Under the pieces are notes generated by a model. It worked only from the letters and a program-made list of their open reading frames with translations. It did not search any database and was not told the origin of the DNA. Of a DNA stretch of 64,000 nt, positions 1 through 64,000 are shown in pieces. The translations under genes and the position numbers were made by a program. The stretch comes from Ferroplasma acidarmanus Fer1 (GTDB lineage Archaea; Thermoplasmatota; Thermoplasmata; Thermoplasmatales; Thermoplasmataceae), in assembly GCF_000152265.2 (NCBI RefSeq), contig NC_021592.1, forward strand, positions 124,001 through 188,000, given 5' to 3'. The first letter of the stretch is position 1; every line of letters starts with the position of its first letter.

Positions 1-716
1 ATTTTGTCCTTTCCATATTAAATTCATTAAAATCAATTTGGAAGTATCCGGATTCATCAATATGGGAATTTAGAACGGAACCAAAGCAGTATGTATATTC
101 AAAAATTATATCCTGGACTGCGTTTCATGAAGCAATTATAATGGGTAAAGCATTAGGTTATTCTGCACCGTATAATGAATGGAAACAGATAGAAGATGAA
201 ATAAAAAATGATATATTAAAAAATGGATTTAATAGCGAAATTAATTCATTCACACAGTATTATGGCTCAACTAATGTAGATGCTTCACTTCTCAGAATTC
301 CATTAACAGATTTTCTACCGGTTAATGATTATAGAATAACAGGAACTTTAAAAAAAATAGAAAGTGATCTGATGCATAACAATTACCTGTTTAAAAGGTA
401 TAATGAGGATGATGGATTAAAGGGGGACGATAACGCATTTTTATTGCTGTCATTCTGGTATATAGAAGACCTGATAAAAATGAAAAAAATAAAGGATGCG
501 AAAAACGCCCTGGAAACCATATTAAATTTATCAAATCATTTAATGTTATTTTCTGAAGAAATTGATTTGCAGACCCACGATTTCCTTGGAAATTTCCCCC
601 AGGCAATTACACATTTAGGCGTAATAAGAGCCATTGTAAAACTGAATGAACAATTTTCAAATACCCAGAAATCCCCAATGGTCAATCATAAAAAATCAAA
701 TTTAAAAATAGAATAA
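1..716 (+). CDS. GH15 glucoamylase/trehalase-like glycosidase, C-terminal part (partial)
   Basis: The reading frame is open from the window edge (codons from base 3), so the gene begins upstream and about 238 C-terminal residues are visible. They carry the second half of the GH15 (alpha/alpha)6 barrel: an IWEFR motif early in the fragment, where the family's catalytic acid glutamate lies, then SKIISWTAFHEAI, and near the end GNFPQAITHLGVI, the typical family terminus that includes the region of the catalytic base. GH15 enzymes hydrolyse alpha-glucosidic bonds; in Thermoplasma relatives some are trehalases, so starch/maltodextrin versus trehalose cannot be decided here. A methionine at 141 is internal, not the start. 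The neighbouring sugar genes fit a role in glucose supply. Confidence 0.85.
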   Translation, partial: FVLSILNSLKSIWKYPDSSIWEFRTEPKQYVYSKIISWTAFHEAIIMGKALGYSAPYNEWKQIEDEIKNDILKNGFNSEINSFTQYYGSTNVDASLLRIPLTDFLPVNDYRITGTLKKIESDLMHNNYLFKRYNEDDGLKGDDNAFLLLSFWYIEDLIKMKKIKDAKNALETILNLSNHLMLFSEEIDLQTHDFLGNFPQAITHLGVIRAIVKLNEQFSNTQKSPMVNHKKSNLKIE

Positions 717-1126
717 TAGCTCAAATCGTCGAACAGTGATAGATATAATTAAATTATAATTCGATTAAAAATTATTGGGTATAATTTCATTGCTACACCA
801 AGTAGATAATCAGGAGAACGGCAAAGTAATACTAAGAATATCGCCAATTTTCACCATTTAATATTAAGAGCGGGATATATTTAATATATTCACCTGATAT
901 ATTGAATTAACTCCTTTTATAATTCAGTATTATTTGATATGGGAAATTAAGGCGATTCTATGGCTACATTGTATCTAAAATACTTTTGAGAACATTGCAA
1001 GTATTACATTTAAATAAAAGAACATTCGTATGTTTTCCCTATCCCACATACTGCATATTTAACCATAACGAATTCTGACACCGAGTCAACAAACAGTATA
1101 TATTGAAGAATTGAATCTCTGCGGAA
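717..1126. other. Intergenic region with MFS promoter
   Basis: About 410 AT-rich bases without a convincing gene. The only signal I can support is a TATA-like stretch, cagtatatattgaag, at about 1094-1107, centred roughly 26 bp before the ATG at 1127, as expected for a leaderless archaeal transcript. No RNA gene, repeat array or gene remnant was recognised. Confidence 0.4.
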
Positions 1127-2287
1127 ATGGCTGAAAGGAACGTTCCACTAATAACCGGCGCCTCAACTGTGAGAGGTTTTGGCTATTCTTCAATATGGAT
1201 TTACAGTTCCCTGTATATGCACGATATCCTGCATATATCCCTTCTATATGTTGGCATAATATTTACCGCAGGAGGCTTTATAGCAGCCCTGGTTAATATT
1301 TATGGAGGCGCAATATCTGACAGGGTGGGTTACAAGGGAACTATGATTTTTTCTTTTTCAATTTCCGTTGTCATATATGCAGTATTGAGTTTTGTTCCAG
1401 GAGTTTCACTTTCAGCTCTTCTATATCCTGTTGCTTTTATAATGTTCATGATTGCAAATGCGATAATGTCCCCTGCCTCCAATGCACTTATATCGCGTTC
1501 TTCAGATATACAGCTTAAGGGCTTTTCTATACTGAGGGTTGGAAATAATATAGGATGGGGTTTTGGCCCTGCAATAGGTGGATTTATTGAATCATTTGGG
1601 GGGTATCACCTGCTTTTTGTATTCGGGCTTATTATGGGTATAATTTCACTGGGAATTAGCCTGTTCCTCAAGAATGTAAAATATGATGGGAAAATCGGAA
1701 AGGTACCATTGACTACCAGCAACACATGGCTGATCCAGTTATCATTGATTGCCCTTCTGCTCTTTGTTGTCCAGTCCCAGGAAACTGTTACACTTACCAA
1801 TTATGCAACTATATTCCGATCTATTAAAATCTACCAGCTTGGCATAGTATACCTTACAAATGGTATATTCGTAATAGTGTTGCAGGGATTCATATATAAA
1901 ATTATCAGAAAAATAGGAAACTTTTCTTCCTTTGCAATAGGCTCTTTTGTTTATTCATTTGGCTTCTTTTCATATGCATTCGATACTGGAATTATCGGAA
2001 TGGTTATTTCCACAATTGTGCTTACAATCGGCGAAGATTTTGCATTCCCTGTAGGATACTCAATGGTTTCAGCAGTTTCAAAACCTGAAAATATTGGAAA
2101 GAATATGGGGATATATAATGCGTTTTTAAGTGTGGGGAGGGCTATAGGGCCAACTCTGGGAGGGGTGGCGTTTACTCTTTTTACCGTTCCATATGAAATA
2201 TGGCTTTTTACCACGTTTACCGGATTTGTGGCCTGCATAATATTTATAATAAAATTCAGGAATGTTGAATCACTAAAACATGTTTAA
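1127..2287 (+). CDS. MFS transporter
   Basis: 386-residue integral membrane protein with about 12 hydrophobic segments. The loop after the second segment reads GGAISDRVGYKG, the MFS loop 2-3 signature (G-x3-D-R-x-G), and the second half repeats the pattern more weakly, so it is a secondary carrier of the plasma membrane. A TATA-like element about 26 bp upstream of this ATG supports the start and a monocistronic leaderless message. The substrate cannot be read from sequence; in an acidophile such carriers are usually proton-coupled symporters or drug exporters. It lies alone between the GH15 gene and the sugar ABC operon, which weakly suggests a sugar or sugar-acid substrate. Confidence 0.85.
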   Translation: MAERNVPLITGASTVRGFGYSSIWIYSSLYMHDILHISLLYVGIIFTAGGFIAALVNIYGGAISDRVGYKGTMIFSFSISVVIYAVLSFVPGVSLSALLYPVAFIMFMIANAIMSPASNALISRSSDIQLKGFSILRVGNNIGWGFGPAIGGFIESFGGYHLLFVFGLIMGIISLGISLFLKNVKYDGKIGKVPLTTSNTWLIQLSLIALLLFVVQSQETVTLTNYATIFRSIKIYQLGIVYLTNGIFVIVLQGFIYKIIRKIGNFSSFAIGSFVYSFGFFSYAFDTGIIGMVISTIVLTIGEDFAFPVGYSMVSAVSKPENIGKNMGIYNAFLSVGRAIGPTLGGVAFTLFTVPYEIWLFTTFTGFVACIIFIIKFRNVESLKHV

Positions 2288-2628
2288 ATAATAAACACAC
2301 TCACAATATATGAATGTTTTAGAGAATATAAAGTATTTTTGTTCTCTCTTGATGAATTCATGCGTTCATACTCACCTATTAAATATATAATTATAATACC
2401 ACTTTGCACAATTCTCAGAAGTTTACTGTAATCTTCTCTACATTTTAATTCTTTGCTCCTAAACCTATGTTTTCAGTATTAGAATAATGTACATCACATA
2501 TCAGGTTTGACCTTTATGTTATGAAAATTACTATCCTATCTTTCACAATACTTCTATCACACTTTATAATAGTTTCTCATATTTACATGCAACAACTCAC
2601 AATTTCCGAGTGTTTTCCGTAAAATAAG
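2288..2628. other. Intergenic region, nothing recognised
   Basis: About 340 AT-rich bases between convergent genes. I see no open frame with protein-like composition, no RNA gene and no repeat. The adjoining part (2629-2770) holds a possible membrane-segment remnant listed separately. Confidence 0.3.
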
Positions 2629-2770
2629 CTATAATTCAAGGCATTGCATCTCGAAACTCAGTGTGCTTATGCTTGCTATAATTCCCGCATAGGTGGACCA
2701 GAAAACAAGTGCAATAACAAGAATTGTGTATATTGTAACAATTAAAATAAAAATCGGGATTAAAAAATTA
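2629..2770 (-). pseudogene. Possible remnant of a membrane protein
   Basis: Directly after the ABC ATPase stop, in another frame, about 46 codons are open on the minus strand and end with TAG at 2629-2631. They encode a strongly hydrophobic run (PIFILIVTIYTILVIALVFW) followed by a short polar tail. No ATG, GTG or TTG begins the frame, so it is not a normal small gene. It may be the 3' end of a decayed membrane protein, or a chance hydrophobic frame in AT-rich DNA. Confidence 0.25.
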
Positions 2771-3908
2771 TTTTATTCGTTTTAGCATTGAAAAGGTGAA
2801 TCAGGTCAGGATTTAAATAAATATTCACTTTTTCTCCAGGCTGTAGCGGTGTGTTGTGAAAACAGAAAAAGGACTCTGATGAATCCTTAAATGAGAGTGT
2901 AACTCTAAACGAACCTTGATAATAACTGGAAATTGCAACTTCTGCTTCACCACATTCTTTAAATCCTCTGGGCAAATCAGAGCTGCCTGCCATATCAGAA
3001 GGAATTACAATAACATCAGATGGTCTGAAACCAAGTAGCACCTCCCCGGCAGGATATTCAATTGTATCACTCTTTTTAACCTTACTTATGTCTATATCCA
3101 TATTTAACATATTGCCGACACTGAGGTTGTATCTAAGGCCATTTTCCTTTACATTTACGAGTATAGTATTATATTCACCAGTTGATCTGGCTACTTCTAT
3201 ACTTACTGGATCGGTAAAAACATCAATTGGCTTCCCTGTTTGCATAATCAAACTTTTATTTATAACACCTACCTGCCGTGAAAGAGAAAAAATATCCGCA
3301 GGATCGTGCGATACTATGATTGCTGTGAAACCTAATATGTTCTGAAGTTCCTTTGTGTATTTCCTTGCAACATCCTTTATTGTCGCATCCAGGTTGCTGA
3401 AGGGTTCGTCAAGTAGTAGTAAAGCCGGGTTTTTTACAAGTGCCCTAGCATAAGCTACTCTTTGCTGCTGTCCTCCGCTTGCTTCCTTAGGATGTTTATT
3501 AAGTACCTCACTTATATCGAGCAACTCTGCTATTTCTTTTACCCTTCTATTAACAGCGCTTTCTTTCAATCTCATTATTCTCAACGGAAAAGCAATATTC
3601 TCAAAGTTAGTTAAATGTGGGTAGAGTGCCCAGTTCTGAAACACCATTCCTATATTTCTATCTTCTACTTCTGTTATAATCTTGTTATCCTTTGAAACAG
3701 GTTTTTGATCGAAAGAAACTGTCCCTTCTGTTGGTATTTCCAGACCGGCAATAATCCTCATCAGAGTAGTTTTTCCAGAGCCACTTGAACCCAGGATCCC
3801 GAAGAATTCTCCAGAATCAATATCAAGATTGATGTGCTGCAATGCCATTGTCACTTTATTTTTCTTCTCGAATTTTTTTGTTACGTTTTCTATATTTATC
3901 TGTACCAT
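2760..3908 (-). CDS. Sugar ABC transporter ATP-binding protein
   Basis: 382-residue ATPase of the MalK/GlcV class. Walker A GSSGSGKTT sits near residue 40, the signature ASGGQQQRV near 145, Walker B LLLLDEPFSNLD directly after, and the H-loop SHDP near 200. The extra 150 C-terminal residues match the OB-type regulatory domain of CUT1 sugar importers. A GGTGA site lies 7 bases before the ATG. It is the last gene of the binding protein-permease-permease-ATPase operon and would energise import at the inner face of the membrane. The order matches the Sulfolobus glucose importer (GlcSTUV), so glucose or a related monosaccharide is the best guess, supported by the glucose dehydrogenase genes just upstream. 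Confidence 0.93.
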   Translation of the reverse strand: MVQINIENVTKKFEKKNKVTMALQHINLDIDSGEFFGILGSSGSGKTTLMRIIAGLEIPTEGTVSFDQKPVSKDNKIITEVEDRNIGMVFQNWALYPHLTNFENIAFPLRIMRLKESAVNRRVKEIAELLDISEVLNKHPKEASGGQQQRVAYARALVKNPALLLLDEPFSNLDATIKDVARKYTKELQNILGFTAIIVSHDPADIFSLSRQVGVINKSLIMQTGKPIDVFTDPVSIEVARSTGEYNTILVNVKENGLRYNLSVGNMLNMDIDISKVKKSDTIEYPAGEVLLGFRPSDVIVIPSDMAGSSDLPRGFKECGEAEVAISSYYQGSFRVTLSFKDSSESFFCFHNTPLQPGEKVNIYLNPDLIHLFNAKTNKIIF

Positions 3909-3922
3909 TATTTTTCACCTTA

Positions 3923-4789
3923 TTATCCTTTCGAACCTGTTCCCATAGCCATTAATCCTTTTACAAAGTACCTTCCCAGAAGTATAAAAACCACAAGAGG
4001 GAATATTGAAGCAATAAGAGCTGCCGCAAAACTATCATTGTAAAGCACTCCATACCCACCCGTATATGATAATAGACTCAATGAAATTGTTGAAACTGAA
4101 GGTGTGCTGGTAGCAACCAGCGGTAAAAAGAAATTATTCCACGTTTCAATCATTATAAATATGAATGTTGATATCAAACCGGGATAAGTAAGAGGAATTA
4201 CAACTTTTGAAAATATAGTCCAATCGTTTGCCCCATCAATTCTGGCTGATTCTATTGTTGACTTGGGCAGAACCGCCAAGAATATTGACATTAAAAGTGC
4301 CCCGGTTGGAAGATAGAATATAAGAAATGAAAATATTAGCCCTGGTATAGAGTTGAAAAGTCCAATTTCTATAAGTAGCTTATCCAGCGGAACCGATGTT
4401 ACTTCAAAAGGAATAAATGTCGCTATAGCTATTACTGTAAATATAACATCATTTATTCTAGAGGAAATCCTGTAGAAATAATACGCAGCCATTGCCCCTA
4501 TAAATGTTGATATAACTGCTGTGGAAATAGCTATTACCACACTGTTGAAGAATTGCGTAATGAGTGCCTCAAAAACTGTTATAATAGAATGTAGAGTGGC
4601 TGATGCCGGCACGAGAATTGGTGTTGTTAATACTGAGCCCGTAGTTTTTAGGCTATCAACAACAAGAACATATACTGGAAAAATCCATATGATTGCAAGC
4701 AAAACCAGTACAACGTGATGCAATACCCCCCTTATCTTTCTAACCGTGGAGGATTTCCTTCTAAATTCTATTTTATCTAAATTATGCAT
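3923..4789 (-). CDS. Sugar ABC transporter permease (MalG-like)
   Basis: 288 residues with six predicted membrane segments and the cytoplasmic EAA loop (SARIDGANDWTIFSKVVIPL, around residue 190) that docks on the ATPase. This is the second, MalG/GlcU-type permease of a CUT1 importer. Its ATG overlaps the end of the upstream permease by 8 bp, and GAGGTGGAT lies just ahead of it inside that gene, so translation is coupled. The ATPase gene follows after 14 bp. Confidence 0.92.
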   Translation of the reverse strand: MHNLDKIEFRRKSSTVRKIRGVLHHVVLVLLAIIWIFPVYVLVVDSLKTTGSVLTTPILVPASATLHSIITVFEALITQFFNSVVIAISTAVISTFIGAMAAYYFYRISSRINDVIFTVIAIATFIPFEVTSVPLDKLLIEIGLFNSIPGLIFSFLIFYLPTGALLMSIFLAVLPKSTIESARIDGANDWTIFSKVVIPLTYPGLISTFIFIMIETWNNFFLPLVATSTPSVSTISLSLLSYTGGYGVLYNDSFAAALIASIFPLVVFILLGRYFVKGLMAMGTGSKG

Positions 4790-5636
4790 TTATCCACCTC
4801 TTTATACCAAGCAGAGCGTATGGTATAACCACAACAATAGCTATAACTATTACAATTATACTCACAGCTGCTGCTTCGGCGTAATAACCGTATGTGTAAA
4901 AATTAAACAGGTAAAGAACTGAAGTTTCTGTCCGTGGATTAATCCCAGTAGCCACATATGGAATAGTAAAAATTCTTAAGGAGAATATAATAAGCAGGGC
5001 AGATGTAACGATGAAAGCATTTTTGGATTCGGGTAGTAAGATTTTTCTCAATATTACAAATGGCCCCGCAACATCAAGTTTGGCAGATTCTATACTTTCA
5101 GAATTTACATTTTGGAATGCAGCTAGATAAAATACAGCTGCAAGTCCTGAATAAACCCATGTTGTAATTATAATTAGACTCGGCAAGGCCTGTGGTGCGC
5201 TACTTAACCAGTTTGGTGCTGGAAGACCAACTGCCCGTAGTAATGTGTCAATTCCCTCGCTAGGAGAATAAATCCAGCTCCAGATTATTGCTACTGCTGA
5301 CATAGCAACTGCGAGTGGATAAAGGAACAATGAACTGTATACTGTTCTAGCTTTGGGATTTTTCAAGAAAAATATCAATGATGCAAATAAGATACCCATT
5401 CCATTACCTACCAGAAACATTCCGCCTGTCCATTCAAGAGTTCTAAGTAAAGTAGACTGAAATATTCTTCTTATAAGTACGCTTTCATACGTAGCAAACC
5501 CAACAATAGTATAACTGGAGTGAATAGGCGATAGGTTAGTAAATGAGAAATATACATTCCATAACAGGAAATATATTAGTATAGCACCAAAAAATAATGC
5601 TGGTAAAGAAAAAAGTATAGTTTTAGAAATTTTCAA
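4782..5636 (-). CDS. Sugar ABC transporter permease (MalF-like), TTG start
   Basis: 284 residues with six membrane segments and an EAA loop reading ESAKLDVAGPFVILRKILLP near residue 190, as in the first permease of CUT1 sugar importers. The start is a TTG at 5634-5636: GGTGA stands five bases upstream and no ATG fits that spacing. The gene follows the binding protein stop by only 6 bp, and its ribosome site lies at that stop. Partner of the MalG-like subunit encoded next. Confidence 0.9.
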   Translation of the reverse strand: MKISKTILFSLPALFFGAILIYFLLWNVYFSFTNLSPIHSSYTIVGFATYESVLIRRIFQSTLLRTLEWTGGMFLVGNGMGILFASLIFFLKNPKARTVYSSLFLYPLAVAMSAVAIIWSWIYSPSEGIDTLLRAVGLPAPNWLSSAPQALPSLIIITTWVYSGLAAVFYLAAFQNVNSESIESAKLDVAGPFVILRKILLPESKNAFIVTSALLIIFSLRIFTIPYVATGINPRTETSVLYLFNFYTYGYYAEAAAVSIIVIVIAIVVVIPYALLGIKRWINA

Positions 5637-5642
5637 AGTTAT

Positions 5643-7292
5643 TCACCGTTTTTTAATTACAGCATTAGCCAAAAATATTGATGTCAGACCAACAACTATT
5701 ATAGCAATCGATGGGGATGACGTGGAAGAAGCGGCTGTTGACTGATTATTAGCGTTCACCGTACTTATAGTATTTTGTGCTGCAGTTGCACCGGGGTTAA
5801 CCGGATCATGAACCCATGGTGGTAGGTATCCACCAAATGGATGAGATACCGTTCCAAGGAATCCAAGACTTAGATTATGCCCAGCTAACCACGATGATTC
5901 TTCACTGCTTATTACAGAACCTAGGTGGGAATTCCATGTACTGACAGATGACGCTGATGTTAGAGATTCTAGGTCTGTCTCGAAACTGCTAGTCTGAGAT
6001 GCAAACATCCCACCATCGGAGAGCTGATAAACCCACCTGCTTGAGTTTCCTGAATCGTTAACAGCGCATTCATAATCTCCCCACTGAGATGGTGTATTAT
6101 AAAAGCTCGGTGAAGTTATATTGTCGTAGTATGAAGAAGCTTTCCATTTTGTAAATACTTTGTCACCTGCGAATGATGAAAAATACTTAGCAAATGTTAA
6201 CCCGGTGGCCTGATTCGGTCCTGTTGGAATTGCTACAGAGTCATCGATCAATGCGAAATATCCCTTTGTTCCAGGGAATGGCATGGCAATTAGATTTATA
6301 TGATGGCTATGGTCATACGCTGTGTTGATCGTACTTGAATTCATAGGGTACGCTGTCACGTTAAGATAGTCATAGGCATTCACATACCAGTTACCATTTG
6401 CCTGAAAACCTGATTTGCTTCCAGTTATGTCATGGATAACAGCAGTCCATGTGAGTGTGCTGATTCCGTGCATTCTTTCGCCATACGCTGTAAGATAGTC
6501 ATTATTTGTTTCATTGATTACCTTCATTGCTGTAGAACTGTGCATGTTTAAGGTACCGTACATTAGTTCATCATACAGTGTAGCGTTTCCAGTGGTATTG
6601 ATGGAATTAGCAAGGAAGAAGTCTTCCCATACCTGCATCTGGTCCCAACCTCCATCTCCACCTGGAATTGTCCAACCTCCACCACCGGTAGATGATAATG
6701 CGCTGTTCAGAGTTTTACTGTCACTAAGTAATTCTGTGATGTTTGTTGGAAGTTGTGATATGCTGTTATTGTATAGTAAATTAGGGTTAATATAAAGTTC
6801 AGCACCTCTATGCATATCAACTGGTAGTGAGAACGAAGTACCGTTATACTCACCTGCTTCTACAACTTCAGGGATAACGTTCGTCATTGAATCTAAAATA
6901 GGTGTCATATTCACGAATTCTTTTGAGTGCTGGCTGGCAGCTTCAACATAGCTAAGCATTCCAGGGCCATAATGTGCTTGGAACGCTTCAGGAGGGTCAC
7001 CATCTCGTATTAACGTAAGTATTTCTCCCTTAGCCGCAGACCCCCCAGCTCCGGCCTTAAGCTCTGAAACGGCAGTTAGATTCGGATACGCTGCATGGAA
7101 TGCAGCATATTCTTTATCTACTGCAACTTTTCCCTCGGTAGCCCACCATGTATAAAATGTCACCTTCTTAGATTTGGCTGGATGGTAAAGTGCTAATGTA
7201 ACTCCAGCTCCAACCATTATTACAACAACTATTGCAATAATAACATATTTCATCTTCGAAGGTGGCTTAACCTCATCATTCGGATTTTTCAT
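5643..7292 (-). CDS. Membrane-anchored sugar-binding protein of the ABC transporter
   Basis: 549 residues. After a short polar start comes one hydrophobic segment (about residues 14-36, YVIIAIVVVIMVGAGVTLAL), then an extracytoplasmic domain starting VTFYTWWATEG, the usual first strand of family 1 extracellular solute-binding proteins, and a second hydrophobic segment at the very C-terminus followed by KKR. The middle is rich in Asn, Ser and Thr with many N-x-S/T sequons, as in glycosylated archaeal binding proteins. It should capture the sugar at the outer membrane face. GGTGA precedes the ATG, and a TATA-like stretch lies further upstream, so this is the first gene of the four-gene operon. 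The ligand is inferred as glucose-like from neighbours, not proven. Confidence 0.88.
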   Translation of the reverse strand: MKNPNDEVKPPSKMKYVIIAIVVVIMVGAGVTLALYHPAKSKKVTFYTWWATEGKVAVDKEYAAFHAAYPNLTAVSELKAGAGGSAAKGEILTLIRDGDPPEAFQAHYGPGMLSYVEAASQHSKEFVNMTPILDSMTNVIPEVVEAGEYNGTSFSLPVDMHRGAELYINPNLLYNNSISQLPTNITELLSDSKTLNSALSSTGGGGWTIPGGDGGWDQMQVWEDFFLANSINTTGNATLYDELMYGTLNMHSSTAMKVINETNNDYLTAYGERMHGISTLTWTAVIHDITGSKSGFQANGNWYVNAYDYLNVTAYPMNSSTINTAYDHSHHINLIAMPFPGTKGYFALIDDSVAIPTGPNQATGLTFAKYFSSFAGDKVFTKWKASSYYDNITSPSFYNTPSQWGDYECAVNDSGNSSRWVYQLSDGGMFASQTSSFETDLESLTSASSVSTWNSHLGSVISSEESSWLAGHNLSLGFLGTVSHPFGGYLPPWVHDPVNPGATAAQNTISTVNANNQSTAASSTSSPSIAIIVVGLTSIFLANAVIKKR

Positions 7293-8009
7293 TTATTCAC
7301 CTTTTTAGTTTTTAACTGATAATAACAATTATATATCCTATAAAAATATTTCTCAAAGAACCTAAATGTTACTATTAATTTATATTAATATATTTAAACA
7401 TTTTCATTAAAAGTTTATATTATACTATCCCATAAATATTTCATATATATACCATCCGAAAGTATAATTAAATAATATAAGCTGGGATTAAATCAAAGGA
7501 GGGGGAATAAATTATAATAAATTAGAGAAAATCCAAAAAGATCATCTAGAAGAATAATTATAGAAATGAAAATACTAACTCTATATATAAATTACTTTTA
7601 GAAAAAATCCATAAACTTAAGTAGTAATAATATAAATACCGTTAAAGAAATAAAATATTAATATCCAATATTAGGACCTAAAAGAATAAAGAATATCTGA
7701 AAAGAAAACATATAAATTATGGTAAAAACAATATTTACAGAATACCGTTATCATTAAACATACCGAATAACACCAATAATAAGAAAAAACAGAGAAAATG
7801 TATGAAATATAAAAGGAAACACAACAATTTACTATGGCCATATGATGAAAATGAGATAATTTAAATGCTAAGTAATAATAAATATAACGGAACTGATTTC
7901 AGTATATCATATATAAATGTTGTATGACAGGGATAAAATGATAGTAAAATCGAATATTATCATTTTCAAAATACACAAATTATAAAACCTATCAATCAAG
8001 TAGTTTGAA
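7293..8009. other. Long AT-rich intergenic region
   Basis: About 717 bases, very A-rich on the plus strand, between the sugar ABC operon and glucose dehydrogenase, both read leftward. The left end holds the presumed promoter of the binding-protein gene (TATA-like ctataaaaatatt at about 7339-7351 on the minus strand). The remainder has no protein-like frame, no RNA gene and no repeat that I can recognise. Confidence 0.4.
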
Positions 8010-9086
8010 TTAATCCCATAATATCCTGGTTTTTATTTCATCTTTAGACTTTTCTGTCAATACAGTGGTTATTTTCTCCCTATCTGATATTTTAATTTCA
8101 TCTGTTATCAATAGTTTCTCTATTCCAGGATACATATATTTCCATTGCATTAAATGATCCATTGCCATTTCAAAATGTGGCTTCTGGCCGTTGATCAGTC
8201 CCACCATTGCAATTGATTTATAAACGAAATCCTGAAGCATATGGCTATTTATACTGAGCTCACCTGACCTTATAAATCCGAACAATCCAAATATTCCATT
8301 ATTTTTTAGAAAACCCATTGTTTGGGATATTACATCTGCAGAGGAACCTGATGCTTCTATTATTAAATCGAATGAATTATCATCAAATTTATATCCAGTA
8401 GCTGAATTATAATATTTAATATCTGCTATATTACATATTTTTGATTCCTTGTCATGTGCATATCTTCTGTTTGCTATTGTTACACTAAACCCATATGTTT
8501 TTAAAAGCAGTGAAAACAATACGCCTATTGTTCCTGTTCCTATTACCAGTGCATTGCGGCAGTGGAAGGTATTATCGCTGCATCTCCATATCATCCTTTT
8601 CTGTATATTGATAATCTCATCCATTGATTTTTCTAAATCAGCCAGTGGCTGTGCCAGTATGGCCATGTTTTTTATCCCGGCAGGGACCCTCACTAAATAT
8701 TTCTCATCATCGTATATATATTCGCCCATAAACCCCTGCATGCCTTTTATTCCAGCCTCAACAAAATTTCCCGTTTCACAGAAATCAGGCCTCCCAACCA
8801 GGCAGTTCAGGCATTTCCCGCACCCCCTTCTGTTTACAGGCATTACTATATCCCCTTTTTTAAAGATAGTTCCATCTTCCATCACAGTGCCTATGGCTTC
8901 ATGACCCAGAATAAGATAATTAGATCCAGCCGGAATCGCTGCAGAATTTAATTGCCCTTTTACTATTTCCCTATCAGTGCCACATATGCCATTTTCCAGA
9001 ATTTTTATTTTAATTCCATTATTTTTATAATCTAAATTTTGAAAAGTTATTCCTGCTTCAGGTGGCTTCACAATTATTGCTTCCAT
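8010..9086 (-). CDS. gdh: Glucose 1-dehydrogenase, zinc-dependent
   Basis: 358-residue medium-chain dehydrogenase close to the Thermoplasma acidophilum enzyme as I remember it. NGICGTDRE (Cys35) and LGHEA supply catalytic zinc ligands; GCGKCLNCLVGRPDFC is the structural zinc lobe; VIGTGTIG near residue 185 is the nucleotide-binding turn, and the following ANRR resembles the NRH of the NADP-using Thermoplasma protein. It oxidises glucose (often galactose too) to the lactone, the first step of the non-phosphorylative Entner-Doudoroff pathway. It lies 45 bp behind the dehydratase gene on the same strand, giving a two-gene catabolic unit next to the sugar importer. Confidence 0.92.
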   Translation of the reverse strand: MEAIIVKPPEAGITFQNLDYKNNGIKIKILENGICGTDREIVKGQLNSAAIPAGSNYLILGHEAIGTVMEDGTIFKKGDIVMPVNRRGCGKCLNCLVGRPDFCETGNFVEAGIKGMQGFMGEYIYDDEKYLVRVPAGIKNMAILAQPLADLEKSMDEIINIQKRMIWRCSDNTFHCRNALVIGTGTIGVLFSLLLKTYGFSVTIANRRYAHDKESKICNIADIKYYNSATGYKFDDNSFDLIIEASGSSADVISQTMGFLKNNGIFGLFGFIRSGELSINSHMLQDFVYKSIAMVGLINGQKPHFEMAMDHLMQWKYMYPGIEKLLITDEIKISDREKITTVLTEKSKDEIKTRILWD

Positions 9087-9131
9087 AAAGAAATAATAGT
9101 ATAATATGTATAAAATCTTTCGGAGGAGAAT

Positions 9132-10289
9132 TTATTTAAAACCCCTCTTTTCCCAGCCCTCTGAGAATAAATTAAAATCAGTATCGTTTTCGTCTGCAAT
9201 ATAATTATTAATTTTATCCTTTAGATTTACTCCTATTCCGGGTTTTTCAGGAAGTTCCACATATCCGTTTTTAACTTCAGGTACAGTATCAACTATATCG
9301 GTAATCCAGGCAGGGTATGCAAATTCATCGAACATTTCCTGGATTTTCAGGTTATTCATCAAGGCATCTATATTCAGGGTTGTAAATGTATTCAATGGCC
9401 CTTCAGCCTGATGTGGTGCCATTGAAATATTGTTAGCCTCTGCCATTGCTCCTATTTTCAGCAATTCTATAATGCCACCTGTATTTATTAGATCTGGCTG
9501 TGCTATGCTAACAGAGTTTAACTTAAATAATTGCGTAAAATCATAGGATGTGATCAACCGTTCGCCTGCAGCAATTGGAATTTTTAAAGACTTTGACAGC
9601 ATAGCCATGCCCTCTATATCCTCGGGTATAACAGGTTCTTCAAACCATCCAATATTAGGATATTTTTCAAGTTCCCTGCCTATTTTCATTGCTGTAGACC
9701 TGTTGAATCTTCCGTGGCCTTCAATCAGCATTTCAATTTTATCCCCAACAACACCGTGGACAATCTGTATTATTTCCATAGATTTTTTAAATTCGTCATA
9801 TTCCAGGAATCCGGAACCACTGCCAAATGGGTCAAACTTTAATGCCCTATAGCCTTTATTTATAACCTTCCTGGCTTCTTTACCCCAGTCTTCAATGTTA
9901 TTTATATTTGTATACCAGCCATTTGCATATACCTTTATTTTGTTTCTTACAGGCCCACCGAACAGATTATAAATTGTAGATCCAAAATGCTTGCCGATTA
10001 AGTCAAAACATGCAGATTCAACACCGCTGATCAATGACATATTTACTATGTCCCTATTCCTGTTAAAGGATGATGTAAACCATTCATTTACCAATTCCCT
10101 CACTTTAAATGGGTCTTTATTTACAATAAATTTTTTAATATCTTTAATATGGTTAACTACGGAAAATTGACCTGAATACACAGTTGCTTCTCCATAGCCA
10201 TTTTCCCCATTGTCAGTTATGATTTCTATAAAAACCCATTTTTTCCATGTGTTTTTTATTATATAAGATTTTAAATCAACAATTTTCAT
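9132..10289 (-). CDS. Gluconate/galactonate dehydratase (enolase superfamily)
   Basis: 385 residues from the chosen start. Mandelate racemase/muconate lactonising features are visible: GYGEATVY early, catalytic-lysine region ALKFDPFG, and three acidic metal ligands in IEGHGRF, FEEPVIPE and AAGERL, then APHQAEGP. In Sulfolobus and Picrophilus such enzymes convert gluconate (and often galactonate) to 2-keto-3-deoxygluconate, the step after glucose dehydrogenase. The frame extends 19 codons further upstream to 10346, but the TATA-like element at 10311-10320 lies 26 bp before the ATG at 10289 and within that extension, and family members start with this methionine, so 10289 is preferred. First gene of the pair with glucose dehydrogenase. 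Confidence 0.9.
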   Translation of the reverse strand: MKIVDLKSYIIKNTWKKWVFIEIITDNGENGYGEATVYSGQFSVVNHIKDIKKFIVNKDPFKVRELVNEWFTSSFNRNRDIVNMSLISGVESACFDLIGKHFGSTIYNLFGGPVRNKIKVYANGWYTNINNIEDWGKEARKVINKGYRALKFDPFGSGSGFLEYDEFKKSMEIIQIVHGVVGDKIEMLIEGHGRFNRSTAMKIGRELEKYPNIGWFEEPVIPEDIEGMAMLSKSLKIPIAAGERLITSYDFTQLFKLNSVSIAQPDLINTGGIIELLKIGAMAEANNISMAPHQAEGPLNTFTTLNIDALMNNLKIQEMFDEFAYPAWITDIVDTVPEVKNGYVELPEKPGIGVNLKDKINNYIADENDTDFNLFSEGWEKRGFK

Positions 10290-10310
10290 ATTTTTATAGT
10301 AATAGTTAGC

Positions 10311-10320
10311 ATAAATATTT
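10311..10320 (-). promoter_or_regulatory. TATA box of dehydratase-dehydrogenase operon
   Basis: Minus-strand AAATATTTAT centred 26 bp before the ATG at 10289, consistent with a leaderless archaeal transcript and with the shorter start of the dehydratase. Confidence 0.5.
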
Positions 10321-10469
10321 TGTGATTGAATCGAAAATTGGTTCATTACTGTAATGCGTAATTGTTCTTATTTCCTGCTGGTGTTTTCTTAATATTCCAT
10401 CCTTCGGCATTCCTGATATTTTACCACCTTTGTTACTATTGAATTGTGATCTATCCAATTAATAACCGG

Positions 10470-10485
10470 TATAATAATAAATAAT
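10470..10485 (+). promoter_or_regulatory. TATA box of LigB-family gene
   Basis: TATAATAATAAATAAT centred about 27 bp before the ATG at 10504, divergent from the dehydratase promoter 150 bp away. Confidence 0.5.
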
Positions 10486-10503
10486 AGCATTAGATTATAC
10501 AAT

Positions 10504-11277
10504 ATGGTTCTCAATAATATTTATATGATTCCACACGGAGATGAACTTATAGATATACCGGACGAAGATAGCAGGAAATTAAACAATGCCTTGAAAGAAC
10601 TTGCCGAAAATGACAGCTCAGATGTGCTGGTCATCCTCTCGCCCCACGGAGTAAATCTTTCAAAAAATATCGCTGTTGTGAATACAGAATACTTTAAGGC
10701 TGATACACAATTAAAGAATACATATCTTGATTTTAAAGCGCAGAATGAGAGAAAACTTACTGAAGATATCATAAAATCTACCCGGGACACAACAGAAGAG
10801 TTAAGATTTATAACATACTCAGGGGATATTTCGGTATTTCCCCTTGATTTTGGTTCAAGCATACCACTTTCTTTCTTCAAGCAGAGAAATATAGTACTTA
10901 TCGGGCAGTCAAGGATTAATAACAGGGATAAATTAATAAACTTTGGAAAATCACTTTACAATAGTGTTCAGGCATACAATAAGAAAGTAAGCATAATCAT
11001 AAGTGCAGATCAGGCCCACACACACTCGGATAAGGGGCCATATGGATACTCGCAGAATGCGGAAAAGTATGAACATACCGTAAAACATTGCTTCGAAACA
11101 GGATCTTTTGAGGAGTTATATAAAATTGAACAGGAAATTATAGATACAGGAAAACCTGACAGTTTCTGGAATCTTATGGTAATGTATGGAATATTGCAGG
11201 CATCCGGAAGGAAAATGCGACTTGATTACCATTATGTTGAAATTTATTTTGGCATGATGCTTGCCCATTCTACTTAG
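10504..11277 (+). CDS. LigB-family (class III extradiol dioxygenase B-type) protein
   Basis: 257 residues with the LigB fold pattern: MIPHGDE (His11) at the N-terminus, SPHGV (His48), the conserved stretch SADQAHTHSDKGPYGY near residue 170, and a C-terminal FGMMLAH. The two early histidines are candidate iron ligands. Class III extradiol dioxygenases open catechol-type rings; this superfamily also includes the non-enzymatic MEMO branch, so function is not settled. No aromatic-degradation partner lies adjacent; the tyrosine operon of this window is 43 kb away and has its own ring-opening enzyme. Transcribed alone from a leaderless promoter, divergent from the dehydratase operon. Confidence 0.75.
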   Translation: MVLNNIYMIPHGDELIDIPDEDSRKLNNALKELAENDSSDVLVILSPHGVNLSKNIAVVNTEYFKADTQLKNTYLDFKAQNERKLTEDIIKSTRDTTEELRFITYSGDISVFPLDFGSSIPLSFFKQRNIVLIGQSRINNRDKLINFGKSLYNSVQAYNKKVSIIISADQAHTHSDKGPYGYSQNAEKYEHTVKHCFETGSFEELYKIEQEIIDTGKPDSFWNLMVMYGILQASGRKMRLDYHYVEIYFGMMLAHST

Positions 11278-11423
11278 AATTTTTGCAACATGGCATATGC
11301 CATGGAAGTATTATATATATTCATAATTAAATATGAATTTACTTTTCGCTATTCAATATACTAAAAATGATATTTATTTAAAGGTAGGTGGAAATATGCT
11401 AGCCTGGATCAACATAAATAATT

Positions 11424-11993
11424 TCAGTCTTCCTCATACTTTGCAACTATCCACCCTCCAAATCCTAAAGCCCATAAAATATCCGGATATACTATGAGCC
11501 GCTCCATTCCACCTACCCCTAATCCAAGGTAAATCCCCATAGCATAAAGAACCAGTGCTATCAAAGCTACTGTTCCCAGAATAGCCCAGAAAACGGATAT
11601 AATGTTCTTTAATCTCCATAATATAAAGTATGTTGCAATTGAAGCCATAAAAAATACCAGGAGAGAGGAATAAAGATGTATAGCCCCGGTAGTTTCTGGA
11701 AATATTCCCACGCCCATAGCTCCGATGCCTGCCAGAATAAGAACAATACGTAAGGGTTTTGAGAACTTTAACAGAAAGACTGCAGAAATTATTATTGCAA
11801 TTCCCAGTAGAACAATAGATGTATTGAATATATATGCCGTGCTTCCAACTCCGAGGTCGCTGATATAATTATTAGCAACGCTGTAGTGAGGATATAAAGC
11901 CTCTGCAATTAGCACCAGCAGAAAAAACTGGGCAGCGCCTGCAAATAACACAAGCCCGGATATTTTCATAGCTGTTTTATCTGAAATTTTCAT
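11424..11993 (-). CDS. DUF998 family membrane protein
   Basis: 189 residues with about six membrane segments. The phrase ALYPHYSVANNYISDLGVG after the first segment is the family hallmark, and GVGIFPE in the middle also recurs. DUF998 proteins are plasma-membrane proteins of unknown function found in many archaea and bacteria. It stands alone between convergent neighbours; nothing in context suggests a substrate. Confidence 0.8.
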   Translation of the reverse strand: MKISDKTAMKISGLVLFAGAAQFFLLVLIAEALYPHYSVANNYISDLGVGSTAYIFNTSIVLLGIAIIISAVFLLKFSKPLRIVLILAGIGAMGVGIFPETTGAIHLYSSLLVFFMASIATYFILWRLKNIISVFWAILGTVALIALVLYAMGIYLGLGVGGMERLIVYPDILWALGFGGWIVAKYEED

Positions 11994-12244
11994 TTATATT
12001 TAACAATAGTAAGTATAAAAATTTACCTATTGTCTATAAAAACGCCTGTTATTCAAATGTGACTGAGATAAGAAGAGAAAATACATGCCCCAAATCCCTA
12101 ATATTATGCATTTATACAAAGTCGGCGTACTTCATGTTTTACAATTAAATTCAGTGGTAACAGGCGGTTATATTTACATATAATGATGTTGTAGAAACCC
12201 TGGCATGACCTAAATTTTATTAACGATTTGTAAATTAATAATAT

Positions 12245-13426
12245 ATGCGCGTGTTTTCCAATAATAAAAATAATAACATAATCCTGTATATCACAATAGT
12301 AGTTGTGATTACCTTTTCCACCAGGATAAACAATAATTTAATACTTACTACAATACCATTAATTTCCAAATATTACCTGAATTTCAACAGCTTAGAAATT
12401 GGAATACTGGGCGCACTGGCAGTAGGAAGCGCGGGCATAATGAGTGCTCTTATAAATTCGAAATTGTGCAGTGAAAACAGAAGGAAATTATTTATTGCAT
12501 CAATTATAATTTATTTAATATTTTTGCCTTTATTTTATTTTTCAAATCGCTACAGTATATGGGTTTTTGTTATAATATCTGGATTCTTTTTCGGAACTGT
12601 TATGCCCAATATAATAAGCTCTACCGGAACAATAAAGGATAAAAAAACAAGGGAAAGAACGGTGGCATTATACACACTGTCTTTAAGTACAAGCTTAATA
12701 GCAGGGCCTTTATTAGAATCATACCTGTTGTTGTATTTTAATTTATACCAGCTGTTCTTATTTTTTATACCTTTCGGTATTCTAGCAGTTGCGTTATCGT
12801 TTAAAATCAAATTTCCAGAAGAAAATAGAAATGAAAGAAAAAATAAAATAAATGTTTTTAAAAATAAAGGATTTCAATTATCAATTTTCAATAATATTTC
12901 ATATGATACCCCGTTTGCATTAATCCTGACATTTGGTGGTATTTTTGCAAGGACAGAATTCAATGCTCCCTATTCATTTATCGAGATATTGCTCGCAGGT
13001 TTCTTTGCCTTATCATTTATTTCAAGACTTATTTTATCATATAAACATTTTAAAAAATTATATTTTACCACTATAATTTCAATTTCAATAACAATCATCG
13101 GATTAATAATGATATATTTTTCAAATAATTTAATTGTTTATTTTATTATCATATGTTTTCTCGGAATACCACATGGGCTAACATATCCCACATCACTTAC
13201 CGCATTATCAAGATCATTTGATGAAGATGAAATATCTATAGCCAATACATATTTTTATGCAATAATGATGTTAATTGCTGTTATTGTGCCATCAATTTCA
13301 GGATTAATGGTATATACAATAGGTTTAAGGGAAACTTTTCTATTTTTTGCTTTTCCGGTTATAATATTATTTTTTATTATAATATATGATTACAAAAAAA
13401 TTCCTGAAATCAATAGCCAATCGTGA
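12245..13426 (+). CDS. MFS transporter (paralogue of the 13.5-14.7 kb gene)
   Basis: 393 residues, about 12 membrane segments with a basic central loop (around residues 190-210). The N-terminal part reads RINNNLILTTIPLISKYY and the C-terminal half GIPHGLTYPTSL; the convergent neighbour has RTSTNMLMTVVPVFTKYV and GFPHGSIYPTAS at the same places, so the two are paralogues of one MFS subfamily. Substrate unknown. A TATA-like AAATTTTATTAA about 25-30 bp upstream supports this ATG. Confidence 0.82.
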   Translation: MRVFSNNKNNNIILYITIVVVITFSTRINNNLILTTIPLISKYYLNFNSLEIGILGALAVGSAGIMSALINSKLCSENRRKLFIASIIIYLIFLPLFYFSNRYSIWVFVIISGFFFGTVMPNIISSTGTIKDKKTRERTVALYTLSLSTSLIAGPLLESYLLLYFNLYQLFLFFIPFGILAVALSFKIKFPEENRNERKNKINVFKNKGFQLSIFNNISYDTPFALILTFGGIFARTEFNAPYSFIEILLAGFFALSFISRLILSYKHFKKLYFTTIISISITIIGLIMIYFSNNLIVYFIIICFLGIPHGLTYPTSLTALSRSFDEDEISIANTYFYAIMMLIAVIVPSISGLMVYTIGLRETFLFFAFPVIILFFIIIYDYKKIPEINSQS

Positions 13427-13527
13427 TGTTAAATCGTCGCCGTCTCCCCATTGATTAATAGTGCTTTTTTATGTAAAATTATTAAAATTTACAATATATT
13501 AATGGCCTGTCTGCAATTTAAAAATAG

Positions 13528-14745
13528 TTATTGCGTTACCGCTGTCTTTTTAATTGCTTTATTGTCCTTTATATTAAAGAATACAGATGTTAACAGCAAT
13601 AGCACCATTGGTACTGCTGTCAAATATATGGCCATTCTTATACTATATATTGTTGAAATTATTCCGAATACAAATGGTATTAGAAATATTATAACATCCA
13701 TTATCAATATAAAAACCGAATAAACAACATTAAGGTCTTCAAGCTCCACACTTGATGCGATATAATAGCTTGCTGTTGGGTATATTGAACCATGTGGAAA
13801 TCCAAGTATTAACAATGACCCTATGAACATTATTATGCCTGCATCAATTCCCAGTAGCAGATATCCTATAATAGTTGCGGCGAATGATGCATACATCAAG
13901 ATTTCATGATTTTTAACATTTTTAACCGATAACACAAGCCTTGTCAGGAACGAAACACTATAGAATAAAGCCAGAAGATAGAAGAAAATATCAGGATTTA
14001 TGCCATCATATTCCTTTCCCATAATTGATCCATATGTTATCAGTAAAATAAAAGGAAATGCATAGGCTATATTGCCGAACAGGGCAAACAATACTTTCCC
14101 CTGTTTTAATGAATGTGATGCCTTGCCCAGTATTTCCTTAAAGGTTAATCTATTTTTCCTCTTCATGTTCATCTTTATCCTTGTTGATAGGGAAAACATC
14201 AACACGGTGGAAATTAGCGATATGAATAAAAATATTAAAAACGCATACCTGACATTTATTGATGAGGTTATTAATCCTTCCATAACAACCCCGAATATTA
14301 AGCTCAATGACAGTGATGCAGTATACGCTGCTATGTACCTGTCCCGTTTACCCGGCGGGGCAATAACGTTTGTCACTGTCATTAACAGAGGCTGTACAAC
14401 TCCCATGGACAACCCGGTTACTGTTGACAAAATCAATACCTCATATACATTATTGGATAAGAGGTAAAAGAATATCCCCCCTGTCATTATCAAAAGTAAT
14501 AATGCTATAGTCCTGGGTGTTTTTTCTATATTTATTCTCCCGTTGATCAGGACATTGGCAACCATTGCCCCTATGCCGTATAAGGTTGCAGTTAAGCCCA
14601 CAAAGAATACATCTGCATTTATAACATATTTAGTAAATACAGGAACGACTGTCATAAGCATATTGGTTGAGGTCCTCATGGTAAATGCGACAGATAGTAG
14701 CATTATCAGGTTTATTAAAAGTAGTTTATTGTTAGTATTATTCAT
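13528..14745 (-). CDS. MFS transporter (paralogue of the 12.2-13.4 kb gene)
   Basis: 405 residues, about 12 membrane segments, ending in a polar tail (KDNKAIKKTAVTQ). It shares the PHG-x-x-YPT motif in the eighth to tenth segments and the N-terminal T-x-R-x-x-N pattern with the gene it converges on, 101 bp away. The two probably arose by duplication with inversion. The carried molecule is unknown; a sugar, organic acid or drug are all possible. Confidence 0.82.
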   Translation of the reverse strand: MNNTNNKLLLINLIMLLSVAFTMRTSTNMLMTVVPVFTKYVINADVFFVGLTATLYGIGAMVANVLINGRINIEKTPRTIALLLLIMTGGIFFYLLSNNVYEVLILSTVTGLSMGVVQPLLMTVTNVIAPPGKRDRYIAAYTASLSLSLIFGVVMEGLITSSINVRYAFLIFLFISLISTVLMFSLSTRIKMNMKRKNRLTFKEILGKASHSLKQGKVLFALFGNIAYAFPFILLITYGSIMGKEYDGINPDIFFYLLALFYSVSFLTRLVLSVKNVKNHEILMYASFAATIIGYLLLGIDAGIIMFIGSLLILGFPHGSIYPTASYYIASSVELEDLNVVYSVFILIMDVIIFLIPFVFGIISTIYSIRMAIYLTAVPMVLLLLTSVFFNIKDNKAIKKTAVTQ

Positions 14746-14957
14746 TAATAAAGTAATTACATATTAATATTTAATTTTTTAAAAATACAGTAAATACGTC
14801 CACATCAATTTTAATAATACATAGCCATGGCACTTAACCTGTCACAGGAAATACAATAGTGGAAACAAATTACATCCAGTAATTATTTTTGTATAAAAGT
14901 TATTACTCTTTGATAATAATAAAATACTTATAGATAGATAGTATCATTCATGTATAT

Positions 14958-17042
14958 ATGGACAATACTATATCAAAATTTATTGAATTGCCCGTGCAAA
15001 AAAGAGTTGATTTCTGGTCTCATCAGAAAATAGGGCATATTAGAAAATTATCAGGCACTGGAATGGCTTCAGAAATATTTGTTGAAAATAATGAGAGTCT
15101 GAGAATACTTGATAACATTATTTTTAGAGGAAATAAATCCCATGCTATTCCGAACATGGACATACAAACAGATACTATGCTTGCCGGCATGAAACTATCC
15201 GTTCCGGTATACCTCGGAGATATGTCATACGGTGCGTTAAGCGGAAATCCGAATATTGCAATTGCAAAGACGGCTGAAATCACGGAAACCATGGCAGGTA
15301 CTGGAGAGGGTGGATTGTACGGATCTGTTTCCGGGTCAAAAAGGATATTTGTCCAGTGGGCATCCGCACGTTTTGGTGTTAGCGCAAGTTCCCTTAACCA
15401 GGGTGCAGCCATAGTAATAAAAATAGGGCAGGGGGCGAAACCCGGAATAGGAGGGCACCTTCCTGGAAGCAAGGTAACGCATAATATATCGCTGGCAAGA
15501 AAAATACCTGAGAATATGGATGCAATATCACCGGCACCACACCATGATATATATTCAATAGAAGACCTGACACAGAGAATAGAAGCATTAAAAATATTAT
15601 CTGATAAGCCTGTATTTGTAAAGGTTGCAGCAACCAATTACATACCGTATATAGTTACGGGAATTGCAAGATCAGGTGCTGCAGGAGTTATAATCGATGG
15701 ACATGGGGCAGGAACAGGAGCAGCCCCTGTTGCAGTCAGGGACAATATGGGCATACCTGTGGAACTTGCAGTAGCTTCCGCTGATTCTATATTGAAAAAG
15801 GAAAACCTCAGAAAAAATTTTACCATTATAGCAGCAGGAAGAGTGTCAAATTCCACAGATGCCATGAAACTTTACGCGCTGGGTGCGGACGTTGTTAGCC
15901 TTGGCACATCTATTCTCATAGCAATGGGATGCATAATGGTAAAGAAATGCAATTTAGGCTATTGCCCGGTTGCATTGACTAATAGGACAGATAGCAGCAA
16001 ATCCCTGGATATTGATTTTGCAGTAAACCGTGTTGTGAACTTCATAAATGGGTTCAGAAGTGAAATGGCTGAAATGATGGGAAAACTGGGGATAAACAGC
16101 ATGAAAGAACTTACCGGCAATAGGGATTTGCTGGAAGCCAGAAATCTTTCCGGAGAAACCATGGAATTGCTTGGAATACGGTACGGAAATCCTGTAGACC
16201 TGGATCCTATACAGGGAAATTTTGAATATGACATAAAATATCTAAATAGCCTCATAAATAAGGGGGAACCTGTAATGAGCAGCATGGGAAGCAACGCGCC
16301 TCCAGAGGTTGATAAACCTGCCAGAATAATAGACTGGCTAAGGCTTGATGGAGCACAGGTTACAAGGCCCTCCATAGATCCTTACAGAGAAAACATAAAC
16401 CTGGATTTTTATTTATCAGGAGGAGATCTGGTTATTTCAATGCCTGTAATAATAAATGTCAATGGTTCGGATAAAAATGTAATGGAGGCACTGGAATGGG
16501 CTTCATTGTTTATAGGTTCGGTTACAATAGATTATAATCCTGAGATGGACAATCCCGAAATAAATTTTCATGGGACACATTCTGGAAAACACCGGTATTC
16601 ATTTATAGCCTCGGGAGAAACCCTTGATCGCAATGCGGGTGGCTTTATTCTGGAGGAGGACAGGTATACAGAGCTTAAAATCACAGAAATTAATGATATA
16701 CTGGGAAAAGAAGGAATACGAGAAAACTATGATTTAATCCTTGAAATCTCTAGATTCAGGAATTCTGGTGACATTATCAAGTACCTCGCCCTCGGGTGTG
16801 ATTCTGTTATATTATCTTCAAAGATATTCGAAAGTGGGCTTGAAAATAATTATTCCAATCTAAAGGAAAAGGCATTGAATTTTTTAATGGGCATAAGGAA
16901 AGAACTTGCACTGTTATCCGGGGCCATGGGGATATCAAATCTTCAATATTCAATTGTCGGTAATAAAGAGCTATTAAGGTCTGTGAACCTTGATAGCAGT
17001 ATAGGCAAAGCCATAAATGTACAGGAGGGTGGAAGCAGATGA
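14958..17042 (+). CDS. Glutamate synthase FMN-binding (GltB2-type) subunit with degenerate second barrel
   Basis: 694 residues. Residues 70-410 are the FMN/2-oxoglutarate TIM barrel of glutamate synthase: GDMSYGALSGN, GEGG, IGQGAKPGIGGHLPG, SPAPHHDIYSIEDL, IDGHGAGTGAAP, GRVSNSTDAMKLYALGAD, and a 3Fe-4S motif Cx5Cx4C (Cys325, 331, 336). It would make glutamate from 2-oxoglutarate and ammonia delivered by the amidotransferase subunit encoded next. Residues about 420-690 look like a worn second copy: ALGCDSVILSS, GIRKELALLSGAMGIS and GNKELLRSVNL mirror residues 308-397, but the cluster cysteines and flavin glycine loops are absent. Known archaeal single-barrel subunits are shorter. The gene overlaps the next by 4 bp (ATGA), implying translational coupling. 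Confidence 0.9.
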   Translation: MDNTISKFIELPVQKRVDFWSHQKIGHIRKLSGTGMASEIFVENNESLRILDNIIFRGNKSHAIPNMDIQTDTMLAGMKLSVPVYLGDMSYGALSGNPNIAIAKTAEITETMAGTGEGGLYGSVSGSKRIFVQWASARFGVSASSLNQGAAIVIKIGQGAKPGIGGHLPGSKVTHNISLARKIPENMDAISPAPHHDIYSIEDLTQRIEALKILSDKPVFVKVAATNYIPYIVTGIARSGAAGVIIDGHGAGTGAAPVAVRDNMGIPVELAVASADSILKKENLRKNFTIIAAGRVSNSTDAMKLYALGADVVSLGTSILIAMGCIMVKKCNLGYCPVALTNRTDSSKSLDIDFAVNRVVNFINGFRSEMAEMMGKLGINSMKELTGNRDLLEARNLSGETMELLGIRYGNPVDLDPIQGNFEYDIKYLNSLINKGEPVMSSMGSNAPPEVDKPARIIDWLRLDGAQVTRPSIDPYRENINLDFYLSGGDLVISMPVIINVNGSDKNVMEALEWASLFIGSVTIDYNPEMDNPEINFHGTHSGKHRYSFIASGETLDRNAGGFILEEDRYTELKITEINDILGKEGIRENYDLILEISRFRNSGDIIKYLALGCDSVILSSKIFESGLENNYSNLKEKALNFLMGIRKELALLSGAMGISNLQYSIVGNKELLRSVNLDSSIGKAINVQEGGSR

Positions 17043-18934
17043 ATTATATACCATCCAGCTGTGGCCTTTTTGGAATAATGAGGAAAAATGACAGGAAAAA
17101 AATACCTGGATCCATTCCGGTAAAATGCCTGAATTCAATCCGGTACCGTGGTAGCGACAAAGGTTCCGGCTATGCATCTTTCAATGTTAACCAAAACAAC
17201 CATTACAGTATAAACGTGTTTTATGAAGAAGATGAACATCAATTAAGGTCGTTGCTGGAGCAGAATGGCTTTGGCATAAATAAAATGGAAGTCCGGAATG
17301 GGAATAACATAAAAAGCTATTGCTATGATGTTTCTATTGGAGATATGAGTTCCATAGACAATGTTAATGATGTTTTATGGAAGGAAGGCACAGGCCGTAT
17401 TTACAGTTCAGGCACATCACTGGATATTTTTAAGGGCATAGGTTATCCGGACGATGTGGGAAAAGAGTATTCTATAGAATCAAAGGAAGCTGACATGTGG
17501 CTCGCACATACAAGGCAGCCAACAAACTCACCGGGATATCTGCCATACTGGTCACATCCATTTTCTTCATTTAACATAGCTATAGTACATAATGGTGATA
17601 TCAGTTCATTTGGCGCCAACAGGGAATTCCTGAAATCAAAAGGTGTTAATAGTTTCGTGGGAACTGATAGCGAAGTTATAGCTTATATTTTCAGGGAATT
17701 ATTGAAGCAATATGATTTAATTACCACAGTAAAAATCATGGCAGGTAAAATTGAAGACCCTGTTATGAAATATAAAAACAGAGGAGCTGTCCTTGATGGC
17801 CCATACACACTTGTTATAGGCTATGATGATGGCAATGACCTGTATATGATTTGTATTGCGGATCGTACAAAATTAAGGCCTGCAATACTTGGCGAGGATG
17901 ATGGCAATTTCTTTATAGCCAGTGAAGAAAGCCAGATCAGGCTTATTAGCCCAGGTGCAAGAATATGGACACTGGAGCCTGACTCTTATTTTATAGCATC
18001 CTTTAACCGTGGCATTATAAGTCCCGGGAGAGTGGGCATTGAGAATACGAATAAAATCAAGATCCCCGATTCTTTTCAGATTGATGCAGGGGCAATAGAA
18101 TATAACAGGCTTAACCAGGCTATATTAAAAGGAGATCAGGCGATAACAATAAATAATGTAGCCGGGCACAGGTATGTAGGAATAAATTTTCCTGATTCAG
18201 AGAAAGATATAACTATTTATGGAACACTGGGGAATTGCTTTATGAATCTCAACGAAAACAATATTTCTACAATTTATGGTAATGTTGCGGATGATTGCTG
18301 TGATTCTATGGGGGGAGGAATGGTAAAAATCTACGGGGATGCAGGAGATATCTTGTGCCAGGCATTAAATGGAGGGAAAGTTTATGTGCTCGGCAATGCT
18401 GGCAATAGGGCATGTATCCAGATGCGGGAATACGTGGACAAATCTACTGTAGTTGTAATTAACGGAAAATTTGATGATTATCTTGGTGAATATATGTCAG
18501 GTGGCACTTTGCTGGTTCTCTCCAACAGTGCCAGAAATTTCGGGAAGTATATAGGATCCGGAATGATAGGAGGGACTATATTTATAAGAGGAAAGGTTAA
18601 CAGCAGGAACATAGGCATTCAACCTCCTGAAACTGCTGTAAATGGAATGTTAAATGCACTCAGGAAATCAGAATTGATCACAGATAAAGAATATCATAAA
18701 TTAAAGGGAATGAGTTTTATAGACATGATTAAGTTTCTTCCATCCGATTCCAGAAAATTTGTAAGAAAATTTTATTCAGGGCACGAATTGCCTGAATACG
18801 AATACCGTTATTTGAATAGTCAGGAAAAAATAAAATTAAATAGTATTGTGAATGAATTTGATACTGAAATGGAAACACATAGTACAGAATTTTTGGGTGA
18901 TAAGTATACAATAATAATGCCAGGAAATTATTGA
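17039..18934 (+). CDS. Glutamate synthase amidotransferase plus GXGXG-domain subunit
   Basis: 631 residues. Residues 8-340 are a class II glutamine amidotransferase: SCGLFG puts the nucleophile cysteine at position 8, then RYRGSDKG, AHTRQPTN, NGDI and VGTDSEV. A seven-residue leader ahead of Cys8 would have to be removed, as known for glutamate synthase propeptides. Residues about 370-560 are the right-handed beta-helix GXGXG domain (repeats such as GGGMVKIYGDAGD, GGKVYVLGNAGN, GGTLLVLS, GGTIFIRG). It releases ammonia from glutamine and channels it to the FMN subunit encoded upstream with a 4-bp overlap. No GltD-type NADPH subunit is nearby, so ferredoxin or an unlinked partner would supply electrons. 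Confidence 0.9.
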   Translation: MNYIPSSCGLFGIMRKNDRKKIPGSIPVKCLNSIRYRGSDKGSGYASFNVNQNNHYSINVFYEEDEHQLRSLLEQNGFGINKMEVRNGNNIKSYCYDVSIGDMSSIDNVNDVLWKEGTGRIYSSGTSLDIFKGIGYPDDVGKEYSIESKEADMWLAHTRQPTNSPGYLPYWSHPFSSFNIAIVHNGDISSFGANREFLKSKGVNSFVGTDSEVIAYIFRELLKQYDLITTVKIMAGKIEDPVMKYKNRGAVLDGPYTLVIGYDDGNDLYMICIADRTKLRPAILGEDDGNFFIASEESQIRLISPGARIWTLEPDSYFIASFNRGIISPGRVGIENTNKIKIPDSFQIDAGAIEYNRLNQAILKGDQAITINNVAGHRYVGINFPDSEKDITIYGTLGNCFMNLNENNISTIYGNVADDCCDSMGGGMVKIYGDAGDILCQALNGGKVYVLGNAGNRACIQMREYVDKSTVVVINGKFDDYLGEYMSGGTLLVLSNSARNFGKYIGSGMIGGTIFIRGKVNSRNIGIQPPETAVNGMLNALRKSELITDKEYHKLKGMSFIDMIKFLPSDSRKFVRKFYSGHELPEYEYRYLNSQEKIKLNSIVNEFDTEMETHSTEFLGDKYTIIMPGNY

Positions 18935-19290
18935 ATTATGATATCCTCTTTTATTGCGTCCCTTTTCATTAAGGGCTATATATGACATATTGATTTCAAT
19001 TCTATCTACTGTTTCAATTTATATTCTATAAACAACTATATCTCAACCATAATAGAAACGTCAGTAATCGTATTAAATTCCATAATACACTATCTTTCTA
19101 TGTTGTCATTCTGTTCATATTCTGTTATTAATATTTAAATAAGTTGCATGAAACATAAACATAGATCAGTACCCTTTTCTATATAGATGCTGCATTTCCA
19201 TCAATTTAATGTAAGATACAGATTCTAAGCAAAATCATTTATCCGGATTATCCCCGTAAAAGTATTTATTACCTGTTTGCATTAGGTGAT
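18935..19290 (+). promoter_or_regulatory. Intergenic region with glutamine synthetase promoter
   Basis: About 356 bases between the glutamate synthase pair and glnA. AAAAGTATTTATTA at 19258-19271 is centred 26 bp before the glnA ATG and is a good TATA box. GGTGAT also stands immediately before the ATG, so either leaderless or short-leader initiation is possible. No operator palindrome or RNA gene was recognised in the rest. Confidence 0.45.
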
Positions 19291-20616
19291 ATGCAGGATG
19301 AAGAGTCCTTTATTGAAAAGTTAAAGAAAGATGAAGTTGAATTTTTGCAACTGCAATTTACAGATATTTCTGGCTCAGTTAAATCATTGACCATACCACA
19401 TAACAGGTTTGAGGATGTTATTTACAACGGTGTTATGTTTGATGGGAGTTCCATTGTTGGATACAAACAGATAGAGGATTCTGATATGAAAGCAGTACCG
19501 GAACTCTCTTCTTATACTATACTTACCAATGAGAACTATGCAGGGAAAACTGTAAGGTTTGTATGCAAGATATTCAATTCAGATGGCACAAGGTTTGAGG
19601 GAGACCCAAGGTACATACTGGAAAAACAGGTTGAGAAGCTAACAAAGGAAAATAAAACCTATTATCTGGGTCCTGAACTTGAATATTTCCTTTTCAAGCA
19701 GGATGAGAATGGTGAGCCAACAATAGAGCCAAGCGATTATGGGGGATATTTTGACAAAGAACCTCTTGATAAGGCATTCACAGTAAAGCAGGAGATAATA
19801 AGGAAGCTTGAAGGTCTCCATTACTATCCTGAGGCATCACACCACGAGGTAGCATACAGCCAGCATGAAATAGATGTGAAGTACTCAGATGCTGTTACAA
19901 TGGCAGATAGAATAATTATGATAAAAAGCGTTGTAAAGGAAACTGCCAATGAATATGGATATTATGCTACATTTATGCCAAAGCCGGTAAAGGGTGTAAA
20001 TGGCAATGGAATGCATGTGCACCAGAGCATATTCTCAGGTGATGAAAACCTCTTCTACAATGAGTCCAATAAGTATGGATTGAGCGACTATGCAATGCAT
20101 TACCTTGGTGGAATACTTAACAATGTAAGCAACGCATCACTTGTCCTTGCATCAACTGTAAATTCCTATAAAAGACTGGTACCTGGCTATGAAGCTCCTG
20201 TATATATTGCATGGGCAAACAGGAACAGGAGTGCACTTGTGAGAATACCTGCTGCACCTCCTAAGGGCAAGAGAATGGAGTTAAGGTTCCCTGATGCTGC
20301 TGGAAACCAGTATCTGCAATTTGCTGCAATACTTGGAATGGGTCTTGATGGCATAGAAAATAAGACAAATCCACCTGAAGCAATGGAGAAAAATATATTT
20401 GAAATGGATCTGGCAGAAAGGCAGAAGAATGGGATAAAGTCCATGCCAGGATCACTTGGCCAGGCAATAGAATCATTCCGCAACAGTGAATTGATGAAGA
20501 AAATATTCGGTGAATCTGTATTCAATAATCTGCTGCGCATAAAAGAAAATGAATGGAATGAGTTCAGGTCAGAGGTCACGGACTGGGAGATTAATAAGTA
20601 CCTGGATATTTATTAA
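19291..20616 (+). CDS. glnA: Glutamine synthetase type I
   Basis: 441 residues, the usual length of the shorter GSI class. Visible motifs: FTDISGSVK, MFDGSSI, GPELEYFLF, VNGNGMHVHQS (ammonia/glutamate site), VPGYEAPVYIAWANRNRSALVRIP and ELRFPDAAGNQYLQFAAIL. The site that carries the adenylylated tyrosine in enteric enzymes reads EKNIFEM, so there is Phe and no Tyr, and adenylylation control is not expected. It makes glutamine from glutamate, ammonia and ATP in the cytoplasm and completes the GS-GOGAT cycle with the two genes upstream; the ammonium transporter follows 1.7 kb on. Confidence 0.95.
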   Translation: MQDEESFIEKLKKDEVEFLQLQFTDISGSVKSLTIPHNRFEDVIYNGVMFDGSSIVGYKQIEDSDMKAVPELSSYTILTNENYAGKTVRFVCKIFNSDGTRFEGDPRYILEKQVEKLTKENKTYYLGPELEYFLFKQDENGEPTIEPSDYGGYFDKEPLDKAFTVKQEIIRKLEGLHYYPEASHHEVAYSQHEIDVKYSDAVTMADRIIMIKSVVKETANEYGYYATFMPKPVKGVNGNGMHVHQSIFSGDENLFYNESNKYGLSDYAMHYLGGILNNVSNASLVLASTVNSYKRLVPGYEAPVYIAWANRNRSALVRIPAAPPKGKRMELRFPDAAGNQYLQFAAILGMGLDGIENKTNPPEAMEKNIFEMDLAERQKNGIKSMPGSLGQAIESFRNSELMKKIFGESVFNNLLRIKENEWNEFRSEVTDWEINKYLDIY

Positions 20617-20663
20617 TTTTCGATTATTCCTAATAGCCATTTCAATATTTAGATGAAAAGTTA

Positions 20664-22190
20664 TTAACCTATGAATTTTCTTAACAGGCTGAGCTCGTAA
20701 ATATATGATTTAACTTCTTCAAATTTCCTATTTTTAAACGCCATGAGCAGTAATTTAGTGTATAAATTATGTTTCTGCACATTATATGATGTTTCGGTTG
20801 GAATGCCTATGTTATCTTCAACATATTTAATATCCTCCCTGATCATATCCAGAGTTTTATCGCTAACCTTCCAGATTTCTTTTAAATAGTCAAGTGATTC
20901 GTAGTTGAAGTATTGTGCACTGGCTTTTATATCCTGTTCCATATAACGGTATAATTTCTTTAACAGCACCTGACTGGATTCCGGTAGGGACGATAAGGAA
21001 GCTATTCCAAGTATCTCCGGGGGAACTCCAATTGAATAAAGTGCACCAACAAAGGAAATTGCACGTGGCAAACTGGCTTTTCCTGTACTTCTGGAATATC
21101 CGAATAGCCCTATATGCAATTTCCGCTCCCTTCTCTTCGGAAGGTAAAATGTTATGTCATTAATTGGCTGTGCAATATCCTCTATAATTTTCTGAAATCT
21201 TTCAGAATATGTGCCTACAATTCCCTTTATTATTTTTTCAGTTTCTATATCAATAAATTCAGCTTTCTGTGGCGTATGTTTATTGATTAATTTAATTGAA
21301 TCTTTAACTTCCTGATCATTGTAATCATATCTAAAAGCTGATTGTATGGAGAAAGTATAGTATTGATCGTATTCAGAAAGTGCCCTTTTTATATTTGCAG
21401 GGCCAAGATTTCCCCTGAATGGTGAAGACCCGGCTCCGATTATGGGATATACTGACATTCCAGTATCATCACTTATTTGGCCCATTTTAGACGCTGCATA
21501 TTTTGCAAGCAACGTTGCAGGGATCATCCCGTAATTCATTGCAGGATCTGACCTTGCAATAAAGATTCTCATATATTCTGGAGAAATAACCCTGTGATAT
21601 TCCTTAACAATATGCTCAATATTAAATATTGAATCTTTATCTTCTATCAATGGAATCAGGTTAATCTTGCCTGGAAGAACTTCCCCTGTAACATCCCTTG
21701 AATAAACATTGTCATAAAGGTTGATGGATTGTGCTCCCACCACACATTTTTCATAAAATTTGACCACATTCAGCATGCTCCTGTAATCTGTGGTGAAGGG
21801 AAGTATTACCTCAAATATTGGAGCTATTCCATTATTGAATATCCTGTTTGAAACATCATAATTAAGTGGGATGCTATTTAGAGTCTCATTCAGAATTTTT
21901 CTTTCAGCCCCTTCAATTAATGGATTTGGAACCCGGTATGTCAGGAAAATATCCTGCCCAATTTTGCTATTTTCAAAGAAAATGCGGTCCTTTGCAAATA
22001 ATTTCCTTATTACATGTGTATCTACATCTTTCCCTTCTGCATCCCACATTACCTCCTGTATTCCTAATTTTTTATACGCTATGTAAGCTTCTTCGATTTC
22101 GTCTTCATTTGTAATTATATTTTTATTTGAACTCCATTCCGGCATCAATGCATTGTCAGGATGTTGGGTTGACATCGTTTTTGGAATCAT
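20664..22190 (-). CDS. ppcA: Phosphoenolpyruvate carboxylase, archaeal type
   Basis: 508 residues, about half the size of bacterial PEPC and typical for the archaeal family. The start MIPKTMSTQHPDNA is the family signature, followed by MWDAEGKDVD and FENSKIGQDIFLTYRVPNP; the SPFRGNLGPANI stretch and the FGYSRSTGKASLPRAI stretch also match family members as remembered. It adds bicarbonate to PEP to give oxaloacetate, feeding 2-oxoglutarate for ammonium assimilation. It is convergent with glnA (47 bp between stops) and has its own leaderless promoter. The antagonist PEP carboxykinase is encoded 10 kb away. Confidence 0.95.
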   Translation of the reverse strand: MIPKTMSTQHPDNALMPEWSSNKNIITNEDEIEEAYIAYKKLGIQEVMWDAEGKDVDTHVIRKLFAKDRIFFENSKIGQDIFLTYRVPNPLIEGAERKILNETLNSIPLNYDVSNRIFNNGIAPIFEVILPFTTDYRSMLNVVKFYEKCVVGAQSINLYDNVYSRDVTGEVLPGKINLIPLIEDKDSIFNIEHIVKEYHRVISPEYMRIFIARSDPAMNYGMIPATLLAKYAASKMGQISDDTGMSVYPIIGAGSSPFRGNLGPANIKRALSEYDQYYTFSIQSAFRYDYNDQEVKDSIKLINKHTPQKAEFIDIETEKIIKGIVGTYSERFQKIIEDIAQPINDITFYLPKRRERKLHIGLFGYSRSTGKASLPRAISFVGALYSIGVPPEILGIASLSSLPESSQVLLKKLYRYMEQDIKASAQYFNYESLDYLKEIWKVSDKTLDMIREDIKYVEDNIGIPTETSYNVQKHNLYTKLLLMAFKNRKFEEVKSYIYELSLLRKFIG

Positions 22191-22210
22191 AATCCTTAAT
22201 GCGAAGGATG

Positions 22211-22220
22211 TAAATATATA
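22211..22220 (-). promoter_or_regulatory. TATA box of PEP carboxylase gene
   Basis: Minus-strand TATATATTTA centred about 25 bp before the ATG at 22190, fitting a leaderless transcript. Confidence 0.5.
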
Positions 22221-22363
22221 AATTGATTAAAAAAATGGCATCTGTCTCATTTATACATGTAAAATAAGAGGGGGTTCAATAGAGTATCGCTTGTAAGCTA
22301 TCAAAATATGATTTCTGTCTATACTGGAAATAAAATATAATAGATTTGGGGGCATTACACTTA

Positions 22364-23761
22364 TTAATCTTTATCTATTTTTTCATTGCCCTCCATATGA
22401 ATGTTATTATGTTCAATTGCGTGCATGGGCGGCGAGGGCGGATAACCGGTGATATCAAGCCCAGCTTCCCCGTGAATAGCCATATCACCTATTTTTAGCC
22501 TTGCATTGGTCTCCCGCAATGGAATAAACACCCCGATCAACCTTAATAAACCGTATGTCAATGCGAATACATATAATATAACTATAACTGCGGCAAATGC
22601 CTGTATGCCGAGCTCATAAAAATTACCATACAGGGCACCACGCAATCCCGGGTCAATATACTGTGTTACCACCGGATCGGCAAGTACCCCGGTTAATAAT
22701 CCACCAACTACCCCGGCAACGGCATGAGATGAAAATACGCCGAGGCTATCATCCACCTTGAATTTAGGCTCTATTTTATATAGAAATATCCATGGTATTA
22801 TTCCTGTAGCGATTCCTATTACCATTGCACCATAAATGTTAACATAACCTGCAGCAGGTGTTATTCCAACCAGACCGGCTATAGCTCCAACAGATGCACC
22901 AATTAATGAGGGTTTCTTGAAAAACTTCAGATCCATGAACATCCATGTCATCATGCTTACTGCTGTTGCAACATTCGTATTTATTATTGCTATTCCAGCA
23001 TCTATAGTGGCTCCGTAGGGATCGCCACCGTTGAATCCGTCCCAGCCCAGCCATATTAATCCGAGGCCCAGCATTACCAATCCCAGGTTATTTGCCTTCA
23101 TCTTCATTTCATCTTTCAATCTAGGGCCTATTACAAAGGCTGCTGCTAAAGCCCCTATTCCAGCATCAAGGTGTATGACATAACCGCCGGAAAAATCTAC
23201 CGCCCCAAGCTGGTTTAACCACCCACCTGCGAAAAGCCAGTATGCAACAGGACTATAAACTATCAGCGACCAGATTGGAACAAAAATCATCCACGCTTTG
23301 AAATTCATTCTTTCTAAAATTCCACCCAGCAATAGGATAGGTGTAATAGCGGCAAATACAAATTGAAAAAACATAACTGTTGAATTTGGTATCGTTAATG
23401 CATCTTTTAAGGGCCCAACTATTGCCTGGCCGGATATAAATGACCCTGCACCTGCAGGTGATGGAATTCCAAAAATATAATACCCATCTATTTTCAATAA
23501 ACTCGATGTGCCAAAGCCAAAATTATAACCAGCCAGAATCCATATTATAAGTACTGCGGCAAAGGCATATAAAGCCATCATCATGGCATTTACCATATAT
23601 TTCCTTTTTGTCAAGCCTGCGTAGTATATTGCCAGACCGGGTATGCTCATAAGCCCAACCAGTGTGGAAGCGGTAAGCATCCATCCATTATTTCCTGTGT
23701 TAAGCCATGATGTACTATCGGGGATAGTTGTATAATACAATATCATGCTATTCAGTAACAT
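22364..23761 (-). CDS. amt: Ammonium transporter Amt
   Basis: 465 residues with about 11 membrane segments. The Amt signature [23 protein letters not shown] holds the first pore histidine, and [15 protein letters not shown] supplies the twin histidine. The N-terminal [30 protein letters not shown] and the NAMM segment are standard. A cytoplasmic tail of about 50 residues follows the last segment. It conducts ammonium/ammonia into the cell for the glutamine synthetase encoded nearby. No GlnB/GlnK gene, its usual regulator, lies next to it in this window. Confidence 0.95.
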
Positions 23762-24053
23762 GATACATAGTAGCAGTTCTTTATAGATAAATATTTTTCT
23801 TTATTTTCTGTCAATTATTTTAATTATAAGATATTATCCGAATAAAAAATATATATTAGAGTATAATATGCCTTTAAGTTATAAAATATATAGTAATACG
23901 AAATAAATAAGTAAAATAAAAACTTTTAGATATACAAAGAAATTACGCATTAAGATAGAAATGTCTGAAAATTGTTTGCATGGCATGTGTAGTCGCCAAT
24001 TGTCAAAATACCACCTGCGAATATTTGTAATTAATATTGAGATACAGATTACC
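23762..24053. other. Intergenic region with amt promoter
   Basis: About 290 very AT-rich bases upstream of amt. A TATA-like stretch on the minus strand around 23780-23797 (near ttatagataaatattt) is the likely amt promoter. Nothing else was recognised before the decayed gene that begins at 24054. Confidence 0.3.
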
Positions 24054-24347
24054 ATGGCTTAAAAAAATTCACTGATATTTATCAGAGAAAACCAGAAAAA
24101 ATATGAAATATATGTTCTGACCCTTCTTATGATATTCATAGTTTTAAGTACAATAGGAATTGCAAATAGTTACTTACACTTCATCGGTTAGATAGACCTT
24201 AAGCACATCAGTTTTGGAATATTTGAACCTGTGTATAGACTTGGTTACACCGTGATGTTTATCATAGTGGCGTTTTTCCCACTGCCTGACTATATTGTTG
24301 TTCCGTTTTACAGATATCGAGCAGTTGCTAATGCAAAGATTTATTGA
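24054..24347 (+). pseudogene. Decayed N-terminal part of a DedA/VTT-like membrane protein
   Basis: From ATG at 24054 a frame encodes MA, a stop (TAA where AAA would give Lys), then KNSLIFIRENQKKYEIY, a membrane segment, NSYLHFIG, a second in-frame stop TAG at about 24189, then IDLKHISFGIFEPVYRLGY, another hydrophobic run and FPLPDYIVVPFY, which resembles the conserved loop of SNARE-associated (VTT/DedA) proteins. The likeness ends there; a foreign tail (RYRAVANAKIY) runs to TGA at 24345-24347. Two internal stops and a lost C-terminal half mark a pseudogene. The family assignment is from memory of the P-D-x-I-V-P-F-Y pattern. Confidence 0.55.
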
Positions 24348-24436
24348 GCATAGGAAAGCACTGCCAGTAGAGAGAAATACTGCATATCCTCAGGTTCAAT
24401 TTCACCGGTAGTTTTAAATCCAGTTATTTTACTATA

Positions 24437-26290
24437 TTATTGTACATCCATAGAATTACTACGATCATTCAAATCCATTTCCATATGGCATTGTCTTTTA
24501 AGGTATTCACCAGTTTCGCTGTCTTCACAGAATATATACGTTCCATAAATTCCCCTTGTTAGTAGAATTCTGTATCGATTAACAAGAAGCTCTATAGCAG
24601 TGTCATATGATGTTTTATCTCCATTCTTTCCTTTAAAGAATAGTTTTTTAATTTCAAAATCTTCGCAATTGTCTCCAAGCACCCATTTATTATCTCTCCT
24701 CACAAGGTCTCTTCCCCATATGACACCGGTATAATCAGCTTCAAATCCCTGTGCGCCATAAACAGAAGCACATTTCTCCAGTTTATTTGATTCCCCACCT
24801 ACCCAGAAAGGAGCATACTCTTTTTTAGGGTCCATAAGCCACCTTACCGCTATTCCGGTTCCAGAGTATAGATTAAGCCCGGATGGAATTCTATCCCCTA
24901 TCCTGATATTATCCTGTGAATTAATATCGTGTATGTTTCCCTTTGCTTCAGTGAATGAGGCAACCAGAGCGGATTTTTTTCCAAGGTCTATTTTTGTTTT
25001 AAGTGTATTTATAAGGCATTTTATATCTGGAAAATATTGCAGGTCATACGGTTCAGGATAAATTGTGGATTCACCTTTCAGCAGTTTATTTACAAATTCT
25101 CCGTACTCATTACCATTTCTATATAAGCCTTTAAGTGTTATTTCATGCGGGTTCTCAAGATACTTTAAAAAATTTGATTGTGTTCCCTGTTCGCGCGTTC
25201 CAAGTATCTGGGAATCGTCATAGAAGAATACCGATATATCTGCTACTTTTCCTGCATTTTTAATATTTTTAACGGTCATTCTCTGTGATTCGTCGAATAT
25301 AGCAATATCATAATGTACTGGAAATTTATCTTCAGCAACACCGGGATTGCCGGGCCTTCCGGTTGAATAATATTTAATCAGGGTGGACATTCCCGTGCTA
25401 ATACTATCAAGGAGTTTACGCAGCGATGCGACCATCCTGTTATTCCTGTAAGAAAGTACAGATTGTTTGCCCATTGCTGATGACCTGAGAAGAAGGTTGA
25501 GGGCAATCAATGATTTTCCGGAACCGGGTCCGCCGTGGATTATATAATTTCCTGGCGTTCCTGTAAGCAGGTTATTAATTATTTCAAGATAGGGCTCCAA
25601 TTGCTCGCTGTAAAGGCCATAACCTTCAGATGCAAGGGCTTTCATTGCGCCATTTTTGATATCAAGATGGTATTTCCTTACAGCCTCAAATAAGTTTATA
25701 TTTTGCCTGTACCTTGCATTGACAAAGGTCGTCAGGCTGTGAGGATCGAATCCAGGGTCTAAATTTTTCTTCAATTCCTTTATTATTAATTCCCGTTCAT
25801 TTCCAGAATATATTCCATCCATAGATTTGTTGTGATTTAATATGTTGTATAAAATGACCATAGAATTAATGTTAAAATTTTCTATCCCTTCTATACTATA
25901 CTTTATTTTTCCAGAATAGTTCAACACCTGATATGAAGGATTAACTTCTTTTTTGTTATCAGCAATTACAGAATAATCATCGACTATTTCCATGGTTCTC
26001 CAGCCTTTCATTTCAATTATCATCAGTGATGGAGATACAGTATTTCCGACAAATATAGCATCTGCCCGCTCTCCTCCTGCAGGAATGATGTACTCAAGAA
26101 CAATGCCCTTGCTGTTAAGTGCTGTGATCAGATTATATAGATATGCAATAGAACCCTTCCAGGAATTATACAGGTATAACCCGGGAGATACATGAAATAG
26201 TTCTCTATATTTGTTTGCCAGGGCATCTGGAAAATCTTTATTGTATTCTTCAAGAAAAGATTTGGTGTTGTTATAATATAAATAATTCAT
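24437..26290 (-). CDS. DUF2075-type P-loop helicase with N-terminal nuclease-like domain
   Basis: 617 residues. The N-terminal 130 residues show a PD-(D/E)xK-like arrangement: Glu66, then ERADAIFVG (Asp77), IIEMKGW (Glu93, Lys95) and Q-x-x-x-Y (QVLNYSGKI). A P-loop ATPase follows: Walker A GGPGSGKS at 253-260, Walker B IAIFDESQR at about 329-337, then FYDDSQ, LYRNG, YGAQGFEADYTGVIWG and VNRYRILLTRG, the last three being helicase superfamily 1/DUF2075 motifs. It should be a nucleic-acid motor with a possible DNase domain. Such proteins appear in defence and DNA-repair settings; no methylase or other defence partner is adjacent. It lies by itself among a pseudogene and transporter genes. Confidence 0.75.
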   Translation of the reverse strand: MNYLYYNNTKSFLEEYNKDFPDALANKYRELFHVSPGLYLYNSWKGSIAYLYNLITALNSKGIVLEYIIPAGGERADAIFVGNTVSPSLMIIEMKGWRTMEIVDDYSVIADNKKEVNPSYQVLNYSGKIKYSIEGIENFNINSMVILYNILNHNKSMDGIYSGNERELIIKELKKNLDPGFDPHSLTTFVNARYRQNINLFEAVRKYHLDIKNGAMKALASEGYGLYSEQLEPYLEIINNLLTGTPGNYIIHGGPGSGKSLIALNLLLRSSAMGKQSVLSYRNNRMVASLRKLLDSISTGMSTLIKYYSTGRPGNPGVAEDKFPVHYDIAIFDESQRMTVKNIKNAGKVADISVFFYDDSQILGTREQGTQSNFLKYLENPHEITLKGLYRNGNEYGEFVNKLLKGESTIYPEPYDLQYFPDIKCLINTLKTKIDLGKKSALVASFTEAKGNIHDINSQDNIRIGDRIPSGLNLYSGTGIAVRWLMDPKKEYAPFWVGGESNKLEKCASVYGAQGFEADYTGVIWGRDLVRRDNKWVLGDNCEDFEIKKLFFKGKNGDKTSYDTAIELLVNRYRILLTRGIYGTYIFCEDSETGEYLKRQCHMEMDLNDRSNSMDVQ

Positions 26291-26423
26291 TGTAATAACA
26301 ATATTATAACTTATTTAATAATTTTCTTTATATAAAAGAAAAATCCTTATATATTACAACCAGGTATCCTGAGATACAGTATTATTTTCCTTATATTCAG
26401 GGTAAACGGTAAAATTTTGCGCC

Positions 26424-27677
26424 CTAAGCCCGACCATTCGCAGTACCTTGTATGTTGACCACCTTTAACAGTATCAGGGCAAAACCTATAAAATAGAAAA
26501 TAGAGGATAATTCAAAAAGCCGGGAATACTCAGCAGATCCCATACCCCGGAATAGAAAAAGGACCAGACCATATATCAATGGGGAAAACGCTGCACCTAT
26601 CTCTGTGGAAACAAGGAATATGGATAAATATTTGCCTGCACTTCCATGCGGAACTATGAAACTCATATATGAATTTGTAATTGTAAAATAATTTCCATAT
26701 GCTATACCTATTAATGAACCAAGGACTAAAAATAAGTAAAATGCGTGTATGAACGAGATAAATAATATGCTGAATCCACTTATCAATGGAAATATTAACA
26801 GAAATATTTCTTTATTTATTTTATCAGCCAGAATTCCAATGCCCACAGTAGACAACGCTGAAATTAAAAGTATAGTTACCCCTGCTATTGCAACATAGAT
26901 TGCAGTATCCTTCAAATCAAGTGAATATTCAAAATAATAATATTCAAAGAATACCAGTCCAGAGCTCCCTGTGGTTATGAAAAAATTCGCTATTGCCATC
27001 CATTTAAATTTTGTAGATTGTTTAAAGTTTTTAATAACACCGGAAAGCTTCCTGCGTATAATTTCTGAGTTGCTTATATAATCCTCCCTTTTTATTGTAA
27101 ATATTGTGATTATAGACCCTGCAGCTATCGTTATAAGTATTAATACAGTAGCAAGCTCTATTCGCCCGGTTCCGATTAAAACTCCCGATAACCCGAATCC
27201 AAAAGCTGAACCAATCAGTGTGAAAAAACCACCTACTCCTGATGATGTACTTCTCTGCGATTCGGGGATTATATCTCTAATCAACGGCTGGTAGGAGCCA
27301 TAAGCAATATTGGACCCGATCTCAATCAGGATGTAAATAATAAAAATTGTAACAATGGTTTCTTTGATTATTATAAATAGCAATAAAGAAAATATAACAA
27401 TTATAGAACCTATTAAAATCATAGGTCTTCTACGGCCATATCTTGAATGGAATTTATCTGAAAATGATCCGGAAAGAAAATTGAATGCAATTCCGATAAT
27501 TATGCCCGCAAAAGCAATTATTCCAAGATATATCGTCTGGAGCCTGGATGGAACTAATAATTCTATTACATATGGGAGGAATAATGACTCAAAGGAAGTC
27601 CATAAATAATTATTTCCAAGATATACGGAATTCATCCCAAAAATATACCTGAAAGACTTCAATGAGTGTTCGTTCAC
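26424..27677 (-). CDS. MFS transporter, SLC45/GPH-like (tandem copy 2)
   Basis: 417 residues with about 12 membrane segments. The loop 2-3 motif SDKFHSRYGRRRPMILIG is typical of the sucrose/disaccharide-proton symporter branch (SLC45/GPH-like). The start MNSVYLGNNYLWTSFESLFLP parallels MNAIHLGTNYLWISYESYILP in the gene just upstream, so the pair is a tandem duplication. The spacing to that gene is 28 bp, but a TATA-like TTAATTTATAAGC in it suggests a separate promoter as well. Likely proton-driven uptake of a sugar or glycoside; substrate not determinable. Confidence 0.82.
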   Translation of the reverse strand: MNEHSLKSFRYIFGMNSVYLGNNYLWTSFESLFLPYVIELLVPSRLQTIYLGIIAFAGIIIGIAFNFLSGSFSDKFHSRYGRRRPMILIGSIIVIFSLLLFIIIKETIVTIFIIYILIEIGSNIAYGSYQPLIRDIIPESQRSTSSGVGGFFTLIGSAFGFGLSGVLIGTGRIELATVLILITIAAGSIITIFTIKREDYISNSEIIRRKLSGVIKNFKQSTKFKWMAIANFFITTGSSGLVFFEYYYFEYSLDLKDTAIYVAIAGVTILLISALSTVGIGILADKINKEIFLLIFPLISGFSILFISFIHAFYLFLVLGSLIGIAYGNYFTITNSYMSFIVPHGSAGKYLSIFLVSTEIGAAFSPLIYGLVLFLFRGMGSAEYSRLFELSSIFYFIGFALILLKVVNIQGTANGRA

Positions 27678-27705
27678 TATAATGGATAAGCAGGTAGCTT
27701 ATAAA

Positions 27706-28923
27706 TTAATCTTTCAGTATCTTATAAAACATAGCAAATCCTATAAAGAAAAATCCTCCTGCGGCATAAAAAACATATCTGAAACCCAGGGAATAGGATG
27801 AAGAAAAATAAAGGATTAATCCGTATATGAGGGGTGACACAGAGGATGCGCCACCTGTGGCCATATTATAGTAACCCATATATTTTCCAGTTTCCTCACC
27901 GGGGGCCATATCGCTGGCTAAAGCATCTGAAACACTCATAAATATTCCATATGACATGCCTATTATGGAGCCTAATATAAGAAAATAGACAAATTTCTCA
28001 AATTCAGGTATGAGAATCATTGCGATTCCACCGATAACGGTTATATAAACAAGGATTTTTTTCCTGCCTATTTTATCTGACAATACACCGAAAACAAATG
28101 ATGCAAACGCAGATGTAATAAGTACTACAATGCCAGCTATTGAGACATAATATGCCGGATTTGCGTAATGCAATATGTATTTAAAAAAATACAGCTCAAA
28201 GAATGATAGCCCTATAACACCTGAAAATACCATGAAGCTTCCAACAACTACATAGATATAATTTTTTAAACCATTTTTTAAATTGAACATATCCATGAAT
28301 AATTTTGTTATCCCCGGCTTCTTCCGCTTAATTATCAGGTCTGATTTCTTTATGGTGTTGGTGGACAGGAGGGCAGTAACCACCACTACGACCGTTATTA
28401 AAACAATTACATACTGCCTATACGGTGTGTCTATCAGGAAACCTGTGATGCCATATCCCATCATAGAGCCTAAAAGTCTGAATATGCCCCCTATTCCACT
28501 ACCCTTACCTCTTTGATCTTCTCCCAGAATATCTGCGTATAGTGGCTGGTATGCCCCTACTGCTACATTCGAAGAGATCTGTATCATAATATACCCGAGA
28601 AGAACGCCCGCAAGTGTAATAGTTAGAAGCTGATTAAGAAACATTGATAGCACTATGAATATTGCTCCAGCCATAATATAAGGTCCACGGCGACCCCACC
28701 CAAAATTATACTTGTCACTCAATGTCCCGAAAAAAAGACCAATAAATACACCGAGGGCAGTACCTATAAATGCAATTATTCCCAGGAATAAACTACTTTT
28801 ATTATACGACAATAATTCAATGGGCAGTATATAAGATTCATATGAAATCCATAGATAATTGGTGCCAAGATGTATGGCATTCATTTTTAATAAATAACTG
28901 GTGCTTTTTGGTATATTTACCAC
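27706..28923 (-). CDS. MFS transporter, SLC45/GPH-like (tandem copy 1)
   Basis: 405 residues, about 12 membrane segments, with SDKYNFGWGRRGPYIMAGA after the second segment and a second DKIGRKK motif in the C-terminal half. It is clearly paralogous to the next gene (shared NYLW...SYES start, AYQPL, GxGGxFxLxGSxxGxGxxG and PLIYGL). It is the first gene of the pair, with a TATA-like GTTTATTAATAC upstream of the ATG. Proposed role: secondary carrier, probably for a carbohydrate. Confidence 0.82.
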   Translation of the reverse strand: MVNIPKSTSYLLKMNAIHLGTNYLWISYESYILPIELLSYNKSSLFLGIIAFIGTALGVFIGLFFGTLSDKYNFGWGRRGPYIMAGAIFIVLSMFLNQLLTITLAGVLLGYIMIQISSNVAVGAYQPLYADILGEDQRGKGSGIGGIFRLLGSMMGYGITGFLIDTPYRQYVIVLITVVVVVTALLSTNTIKKSDLIIKRKKPGITKLFMDMFNLKNGLKNYIYVVVGSFMVFSGVIGLSFFELYFFKYILHYANPAYYVSIAGIVVLITSAFASFVFGVLSDKIGRKKILVYITVIGGIAMILIPEFEKFVYFLILGSIIGMSYGIFMSVSDALASDMAPGEETGKYMGYYNMATGGASSVSPLIYGLILYFSSSYSLGFRYVFYAAGGFFFIGFAMFYKILKD

Positions 28924-29153
28924 TTTTTATTAACATAGCTATAGTATTAATAAACATACGTTTTGTATATTGATAGTTTTCATATAACTTCCAGAAAAGA
29001 TAAAAACAATGAATAATTGACCTCGAGACAACATAATTTAGTTATACGCACATATCAGGTATAATTTATACAAATGTGCCAGCATTGGAAAAAGCCATGG
29101 GCAATATCAGTAAAGAATAGAACTTTATTATATAACTTAAGGCTATAATCCCT

Positions 29154-30371
29154 ATGGCTGATAAAAGTATTGATAAACAGGTTGACAAATATTATAACGA
29201 AGCAATGAAACTTTTTAATGATGAAATATATGATAAAGCAATCCTTCCGTTAACCAGGGCCATTAAATTAGATAATGGCAATCCAGAGTATTATGAAAAG
29301 CGGTCGTGGTGTTATATATATACAGACGAGAGCAAGAAGGCAATAGAAGACATAGATAAGGCCTTATCCATAGTTAAAAAGCCGGAGTATTATATTGCAA
29401 AGGCATACGCATTGATAAATGATAACAATAACAGTGAGGCATACACGGCACTTGATACAGCAATAAATATGGCTCCAGGGAATCCCGATTACCATTCTAT
29501 TAAAGGAGATCTGCTTCTTGACGACAAAAAATATGGCCCTGCTCTAGAACAGTATAATACAGCAATAAAAATACTTCCAGGTGTATACCAGTTCCATTAT
29601 GGAAAAGCCATGGCTTATTCGTATATGGAAAAATTTCCTGAAGCGCTTGAAGAATATAACAGAGTTATAGAAATTGAGCCAAATTTTGGGGAAGCTTATT
29701 ACAACAGATCAATAATTTATCTGGATCAGGATAAGTTTGAAGATGCCATCCGGGATGCTGAGAGGGCAATGGATCTTGAATCAGACGTTCCGGATAATTT
29801 CGATTTAATGGGAAACATTTTAGCAGCAATGGAAAAATACGAAGAGGCCTTAAAATATTATGGTGAAGCAATAGAACTTGACAGTAGATTTGCTGCGGCC
29901 TATTATGATATGGGAATTATGTACGACAATATGAAAAACTATAGTAACGCCATTGAAAATTATGATAAGGCAATTAAACTGGTTGATAATTACTATGAAG
30001 GAACAAAATCGCCTTCAAATGCAGCTATTCCAGCATTTCTTAAAAAAGCAAATGACTTATATTTGCTTAATAAAGCAGATGACGCCATTGCCACCTATGA
30101 ACAGGCATTTAAGAGAGAACCAGGAAGTGTAATAATTCCGGTAAAAATGGGACATATACTATTTGAACTGGCAAGGTACAGTGATGTGGTATCACTTCTA
30201 TCACCAATCTTTTCATATGGCCTGAAAACTATTAAAAAAATGTGCGCAGAAGATGAATGCGAGGATAACCACCTTATATCCGGATTAAATGACCTTATCA
30301 ATAGTTGCAATGCCACCGGTAAAACACAGAATGTCAAGTTATATAAAAAATTACTAGATGACATGCAATGA
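29154..30371 (+). CDS. Tetratricopeptide repeat protein
   Basis: 405 residues built of about ten TPR units of 34 residues, for example YYNEAMKLFNDEIYDKAI, YGKAMAYSYMEKFPEAL and YYDMGIMYDNMKNYSNAI, each with the expected small-residue and aromatic pattern. There is no signal peptide, membrane segment or enzymatic domain, so it is a cytoplasmic scaffold for protein contacts. C-terminal residues after about 340 are less repetitive. CTTTATTATATAAC at about 29121-29134 is a good TATA box for this ATG. No partner is evident: transporter genes precede it and an insertion sequence follows. Confidence 0.85.
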   Translation: MADKSIDKQVDKYYNEAMKLFNDEIYDKAILPLTRAIKLDNGNPEYYEKRSWCYIYTDESKKAIEDIDKALSIVKKPEYYIAKAYALINDNNNSEAYTALDTAINMAPGNPDYHSIKGDLLLDDKKYGPALEQYNTAIKILPGVYQFHYGKAMAYSYMEKFPEALEEYNRVIEIEPNFGEAYYNRSIIYLDQDKFEDAIRDAERAMDLESDVPDNFDLMGNILAAMEKYEEALKYYGEAIELDSRFAAAYYDMGIMYDNMKNYSNAIENYDKAIKLVDNYYEGTKSPSNAAIPAFLKKANDLYLLNKADDAIATYEQAFKREPGSVIIPVKMGHILFELARYSDVVSLLSPIFSYGLKTIKKMCAEDECEDNHLISGLNDLINSCNATGKTQNVKLYKKLLDDMQ

Positions 30372-30407
30372 AGCAATGCACACGAATAAATTATTGACTC
30401 AAGTTAA

Positions 30408-30587
30408 ATGATAAATCTATCTATTCCTATTATATATTATAGTAACAATAAAAGCATACAGGTCATTCCATTGATAAAATGGCCATCTCGGAACCAGAGG
30501 GAACTGGATAGATGGTGTAGCGCTATCCTCCCGGAGTTTGAGTATTATAAGAATGGTGGCTTCCAGAGGTATATTTTATATAGTTAA
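30408..30587 (+). other. Possible 59-codon gene or gene fragment
   Basis: ATG at 30408 opens 59 codons ending in TAA at 30585. The second half (KWPSRNQRELDRWCSAILPE and then FEYYKNGGFQRYI) has normal protein composition, while the first 20 residues look random. It may be the 3' remnant of a gene whose front was lost. No family was recognised and no clear ribosome site or TATA box decides for a true gene. Confidence 0.25.
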
Positions 30588-30927
30588 GGAAAAAGTAACC
30601 TTACTATGAATTATAATTATTCATTGCGTTTAACACGAGCTATTCTGATAAATTATTAAAATCAGATTTCTAAAACTTGTGTTTTTATTATTTCCTAACA
30701 AGAATATTACTTTTTATATCACTATTGTGTTTGGCATAGCACCATACCTTATACGTTTGGAATTTTTATAGTTTGCCGGTTTTGGATGCTATATTCGTAA
30801 ATATGCTTAAATTTTTCATCATCAGATAAATTTAATGTACAATGGAATTTTTATATAAGACAATACATAATATTTAACGATAAGAAATGAATTCAATACT
30901 AATATTTTTTTACTATTAAAGTTTTTA
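30588..30927. other. Intergenic region left of the insertion sequence
   Basis: About 340 AT-rich bases. Nothing recognisable except that its last bases run into the 9-bp target duplication of the insertion sequence. Before insertion this stretch was joined to the 116 bases upstream of the PEP carboxykinase gene, so part of it may once have been upstream regulatory DNA. Confidence 0.3.
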
Positions 30928-30936
30928 GGAGAATGG
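30928..30936. repeat. Target-site duplication, left copy
   Basis: GGAGAATGG directly abutting the left inverted repeat; the identical 9 bases follow the right inverted repeat at 32207-32215. Exact duplication indicates a transposition event whose ends have not decayed. Confidence 0.85.
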
Positions 30937-30953
30937 GGGTGTGGGACACTATT
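30937..30953. repeat. Left terminal inverted repeat
   Basis: GGGTGTGGGACACTATT, perfect inverse of 32190-32206. Confidence 0.92.
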
Positions 30954-31113
30954 ATTCGTCCCTGGTTATTACAATGTAAACCCTTTTGCCGAGAAATTCC
31001 TTAGGGCAATCCACCTTTGCACCCGATCCGAACTTTGTTACTTTCCTCTCTATGAATCCATATATTCCTTTTATAGAGACCTCTGTTGTCTCATGTATTT
31101 CCACTTTTCCCAT
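30952..31113 (-). CDS. DUF2080-type transposon-encoded protein, AbrB-like
   Basis: A 53-residue protein, ATG at 31113, TAA at 30952-30954 overlapping the edge of the left inverted repeat. Its core, KVTKFGSGAKVDCPKEFLG followed by KRVYIVI, matches the transposon-encoded DUF2080 family and looks like an AbrB/SpoVT swapped-hairpin DNA-binding domain (K-V-T-x-F-G-x-x-A-x-V-x-x-P-K). I infer a small DNA-binding regulator of the element, possibly binding the 16-bp palindrome that lies four bases upstream of its start. Its length is normal for this family, and it is easily missed by gene finders because of its size. It is divergent from the transposase. Confidence 0.8.
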   Translation of the reverse strand: MGKVEIHETTEVSIKGIYGFIERKVTKFGSGAKVDCPKEFLGKRVYIVITRDE

Positions 31114-31116
31114 AGT

Positions 31117-31142
31117 AATGTATATATACATTGTATATATAT
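31117..31142. promoter_or_regulatory. Overlapping divergent promoters with 16-bp palindrome
   Basis: AATGTATATATACATT at 31117-31132 is a perfect palindrome. TATATATA at 31121-31128 is centred 25 bp before the transposase ATG (31149), and GTATATATAT at 31133-31142 is centred 25 bp before the DUF2080 ATG (31113) on the other strand. The two TATA boxes therefore overlap or adjoin the palindrome, which could be the operator through which the small protein controls both genes. Confidence 0.55.
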
Positions 31143-31148
31143 CTATCT

Positions 31149-32189
31149 ATGGGTCTTGTCAGGAGTGAGGACATACAGTATAAACTTGAGGAGATAAACA
31201 ATATACTGGGGAAGAAGTATGTACAGGAACATCCGGAAAAGGGGAGAAACTGGAGAACATACGAATCCGAGTTTTCACGGAGAATTAAAACTGCAATGAA
31301 GGAACTTGATCCCCTTATTGAAAAAGCCGTATCCATTATGCATATTGCTAAAAGGCCAGGGCATCCACATTCATTATTACTTGCCCAGAGGGTGAAATTA
31401 ATACTTATAAAACAGCTTGTTGGCGAATCAAACAGGATGTTTGTTAATATGCTCGATATATTTTCTATGCTTTCAGGCATAGATGTATCATATAAAACAA
31501 TAGAAAGGCTATATTCAGACAATGAAGTTGTAATGGCCATATTCAATCTCCATGTATTGTTACTGAAGAATAAGAATATTGCAAATTCAGATGCAACAGG
31601 CGATGGCACGGGCTATTCATTAACAGTAAAGAAGAACTACGAATCCTATGCACAGAGGTTGAAAGACCTTGCAAAGGAGAATAAAGAAATTGGAAAGGAA
31701 GAACATAAGGATAAAAAATCAAAAGGGCATAGAAAAAGATTGTTTGCATATTCCTTTTCCATTATGGATTTAAGGACAAGGATGTATATAGCCTCCGGAA
31801 CAAGCATGAAATCTGAAAGAAATGCATATGACAATGCAATGAGGATTGTCAACAAAATAGGTATTAATATAGATTCTATAAGGCTTGACAGGTATTATTC
31901 ATCACCTTCATATGTAGATAAATTAGGGGATACAAAGGTATACATTATACCTAAGAAGAATTCTACATTGCACGGTTCACATAAATGGAAATCTATAATA
32001 AGGGAATTTCTCAATGACACTATGAATTACCTTGAAAAGTACCATAAAAGAAGCAATTCAGAATCAGGATTTGCAGCAGACAAGAAGATGCTGGGATGGA
32101 ATATGGCACAGAGAAGGGATGACAGGATAGGCAATGCACTGTTATGCACCAATGTCTGGCACAATTTATTCAATATGGGGAGGTATTAG
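31149..32189 (+). CDS. DDE-type transposase of the 1270-bp insertion sequence
   Basis: 346 residues from ATG at 31149; a TTG further upstream in frame (31131) would fall within the promoter palindrome and is rejected. The catalytic triad can be proposed as Asp in NSDATGDGTGYS, Asp in SIRLDRYYSSP and Glu in RSNSESGFAADKK, spaced as in DDE transposases, with the typical C-terminal ALLCTNVWHNL helix. It should cut and rejoin the 17-bp ends. The stop codon directly abuts the right inverted repeat. The frame is complete. Confidence 0.88.
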   Translation: MGLVRSEDIQYKLEEINNILGKKYVQEHPEKGRNWRTYESEFSRRIKTAMKELDPLIEKAVSIMHIAKRPGHPHSLLLAQRVKLILIKQLVGESNRMFVNMLDIFSMLSGIDVSYKTIERLYSDNEVVMAIFNLHVLLLKNKNIANSDATGDGTGYSLTVKKNYESYAQRLKDLAKENKEIGKEEHKDKKSKGHRKRLFAYSFSIMDLRTRMYIASGTSMKSERNAYDNAMRIVNKIGINIDSIRLDRYYSSPSYVDKLGDTKVYIIPKKNSTLHGSHKWKSIIREFLNDTMNYLEKYHKRSNSESGFAADKKMLGWNMAQRRDDRIGNALLCTNVWHNLFNMGRY

Positions 32190-32206
32190 AATAGTGTCCC
32201 ACACCC
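32190..32206. repeat. Right terminal inverted repeat
   Basis: AATAGTGTCCCACACCC, perfect inverse of the left end. Confidence 0.92.
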
Positions 32207-32215
32207 GGAGAATGG
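32207..32215. repeat. Target-site duplication, right copy
   Basis: GGAGAATGG, identical to 30928-30936. Confidence 0.85.
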
Positions 32216-32293
32216 AAAGGCCGGTTATTAGAATTTTTAGTGTTTTATAAATAATTCAATATATTATTTATTAATTTTTAAAATTATAGCAGG

Positions 32294-32302
32294 TTTATAT
32301 AA
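32294..32302 (+). promoter_or_regulatory. TATA box of PEP carboxykinase gene
   Basis: TTTATATAA centred 25 bp before the ATG at 32323. The insertion sequence ends 87 bp upstream of it, so the core promoter is intact but more distant control sites would have been displaced. Confidence 0.5.
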
Positions 32303-32322
32303 CAGGATTCACATCAAACTAT

Positions 32323-34119
32323 ATGGGTGATATAGAAAATATATCAAAAAATCCGGAAAATCAGCTAAAAATGTTATTATTCCATAGAAATCCAGAATTG
32401 AATGGAAGACTGGAAACATTTGTGAGAATGCTTGAACCAGCGAATATTGTTGTTATTACTGACCCAGATTTTTATGAAAAAAAACTGGTAGGGGAAATGG
32501 CAACAGACCATGAACTTATAGAATTGAATAGGAAATATTACAGTAATTCTTACCTGTACAGGAGCAATCCAGATGATGTTGCAAGGACTGAGAAGGATAC
32601 ATACATATCCAGTTTAGATGAGAAGAATGCTGGTGCAACAAATAACTGGATGGAACCAGAACACTTAAAATCCCGCATTTTCAATTTAATTAAAGGTTCA
32701 ATGAAGAATAAAACCATGTATATCGTACCATTTATTCTGGGCCCCGCAGGTTCGAAATACAGTGAAGCGGGCATACAGATTACAGATAATCCATATGTTG
32801 TAATTAACTTAATAAAAATATCGCTTGTTGGAAAAGAAGCCATAAACCGTATTGAAAATACAGGCAAATATGTGGTAGCAATCCATGTAACCGGTACCCT
32901 GGATAAAAATAACAGATACATTGCACATTTCACAGATGAAGACCTGATAATTAGTGTAAATACCGCATATGGCGGAAATGCCCTCCTGACCAAAAAAGGC
33001 TACGCGCTGAGAATAGCAAGTGTACACGCAAGGGACAACTCAAGGATGGCAGAACATATGATGGCACTTGAAGTTACATCACCCAGCGGGAGAAAATACG
33101 GCATCTCAGGAGCTTTTCCAAGCGCCAGTGGCAAAACGAACCTATCTATGATACGGACTCCTACTGATATGGCTGGCTGGGATGCGCAACTATTGAGTGA
33201 TGATATTATATGGATGCATATCAATAATGACTCGCTATACGCAATTAACCCTGAATATGGATTTTTCGGTGTTGCACCTGGCACCAATGCAACAACAAAT
33301 CCCAATGCAATGAAAGCATTCAATAGGGATACAATTTTTACAAACACTGCACTAACAACGGATGGCAAACCCTGGTGGTATTCACTTGACCCTTCTGTAA
33401 GTGAGGTATATGACTGGCATGGCAATTTAACTACGGATTTAAAGAATGCGGCCCATCCAAACTCACGTTTTACTACACCAATAAAGAATTACCCGTATCT
33501 TTCTAGTAAATTCTATGATAATGAAGGCTTGAAAATTGACGCTATGTTATTCGGAGGCAGGCGCAGTGATCTCATACCGCTTGTGAGGCAGGCAAAGAGC
33601 TGGGCGCAGGGCGTGCTTTTCGGCGCAATGATAAGAGCTGAAACAACGGCTGCTACAACTGGAAAAGTTGGAATATTGAGAAACGACCCTATGGCCATGA
33701 TTCCGTTCTGCGGGTATAACATAGGCGATTACTTCCAGCACTGGCTTGATATGGGAAAACTAGTACAGCACAGGCCTGAGATTTTTTATGTGAACTGGTT
33801 CAGAAAAGATTCAGATGGAAATTTCATCTGGCCTGGCTTCAGTGAGAATTTCAGGGTTATTGAATGGATTGCCAGCAGGCTGGATGCAAAAGCAAATGCC
33901 ATTGAAACCCCTGTTGGATTAATTCCCGACATAGCTAATTTCGCCTCTGGAAATTTAGGCAAAAACAAATTAGAGCAGCTCTTTGAGATAGATTATCCGG
34001 GATGGTTAAAGGAACTTAACGAAATAGAACCATTTTTCAAAAAGATAGGCGATAGTTTCCCCGAAGAACTGTGGAGAGAATTTCATAACATGAAAGATGG
34101 AGTGGAAAAACAAATTTAA
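32323..34119 (+). CDS. pckG: Phosphoenolpyruvate carboxykinase, GTP-dependent
   Basis: 598 residues, standard for the GTP class. Motifs include YIVPFILGPAGSKYSEAGIQITD, the kinase-1a loop GAFPSASGKTN at about 262-272, LSDDIIWM, EYGFFGVAPGTN, LFGGRRSD and the GYNIGDYFQHWL region, plus WPGFSENFRVIEWI. It interconverts oxaloacetate and PEP, the entry to gluconeogenesis, and opposes the PEP carboxylase in this window. In most GTP enzymes the loop reads FPSACGKTN with a reactive cysteine; here that residue is Ser, which should leave activity but alter thiol sensitivity. Leaderless promoter; an insertion sequence lies just upstream. Confidence 0.95.
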   Translation: MGDIENISKNPENQLKMLLFHRNPELNGRLETFVRMLEPANIVVITDPDFYEKKLVGEMATDHELIELNRKYYSNSYLYRSNPDDVARTEKDTYISSLDEKNAGATNNWMEPEHLKSRIFNLIKGSMKNKTMYIVPFILGPAGSKYSEAGIQITDNPYVVINLIKISLVGKEAINRIENTGKYVVAIHVTGTLDKNNRYIAHFTDEDLIISVNTAYGGNALLTKKGYALRIASVHARDNSRMAEHMMALEVTSPSGRKYGISGAFPSASGKTNLSMIRTPTDMAGWDAQLLSDDIIWMHINNDSLYAINPEYGFFGVAPGTNATTNPNAMKAFNRDTIFTNTALTTDGKPWWYSLDPSVSEVYDWHGNLTTDLKNAAHPNSRFTTPIKNYPYLSSKFYDNEGLKIDAMLFGGRRSDLIPLVRQAKSWAQGVLFGAMIRAETTAATTGKVGILRNDPMAMIPFCGYNIGDYFQHWLDMGKLVQHRPEIFYVNWFRKDSDGNFIWPGFSENFRVIEWIASRLDAKANAIETPVGLIPDIANFASGNLGKNKLEQLFEIDYPGWLKELNEIEPFFKKIGDSFPEELWREFHNMKDGVEKQI

Positions 34120-34267
34120 ATTATAATATTTGCAATTAATTTTAACATTATATTTTATTGGTAACCAGATCATAAATGCTTACAGAATTGAATAAAACAG
34201 TGATAAAGCAATTACTTTAATGGAAATCCAATAACCAAGTTTTAATATTAATTTGAATTATAAAACA

Positions 34268-36031
34268 ATGGAAGGGCATAGAATAGAAGATCTTCTGAGA
34301 TTAAAAAATATTGAAAATGTTATAATCGACAGTACGGGAAAACGTATTGCCGCACTGGCGGGAAGCACGTACAGAGACTATAAGAAAAAGGAGTTTAATA
34401 AGTATATTTACATTCTCAAGGAAGACCTTTCAACAGAGAGGGTGATTCAGGGAACTGGAATAAAATGTATTGATATCTCAGATACAGGCCGGCTACTGTA
34501 TGCTGATGGGCATGGAATACATATAACAGGGAATGGCTTTTCAGACCTTAACATAAAATTTGACGGTGGAATACAGCAGGCAAAGTGGATGGGGGATAAA
34601 ATACTTTTCACAGCCACAGTAAAAAAACACAGCAGCCCTGAAGATGCCTACTTTTTTGAAGAAAATGATCCGTTGAATGAAATGTATTTGCTGGACCTTT
34701 CACATGGAATTAAAAAAATAACCGGAAATATACACATATGGGAATTCGATAATGATGGTGAAAATATATACGCTGTTACATCCAGCAAACCTATGGAGAG
34801 TTGCTGGTACAATTCATCTGTTTCGAAAATATACCTGGATGGAAAGGTAGAAAAGGTTTATGACCCGGATTTCAGGGAACTTGGAAAAATTACAGTCAAT
34901 GGAAACAGGGCAGCTTTCCTTGAATCAATAATGAGCGACAGGGGTGTCATATCCGGAGATATAATCCTTTTGGAAAATGGACATGCTAAGAATATTACAA
35001 TGGGCTCAGAAACAACATATTCACACATTGAATTTCACAAGAATTCTATGTATGCACTGGAAAACCACATGGGCACATTTACAATAAGAAATATGGAATC
35101 CGGAAAAGCTATATGGAAGGGGAGCGGAATTGTATATCCTGTATTTTCACCTGCATTTTCAACCAATGGGAATATATTTGTATTTCCGTATTCCAATGAA
35201 AAGGAAATAGCAGAAATCGTGCGTGTAGAATCTGGAAAGGTTAGCAGATCTGGAATAAATAGTGAGCTGCAGAACCTTAAGGCGTATCCATCAGAACTCG
35301 TAGAATGGAAATCCTCAGATGGCAAGGATATCTACGGCTTCTTCAGATCGGAAGGCTCCGAAAAACCTGTAATTGTATACATACATGGAGGGCCTACATC
35401 CTTTTCCTATCCTGCATTCATAGACAGGACAACAATGTATCTCGGTGCCGGATTTTCAGTGTTCCTCCCTAATTACAGGGGAAGCATAGGAATGGGCAGG
35501 CAATACGCTGAATCAAATCGGGGAGATATGGGCGGCATGGATTTTGAAGATGTTATTACTGGAATAAATTATCTTAAGAAACAGGGAAAAATAAAGACCG
35601 ATAGAATATATATAACAGGTGGTTCATATGGCGGGTATATTTCCGCTCTGGCGATAATGAAATCAGATATATTCAAAGCTTCTGTTTCGCTCTACGGAAT
35701 TTCTGACTGGATTAGTTTCCACGGTGTATCCAATCTCTATAACTGGGATCAGGTACATATGAATGATGACCCCTATAATTTCAAAAAATACGATGGATTT
35801 TCCGCAATAAGAATGGATCATGATGTAAAAACTCCTGTATTGCTGATGCACGGGGTGGAAGATCCATATGTTCCCATAGGGCAGTATTATGAGTTTTACA
35901 GATTTTTGAAGGAACATGGCAAATCTGTAAGATTATTAGTTTACCCCAGGGAAGGGCATGGATTTACAGAGAAGGATCATATGATTACGCAGTATAAAGA
36001 AACAATAGATTTCTTTAACCGCTATAAATGA
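34268..36031 (+). CDS. S9 family prolyl oligopeptidase / acylaminoacyl-peptidase
   Basis: 587 residues from the ATG at 34268; a TATA-like TTTTAATATTAATT centred 25 bp before it favours this start over a TTG five codons earlier. The first 330 residues are beta-propeller-like. The C-terminal 250 form the alpha/beta hydrolase: VIVYIHGGPTSFSYP (oxyanion hole), GGSYGGY (Ser nucleophile near 453), MHGVEDPYVPIGQ (Asp) and PREGHGF (His). It should trim short peptides or N-acylated residues in the cytoplasm; no signal peptide is seen. In peptide-using acidophiles this complements other peptidases such as the M13 enzyme encoded 1.3 kb on. Confidence 0.92.
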   Translation: MEGHRIEDLLRLKNIENVIIDSTGKRIAALAGSTYRDYKKKEFNKYIYILKEDLSTERVIQGTGIKCIDISDTGRLLYADGHGIHITGNGFSDLNIKFDGGIQQAKWMGDKILFTATVKKHSSPEDAYFFEENDPLNEMYLLDLSHGIKKITGNIHIWEFDNDGENIYAVTSSKPMESCWYNSSVSKIYLDGKVEKVYDPDFRELGKITVNGNRAAFLESIMSDRGVISGDIILLENGHAKNITMGSETTYSHIEFHKNSMYALENHMGTFTIRNMESGKAIWKGSGIVYPVFSPAFSTNGNIFVFPYSNEKEIAEIVRVESGKVSRSGINSELQNLKAYPSELVEWKSSDGKDIYGFFRSEGSEKPVIVYIHGGPTSFSYPAFIDRTTMYLGAGFSVFLPNYRGSIGMGRQYAESNRGDMGGMDFEDVITGINYLKKQGKIKTDRIYITGGSYGGYISALAIMKSDIFKASVSLYGISDWISFHGVSNLYNWDQVHMNDDPYNFKKYDGFSAIRMDHDVKTPVLLMHGVEDPYVPIGQYYEFYRFLKEHGKSVRLLVYPREGHGFTEKDHMITQYKETIDFFNRYK

Positions 36032-36157
36032 AAAATACTGGATGTTAGTTGATATGAATAGCATTCATAGTCACTGGCTCCCATTAACTATTGTATTTGA
36101 CATAGGGTTTATATTTTAAATTGATTTCAATTATATTAAAATAAAAGAGATGAAACT

Positions 36158-36667
36158 ATGGAAGAACGATCAATGGATGAAATAATGGAGAAAATTAGCC
36201 CGCTTGTTACCGGCAACAATGTTTTAGATATTGGTACCGGGTTTGGGATTGTAATTAAGGCATTGATAAATAATAAAGATCTAAAAATTACAAGTATAGA
36301 CCCGGAAACATGGAGGTTTGATGAGTTAAAAAACACATTTTTAACCGAAATTTATGAAAATAGATTAAAATTGATGAATGCATATGCAGAGAATCTACCG
36401 TTCAGGGATAATGAATTTACAACAACAATATCACTTTTCTCTGCTCATCACTTTAAAGATATAATTAAGGCACTGGATGAAATAAATAGAGTTACATCGG
36501 GGACCATTATCATAGCTGATTGGGGTCCTGAATCGGCCGGAAAAACAAATCCCCATAGCCCGGAACAACTTGAAATTCCAATGAGCAAGGTAAAGAGTCA
36601 TGGAATAAAAAACAATTATGCAGTTAAAGATGGCAGCATGTGGTATATGATTTATAAAAAAAATTAA
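36158..36667 (+). CDS. SAM-dependent methyltransferase, class I
   Basis: 169 residues. VLDIGTGFGIVIKAL near residue 27 is motif I, TSIDPE the acidic end of strand 2, and AENLPFRDNEFTTTISLFSAHHFKD matches the type 11 (UbiE-like) methyltransferase pattern. About 60 residues shorter than UbiE, so a small-molecule methyltransferase of unknown substrate. It is transcribed alone between the S9 peptidase and a convergent hypothetical gene. Confidence 0.8.
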   Translation: MEERSMDEIMEKISPLVTGNNVLDIGTGFGIVIKALINNKDLKITSIDPETWRFDELKNTFLTEIYENRLKLMNAYAENLPFRDNEFTTTISLFSAHHFKDIIKALDEINRVTSGTIIIADWGPESAGKTNPHSPEQLEIPMSKVKSHGIKNNYAVKDGSMWYMIYKKN

Positions 36668-36724
36668 TCTGGAATAATACAGGACAACAGGGCATTAAGA
36701 GAACGATGATAGTTTATCCGTAAT

Positions 36725-37186
36725 TTAATTTTCTATTTGAAAATCACAATCTTTCTCCAGTACAGTCTCATATTGTTTATCAGATATTATAATTATATCG
36801 ACCTCATTTATTGTTAGATTAAATACAAGTGTTGAACTCTTAACATTGTTGAATTGCCTGTTAATTAATTCATCCGCAGCTACAGCATTTTTTGCCTTTC
36901 TTTCAAGTTTAACATCCTCATATTTCATAAATTCGAAAAAAACATCAGCCGAGTTATTTGTATGAATATGCTGAACAAATTTTATCTGCACATCTGGCTT
37001 GAAATCAAAGTCAATGTATAATTTATAGCCATAATAATTAATATTAATATCTTCATATGATTTGTATAATGAAAACTGGTATAGCTTTTTTATTATCTCT
37101 GAATAATCCAGAAGTTTTTCCTTAATTGAAGATAAATAGTTTGAGTTTTTCATTTTTATTTTTACATTTTCTAAAAGTTGATCCAT
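36725..37186 (-). CDS. Hypothetical protein
   Basis: 153 residues, acidic and basic residues mixed, no membrane segment and no motif I recognise. The first 45 residues are predicted helical (LLENVKIKMKNSNYLSSIKEKL), and the remainder alternates short strands. Protein-like composition and absence of competing frames support a real gene. A perfect 14-bp palindrome lies 9 bp upstream of the start. Convergent with the methyltransferase gene. Confidence 0.6.
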   Translation of the reverse strand: MDQLLENVKIKMKNSNYLSSIKEKLLDYSEIIKKLYQFSLYKSYEDININYYGYKLYIDFDFKPDVQIKFVQHIHTNNSADVFFEFMKYEDVKLERKAKNAVAADELINRQFNNVKSSTLVFNLTINEVDIIIISDKQYETVLEKDCDFQIEN

Positions 37187-37194
37187 AGTAATCT

Positions 37195-37208
37195 AATATT
37201 GCAATATT
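37195..37208. promoter_or_regulatory. 14-bp palindrome upstream of hypothetical gene
   Basis: AATATTGCAATATT is self-complementary and lies 9 to 22 bp before the ATG at 37186, where a transcription start or core promoter would fall. A regulator site is possible, but short AT palindromes arise easily by chance. Confidence 0.3.
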
Positions 37209-37373
37209 CAATATCATTTTTTTTCTAATACGTATTGAAATAAAATAAACTATTACAGTCCCGGTTATTTGCCATCCTGCATATAATATAAAGTTACAGG
37301 TTAATTTTACAGAAATTTCCTGCAAAGTATGAAATTTAATGTTTCCAGTAAATAATCTGCTTGCAGGGTAAAT

Positions 37374-39401
37374 TTACCAGATAATTATTTCGCGGTATTT
37401 GAGATTATTATTTGACAAGCCAGTGAAAGTGTGCTGGAAGTTTGGATTTACATAAGCAGGTATTTCAGCCCTGATTTTTTCCGGGGAATGGACATCGTTA
37501 AGAATCTGCCATTTTAGTGCCTCATCCTTTACAGTAGTTCTCCAGCTCTGTGCCCAACCCATGAAAAATCTTTGCTCCGGTGTATATCCGTCTATTACTT
37601 TCCTTAATTCCGGGTTTTTCTTTAACCTGTGTTCAAGTGCCTCAAATGCTATGCTCACCCCGCCGATATCCGCTATATTTTCCCCAAGTGTTAATGGACC
37701 ATTTACATGGATACCGGGCAAGGCTTCAATGGAATTATACAGCTCAACAACACTCTTCGCCTTCTCTGTAAAGGCTTTATCATCTTCCGGTGTCCACCAG
37801 TCATTCAGATTTCCGTTCAAATCATATTTTCTTCCCTCGTCATCGAAACCATGGGATATTTCATGTGCTATTGTAGCGCCGGTAGCCCCATAGTTTACAG
37901 CATCATCCATTTCAGGGTCAAAAAACGGGGGCTGGAGAATTCCGGCAGGAAAAACAATTTCATTGTCTGTAGGAGAAAAATATGCATTTACAGTTGGTGG
38001 AGTCATTTCCCAGAGTTCCTTATCCACAGGCTTCCCTATTCTTTTAGTCTCTCTTTCCAGCTCGAATTTATTGCAATTTATAATATTTTCGAAGAGTCTA
38101 TCCTGACTTATTTTTATAGATGAATAATCTATGTATTTAGATGGATATCCAACCTTAGCCCTGAATTTGCTAAATTTTTCCAGTGCCTTTTCCTTAGTTT
38201 CCCTGCCCATCCATGATAAATTATTGATTCTTTCAATAAAAACCTCCTTCAGATCTTCAATCATATCATCCATCCTTCTCTTTGAATCCTCTCCGAATTG
38301 CTTTTCCACATAAATTTTGCCCAGTGCCTCGCCCATAAAACTATCGATAATTGAAACCGCCTTTTTCCATCTTTTAGCAGGCAATTGCTGCCCCAGCAAT
38401 TTTCTCTGGAAGAAATCAAAATGCTCCATTTCAACATCCCCGAACAGGAACGGGGCTGCAGAGTTAAGTACATTCCATTTCATGTAAATTTTCCAGTCAT
38501 CCAGTGTATATTGTTGAATAATAGAGTCCAGGTCACGGAAGAATTCTGGTTGGCCTATTATGATGTAATCTAAACCGGTTAAACCTATTTTTGAAAAGTA
38601 TTCTCTATGGCGCAACCCCGGGAATTCCTTCTCTATATCATTAAACTGGAACCGGTTATAATTTTTATCCGGGTCCCTGAGTTCAACAGGAGACCTGCTT
38701 TTTAATGCAAGGCTTGTTTCAATTTTTAATACTGTATTTCCCATATTCTCTGATGTTTTATCGTCAAATCCGTATAGAATGAACATATTTTTTATATGAT
38801 TTATGTATTGCGCCCTTATTTCCTTAAATGAGTCATCAAAATAGTAATCACGATTTGGCAATGATAAGCCATCCTGATTTAGATAACATGCGTAAACAGA
38901 ACTGTTCTTCTCATCGGGCATGGAGTCAAATGAGAACAATCCTGAAATGCCCATAGTATTGAATTCTCCAAAAGTTTCAATAATATTGTTTTTGCTATCT
39001 ATCCTATCAATTATTTCCATAAATCTGCTAACTGGCTTAAAACCATTCTTTTCAATTCCATCTACATCCATAATAGATATGTAGAAATCACCCAGGGCTC
39101 TTTCCGCAGGGTTCTGGCTATTTCGTGCACATGATTCTAAAATTTTCCCAAGTATAAAGTTATTCCATTCCATAAGTTCAGTGGATGCGTCATACACGTA
39201 TTTGTCTTCAGGTACAGGATGTGATTTTACCCACTTTCCATATGAATATATTGAAAAATCTTCCATAGGGTCATATGATTTATCTACATAATTTATGCAA
39301 AAAACGGGTTTTTCAGGTTTCTCTTTCTCAGATATAATTGGTATTCCGTCTAATCTACCGGCCATAATACCTGATAATCGTATTTCTATTAATCTTTTCA
39401 T
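37374..39401 (-). CDS. M13 family zinc metallopeptidase (neprilysin-like)
   Basis: 675 residues, normal for the family. NYVDKSYDPMEDFSIYSYGKW opens the M13 N domain; INAYFSPTDNEIVFPAGILQPPFF-type sequence precedes the zinc site HEISH at about 513-517, with GFDDEGRKYD after it and the third ligand in GENIADIGG near 570; the C-terminus reads FFMGWAQSW. No signal peptide or membrane anchor is present, so the protein is probably cytoplasmic, unlike many M13 enzymes. It degrades small peptides. The exact start is uncertain; a second Met at position 13 is possible. A membrane protein gene lies 32 bp upstream on the same strand. Confidence 0.93.
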   Translation of the reverse strand: MKRLIEIRLSGIMAGRLDGIPIISEKEKPEKPVFCINYVDKSYDPMEDFSIYSYGKWVKSHPVPEDKYVYDASTELMEWNNFILGKILESCARNSQNPAERALGDFYISIMDVDGIEKNGFKPVSRFMEIIDRIDSKNNIIETFGEFNTMGISGLFSFDSMPDEKNSSVYACYLNQDGLSLPNRDYYFDDSFKEIRAQYINHIKNMFILYGFDDKTSENMGNTVLKIETSLALKSRSPVELRDPDKNYNRFQFNDIEKEFPGLRHREYFSKIGLTGLDYIIIGQPEFFRDLDSIIQQYTLDDWKIYMKWNVLNSAAPFLFGDVEMEHFDFFQRKLLGQQLPAKRWKKAVSIIDSFMGEALGKIYVEKQFGEDSKRRMDDMIEDLKEVFIERINNLSWMGRETKEKALEKFSKFRAKVGYPSKYIDYSSIKISQDRLFENIINCNKFELERETKRIGKPVDKELWEMTPPTVNAYFSPTDNEIVFPAGILQPPFFDPEMDDAVNYGATGATIAHEISHGFDDEGRKYDLNGNLNDWWTPEDDKAFTEKAKSVVELYNSIEALPGIHVNGPLTLGENIADIGGVSIAFEALEHRLKKNPELRKVIDGYTPEQRFFMGWAQSWRTTVKDEALKWQILNDVHSPEKIRAEIPAYVNPNFQHTFTGLSNNNLKYREIIIW

Positions 39402-39433
39402 GAAATTTTTATTCTATTGGCAAAAAGAGGGTC

Positions 39434-40117
39434 TCATTCATCTGGAACTCTCAATTTTTCAGCTCTTGACGATGCAACATAGATTAAGAATGGTGAGACA
39501 ATATTTGCAATAGGGATAATATATAGTATTGCACCTAACTCTCCAACTTCCTGGTGTACCATTCCTGAAAACCTATATAAACCGATAAGAATGTATATAA
39601 ACCCAACTAAAGCCAGCACTGAAATAATTAAAACAATTAACGCCGATATAAGTAAAAGCACCAGAAAAACATGTGCTAATGTGCTGGATGAAGAAAGGGC
39701 TGGAAAATGAATGTTTTGGTTAGAAGCCGGCAAGAATGCGAGTATAAATACATAAACAATAATAAATATAATATATAACATAATAACATATTTTGAATAT
39801 GAAAATGGTTTGGAGAAACGTGTATCCAGACCCTTGAAATTTCGAAATCCTTCTCTATAATTGGCTATGCCGAATGTCAATATAATTAAGCCAGCAAGGC
39901 TTATTAACATTAATGTGTAAAATATATAATACTCTCCTGCGGGCATATGCAGGCCATTTGATGTTACCGAATTTATAATTCCTGTGAACCGGGATATAAA
40001 CAGGAATTCCAGAATATATAGGGGAATGTCCAGAATAGCAACGATAATTGCATATATAGAACCTCTTTTTATGTATCCAATTCCAGCCCTGCTCAGATTT
40101 TCTACTGTATTATCCAT
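39434..40117 (-). CDS. DUF973 family membrane protein
   Basis: 227 residues with five or six membrane segments and an N-terminal amphipathic helix (NLSRAGIGYIKRGSIYAI). The pattern G-I-x-x-I-x-x-G near the start, F-x-x-F and the C-terminal LGAILYIIPIANIVSPFLIYVA recall the archaeal DUF973 family; function unknown. It precedes the M13 peptidase gene by 32 bp and may share its transcript. Confidence 0.6.
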   Translation of the reverse strand: MDNTVENLSRAGIGYIKRGSIYAIIVAILDIPLYILEFLFISRFTGIINSVTSNGLHMPAGEYYIFYTLMLISLAGLIILTFGIANYREGFRNFKGLDTRFSKPFSYSKYVIMLYIIFIIVYVFILAFLPASNQNIHFPALSSSSTLAHVFLVLLLISALIVLIISVLALVGFIYILIGLYRFSGMVHQEVGELGAILYIIPIANIVSPFLIYVASSRAEKLRVPDE

Positions 40118-40477
40118 TTAATAACAATTGATATCGCTAAAAGTAGATAAATTTTTTCTATTAAACTATGGAAATTACATCAAATTGAATTGTGTGATTA
40201 TTCTTTTAACTGAATGTAATTGCTCTAGCCATTAAATATGGTAAATTAACATGCCTGATGTTTACGCATTTATTTCTTCTACAGGTATATTTTCCCCGGT
40301 TTCATACCCGAAAACATACTATGAAGCCGCACCGATTACACCTACGGCCCGGACAAATATGTTAAAGAGTATATATGAGTTAAGGGAAAGGAACGCTTTA
40401 GTATATATAAATTTTATAAGCTATTGAATATTCATTAATATTATTCGAAATCCCTGGATTTATGGTATTTCAATAAC
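40118..40477. other. Intergenic region with possible gene debris
   Basis: About 360 bases. On the minus strand, 40262 to about 40395 reads as the end of a membrane protein: LFNIFVRAVGVIGAAS, an in-frame TAG, then YVFGYETGENIPVEEINA and a TAA at 40262-40264. The plus strand of the same stretch is open for 58 codons (40251-40427), with less natural composition. I favour a decayed 3' fragment on the minus strand; no family was recognised. Confidence 0.3.
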
Positions 40478-41155
40478 TTATTCTTTTTTCGGGGCAATAT
40501 TATTATGCGTTTTAAAGAGGCTTTTCAGTACCTTGAAATCCACAAAACCTATCCATAGAAGCAATATACCGAAGAATTCTGCGTAGTATAGAAAAGCCGG
40601 GAATTCAACAATATATAATGTACCTGCAACGCTCACTATTATAACTCCTACAACAATGCTTAACAATTTTGGATTCTTTGTCTTAACATAACTGCTCAGA
40701 GAGATTAAGATAAGCAGAATAGCCGCCGGGAATGTTACAGTTATCGACGATATGGATATTAATATAGGGAGGACCCCATATACAACACCATGGGTTACTA
40801 TATCTCCCACGTGGGAAATTAGTGCAGAAACTATAACGAAAACAGTTGATATTATCATATAAATGCCATAATAAATTGTAATATTATGCTTTTTAAGAAG
40901 CAGAACTGACCCGAGGGCAAGGAGTTCCACAAGTACTGATACCAGAATTAGATATGATTTCATCAACAGAGATGTCTCATAATTTGTTGAGAATACAACT
41001 TCAAGCGCTACTGAAATTGAAAATACCCAGAGTCCTAGGGTCCATGCCAGTAAATTTAATTGTTTCTTCCTTATATAATTTGAGGAAATTAAAATCGACA
41101 GCCCTAAGCTTAAAATCAAAATAACTATAGTTGATATTACTGCTAAAATATACAT
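40478..41155 (-). CDS. Hypothetical seven-segment membrane protein
   Basis: 225 residues with about seven hydrophobic segments separated by short loops and a short basic tail (FKTHNNIAPKKE). Spacing of the segments is regular. No family motif was recognised, so no function is proposed. It stands alone next to the IS1634-type element, whose left end lies 130 bp upstream of its start. Confidence 0.6.
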   Translation of the reverse strand: MYILAVISTIVILILSLGLSILISSNYIRKKQLNLLAWTLGLWVFSISVALEVVFSTNYETSLLMKSYLILVSVLVELLALGSVLLLKKHNITIYYGIYMIISTVFVIVSALISHVGDIVTHGVVYGVLPILISISSITVTFPAAILLILISLSSYVKTKNPKLLSIVVGVIIVSVAGTLYIVEFPAFLYYAEFFGILLLWIGFVDFKVLKSLFKTHNNIAPKKE

Positions 41156-41213
41156 TTAAACTTCACCTTTAATACTTTACTTTTACTTACCACATCCTAT
41201 TATTTTTCATATA

Positions 41214-41226
41214 ACTTGACTTTACA
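41214..41226. repeat. 13-bp inverted repeat flanking the IS1634-type element, left copy
   Basis: ACTTGACTTTACA; its exact complement TGTAAAGTCAAGT occurs at 42963-42975, so the insertion sequence is bracketed by an outer inverted pair about 60 and 70 bp from its ends. Confidence 0.5.
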
Positions 41227-41295
41227 TCCATATAATTTTTATTTGCCATAGACTAAGCTTTTTCAATATTCTCTAAATAATCTTCTGTGGGTGCA

Positions 41296-42789
41296 CTAAT
41301 ACTTTGCCAGTTTTTCAAATTCCATAGTATCCTTTATCAGCACTGCAATATCCGATTTGCATTCTATTTTAGTTGTTACTATCTTCCCCTTAATGGCATA
41401 ATTGATATTGATATCTTTTAGGTAATCAATAGTAGATATTAATGAAGCTGTTTTGCTATTCCTATGTATTTCATTATAAATTAATGCTAAAAACAAGTAT
41501 GCCATCAATGAGAAGAACATATGCACCTTTATCTTCTGTGGTGTCCAGTGGTATAGTGGAAATGCAATGCCCTTTGCATTTATTGTCCTGAAGCAGTGCT
41601 CTACCCTTGCCCTCTTTTTATACAATTCTACTATGCTTTCTGCATCCTTATCTATAATATTTGTGAATATTGCATTCTTTCCCATCATTGATATACGGTA
41701 TTCCATCCTTTCACCGTCAATCTCCAGTGATGGCAATAGTATTGTTTCATTCAGGTGCTCTGATTCCAGGTATATTCTTGCTTTCTCCATGGAATCTGAA
41801 TCACCTGAATCAATAATCTTCTTTGCTTTCACCATTACCTTTGCCAGATGCTTCATAAACTTGTTTTTCTTTCTTGTTTCCAGTGATTTTGAATGGTACA
41901 GTATAATTCTATGGTCTTTCCCGTAAACATTCCTTATTAATTCAATATACGAATCTTCCTTTACATTGATCTCCATTATGCTATGGTTGTCTGATTGTTT
42001 CAATGCACCTATGTACCTTCTGTTAGAAATCATATCAATATTATCCTTTGAATTGTAGCCCCTGTCAAATATAAGCGTTGAATCTTCAGGTATATTCTTT
42101 ACAATATTTTCAAATGTTCTGGAATCATGAATATTGCCAGGGTAGGCTTCTCCATACAGTGGTATGTAGTCGTATGTTGAAGCTATATAGTATGATACCT
42201 GATTTAAATCATACCTGTGCTTCTTATTATGCCCCTTCTTGGCTATGCTGTTCTCCTCCATGAATGTGTACATATTGGATGCATCAAAGAATATATCTCC
42301 TGTATTATACCCCATTTCCATAATTCTATCCCTTACCCTATCCATTATATTCTTTATATTCTTATCAGCAAACCTGTCCATTATATTCCAGAAATCCTGT
42401 GAGGATGCTTCAGGGAATATTATGGATGCATAATTCCTTTTCATCCATTTCCCTATACTATTCTTGGAGCATGGTTCTGATAGCCTGTTCATAATAAATA
42501 ACAGCAAATAATCTCCAGGGGACATTCCATTTCCCTTATGGCCCATTGCATTGTTAACAATATCCCTTAAGCCCAGTGCCTTATCCATATAAAGTGAAGC
42601 AAGTGCAGAACCTGCACTGTAGCTTTTCAGCATAATATTTTCCATGCTGTCCTCAAGCATCTTTGCAAGGTTCTCAGCTGTGCCAACGCTGATCTCCTTA
42701 ACTATTGTAGGCACGCCATTTATCCTTTTCTTCCACCTCAGCACCAGATACCTGTTCTTCCCCGATCGTTTGAATGTGTAATATACCAT
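41296..42789 (-). CDS. IS1634-type transposase
   Basis: 497 residues from ATG at 42789 (a TTG one codon before it is ignored). The N-terminal Y-Y-x-F-K-R-S-G-K-N-R-Y-L-V-L opening and the whole IS4-superfamily core are visible: first Asp in DIFFDASNMY, second in TLIFDRGYN, and Glu in YKKRARVEHCFRTIN. The core is followed by HMFFSLMAYLFLALIY and a short C-terminal domain. The gene is complete and likely functional. Its TATA-like TATTTATTAA (42811-42820, minus strand) is centred 26 bp upstream. Confidence 0.9.
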   Translation of the reverse strand: MVYYTFKRSGKNRYLVLRWKKRINGVPTIVKEISVGTAENLAKMLEDSMENIMLKSYSAGSALASLYMDKALGLRDIVNNAMGHKGNGMSPGDYLLLFIMNRLSEPCSKNSIGKWMKRNYASIIFPEASSQDFWNIMDRFADKNIKNIMDRVRDRIMEMGYNTGDIFFDASNMYTFMEENSIAKKGHNKKHRYDLNQVSYYIASTYDYIPLYGEAYPGNIHDSRTFENIVKNIPEDSTLIFDRGYNSKDNIDMISNRRYIGALKQSDNHSIMEINVKEDSYIELIRNVYGKDHRIILYHSKSLETRKKNKFMKHLAKVMVKAKKIIDSGDSDSMEKARIYLESEHLNETILLPSLEIDGERMEYRISMMGKNAIFTNIIDKDAESIVELYKKRARVEHCFRTINAKGIAFPLYHWTPQKIKVHMFFSLMAYLFLALIYNEIHRNSKTASLISTIDYLKDININYAIKGKIVTTKIECKSDIAVLIKDTMEFEKLAKY

Positions 42790-42793
42790 CAAT

Positions 42794-42810
42794 AATATAG
42801 TGTACCCACA
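42794..42810. repeat. Internal third copy of the IS terminal repeat
   Basis: Complement reads TGTGGGTACACTATATT, matching the first 13 bases of the right end exactly. It lies between the transposase TATA box and start codon, so transposase bound here could repress its own gene. Confidence 0.6.
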
Positions 42811-42902
42811 TTAATAAATATTTGCATTGTAATAATCATTAGAAATACCTGAAATATAGAATAAAATAGAAATAAAATATATGAATTATTAGTGTACCCA
42901 CA

Positions 42903-43227
42903 TAATAATATTGTTACAACACTGTAATTTCAATTATTTTCAGGAAAAATATTTTAAATAGTTGTAAAGTCAAGTATAAGACATAGCCTGACATATTATG
43001 TTAAACATTTATTTAAATATGTTTAAATGTTATTACGGACGAATAATATCTAAGAATTTACAGAATTTCAAATGGCGTAATTGCCGAAGCTTACCCGCAA
43101 TAGAAATATACAATGTAAACAGGATTACAGAATAATGTATTGCTAGGTATCTGCACATATATATTTTTATCACATTAAAGGTATATAAAGTATAGTGTAT
43201 TAAATTGCATTTAAAATGGCTTGAAAA
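42903..43227. other. Intergenic region right of the IS1634-type element
   Basis: About 325 AT-rich bases. It holds the right copy of the 13-bp outer inverted repeat (42963-42975) and a weak AT stem (TTAAACAT at 43001-43008 with ATGTTTAA at 43019-43026). No gene was recognised. Confidence 0.35.
42963..42975. repeat. 13-bp inverted repeat flanking the IS1634-type element, right copy
   Basis: TGTAAAGTCAAGT, exact complement of 41214-41226. Confidence 0.5.
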
Positions 43228-43410
43228 TTAAATATTGTACGGTGAATTAATCGTTTCTACGCAGCTTTTTAGTGTTTCTTTTGCCATTTCTATCCAGGTT
43301 TCACGATCAATTGGCGAGGGATCTATAGCTTTAGCCATAGGAGGAATTGCAACGTGTCTATATACTATTCTCTTATTATTTTTATAATTAAAACCACCTG
43401 ACTCGCATGG
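43228..43410 (-). pseudogene. C-terminal fragment of an unidentified protein
   Basis: A minus-strand frame ending TAA at 43228-43230 encodes GGFNYKNNKRIVYRHVAIPP, then MAKAIDPSPIDRETWIEMAKE and TLKSCVETINSPYNI. This has the look of a genuine protein terminus (regular helix, acidic and basic balance) but is only about 57 codons long and has no start: at 43405-43410 it runs into GC-rich, non-protein-like DNA. I take it as the surviving 3' end of a gene interrupted by that segment. The family is not recognised; given the neighbours, a carbohydrate enzyme is conceivable but unproven. Confidence 0.45.
43381..43390 (+). promoter_or_regulatory. TATA-like element before the GC-rich segment
   Basis: TTTATAATTA lies about 26 bp upstream of where the GC-rich segment starts (about 43411) on the plus strand, a fitting position for a promoter of a transcript covering that segment. 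AT-rich DNA makes chance occurrence likely. Confidence 0.3.
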
Positions 43411-43705
43411 ATTGTGTCTAAGGCTGTCTGAGGGGCTCCGGTGGCAACACCGAGGGATGTATAAATAAGCTTCTGCCCGACTGGCGAGGGCAATGCCATC
43501 ATTTGAAAGGACTGGTTGGGGTTGTTCCCTGAGGTCAACTTCCCTATTGTGCTCCGTTCCCGCAAGGAGCTGTCAGTGGAGTGCTTGCCAGCAAATCTTT
43601 CCTGAGCCTTTTACCTGTGCTCTACCGGAGCATAGAGGCGTTCCCAACCTTGTTACACAAGTCCTTCCGGAACAAGGATGTACTCAGGATTTACTGGCAT
43701 AACTT
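43411..43705 (+). ncRNA. GC-rich structured segment; candidate non-coding RNA or TnpB-element 3' end
   Basis: By eye about half G+C against roughly 36 percent around it, with sharp edges and no long protein-like frame. Nested complementary strands are present: ATGCCA 43493-43498 with 43695-43700, AAGGACT 43507-43513 with 43660-43666, and GGTTGGG 43514-43520 with 43643-43649. Local hairpins include CGGTG-GCAA-CACCG (43439-43452), TGCCC/GGGCA (43474-43492), GCTCC/GGAGC (43551-43570) and TGCTC/GAGCA (43618-43632). GC-rich structured stretches in AT-rich thermophiles are often RNA genes. I do not see the conserved boxes of RNase P or SRP RNA. The alternative is the 3' end plus guide-RNA region of an IS200/IS605 TnpB element on the minus strand. 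Strand is inferred from a TATA-like element at 43381-43390. Confidence 0.35.
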
Positions 43706-43735
43706 GCTTGAAAGTAGTATTATGCCTGAATATCG

Positions 43736-44377
43736 CTATCCATCCATTCCCTCGTGAATCCATGCATTGGCCAAAATCATATTGGTAAGTGGATTTGGAT
43801 GTACCCCGTCGTTGGATAATCGTTTCGCGCCAGTTCCACTCATGTATGCATCTAACCATGCCTGTGTGTGTACAAATCGAGTTTTATACCGGATGCTTAT
43901 TGATTCCATTATGTGCGCATAATACAGTGTTTCCTGACGCATTACATTGTCTAAAGATGCTATGATATAAAAAGGTGACATTAATATAATACCTTTTACG
44001 TGATGAATAGTTCTTTTTATCAATGTGTTTATGGTTGTTGCATATTCAACAGGAGATATTAAGGAAAGGTGATCGGATGGCTGATCAAAATGCCTCCATA
44101 CATCATTAATTCCAATCATGATAGACACCCAGTCCGGATTTTGACTTATAACATCGGAATTCCATCTATATTTTAAGTCTCGAATAGTGTCGCCCGCTAT
44201 TCCCATATTTACAATTTTCTGGTCAATATCAGGATATAAATAACCTAAAAGGGCATCTATATAAGAAACATATCCATTGCCTAAGCCCCAGGGATATCTG
44301 CCAACAGGGCGTTCACGATTGGAGTCTGTCACAGAATCACCTATCATCAGTATAGTATCCTTATTATTTAATATCAT
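43736..44377 (-). CDS. SGNH/GDSL-family hydrolase (acetylesterase-like)
   Basis: 213 residues. Block I is MIGDSVTDSNRERP (Ser nucleophile), block II NMGIAGDTIRDLKYRW (Gly), block III MIGINDVWR (Asn) and block V NDGVHPN (Asp and His). The whole frame follows the bacterial acyl-hydrolase pattern G-N-G-Y-V and D-x-Q-A that acts on acetylated sugars. It is intracellular (no signal peptide) and could remove acetyl groups from imported oligosaccharides, in line with the GH1 gene 84 bp upstream. The last residues (HEGMDG) look slightly shortened compared with relatives that end in -GFEW, perhaps because GC-rich DNA of another origin begins just downstream. Confidence 0.88.
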   Translation of the reverse strand: MILNNKDTILMIGDSVTDSNRERPVGRYPWGLGNGYVSYIDALLGYLYPDIDQKIVNMGIAGDTIRDLKYRWNSDVISQNPDWVSIMIGINDVWRHFDQPSDHLSLISPVEYATTINTLIKRTIHHVKGIILMSPFYIIASLDNVMRQETLYYAHIMESISIRYKTRFVHTQAWLDAYMSGTGAKRLSNDGVHPNPLTNMILANAWIHEGMDG

Positions 44378-44461
44378 TTAAAGCGTTACTTCCTTTTTAT
44401 TATACCCTTTGATTTCCCATTATTGATTTCTCACTTCCGTAATCATAAGACTCATTAAGTG

Positions 44462-45901
44462 TTATATTTTATATCTGGATATCCATTTAAGGTTATCAGG
44501 AACACCATGGCTATCTATTATTTCCTTATAAATTAGTGCACTCGGTCTCATATACCTTTCCTTTGTTTCCATATTTACCTTAAATAAGCCAAATTTTTTT
44601 GAGAAACCAGATGCCCATTCATAATTGTCTGTCAATGACCAGTGATAGTAACCTTCTACTATTGCACCGTCGCTTATTGCACGTTCTATATTATAAAAAT
44701 GTGATAAAATGTAATTAGACCTGTATCTATCCATATCATCAGCTAATCCATTTTCAGTAATAGTTATAGGTATTTTATATCTATTATGATAATCCATTAT
44801 TATATTATATATGCCTTCAGGATATATTTCCCAACCGGTATCACTCACTGACCTATTATCCAGAGAATTTTTGATATCCCCACAGTAATGGCCATAACCT
44901 TTTAATATTTCCCAACCTGAGTCATTTCTTTTTATAACATCCCTGCTATAATAATTCAGTCCAAGCCAGTCAACTTTGTTTTTCATATCACTACGTGTTT
45001 TTATTGGTTTTCCATCGTTTGTTAATTCGTGGTACCATGACAAATCACCATTAATTATGGAATCAAAAAAGGAATACCTGTTAAAAAATTTAGCCTTATC
45101 AACTATATCATTATCGCCATCTATAGATTGGATATCACCATTTGCAAATATTATGCCCACAGGTTTTTGTGAATATAGCTTTATGGCGTCGTATGCCCTG
45201 GCATGTGCCTCTGCAAATTTCTTTTTTCTTGCGGATATGCCATTATACGAACTGTCAACACTGCAACCCTGATACACCATGTTTGGCTCATTCATTGTTG
45301 ACCAGCGATCTACTATATTATCAAATTTGCTGGCAATGTATGCGCAATACTTTGTAAATTCTATAATTATATGATTGTTAAAACAACCACCTATTGCTCT
45401 CTGCTTATCATTATCTGAAAATTTGGATGGATCATTCAGCCATTTTGGTATTGTCCAGTGATAAAGATTTATAATTAAAAATTTATTCCTTGATTTAAAA
45501 TCCTTGAATATATCCATATACCGTTTTATTGCATCTTTATTTGAAATTTCATCCAATTTCCTTATTGTTTCATCATTTATACTTATATTTATTATATCGT
45601 CATTGTCATATTTTATATCAACTTCTATATTTTCTGTTGATTCCGTAAAGATTCTTGACCATTCGATTCCAAGTCTTGCAGCGTTTATATTTAATTTGTC
45701 TGCATTATCATGGTCCTGTTTATATAAATCCCAATAGGCTACACCGTTTTGAGGCAGGTCACCGGACACATAATGTTTTTCAATGTTTCTTTTATCGTTT
45801 GACCATATAAACCAGTCAGAGTTATTATCCGTACCAGACAAACCCATTTCAGATTGAAATCCACACTCTGAAAAACCAAACTTAAAATTATTTGGAACCA
45901 T
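44462..45901 (-). CDS. GH1 beta-glycosidase (LacS-like)
   Basis: 479 residues, the length of Sulfolobus-type beta-glycosidases. It starts NFKFGFSECGFQSEMG; NAARLGIEWSRIF, the acid/base glutamate in STMNEPN, LGLNYYSRD, the nucleophile glutamate in ITITENGLADD, and HWSLTDNYEWASGFSKKFGLF are the family landmarks. It hydrolyses beta-glucosides or beta-galactosides in the cytoplasm. The TrmB regulator gene and Opp/Dpp-type importer lie directly upstream on the same strand, so the natural substrate is probably an imported beta-linked oligosaccharide such as cellobiose. A TATA-like ATATTTTAATAA about 25 bp upstream suggests an additional own promoter. Confidence 0.93.
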   Translation of the reverse strand: MVPNNFKFGFSECGFQSEMGLSGTDNNSDWFIWSNDKRNIEKHYVSGDLPQNGVAYWDLYKQDHDNADKLNINAARLGIEWSRIFTESTENIEVDIKYDNDDIINISINDETIRKLDEISNKDAIKRYMDIFKDFKSRNKFLIINLYHWTIPKWLNDPSKFSDNDKQRAIGGCFNNHIIIEFTKYCAYIASKFDNIVDRWSTMNEPNMVYQGCSVDSSYNGISARKKKFAEAHARAYDAIKLYSQKPVGIIFANGDIQSIDGDNDIVDKAKFFNRYSFFDSIINGDLSWYHELTNDGKPIKTRSDMKNKVDWLGLNYYSRDVIKRNDSGWEILKGYGHYCGDIKNSLDNRSVSDTGWEIYPEGIYNIIMDYHNRYKIPITITENGLADDMDRYRSNYILSHFYNIERAISDGAIVEGYYHWSLTDNYEWASGFSKKFGLFKVNMETKERYMRPSALIYKEIIDSHGVPDNLKWISRYKI

Positions 45902-45957
45902 AATATTTTATTGATTTTTGTTATTAAAATATTTGTAGAATACTTTTTTTGATAGTA

Positions 45958-46974
45958 TTAGGTAGATAATCTGGATATTGTAACATCTATAAGTTTTATA
46001 TCCTCTCTGAGAGCGGATTTGCCCCCAACAGAATAGGTATTTTTATCATCCTTTACAAAAAATGTTTGTCTCACTCCGTTAATTCGTTCTGTTTTAATTA
46101 TTTCACATTTTAATGAAATATTTTTATTATTAATTATACCATTTAAATCGGCTTTCAATTTAATATTATTAGTAAGATAATAATCTATAATATCGCATGT
46201 CAGCCAGATATTATTTAATTTATAATGAATAAAGTTTTCAGGATAAATTATATATTTTGATGGTAGCCATATATCGTAAAAAAAATAATAACTTAAAACA
46301 TGTAACAGCTGGTCTTCCTCAAGATATATTGAGTAATCCATATTTTCTATACCACTTTTTAAATTTGACAAAATGAAGTTTCTGTCAACAAGTACCATTT
46401 CCATGGGCTTTTCTAAACGTTTTTTTAATATCACTCCGGGAGGCACTGTTTTTAATTCATTGTCATTTGTATCATCGAAAAGTACAAGTGCAACAGTAAT
46501 GCCTTTTTTTAAAGCTGAGTTTATAAATTTTCGTACGTTAACAAATGAATCATGTGATAATGCCATTATAATTTCATTTTTAGCAGAGTAAATCATTGAT
46601 ATTATTCGCTCGGTTACATTTTTATTACCCTTGACAAACCATATATATGGTTCCTTTAAATCTTCAGTTTCCCTGTGTTTTTCAACATAGCTTTCAAACT
46701 CATTCACATAATTGTCAAGCCATATAATTTCACGTCTTAATACTTGGGAAACAGGAACTGCCCGGTATAAATGCCTTTTCCCCGTTACTGTGTCAACGAA
46801 ACCTTTTCCCTCCAGGGATGAAAATAGGTCATATATTCGGGGTTGAGGTACCCCCGCTATTTTAACTGTTCCTGTGGCTGTATTTGGACCTTTCAATAAT
46901 AAAGTTTTATAGATCTTTATTTCATAGTTTGATAACCCAAAACGTTTTAATTCGTCGAATAAATCCGCATCCAT
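45958..46974 (-). CDS. TrmB-family sugar-responsive transcription regulator
   Basis: 338 residues. Residues 5-75 form a winged helix-turn-helix (FGLSNYEIKIYKTLLLKGPNTATGTVKIAGVPQPRIYDLFSSLE-type sequence), followed by a coiled linker and the TrmB effector domain (FVKGNKNVTERIISMIYSAKNEIIMALSHDSF onward), with a C-terminal beta domain. TrmB proteins bind sugars and repress or activate sugar-transport genes; this one sits between the importer and glycosidase genes, 34 bp behind the ATPase gene, so it most likely controls this cluster and perhaps itself. The ligand would be the transported sugar. Confidence 0.9.
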   Translation of the reverse strand: MDADLFDELKRFGLSNYEIKIYKTLLLKGPNTATGTVKIAGVPQPRIYDLFSSLEGKGFVDTVTGKRHLYRAVPVSQVLRREIIWLDNYVNEFESYVEKHRETEDLKEPYIWFVKGNKNVTERIISMIYSAKNEIIMALSHDSFVNVRKFINSALKKGITVALVLFDDTNDNELKTVPPGVILKKRLEKPMEMVLVDRNFILSNLKSGIENMDYSIYLEEDQLLHVLSYYFFYDIWLPSKYIIYPENFIHYKLNNIWLTCDIIDYYLTNNIKLKADLNGIINNKNISLKCEIIKTERINGVRQTFFVKDDKNTYSVGGKSALREDIKLIDVTISRLST

Positions 46975-47008
46975 TTATATATTATCCGAATTTTATATTT
47001 AATATTTA

Positions 47009-47992
47009 TTATGTCATTTTTTTCCATGCCGGGTATCTAAAACATCTGTACAGGTGATGTTCCATGTTTATTGACCGGAGCTCTGGATGTGCAAGCGAAC
47101 ATTGATTTTCTGCATATATACACCTATCATAAAAATAACAGCCACTGTTTTCCCTGTTTGAAAGATTTATAGTGCTTCCTTTTATTATTGACTCCTTATT
47201 TATCTTCATCCCAATTCTCGGTATGCTTTTTTCGAGTGAATAGGTATATGGGTGTGCAGGGCTATTCAATAAACTATCATAGGAACCAGATTCGACTATT
47301 TCACCAGAATACATCATTATCATCTCATCTGATATTTCAAATAATATTGACAGGTCATGGGAAATAAAAATCATTGTCATTCCGAGGCTCCTCTGTATTT
47401 TTTTTATATCAACAAGGATATTGTGTTCGACAACCACATCGAGACCGGTGGTTGGTTCATCAAGTATAACAAGTTCTGGAGATAAAATCAATGCCATTGC
47501 TATCACTACCCTCTGCCGCATGCCTCCTGACAATTCATGTGGATAGTTATCTAGAACATTATTATTAAGTCTTACAAGTTTTAATATTTCATCGATTTTT
47601 CTATCCTGTTCATTTTCGTTATTTATATTATGAGCCATCATCATATCATAGAACTGAAATCTTATTTTTTTAACAGGGTTCAATGCGTTCATTGCCGCCT
47701 GTGGTATAAAAGAATATTTTACGCCTCTCAGTTTTCTCAGGTCATTGGGCTTTGCATTTAAGATATTAATTCCATTGAATATTATATTTCCTCCAGTAAT
47801 CTTCCCAGGATACTTTAAGTAATTATATAATGATGAAGCCAATGTACTTTTACCAGAACCCGATTCTCCTGCAATTCCAAGTATAATATTTTTCTGTACA
47901 GAGAAATTTATATTTTTTAGAATTTTTGCAAAACCGGTTTCCATGTAATATCCAGCATTTAAGTTGTTAACTTCAAGAACATAGTTATACAT
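47009..47992 (-). CDS. Opp/Dpp-type ABC transporter ATP-binding protein (D subunit)
   Basis: 327 residues. Walker A GESGSGKST, signature ELSGGMRQRV, Walker B LVILDEPTTGLD, H-loop ISHDL, and the Opp/Dpp C-terminal extension with a cysteine group (GCYFYDRCIYAENQCSLAHP) thought to bind an iron-sulfur cluster in this subunit class. It pairs with the F subunit encoded one base upstream (stop at 47994). Together they drive import through the two permeases. In Sulfolobus and Pyrococcus such systems carry beta-gluco-oligosaccharides as well as peptides; glycosidase neighbours favour sugars here. Confidence 0.92.
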   Translation of the reverse strand: MYNYVLEVNNLNAGYYMETGFAKILKNINFSVQKNIILGIAGESGSGKSTLASSLYNYLKYPGKITGGNIIFNGINILNAKPNDLRKLRGVKYSFIPQAAMNALNPVKKIRFQFYDMMMAHNINNENEQDRKIDEILKLVRLNNNVLDNYPHELSGGMRQRVVIAMALILSPELVILDEPTTGLDVVVEHNILVDIKKIQRSLGMTMIFISHDLSILFEISDEMIMMYSGEIVESGSYDSLLNSPAHPYTYSLEKSIPRIGMKINKESIIKGSTINLSNRENSGCYFYDRCIYAENQCSLAHPELRSINMEHHLYRCFRYPAWKKMT

Positions 47993-47993
47993 T

Positions 47994-48782
47994 TTATATC
48001 CTCTTATATGGATTAGGTGCAGATTCTATTAATTCTCTAGTATACCGATCCACGGGATTTTTTATTATATTATCTGTATTGCCTTCCTCAACTATTTTCC
48101 CATCGTGCATCACATATAATCTATCAGTAATCATACTTACTGTATTCAAATCATGTGTAATATAGATTATACTTAAATTCAGATTATCCCGGATAGTTTT
48201 TAATAGGTTTAATATATCTATTCTTACGGAAACGTCAAGCATTGATACAGGCTCATCAGCAATCAATATTTTTGGTTCAACTGCCAGTGTCCTTGCAAGA
48301 TAAACCCTTTGCCTCTGGCCACCCGATAATTGATGTGGGAATTTGTTCTTATAATATTCCGGCGGATCCAGCGTAACCATATTCAATAATTGATTTATCC
48401 TTTCGTTTATATCACCTTTATATTTTATTAAAATTAAGGGCCTTTTGATATGCCATTCCACTGTATGATTTGGATCCAGTGATGCGTATGGGTCCTGAAA
48501 AACCATCTGTATATTTTTTCTATATTTTTTAATTTTTCCTGATTTATATTTAGTAATATTTTCATCATTGAAATATATGCTCCCAGATGTTGGTCTATAT
48601 AGTAAAACAAATATTTTCGCCAGAGTACTTTTACCGCTTCCACTTGCACCAACAATGCCGATTAATTCTCGTTCATTCAATTCTATATTAACATTATCAA
48701 GTGCTACGACATTTCTGCCCTTTATAATTCCTTTTTTTGAAATAAATATTTTAGATAAGTTCTCAGTTCTCAGTATACTCAT
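47994..48782 (-). CDS. Opp/Dpp-type ABC transporter ATP-binding protein (F subunit)
   Basis: 262 residues from ATG at 48782 (MSILRTENLSKIF). An in-frame ATG at 48815 adds 11 residues, but GGTGA stands five bases before 48782 and decides the start. Walker A GASGSGKST, signature QLSGGQRQRV, Walker B ILIADEPVSMLD and H-loop ITHDLN are present; the protein ends with RYTRELIESAPNP as F subunits do. It overlaps the preceding permease gene by 20 bp. Confidence 0.92.
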   Translation of the reverse strand: MSILRTENLSKIFISKKGIIKGRNVVALDNVNIELNERELIGIVGASGSGKSTLAKIFVLLYRPTSGSIYFNDENITKYKSGKIKKYRKNIQMVFQDPYASLDPNHTVEWHIKRPLILIKYKGDINERINQLLNMVTLDPPEYYKNKFPHQLSGGQRQRVYLARTLAVEPKILIADEPVSMLDVSVRIDILNLLKTIRDNLNLSIIYITHDLNTVSMITDRLYVMHDGKIVEEGNTDNIIKNPVDRYTRELIESAPNPYKRI

Positions 48783-49722
48783 TAATTTCACCTTTCTTAT
48801 TTTTTTTGCTATCAAATCTCCTCAATGAAGGGTTTCCAATTTCATCCATACCAAAATTTAACAGTATAAATGAAAACATTAGTATTGAAATCATGAAGCT
48901 TGGGGGTAAAATCCACCACCATAATCCGGTAAGATATGCTTCATTATTTATTGCCCAATAGAGCATTGTACCCCAATTTATCTGTAAAAGGTTCCCAACG
49001 CCTAAATATTCTACAAAAGTTAACCCAAGTGTGCCGTACATAGCTGTGAAGAAAAAGTTTGATACTATAACCGGAAATATGGCCCTTATAATCTGCCTGA
49101 ATATTATACTTAATCTGGATTCGCCTATTAGCATTGATGATAATATGAAATCTCTCTTCGCTATTGATAAAGTTATCGATCTGAAAGTTCTTGCACCAAA
49201 TGCCCATCCGGTTATTACAAGTATCAGTATTGTTGGTAAATACCCGAGGGATTCGTGAATGCCAAGAAAATACGAGCCAAAAAGCATAATCAATAGGACA
49301 CCTGGTATTATTAGAAATATATTTATGACTCCAGAAACAATATTATTTACTCTTTCTGATGCGAAACCCGCACTTATGCCAACAAAAATGGATATAAATG
49401 TACCCATAAAGCCAACTGCAAAACCTACAAGTAATGTTGGTGCTGCACCATAAAATAGCTGTGAAAAAACATCCTGGCCATATACAGTTGTGCCCAGTAG
49501 ATGAGCATATGTTGGTGGTGCAGATCTTGCAAACTCATATTTATTTGGATTATATGGTGCAAAAAATTGGCCAAGCACGCTAAAAATTATCATTCCAACC
49601 AATATTACAAATCCCGCTTTCGCCTTATTGTTAATTAACAACAGTTTCAGAGGTTTTATTATTCCGTGATATTGTAATTGAACTTTATTTAAGAAACTAT
49701 CTTTAGATGCGTCATTATTCAT
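48763..49722 (-). CDS. Opp/Dpp-type ABC transporter permease (C subunit)
   Basis: 319 residues: an N-terminal cytoplasmic region, a first membrane segment at about 37-57, then the extracytoplasmic stretch with HLLGTTVYGQDVFSQLFYGA, characteristic of DppC/OppC, and five further segments. The EAA-type loop is RSITLSIAKRDFILSSMLIGESRLSIIFRQIIR-like. It overlaps the B-subunit gene by one base and is translationally coupled. Confidence 0.9.
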   Translation of the reverse strand: MNNDASKDSFLNKVQLQYHGIIKPLKLLLINNKAKAGFVILVGMIIFSVLGQFFAPYNPNKYEFARSAPPTYAHLLGTTVYGQDVFSQLFYGAAPTLLVGFAVGFMGTFISIFVGISAGFASERVNNIVSGVINIFLIIPGVLLIMLFGSYFLGIHESLGYLPTILILVITGWAFGARTFRSITLSIAKRDFILSSMLIGESRLSIIFRQIIRAIFPVIVSNFFFTAMYGTLGLTFVEYLGVGNLLQINWGTMLYWAINNEAYLTGLWWWILPPSFMISILMFSFILLNFGMDEIGNPSLRRFDSKKNKKGEINEYTEN

Positions 49723-50732
49723 TATTCTCCCTCCTCCCTTATTCTGGGGTCAAAAAATCCGTATAATATATCAACTATTGCATTACCTACTAATACTGCT
49801 ATAATTACCATCAAAAATATACCCTGAATCAGGGGGTAATCTAGAGAATCTATTGCCGTCATCATATACAGGCCAACACCAGGATATGAAAAAATTGATT
49901 CTTCTATTATAACACCGCTCACTGACAGGCCTATTGACATTGAAAATCCGGTTAAATTTGGTAATATTGCATTTCTATATGCTATTCTGTTTATCTGCTC
50001 TTTCCTTAAACCAAGAGTTTCGGAAAATTTTATAAAATCACTGTTAACATTAGGGATAATATTATTTCTCATGCCTAACACCCATCCACCTATAGATGTC
50101 AATACTATTGTTAATATAGGTAAAATCGAGTGATATATTGCACTTATTATGAATGGTAAATTGAATCCTATATTTACTGTTGAACTATATGCACCACCAA
50201 TGGGAAATACACCACCACTCACAGAGAATACATCAAGTATTATAAAGGCAAGAACAAATGCAGGGAAAGATGCCATGAACATTGAAAAGAGATCAATTGA
50301 TAAGTCCTTAACCGTGTTTCTATTAATGCCTGCATACCGTCCCAATCGATTACCGATAAAAAATGATATAGCTATTGAACTTATTACCAGATACAGCGTC
50401 CATGGTAACGCTTCTCTTAATATTGAACTTACAGGCTCCGGGAAAAATGCTATGGAAACACCCAGATTTCCATTTGCTAAATCTTTTAAGTATTGAAAAT
50501 ACTGGATATACATAGGTGCATGTGATATACCATATTCGGCCTCAAGCTGATGCTCATATATAGGATTTATTGATGCACCGCCTTGCTTTAATATGGATAG
50601 ATACACAATTTCTGCTGGATTTCCCGGGATTAGTCGGGGTAATAAAAAATTTAATGTTATTGCTCCGTATAAAACTGCTAGAAACGCAATGATCTTTTTA
50701 AAAATATATTTATAGGGTATCATCATATTCAC
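49722..50732 (-). CDS. Opp/Dpp-type ABC transporter permease (B subunit)
   Basis: 336 residues with six membrane segments. The N-terminal LNFLLPRLIPGNPAE is the DppB signature, and the conserved loop reads DFIKFSETLGLRKEQINRIAYRNAILP; it ends with a DPRIREEGE tail. It forms the membrane channel with the C subunit. It follows the binding-protein gene by one base and ends in ATGA-type overlap with the next. Confidence 0.9.
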   Translation of the reverse strand: MNMMIPYKYIFKKIIAFLAVLYGAITLNFLLPRLIPGNPAEIVYLSILKQGGASINPIYEHQLEAEYGISHAPMYIQYFQYLKDLANGNLGVSIAFFPEPVSSILREALPWTLYLVISSIAISFFIGNRLGRYAGINRNTVKDLSIDLFSMFMASFPAFVLAFIILDVFSVSGGVFPIGGAYSSTVNIGFNLPFIISAIYHSILPILTIVLTSIGGWVLGMRNNIIPNVNSDFIKFSETLGLRKEQINRIAYRNAILPNLTGFSMSIGLSVSGVIIEESIFSYPGVGLYMMTAIDSLDYPLIQGIFLMVIIAVLVGNAIVDILYGFFDPRIREEGE

Positions 50733-50733
50733 T

Positions 50734-52527
50734 TTAATTGTCTTTCATCCTCCTCTTTTTTATGTATATAGATGATATCCCTGCTATGGCGGCTATTGCA
50801 ATAATTCCGGCTACAATGTAATAATCTTTATAGCTTGTTGTGTTGATATTCTGTTTTGAATAAAGATGTAGCATTACAACTTCCATAGGCCCTGGATACC
50901 ATGGCATAGGTATCCAGTACGAATTGTTTTGGTTGGGGAATCCTCCAATAGAACTGTTAACGTATTCATACCAATCGGCAGAATATACTAGTGGTATCAT
51001 TGGCATCTGGTTCAACATTATATTTGCCATATTATTAACCAGTACTTTCTGTTCTGAAGCATTGCTGGTTTTTGAGAAATTGTTGTAATAGTTCATGAAG
51101 TCTGTTTGTGTATAGTTCCATCTTTCCTCATTTACACTTGCAGTTTTCCCTATCTTTGTTAAGTTACCAATTAGCGCAGTGTAATCATACCAGGGATTGG
51201 GACCTATTCCTGTAACCGTATCCAGTGCCATCTGATAATTCCCGCTTGCAATATCTGCTTCCACCGTAGCCGCTGTTGGAGTTGCTATGTTTATCGTCAG
51301 GCCAATTTCCTTCAGGTCACTAGCTATAATAGATATATCTGTATCCCAGTCAGTATATCCAGCAACTGAAATTAAAGTTAAGCTTGGTACTTTGGTTCCA
51401 TTAGGCTCATATAATTTTCCATTTTTTATTGTAAATCCGTGCGCCGCAAGTAATTTTTTCGCTTCAGTTATGTTATACTGCGCCAGTTTATTTGCTTCAT
51501 TTGCGTTTGTTGAATTTAGCCAGGACAACTGCTGCTGTAATATATTTGCTGCATTGGCAGGTTTTTCATATCCATATTCGCCTATATTACATATATTTGT
51601 ACGGTTTATTGACATGCTCATTGCCTGCCTGAAGTAACTTAAATTAAGCGGATATATTGCATCGTTTGTTATTAACGTAGACGGTTGACCTGGTGGGAAA
51701 TAATAGTGGTTATATTTTGGATTATAATGAACAAATAACTTCGATACGTTTGGTTCAAAAGCTGATGTCCATTGAACCTTGCCTTCCTGCAAGGCTAACG
51801 TTAAGGCACTAGCACTTGTATAATCAACATAAACAACGTTTTTTATATGTGGTTCATCCGATTTCCAATAGTGTGGATTTGCGGTTAACACTATTTTCTG
51901 GGCACTGAAGCTGCTTAAGACGTATGGGCCGGTCCCTATTGGATTGGTGACAACTTTACTGTTTGGACTTGATATGTTCACCCATAATGGCTCTGGAAGC
52001 ATGAAATTGGAGCCAATATAAAACAAACACTGTGTGTCTATTGTGGAGAAATTAAAATCAACTGTATACTGATTCACTGCTGTTATGTTTTTTATATGGC
52101 CCCACTGCCCCAGTAATTTTTTCTGAATATGGAATGTATATACCACGTCAGTTGAATTAAACGGCATGCCATTGCTGAATGTAACGTTATGCCTTAAGTT
52201 TAATGTTAGCATTGTATCGTTATGTGACCATGTATAATTTGTCGCTAACCATGGTATTGTTGTGCCATTGTAAGTGTTTATCTGCAAAAGTGGTTCATAA
52301 ATCAACGACATTATACCAGCTGGGGCGCTCCATATATTAAATGGATTGAAATTATCTGTAAATGCCGGTGTAGGACCGGGTGAAATATATAACGTTCCAC
52401 TTGGACCATTATTTACATTATTCGGGTTAGCCTTCTGATCATTTTGATAAAAACTGGTTAAACTAGTAGCAACCATAATGAAAACAATTGCCATTACAAT
52501 CGTTACTAACAATTTTTTGTTTTTCAT
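50734..52527 (-). CDS. Opp/Dpp-type substrate-binding protein
   Basis: 597 residues from ATG at 52527, chosen because GAGGT precedes it by six bases; ATGs at 52548 and 52533 are in frame and a leaderless start at 52548 is possible (TATA-like ATATAAATA about 25 bp upstream). An N-terminal signal/anchor (KKLLVTIVMAIVFIMVATSL) and a C-terminal membrane segment before KKRRMKDN frame the family 5 binding domain (PLLQINTYNGTTIPWLATNYTWSHNDTMLTLNLR-like, GTGPYVL, SMSINRTNI). Many N-x-S/T sequons occur. It captures oligosaccharide or peptide outside the membrane; the GH1, SGNH and TrmB genes downstream favour a beta-oligosaccharide. First gene of the transporter operon. Confidence 0.9.
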   Translation of the reverse strand: MKNKKLLVTIVMAIVFIMVATSLTSFYQNDQKANPNNVNNGPSGTLYISPGPTPAFTDNFNPFNIWSAPAGIMSLIYEPLLQINTYNGTTIPWLATNYTWSHNDTMLTLNLRHNVTFSNGMPFNSTDVVYTFHIQKKLLGQWGHIKNITAVNQYTVDFNFSTIDTQCLFYIGSNFMLPEPLWVNISSPNSKVVTNPIGTGPYVLSSFSAQKIVLTANPHYWKSDEPHIKNVVYVDYTSASALTLALQEGKVQWTSAFEPNVSKLFVHYNPKYNHYYFPPGQPSTLITNDAIYPLNLSYFRQAMSMSINRTNICNIGEYGYEKPANAANILQQQLSWLNSTNANEANKLAQYNITEAKKLLAAHGFTIKNGKLYEPNGTKVPSLTLISVAGYTDWDTDISIIASDLKEIGLTINIATPTAATVEADIASGNYQMALDTVTGIGPNPWYDYTALIGNLTKIGKTASVNEERWNYTQTDFMNYYNNFSKTSNASEQKVLVNNMANIMLNQMPMIPLVYSADWYEYVNSSIGGFPNQNNSYWIPMPWYPGPMEVVMLHLYSKQNINTTSYKDYYIVAGIIAIAAIAGISSIYIKKRRMKDN

Positions 52528-52548
52528 ATTCATACCTCTGAATATCAT

Positions 52549-52985
52549 ATGAATAAACCATTATGTATTTATATGTTTATACCTTACTCATACAATTAGT
52601 AAATAACATTCCTGTTTCAAATATTTAATCATTATGCATGACGCTATTAATAAAAAGTGATAATAAATATCTATAATAGTGCAGTGTTAACATTTTATAG
52701 AGAGAGGTGTATGCTTCAAGTATCCAGAAGGAAATAAAAAATAATATAGATTTAAAACTTCAAAAAGAATACGATTTATATAGTAATAAAATAAGATGTA
52801 TTTAATCTTGAGATTATACGATTCATGAATAGCTTTAATACTATCCATTAATGAAATTATATTATAGCATGATCCAGGGTAAATCTATTCTTTTAATTTT
52901 ATATCATATCTAGGTAAGTATATATTTTATAATGTATATTTCCTTATTTCAAAAAACTTAAGTATAGTTTATTATATTATTATAT
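52549..52985. other. Divergent intergenic region
   Basis: About 437 AT-rich bases between the binding-protein gene and the rightward diiron-protein gene. It holds the presumed promoter of the former (TATA-like at about 52567-52578, minus strand) and an AT-rich run (TATAGTTTATTATATT, about 52961-52976) that may serve the latter. A 31-codon open frame at about 52712-52805 has no support. No repeat or RNA gene was recognised. Confidence 0.35.
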
Positions 52986-53657
52986 ATGCAACAATCGGAT
53001 TTTTATGGAGAAATAAAAAGAGTTGTAAAGAGCCACCCGGCAACTGATAATGATTTCATCAATAGGTTTTCCAGAGGCGATATTACCGAGGAGGAATTTA
53101 AAAGGTTCTCTATTGAGTTTTACCATTTTACCAGGGAATGGCCAGAAATACTTGCCAAATTGCTGGTGAGCACAGAGAATGAAGATGACGCATACGAGTT
53201 GACAGGCATTCTGGTTTCCGAACTTGGGAGCGGTGATTCAGGAAAAAGGCATGAGTTGCTTTACAGAAGATACCTGAGGTCTATTGGCTTTAAGCCAGAA
53301 GAACTTGTAAAAAGGGAACAGCTTTCTACAACAAAAGGATGGCTTGACGGAATGAGAGAATATTTTTCCTCTGACCACGCAAAGGCTCTGGGAGCTGAAT
53401 TTGCACTCGAAAATATGGCAATACCAATGTGGGATAAACTTCTGCCAGGGCTAAAGATCATGAAAGAAAGGAAATATAAAGACATGGATATACTTTATTT
53501 CACATTCCACAGGGAACTGGAATCAACCCATGAAGACGCTATGGAAAATATAATAGGCGTACACAGCAACGACCAGAAAGAACAATTTATCTCCAGTGCA
53601 AAGGGGATGCTCGATCTTGAAGAGAAATTCTGGCTGGGTTTATCTGATAAAAAATAA
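52986..53657 (+). CDS. Heme-oxygenase-like diiron oxidase family protein (PqqC/CADD-like)
   Basis: 223 all-helical residues. The spacing of potential metal ligands, Glu79, His89, Glu142, His175, Glu179 and His182 (the last three in FHRELESTHED), follows the heme-oxygenase-like diiron proteins such as CADD, in which Glu-His-Glu-His-Asp-His bind two irons. Other members are PqqC and TenA, which differ in these residues. The reaction is unknown: family members cleave fatty-acid or amino-acid C-C or C-N bonds with oxygen. It lies 0.9 kb from the tyrosine-degradation operon, and CADD uses a tyrosine-derived substrate, so a link to aromatic metabolism is possible but unproven. Confidence 0.75.
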   Translation: MQQSDFYGEIKRVVKSHPATDNDFINRFSRGDITEEEFKRFSIEFYHFTREWPEILAKLLVSTENEDDAYELTGILVSELGSGDSGKRHELLYRRYLRSIGFKPEELVKREQLSTTKGWLDGMREYFSSDHAKALGAEFALENMAIPMWDKLLPGLKIMKERKYKDMDILYFTFHRELESTHEDAMENIIGVHSNDQKEQFISSAKGMLDLEEKFWLGLSDKK

Positions 53658-53768
53658 TGATACATACGTAAAGATTTTATAAATTTCAATTTTTACTATT
53701 GAAGAATAAAAGCATATTTTTTGTTTGTTCAGAATCTGTCAATTAATTTTATTAAAATTATAAAATTA

Positions 53769-54167
53769 TTATTTCTGGTTTGCCGGTTTGTCTTTTGATT
53801 TAAAGGCCTTTGTTGAAAAGTATATCGCGCCTGATATTATTATCATTATAACATCAAGTATGATACTATCTATTGCGGATGCTGTCCATGGGAGCCTTTC
53901 ATTAAATACCGGGGCTATGCTTATTCTTGACTCTAATAGTAATACAGTATCAAGTATATAGAATATAAAAACTGGCAAATAGAATTCTTTCCTATCGCTC
54001 ACATATATCATTGCGGATACTATTGCAATTGCAATTACAAATCCAAAAAATACTTTTACTATATATGGCAAAGTTATCCCCAATAAAGTCATATGTATTC
54101 CAGCCCATATAGCTGAGCCCAATATCCCCAGCCATCTTAAAATATCAATTGCCTTATTTGTTGCCAT
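53769..54167 (-). CDS. Hypothetical four-segment membrane protein
   Basis: 132 residues with four hydrophobic segments (beginning ILRWLGILGSAIWAGIHMTLLG) and a lysine-rich C-terminal tail (KAFKSKDKPANQK) likely cytoplasmic. No family was recognised. It converges with the diiron-protein gene. Confidence 0.55.
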   Translation of the reverse strand: MATNKAIDILRWLGILGSAIWAGIHMTLLGITLPYIVKVFFGFVIAIAIVSAMIYVSDRKEFYLPVFIFYILDTVLLLESRISIAPVFNERLPWTASAIDSIILDVIMIIISGAIYFSTKAFKSKDKPANQK

Positions 54168-54340
54168 GTTTTGATTATGGAAATCAATTTATAAAAATTT
54201 TTCTGTACAATTATCAGAGTTTCGTGTTGAAGCTAAATAATTCATGAAATACTGATTTCACAGCATGGGGAATTATTGTGCAATAAAACGGAATAAATGA
54301 GAATAAATTATATGTGAACTATATAAGTTCCGGAAATTAA
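54168..54340. other. Short intergenic region, nothing recognised
   Basis: AT-rich stretch between the membrane protein start and the gene remnant that follows. It should hold the promoter of the membrane protein; no other signal was recognised. Confidence 0.3.
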
Positions 54341-54520
54341 TCACCCTGACTTTACAACACTGTATAGCACTTCAAATGCCCCCTGAATAAGGTCTGAACT
54401 TGGAATACTATTATATATACAAACTGAAAATTGTACGTTGTCTTTATTCCAGATTATATGGTTTTGCTGTGTATTAGAGGACCCAAAATGTATATTTTTT
54501 AGTATAAAAATAGTAAATAA
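54341..54520 (-). pseudogene. C-terminal remnant of an unidentified protein
   Basis: A minus-strand frame open for about 60 codons ends in TGA at 54341-54343. Its last part reads HIIWNKDNVQFSVCIYNSIP and SSDLIQGAFEVLYSVVKSG, a credible domain end reminiscent of small secreted-domain families whose C-terminus is W-x-x-x-G-x-x-Y followed by L-I-x-x-A (DUF4367-like). There is no start codon: the frame runs back into AT-rich DNA next to the hmgA stop. I read it as a gene remnant; a chance frame is possible. Confidence 0.35.
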
Positions 54521-54535
54521 TATAGTTTAAAATAT

Positions 54536-55684
54536 TCAATCCTTTCCTGCTTTCCATGAATACATATAATTTTTATCCTTTACAGATTCAGCTTTTTCCG
54601 TTGGCATAAGCCATTTATATGACTCTACCATAATTGCAACTTCGTCCGTTTTTGTTTCTCCCAGACTATTTCCTACAACTCCAGGCTGCGGTCCGTGGAT
54701 TATTCCGTGCACATGCATGGTTATTGATTTCTCTCCTATGCCCGTTCTGCTCATAAAGTTCCCAGAAGAGTAGAATATAAGTTCATCCGAATCAATATTA
54801 TTGTGGTAATATGGTATGGGTATTGCCCTTTCGTGGAAGTCAAATAATCTCGGAAGAAAAGCGCCTATCATAAAATGTTCTGCTTCGAACACTGTGTGGA
54901 CAGGCGGTGGCATGTGCAATTTACCTACAATAGGTGCAAATTTGTCTATATTTATTGTGAATGGGTACAGATAACCATCATAGCCCTCTAAATCCAGTAC
55001 AGGGTAAGTTCTGGAAATATTAAGATAGTAACTGCCGTAGTCAACCATTATATGGTATTCGCCGGGAGATTCAGTGCTTTCATGAAATTCGGGGATTTCA
55101 ATATCCCTTGTGTAATATGGCATGCCCTCTTTTATCTGCCCGTATTTATTCATGTAATGTGCAGGTATATCCATATGGTCTGATGAAATTGTGAAAAAGA
55201 AGAAAGACCGCTCATCCATAACTGCACGGTATGTTGTTCCCCTTGGAATATAAATGAAATCCCCTTTCCTGAATTTAAGTGTGCCAAATGGTGATTCAAT
55301 GGAACCTTTCCCGGATTGCACATAAAAGACCTCATCGCAGAGGGCATTCCTGAAATAGGCATCTGGGGTTGAGTCTGTATCTATTACTCCTGTGCTTGTG
55401 GAATCATTATAGAAAAGAGTCTGCCTGCCGGTGTAAAAATTATTAAGTTTTCCAAGCAATCCGGCCTTTATATGCCTGTGTTCTACAAGATCTACCTTGG
55501 ATAATTTTTCCCTGTATTCCACAGAGGTTTTTTCAATTTCTGCCGGGTCATATTTATGATATAGCAATGAGTATTTTCCATCAAATGCCTTCAATCCGAA
55601 TAGCTCTTCCTTAAAAATATGTGACCTGTCATCGTATGTATGGCGTTGTTCAGGCACCTTCCCTTTTTTTACATAATAAACCAT
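54536..55684 (-). CDS. hmgA: Homogentisate 1,2-dioxygenase
   Basis: 382 residues, the shorter prokaryotic form. MVYYVKKGKVPEQRHT opens it; NALCDEVFYVQSGKGSIESPFGTL marks the cupin core; the iron ligands are expected in PPPVHTVFEAEHFMIGAFLPR (His, Glu) and the later HGIIHGPQPG (His). It opens the homogentisate ring to maleylacetoacetate with oxygen. Last gene of the three-gene operon hpd-fah-hmgA: its start lies right against the fah stop. Confidence 0.93.
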   Translation of the reverse strand: MVYYVKKGKVPEQRHTYDDRSHIFKEELFGLKAFDGKYSLLYHKYDPAEIEKTSVEYREKLSKVDLVEHRHIKAGLLGKLNNFYTGRQTLFYNDSTSTGVIDTDSTPDAYFRNALCDEVFYVQSGKGSIESPFGTLKFRKGDFIYIPRGTTYRAVMDERSFFFFTISSDHMDIPAHYMNKYGQIKEGMPYYTRDIEIPEFHESTESPGEYHIMVDYGSYYLNISRTYPVLDLEGYDGYLYPFTINIDKFAPIVGKLHMPPPVHTVFEAEHFMIGAFLPRLFDFHERAIPIPYYHNNIDSDELIFYSSGNFMSRTGIGEKSITMHVHGIIHGPQPGVVGNSLGETKTDEVAIMVESYKWLMPTEKAESVKDKNYMYSWKAGKD

Positions 55685-56572
55685 TTATACCACCCTGTTA
55701 ACTAAATTGCCTAATTGTGGAGATTCCAGTATTACTTCATCCCCGGCCTTAAGCCAGCCATATTTCTCCGGGCCAAGTTCAAGGATGCAGCCTGTGCCAA
55801 ATGTTCCGCTTCCTATTACATCGCCGGGCAACAGAGGTACTGATTCAGATGCCCGTTCCAGCAGTTCTGAAAAGCTGAAATAAATATTCTTTAGATTATT
55901 GTGGGAGTATAATTTTCCATTAACATAGCCCTTAAGCTCTATATTGATTTTTCCGCCTTCTGATCCACTGAGTATTTCATCCTTTGTCACAAGGAATGGC
56001 CCGAATGATGTGGCATAATCCTTTCCCTTGGCAGGGCCGAGCATTACTTTCATCTCCTCCTTCTGGATATCCCGGAGGCTCCAGTCATTCATTGTTATGA
56101 AACCGAATATGGAATCCATGCATTTTTCATGGCAGTCAATAGTTCTGTTTCCTATGACAGCAGCAACTTCCATTTCATAGTCAAAGGCTTTGCTTTTTTC
56201 AGGATATTTAATTTCATATCCCGATGGATAAACATTGGGTGTGCATGAAAAGTAGAAAACAGGAAAATCGTACCATTCTTTGATCATATCCAGGCCCTTA
56301 TTCTTTCTTGCATTTTTTACATGGTCTTCAAAGGCATAGAAATCTCGCACCGACCTCATTCCCGGGATGGGTACACCATATTTTATCGTTTCCGGTTTTA
56401 TGGCATACTTATCATCCAGCTTTAAATTTATAATTTTACTGTAGAGATTATAGAATTCACTCACAAGTTCATCTTCCTGCATATTCAGCATTGGAGCCAT
56501 TTCGAAATATTTTCCTTCATGGTATATGCAGTACCGGTAAGACCCTGAATATTCAATAAGGCAGATCTTCAT
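55685..56572 (-). CDS. Fumarylacetoacetase-family hydrolase
   Basis: 295 residues. Visible are RSVRDFYAFEDHVKNAR, FYFSCTPNVYPSGYEI, the metal-binding acidic cluster FDYEMEVAAVIG, GFITMNDWSLRDIQ, and GSGTFGTGCILELG near the end, all fumarylacetoacetate hydrolase features. In this operon it should split fumarylacetoacetate (or maleylacetoacetate directly) into fumarate and acetoacetate. No maleylacetoacetate isomerase gene is adjacent, so either it is elsewhere or this enzyme accepts the maleyl isomer. It overlaps hpd by 4 bp and touches hmgA. Confidence 0.9.
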   Translation of the reverse strand: MKICLIEYSGSYRYCIYHEGKYFEMAPMLNMQEDELVSEFYNLYSKIINLKLDDKYAIKPETIKYGVPIPGMRSVRDFYAFEDHVKNARKNKGLDMIKEWYDFPVFYFSCTPNVYPSGYEIKYPEKSKAFDYEMEVAAVIGNRTIDCHEKCMDSIFGFITMNDWSLRDIQKEEMKVMLGPAKGKDYATSFGPFLVTKDEILSGSEGGKINIELKGYVNGKLYSHNNLKNIYFSFSELLERASESVPLLPGDVIGSGTFGTGCILELGPEKYGWLKAGDEVILESPQLGNLVNRVV

Positions 56573-57648
56573 AGATTCCCTCTCATGGCCTGATCTCTTT
56601 CAATAGATTCGAAGAGGGCCTTAAAGTTACCGGCGCCAAATGATTTTGCCCCTTTCCTTTCTATGACTTCGAAGAATACTGTGGGTCTGTCTGTCAGTGG
56701 TTTTGTAAATATCTGGAGCAGGTATCCATCATCATCGCGGTCTACAAGTATATTGAGTTTCTTGAGTTCTTCAATATCCTCATCCACATTGCCTACCCTT
56801 TCAGTTAATGTGTCATAGTATGAGGCAGGAGTCTGCAGGAATTGTATTCCATTCTGCTTCATCTTTGATACAGTTTCTATTATATTATCCGTTTTTAGTG
56901 CTATATGTTGCACTCCCTGTGAATTGTAATAATCAAGATATTCCTGTATCTGTGATTTTTTTAATCCCTGTGCCGGTTCATTTATTGGAAATACTATATT
57001 GTCGTTATATTTGACAACCTTGGACCTTAGGGCAGAATAGTCAGTCCTGATCATTTTGTCATCAAATGTTACAAGCTGGCTAAAATTCATATTTTTAATA
57101 TAGTAATTAACCCACTGGTCCATTTCACCTTCGTAGACGTTCCCGACAACATGGTCAACCTTGTATATTCCAGTGTCAGCGGTATGTGTATCTTCTTCCC
57201 TGTACCCGGGGAGAAAGCCCTTATAATCTCCCTTTTCTATCATAGTATGTATTGTATCGCCATAAGTTTGCATTACAGCCCTCCTGATTTTTCCATTATC
57301 GTCTTTCTCCTCTTTAATTGATGAAACTTTAATGTTTCTGGATTCCAGGTGCTTTTTGGTAAATTCTATATCATCCACTTCCAGTGATATGTCCCTGACC
57401 CCATCGCCATGAAGGCTTATTGAATCATTTATTTCAGAATGCTTTTCCATTGAACTGGAGAACACAAGATTTATGTCACCTTTGTTCAATACATAGGAAG
57501 ATTTGCCACGGTTTCCTGTTTCAAGCCCTGAGTAAGCTTTAAGGTCAAGCCCCAGCCCCCTTTCCATAAAATATGACCATGTCTTGGCACTGGAAACATA
57601 GAACTCTATATGGTTTATTTTTTTAAAAAGTTCGTCATTATTATACAT
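56569..57648 (-). CDS. hpd: 4-Hydroxyphenylpyruvate dioxygenase
   Basis: 359 residues with the tandem vicinal-oxygen-chelate architecture. Iron ligands are VDHVVGNV (His, about 168), VQHIALK (His, about 246) and FFEVIER (Glu, about 327); the C-terminal GAKSFGAGNFKALFESIERDQ is the conserved gating helix. It converts the transamination product of tyrosine to homogentisate, the first committed step of the pathway. First gene of the operon, with a leaderless-type TATA box at 57668-57678, and divergent from the acetoacetyl-CoA synthetase gene. Confidence 0.94.
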   Translation of the reverse strand: MYNNDELFKKINHIEFYVSSAKTWSYFMERGLGLDLKAYSGLETGNRGKSSYVLNKGDINLVFSSSMEKHSEINDSISLHGDGVRDISLEVDDIEFTKKHLESRNIKVSSIKEEKDDNGKIRRAVMQTYGDTIHTMIEKGDYKGFLPGYREEDTHTADTGIYKVDHVVGNVYEGEMDQWVNYYIKNMNFSQLVTFDDKMIRTDYSALRSKVVKYNDNIVFPINEPAQGLKKSQIQEYLDYYNSQGVQHIALKTDNIIETVSKMKQNGIQFLQTPASYYDTLTERVGNVDEDIEELKKLNILVDRDDDGYLLQIFTKPLTDRPTVFFEVIERKGAKSFGAGNFKALFESIERDQAMRGNL

Positions 57649-57667
57649 AGAGGCTTATTTACATTAT

Positions 57668-57678
57668 AAAATATAAAC
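57668..57678 (-). promoter_or_regulatory. TATA box of hpd-fah-hmgA operon
   Basis: Minus-strand GTTTATATTTT centred 25 bp before the hpd ATG at 57648. Confidence 0.55.
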
Positions 57679-57695
57679 TTTACGGTAATTATATA

Positions 57696-57714
57696 TGCAT
57701 GATAGTATCATGCA
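57696..57714. promoter_or_regulatory. 19-bp palindromic candidate operator
   Basis: TGCATGATAGTATCATGCA: two 8-bp arms in perfect inverse order around AGT. It lies 18 bp outside the hpd TATA box and 24 bp outside the one of the divergent gene. The position, directly between two promoters of one pathway, suits a common regulator binding as a dimer. Confidence 0.6.
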
Positions 57715-57738
57715 CGAACACATATGCTCCAAAGCAAT

Positions 57739-57751
57739 TTATTTATATAAA
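57739..57751 (+). promoter_or_regulatory. TATA box of acetoacetyl-CoA synthetase gene
   Basis: TTTATTTATATAA centred about 24 bp before the ATG at 57768, implying a leaderless message. Confidence 0.55.
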
Positions 57752-57767
57752 GATATGTTGAAGCATT

Positions 57768-59708
57768 ATGGATGCAGGGGTAAAAACACTCTGGGAACCT
57801 GGAAATGAATATAAAGAAAAATCAACAATGAATCAATTTTTAAATTATGTAAATACCAATAATCATACGAATATGAATAGTTATAAGGAGCTCTGGGAAT
57901 GGTCTGTAAAAAATCCTGAAATCTTCTGGATATCACTGGCAGACTTCTCCGGGCTGGATTTAGGGGAATACAATTCTATATTATCTGAAAACAATGTAAA
58001 TGCCAGATGGTTTGAAGGAGCAAGGGTTAATTATGCCGATCGTGTGTACAGAATGCGTAACATAGAAAAGGCTGCTATTATTTCATATAATGAGGAAGGA
58101 AAAGAGCAGGTTATAACTTACCATAGCCTGTGGCAAAAAGTTTCTTCTCTCGCTGCATATTTTCAAAGCAATGGAATAGCTGCCAGTGACACTGTCTGCG
58201 CATATATCGGGAATATACCGGAAGCGGTGATAACTTTACTTGCAACAGCATCTATAGGGGCAATATGGTCATCATGCTCTCCCGATTTCGGCATTAAAGG
58301 TGTTATTGAGCGATTCTCACAGATTTCACCTAAGGTGTTGATAGTTTCACCGGAATACTCATACAACGGCAAATTATATGACAGGACTGAAAATGCAATT
58401 AAAATTTTGAAAGCACTTCCTGAAGTTCGGATTGCAATAACTACTGGAAATAAAGAAATACATGATTTCACAAAGATGAATTCAATTCCAGACAGCAGAA
58501 GTGAGTTCGTCCCAATAAAAGTTGAATTTTCACATCCACTATGGATACTTTATTCCTCAGGTACAACAGGAAAACCTAAAGCAATTGTGCACGGACATGG
58601 GGGGATACTCCTGGAACATTTGAAGGTAATAATGCTGCATATGAATATTAAGGAAAATAGTGTATTCACATGGGCCACCACAACAGGGTGGATGATGTGG
58701 AATGTCCTTGTAGGCGGGCTCCTGGCCGGCTCAACTATATTGCTCTACGACGGAAGCCTTTCATATCCGGATACAGGCATACTATGGAAACTATCTGAAA
58801 AATATGGTATAACACATTTAGGTGTCAGTGCTGCTTATATCGGGTCATTGATGGATTCCAGGATAAAAATTAAGGATCATTATCAGCTGGATAAACTCGA
58901 GTTTATAGGGTCAACGGGCAGCCCATTATCCCCTGATGCTTTTGAATTCGTATATGAAAACATTAAAGGTAATGTATGGCTTTCATCTTTAAGCGGTGGA
59001 ACCGACCTCTGTTCTGCCATCTGTCTTGGTTCGCCCACATTGCCCGTATATAGTGGCATGCTCCAGTGCAGGGGCCTCGGAGCACATGTAGAGGCACTTG
59101 ATCCGGATGGAAAGCCAGTAATAAATGAAAAAGGGGAACTTGCGATAATGGATCCGATGCCAGACATGCCAGTATTTTTCTGGAACGACCCGGATAAAAC
59201 CCGTTACTATGAGAGTTATTATAACTTTTATCCAGGCATATGGAGGCACGGTGATTATATTTCCATAGATGATGAGGGCAGGGTAATAATCTATGGTAGG
59301 TCAGATGCAATATTGAACCGTAACGGCATAAGGATAGGAACAGGCGAGATATATTCATCCCTCAATGGGATTGAAATGGTGGATGATTCCATTGTAATAG
59401 GTTATACAGATTCCAGGAAAATATACAGAATAACACTTTTTGTAGTTCTAAGAGGGAATGCAAAACTGGACGATAATCTGATTGGAACCATTAAAAGTAA
59501 AATCAGGGATGACCTTTCACCCAGGCACGTTCCGGATTATATTTTGCAAGCTCCTTCAGTGCCTTATACTTTAAATGGGAAGAAAATGGAAGTTCCTGTG
59601 AGAAGAATTCTGGAAGGTGCATTGCCAGGAGATATTTTAAACAGGGATTCCGTAAAAAATCCTGATTCACTGGATTATTATGTTGCAGTAGGGAAAACTA
59701 TTTTCTGA
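57768..59708 (+). CDS. Acetoacetyl-CoA synthetase
   Basis: 646 residues, the length of acetoacetate-CoA ligases. The N-terminal ACAS domain starts with LWEPGNEYKEKSTMNQFL; ARWFEGARVNYADR follows; the P-loop LYSSGTTGKPKAIVHGHGG is at about 260; TTTGWMMWN, GGTDLC, and GRSDAILNRNGIRIGTGEIY near 510 are adenylation motifs; Lys in YTLNGKKMEVPVRR near 605 is the expected catalytic lysine. It activates acetoacetate, the product of tyrosine breakdown, so the divergent arrangement with hpd-fah-hmgA links catabolic output to CoA metabolism. Confidence 0.92.
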   Translation: MDAGVKTLWEPGNEYKEKSTMNQFLNYVNTNNHTNMNSYKELWEWSVKNPEIFWISLADFSGLDLGEYNSILSENNVNARWFEGARVNYADRVYRMRNIEKAAIISYNEEGKEQVITYHSLWQKVSSLAAYFQSNGIAASDTVCAYIGNIPEAVITLLATASIGAIWSSCSPDFGIKGVIERFSQISPKVLIVSPEYSYNGKLYDRTENAIKILKALPEVRIAITTGNKEIHDFTKMNSIPDSRSEFVPIKVEFSHPLWILYSSGTTGKPKAIVHGHGGILLEHLKVIMLHMNIKENSVFTWATTTGWMMWNVLVGGLLAGSTILLYDGSLSYPDTGILWKLSEKYGITHLGVSAAYIGSLMDSRIKIKDHYQLDKLEFIGSTGSPLSPDAFEFVYENIKGNVWLSSLSGGTDLCSAICLGSPTLPVYSGMLQCRGLGAHVEALDPDGKPVINEKGELAIMDPMPDMPVFFWNDPDKTRYYESYYNFYPGIWRHGDYISIDDEGRVIIYGRSDAILNRNGIRIGTGEIYSSLNGIEMVDDSIVIGYTDSRKIYRITLFVVLRGNAKLDDNLIGTIKSKIRDDLSPRHVPDYILQAPSVPYTLNGKKMEVPVRRILEGALPGDILNRDSVKNPDSLDYYVAVGKTIF

Positions 59709-59752
59709 TTTCTCTGTCGTTATAATTTTATAGATATTGCCGATGCACAGGT

Positions 59753-60682
59753 ATGGCAAAAATCAATAGTGAAAATGGAAATAAGCTGTATAACACTGAA
59801 AGCGACCTATCCTCTGTTTTTGGCAAGGATGACCAGAGGGGAAACCTGAACCTGATTGATAATATAAAGGTAATAAAATCACTTAAAATACCTGAGACTG
59901 GAAAAGTATATCGCATGTCACATACTATTTACAATGGAATGGCAGACAGGCCAACACACGGCCCCTATTTCTTTGATATTATGTTGAGGCCCTATGATAA
60001 TGGCTTTACTGAAAAATATGCCAATAAATACGGGCCTTCACTTGGCAGGCTTGAAATGTGTGACCATACCGGAACACATTTTGATGCACTTTCCCATATG
60101 GCTTATGATGGGAAGTTTTTCAACAATATACCCGTAAATGAGGTAATTACAAATACAGGCTATAAAAAGCTTGGAGTAGAAAATGCAGGGCCAATTATAA
60201 CGGGCGGAATAATGGTTGATGCAGCTGCAGCCAGTGGCACTGATATTCTGGAGGGCGGATATCCTATTACTGTGAAGGAAGTTAAAAATTTCCTGAAAGA
60301 TAACAGCATAACCCCGGAGCCAGGTGATGCAATGTTCTTCCATACCGGGGCCTCTTCAATGTTTTCAAATCCTGGCAAATACGATAAATTTTATGATTCT
60401 TCTCCTGGAATAGGGTACGATCTTGCAAGGTATTTAAGCGAGCTAAAAATTTCAGTAACAGGAAGTGATACTCCTTCATCTGAAGTTGTTCCTCCCGAGG
60501 ATGGAAATACAAGATTGCCTGTCCACCAGTATTTAATTGCAAAAGCTGGTATACATATAATAGACAACCTTAGCCTCCACAGGATGGCAAAGGACAGGGC
60601 TTACCGTTTCCTATTTGTATGTTCTCCCATACCTTTCAAGGGAGCCACAGCATCACCTGTTTCCCCTGTTGCAATAGTATAA
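59753..60682 (+). CDS. Cyclase-family metal hydrolase (kynurenine formamidase-like)
   Basis: 309 residues. DHTGTHFDALSHM is the zinc-binding H-x-G-T-H-x-D-x-x-x-H signature of the cyclase/formamidase family; MSHTIYNGMADRPTHGP and GSDTPSSEVVPP also match the group. Members hydrolyse N-formylkynurenine, isatin or similar amides and lactones. It lies 44 bp behind the acetoacetyl-CoA synthetase gene and is probably co-transcribed, which suggests a substrate in aromatic or amino-acid catabolism. No tryptophan dioxygenase or kynureninase is visible, so kynurenine cannot be claimed. Confidence 0.85.
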   Translation: MAKINSENGNKLYNTESDLSSVFGKDDQRGNLNLIDNIKVIKSLKIPETGKVYRMSHTIYNGMADRPTHGPYFFDIMLRPYDNGFTEKYANKYGPSLGRLEMCDHTGTHFDALSHMAYDGKFFNNIPVNEVITNTGYKKLGVENAGPIITGGIMVDAAAASGTDILEGGYPITVKEVKNFLKDNSITPEPGDAMFFHTGASSMFSNPGKYDKFYDSSPGIGYDLARYLSELKISVTGSDTPSSEVVPPEDGNTRLPVHQYLIAKAGIHIIDNLSLHRMAKDRAYRFLFVCSPIPFKGATASPVSPVAIV

Positions 60683-60684
60683 AT

Positions 60685-61599
60685 TTATTTTGCTTCCTGT
60701 TTCATTTTCTCATTTTTGTATAATTTCATCACGCTATATTTTCTCATAAAGAGCGATGCGATGGAAACTTTAATTTCATATGACCTGGATTCCAGTGTTG
60801 GTGTATATAGCAAAACCAGGTAATCTTTAAATCCTGCTGTTTTTCCACCAAAAATATTCAGTCTAATCCTTGTAAAGCTGATTTTATGCTTGAGAATTCC
60901 CAGGGTTTCTCTGGAGTGAAAAATGGAGAGCATCTGAATATATGAATTGAGTATAATATTCAGGGAATTGTGGGAAAATTCAATAAAAGAATTAAAATCG
61001 GTGAAAGAATGTGTTACACTTTGATCTGTAACCCGGTAATATGTTAGTTCCCTGCTGTCAATCTCCAGTTCCATCCCTGATTCCTTTGCATATAAATAAA
61101 TCAATGTGTCAATGCTTTTTGATACATTTCCAAATGCTTCACCGTTAATGATTTCCCTCCGAATAGATATTGAAGACATATTAAAATCTGGATTTCTGTT
61201 ATAATAGGACAGTGGTTTCCCGTCTCTGTCTATTGCTGTAAAATTATTATGCAAATAGCATAGATTATTGCTCTCTTTAAACTTATTTAATACATATTCA
61301 AGTTTTTCCCGGTAAAACATATCATCGTCATCCAGAAAACATAGAATATTCCCCCTGGCGATCCCGATTGCTTCTATTATCTTTCCAGAGAGCGTTTCAT
61401 TTTCACTATAAATATTAATTACATTATACTCTTCTGCAAAAGCGTCAATATTTGTATCCCGGAAGTTTTTAACAATAATTATTTCGTATAATTGCCGTGA
61501 AAGTGATTGCTCAGTTGTTGACTTTAAAGCGTCCAGAACGTATTGCCTTCTATTATATGCTGTAATTATGACAGATATGTAATTATTTGATTTCGCCAT
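60685..61599 (-). CDS. Family 2 glycosyltransferase
   Basis: 304 residues from ATG at 61599, chosen because GGTGA lies five bases upstream; an in-frame ATG at 61644 adds 15 residues without such a site. YISVIITAYNRRQYVLDALKS opens the GT-A fold and CFLDDDDMFYREKL carries the DxD metal site. The C-terminal half lacks membrane segments and includes a basic tail. It transfers a sugar from a nucleotide donor to a cell-surface glycan, in keeping with the flippase gene just upstream on the same strand (72 bp from the alternative start). Confidence 0.87.
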   Translation of the reverse strand: MAKSNNYISVIITAYNRRQYVLDALKSTTEQSLSRQLYEIIIVKNFRDTNIDAFAEEYNVINIYSENETLSGKIIEAIGIARGNILCFLDDDDMFYREKLEYVLNKFKESNNLCYLHNNFTAIDRDGKPLSYYNRNPDFNMSSISIRREIINGEAFGNVSKSIDTLIYLYAKESGMELEIDSRELTYYRVTDQSVTHSFTDFNSFIEFSHNSLNIILNSYIQMLSIFHSRETLGILKHKISFTRIRLNIFGGKTAGFKDYLVLLYTPTLESRSYEIKVSIASLFMRKYSVMKLYKNEKMKQEAK

Positions 61600-61716
61600 A
61601 AGGGTCACCGCACTAACTATTTTACTGCAAATATTTGTTAACATTTATACAGTTATTATGCACATTGTTTCCTATAGAGTTCCATTACAGTATTATTTTT
61701 AAAGATTGCCATGCAA

Positions 61717-63288
61717 TTATTTAATAAATCTGAAGAGCCGGTCATAGTTTCCATTGTGTTCATTGTATGCCATGCGCTTTGCCATGTATCTCAGTGTGCC
61801 AAAACGTTCCGGTATTACAGATATTATATATCCCATTTCCTCCTGGCTTATCAGATGGAACACCTTGATTTCTACTAGATAGATCAAAAGCCCGGCCAGT
61901 ATATATATGAAAATATTTATCATTGTATATGGGAATAAGCCCTGTATCGTAAATATTATGCCGAACATAATTATAGCCGAAATCCATATTTTTATTACTC
62001 TGGAAATATCATAATTATTTACAGAAAACTTCCTTGCATAATAATAAACTATGCTAAAATTAACTGCATTCATGGAGGAATAAGCAATTGCAGCGCCTAT
62101 AATATTAAATCTTGGTATGAGTATGACAGAAAGGACAATATTGGATGCCAGTGCAAAACCGGAAGAATAAAGGAATATTCTGGTCTTTCTTATACTGGAG
62201 ATGCCTGATGCAAGAACTGTTGTGCCGATAAAAATGGATGTTATGAACATAATTATAATGAGTGGAATATAAGCTATTGTATAATCTGAGCCTGCAAACT
62301 CATAGAGTATTATTCTCGAAAGTGCGGCTATGCCAAGAGCTGCAGGTATGTAAATAAGTGAGACAATATTCAGAAGAATCCTGATACTTTTTCTGAAACC
62401 TTCTTTATTATCCAGTGAAAAGAATGAGGAAAGCTTTGGAACGAGCAGGTTTGAAACAGGTACCACAAGGAATGTGGCAGCAGATGCTATGATCAGGGCA
62501 AAATTATAAATCCCCAGATATGAAAGATTAATGAAATAGGAAACCACTATCCTGTCAATATATGTGGCGCTGGTTCCCATTATTGATGAAAAAAATAAGG
62601 GAATAGAATAGTAAACAAGATTGCGGTATGGTTCTTTAACCGCTTTTGTCTGCAACCCGCTGAGCCTGTTATACACCTTATAAACAAAAATCATGAAAAG
62701 CATGGCACTTATAATATTAATTGTTGCCAGCCCGGCTATCAGGTATACAGATTTTCCAGTAATAAAAAGCATTGAAAGCGGGAAGAAATAGGTAAAAATA
62801 TTTATGAAAATGTAAATCAGTGAATATTTTTTATACTGGTTTAATCCAAGCAGCATTGAACCGGATACATTTATCATCACAGAACCAGCTATTGCAATTC
62901 CAATAAGCTTGATTGACAGCACATAAGCGCTGCTGTGGAAAAATAATATTGCAATTTCACCTGCAGAGAAGTACATAAAGCCAAAAGCCGCAAGTGCTAA
63001 TATTATTGAAAATGCGATAGTTTGTTTCATTAATTTTATTACAGCGCTATGGTTTTCCCGTGCAATATGGTATGAAAGATAATGCTGGACACCGTTCGAA
63101 AGTCCGAACACAAATACAACAGCCATTATGTTCATTATAGCATATAGCAGAGAGATTGAACCTACTACGGAAACAGGCAGGAGATGTGCTATGAAAAAAT
63201 AAAACAGGCTGGAAGAAATAAACATAGAGGCAACTGCCGAATACTGAAATGTGACGCCAGAACTAAAAGATTCAGTTATATTACCCAA
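61717..63288 (-). CDS. Wzx-like oligosaccharide flippase
   Basis: 523 residues with about 14 membrane segments. The MATE/MVF-type opening (GVTFQYSAVASMFISSSLFYFFIAHLLPVSVVG-like) and repeats in the two halves (GLSNGVQHYLSYHIA, and YSIPLFFSSIMGTSATYIDRIVVSYFI) mark a polysaccharide exporter of the RfbX/Wzx group. It flips lipid-linked oligosaccharides across the membrane for protein N-glycosylation or cell-surface glycan; the adjacent glycosyltransferase supports this. Confidence 0.88.
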   Translation of the reverse strand: MGNITESFSSGVTFQYSAVASMFISSSLFYFFIAHLLPVSVVGSISLLYAIMNIMAVVFVFGLSNGVQHYLSYHIARENHSAVIKLMKQTIAFSIILALAAFGFMYFSAGEIAILFFHSSAYVLSIKLIGIAIAGSVMINVSGSMLLGLNQYKKYSLIYIFINIFTYFFPLSMLFITGKSVYLIAGLATINIISAMLFMIFVYKVYNRLSGLQTKAVKEPYRNLVYYSIPLFFSSIMGTSATYIDRIVVSYFINLSYLGIYNFALIIASAATFLVVPVSNLLVPKLSSFFSLDNKEGFRKSIRILLNIVSLIYIPAALGIAALSRIILYEFAGSDYTIAYIPLIIIMFITSIFIGTTVLASGISSIRKTRIFLYSSGFALASNIVLSVILIPRFNIIGAAIAYSSMNAVNFSIVYYYARKFSVNNYDISRVIKIWISAIIMFGIIFTIQGLFPYTMINIFIYILAGLLIYLVEIKVFHLISQEEMGYIISVIPERFGTLRYMAKRMAYNEHNGNYDRLFRFIK

Positions 63289-63642
63289 TGAATAGGTATA
63301 TAAATTCTAAATAAAAACTTATGCATAAAGATGTCGTTCCTGACTGTCCTGAAATAGGTCCCCATCATTAACATAAACACGGTTCAAATCGTTTATTTTG
63401 CGTATTTATTATATTATTTTTTCATCAGTTTATCACATTATAATCAACACCCAATATAAATCAATGTGCAGAATACCTAATTAACTTTATGAATAATTGA
63501 TACTGACAGATATTCAATTTGTTTTTAAGGTTAATAACATAAACTTTTTATAAATTATAAAAAAACTGCTTTTGAATAGAATATTGTAATGGCCTTTAGT
63601 TATATGATAAAATAAATATATCAATAAAGACTTGGCAGTTAG
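63289..63642. other. Divergent intergenic region, nothing recognised
   Basis: About 354 AT-rich bases with starts facing away on both sides. It should contain the promoters of the flippase and the DUF2079 gene, but AT-richness prevents a sure choice. No repeat or RNA gene was recognised. Confidence 0.3.
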
Positions 63643-64000
63643 ATGCAATTTGAGTGGATGCCCCTCCAGATAAAAAGAATATTTACGGATGGAAAGACTG
63701 TAAATTACCACAACATTCTTATTTTATTATCCATTATATTCGCTATTTTCTTTTCATTTTATTCTATATTAAAGGCATATACACTTAATGCGTATGCATG
63801 GGACCTGGGATTATATTCTCAGGCATTTTATTCATCCATGCACGGGCAATTATTCTATTCAAACCTGCTTGGAGAGAGTTATCTTGCAGAACATTTCTCG
63901 CCATTTATGTTTGCCCTTCTCGGTGTCTTTTACATATATCCGAATCCATACATATTGCTTATTATTCAGGCAGTATTCATAAGCTTCGCAACACTTCCAC
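63643..64000 (+). CDS. DUF2079 family membrane protein, N-terminal part (partial)
   Basis: ATG at 63643 opens a frame that runs through the window end, giving 119 residues. A cytoplasmic start (MQFEWMPLQIKRIF) precedes a first membrane segment (NILILLSIIFAIFFSFYSIL); then the DUF2079 hallmarks appear: WDLGLYSQAFYSSMHG, EHFSPFMFALLGVFYIYP and the second segment start YILLIIQAVF. DUF2079 proteins are large membrane proteins related to glycosyltransferase families with GT-C fold, so a surface-glycan role fits the flippase and glycosyltransferase next door. Confidence 0.8.
   Translation, partial: MQFEWMPLQIKRIFTDGKTVNYHNILILLSIIFAIFFSFYSILKAYTLNAYAWDLGLYSQAFYSSMHGQLFYSNLLGESYLAEHFSPFMFALLGVFYIYPNPYILLIIQAVFISFATLP

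Follow-up and report, generated by a model that had tools for sequence, protein, structure and literature searches.

Two broken, opposite-facing fragments of transposase-less IS200/IS605-type elements as the probable make-up of a GC-rich block in Ferroplasma acidarmanus Fer1

Palindrome-associated transposable elements (PATEs) of Haloquadratum walsbyi are too short to encode a transposase, have no inverted terminal repeats and carry near-terminal palindromes that are related to IS605 transposons (PMC3119063). In one Haloquadratum PATE a portion of the sequence coding for the TnpB C-terminus is included (PMC3119063), and a similar PATE-like element has been reported in Halanaerobium (PMC7290912). 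The guide RNA of TnpB, the omega-RNA, lies directly upstream of the right-end hairpin (PMC8612924; PMC10278001), and in typical TnpBs a 3' stem-loop is the sole conserved structure of the scaffold (PMC10278001).

The window analyzed here, a stretch of 64,000 nucleotides of the Ferroplasma acidarmanus Fer1 genome (NC_021592.1, positions 124,001 to 188,000; all window coordinates below count from its first letter), contains a GC-rich block for which a first-pass annotation had proposed an undescribed structured archaeal RNA or, alternatively, the guide-RNA region of a TnpB-type element. The GC island itself was borne out, with 0.50-0.56 G+C in 100-bp windows compared to 0.19-0.41 in the 600 bp leftward, whereas neither the sharp edges nor the folding described for it held. 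Instead of starting at 43411 and ending at 43705, the GC-rich block is limited by homology to 43393 and 43739, and the repeat homology spans 43305-43598 (piece A) and 43606-43739 (piece B). G+C content is 0.544 in the interior of piece A and 0.448 in piece B, compared to 0.353 in the whole window and 0.254 in the 500 bp leftward. Two different repeats are involved, one matching the left half (43300-43575), the other the right half (43606-43739). Within the window's own genome (1,935,211 bp), partial copies of either half lie at separate sites, and among 60 relatives a good match was found in another genus. In none of the other genomes searched (60 relatives; 117 genomes of the order) was the A-B arrangement found. 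Oriented by their tnpB-like ends, A lies on the plus strand and B on the minus strand. It is very probable that the block consists of two unrelated, broken and opposite-facing fragments of small transposase-less elements of the IS200/IS605 type, i.e., PATE-type elements, and the high GC content is a property of elements A and B and not of a host RNA gene. As the A piece of the window has no right end and the B piece has no ends at all, their identity as elements rests on homology to other copies.

The block directly follows the 3' end of an intact GDSL-hydrolase gene. Truncation of this gene by the insertion was considered and rejected, and the gene looks intact because its orthologs in two further genomes of the genus are homologous right up to the end of the ORF. 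The genes adjoining the block on this side encode a GDSL-like hydrolase and a glycosyl hydrolase of family 1 (43736-45901, minus strand), and beyond them follow ORFs resembling an oligopeptide ABC transporter. A gene for a 498-aa transposase with a DDE_Tnp_1 domain also adjoins the block (41296-42792, minus strand); it has a second, 99% identical occurrence, covered over 486 bp, at G000:C1:1619680-1620167.

Element A is about 325 bp long and ORF-less. With the copy of genome G024 as query, 117 genomes of the order were searched, and further full-length copies were found in G100, G082, G111 and G092, with partial copies elsewhere; full copies are thus present in four other genera and in G092, a genome of the same species. 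The five full copies align with sharp limits, and their flanking sequences are unrelated. Each has a left end made up of AGTCGCAAGGAAGC, a hairpin and AATTGCGA, before which T(T)CAC is found in most copies, then a variable linker, an interior of about 205 nt and a right end consisting of TGGAAGTGCAAGC, a hairpin with GCTTTAG in its loop region and GTGGTTGAC or a variant thereof. Mean identity among the five full copies is 0.91 in the left-end core, 0.48 in the linker and 0.83 in the interior. Subterminal hairpins at both ends of A are strongly supported by compensatory changes: 88% of the alignment cells pair, nine of the 17 pairs are changed on both sides, which none of 500 shuffles matched, and the signal vanishes once the partner is slid by 1-3 columns.

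Ends matching those of IS200/IS605 elements, by which the first-pass annotation had proposed to recognize a TnpB-type origin, were found in the intact copies. Two complete TnpB elements of G024, L072 and L073 (the TnpB of L073 was confirmed by Pfam), have the same ends as A, spaced about 1.2 kb apart, and in the same genome the regions upstream of tnpA genes resemble the A left end. An exact-pattern search of GTDB genome contigs gave three contigs, all of them from Thermoplasmata, and a plasmid collection and viral contigs gave no match. The conserved interior of about 205 nt is exemplified by L018:2512-2715, with matching interiors in L043, L044, L045 and L046. At L048:1419-1546 (G017), the A interior continues into a tnpB-like tail (CCTATTGTAGCGGGT...GTTGCAAGC plus hairpin), and this copy may represent a transitional form linking the A interior to a tnpB 3' end. 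In G100 the A copy has a tRNA gene (L043:2987-3059, minus strand, Rfam match) at a distance of about 1.2 kb.

In the window, A has retained the left end and the interior, and the right end that comes next in other copies is missing. Over 278 bp it is 85% identical to the G092 copy. All of its parts are on the plus strand. TTCAC at 43300-43304, just outside the left end and present as T(T)CAC in most copies, is a putative cleavage or target motif, a role taken over from IS200/IS605 biology. The left end (43305-43358), delimited by the alignment of copies from five genomes, contains a subterminal hairpin at 43322-43342 that is decayed, as the local fold shows. It is followed by the linker (43359-43392; mean pairwise identity of 0.48 in the full copies), which holds most of the TATA-like stretch mentioned below, and by the GC-rich interior (43393-43598), for which the alignments indicate an insertion of about 10 nt near 43576-43585.

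Element B is likewise ORF-less, has a length of about 400 bp and is known from four full or nearly full copies, L015 and L017 in the window's genome and L110 and L111 in G092, with an internal deletion in L017. Every copy starts with a left-end hairpin and finishes with GTAGGAACCCCACATGCTTTAGCAGTGGGAGTATGTC or a close variant. Inside the B copies lies a tnpB 3' segment of about 100 bp, the translation of which shows 59-63% identity with the TnpB C-terminus across 32-35 aa. This segment and the right end are common to the B copies and the complete tnpA-tnpB element of the window's genome, and with the tnpA-tnpB relatives in G092 the B copies have the left end in common as well. Of all this the window has kept an internal fragment of 134 bp (43606-43739, minus strand), which is 86% identical to L015 and 89% identical to L017 and, in the alignment with the four full copies, comprises neither the left end nor the tnpB-like part nor the right end. 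A natural empty site is available for B: the G092 copy L111:836-1244 is absent from the window's genome, where the site is uninterrupted at G000:C1:199485-200503. PATEs make no target duplication; here the junction of the empty site carries a short repeat, which could be older than the insertion or have arisen with it, and the exact boundary of the insertion is uncertain. The presence and absence of one B copy between two genomes of the same species supports the idea that B is a mobile element.

The block can therefore best be understood as a composite relic, in which A on the plus strand has kept its left end and interior and lost its right end, and B on the minus strand has kept an internal piece only. 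By analogy with established IS200/IS605 biology, an intact copy would be excised and inserted in single-stranded form by a Y1 TnpA that acts in trans and reads the end hairpins; the window's genome contains one intact Y1 TnpA gene. The window copies themselves should be able neither to move nor to make a guide RNA, as the ends needed for this are lost. The guide-RNA (omega-RNA) region of TnpB is the most likely origin of the part that lies beside the right-end hairpin in intact copies. Such an origin is well supported for B, which carries the tnpB 3' end, and weakly for A. What speaks against this explanation is that, as far as its sequence tells, the A interior does not clearly derive from tnpB.

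The guide-RNA region of a TnpB-type element, the alternative named by the first-pass annotation, was correct in kind, as the block does consist of IS200/IS605-type fragments, but a working guide region is not present here, because in A the right end, and with it the boundary between scaffold and guide, is gone, and B has neither end. The order of right-end hairpin and flanking guide that is characteristic of an omega-RNA is thus missing from the window copy; the intact A copies do have the right end. An intact A might be a mobile carrier of a stand-alone guide RNA, in which the interior together with the right-end hairpin forms the omega-RNA scaffold, the flanking DNA provides the guide and TnpB is made elsewhere. 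We regard this as possible though rather unlikely, and it extends the composite-relic explanation and does not contradict it. The interior is located immediately 5' of the right-end hairpin, which is the position of the omega-RNA (PMC8612924; PMC10278001), and the final ~33 nt of the A copies correspond to the tnpB 3' end in complete elements. Moreover, the interior is 0.83 identical between genera compared to 0.48 for the linker, and no frame stays open across the five full copies. Since there is no common open frame and frame-breaking indels occur, the interior is not coding, and its divergence relative to that of the linker suggests selection on a non-coding sequence. However, mosaic copies transferred between genera could also contribute to such uneven divergence. 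Covariation of the pairs in the interior does not go beyond that of shuffles, with most pairs invariant, and folding of the full A copies does not surpass that of shuffles. The consensus fold breaks down when it is computed from 14 A copies, some of them very diverged; this is at least partly caused by the poor alignment and is therefore not used as evidence. Tested against shuffles, the similarity of the A interior to tnpB 3' ends is only marginal. A trans-acting omega-RNA scaffold in intact A copies is hence a plausible candidate. That intact A copies represent a whole Thermoplasmata family of guide-RNA-only transposons, with the interior selected as scaffold, TnpB and TnpA borrowed and the window copy being a broken member, is a tentative proposal that we consider improbable on balance.

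The block could also be the remnant of a protein-coding gene, which is very unlikely. The full B copies do contain a recognizable tnpB C-terminus, and the last ~33 nt of the A copies agree with 3' coding sequence of tnpB, but it is exactly these tnpB-like parts of A and B that are missing from the window. In addition, the window ORFs concerned gave no Pfam family, the A copies contain stops and frame-breaking indels, and no intact gene covering the A interior was found in the 117 genomes of the order or, by exact pattern, in GTDB contigs.

The structured RNA proposed at first would have to fold by nested long-range pairs. On the plus strand the folding energy is -95.6 compared to -95.2 +/- 5.9 for dinucleotide shuffles (z -0.07), and on the minus strand -87.5 compared to -86.8 +/- 5.1 (z -0.13). 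Folding no better than shuffled sequence on either strand is the outcome that the first-pass annotation itself had named as speaking against such an RNA. The complementary strands of its three nested long-range pairs do exist, but all three link a strand of A to a strand of B, and since A and B occur independently of each other in the full copies that were examined, these pairs cannot represent a conserved fold. Perfect Watson-Crick matches that span 7 bp or more and are more than 100 nt apart are somewhat more frequent than expected (4 compared to 1.09 +/- 0.96 in 500 dinucleotide shuffles, of which 1% reach 4), whereas the total nested pairing is ordinary (48 compared to 45.1 +/- 5.3, reached by 32% of the shuffles). 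The local hairpin with a GCAA tetraloop is present as CGGTG-GCAA-CACCG at 43439-43452 on the plus strand, and in the alignment of A copies its close relatives have GTAA, GTGA or GCAA loops, all of the GNRA type; as the stem is almost invariant, it yields no evidence from covariation. The TATA-like element (approximately 43379-43395) falls mostly inside the fast-diverging linker of A, is conserved only within the genus and is missing from the copies in other genera. No Rfam family was found in the window at gathering thresholds and no relevant match at E<=10, where the block region gave only two matches, to other families and at chance level; the scan of the full copies gave no relevant match either, and a search for tRNA and tmRNA genes returned none. 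An undescribed host ncRNA is thus favored by a GC island within an AT-rich region, by four long perfect complementary matches where about one is expected and by a GNRA-capped hairpin, but with shuffles that fold equally well, no relevant Rfam match, long-range partners split between two repeats, a truncated copy and an A-B arrangement found in no other genome searched, it is exceedingly unlikely.

The case of the candidate new archaeal RNA can be closed, the locus being a transposon relic. It shows that a GC island with seemingly nested pairs in an AT-rich archaeal genome can turn out to be a stack of IS200/IS605 derivatives. The locus adds the new members A and B to the known PATE-type elements, and the conserved core of their relatives may be the interesting point. 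It raises the question why a transposase-less element keeps its non-coding core across genera while the linker drifts to near-random. If the core were an omega-RNA used in trans, the element would carry a guide scaffold and ends only.

Compared to TnpB omega-RNAs or reRNAs and to the haloarchaeal sotRNAs (RF02656, RF02657), the A interior is likewise located just upstream of a right-end hairpin, and a TnpB scaffold of which the 3' stem-loop alone is conserved (PMC10278001) resembles the case of A. In contrast to these RNAs, the A interior has no Rfam match, with no covariance-model match to either sotRNA family in the window or in the full copies, element A contains no tnpB gene, and the copy in the window lacks the right end. 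L072 and L073 correspond to A in the left end (81-84% identity over 64 bp) and in the right end (79-91% over 33-52 bp), but they encode a TnpB of 368 aa, and their tnpB 3' region is not clearly related to the A interior. The complete tnpA-tnpB element L112 (~1527.2-1528.6 kb, same genome) has the tnpB 3' end and the right end of the B copies, and the left end of the B copies matches that of its relatives in G092; unlike L112, the B copies contain neither of the two genes, and the B piece of the window contains none of the shared parts. Both A and B fit PATEs. With ~325 bp for A and ~400 bp for B they have the size of transposase-less elements, and the full copies encode no TnpA or TnpB except for the C-terminal remnant in B. 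Near-terminal palindromes are present at both ends of full A copies, where they covary, and of full B copies, whereas in the window only the left one remains in A and neither in B. Their ends are related to IS605, those of A to L072/L073 and to the tnpA-associated left ends of G024 and those of B to tnpA-tnpB elements. Known PATEs such as HqIRS71 and the PATE-like element of Halanaerobium differ in that their host lineage is not Thermoplasmata, in that the A interior is conserved between genera over ~205 nt and in that the window copies are truncated relics; like A and B, they are transposase-less by size and carry IS605-type subterminal palindromes, and some of them include a tnpB 3' part.
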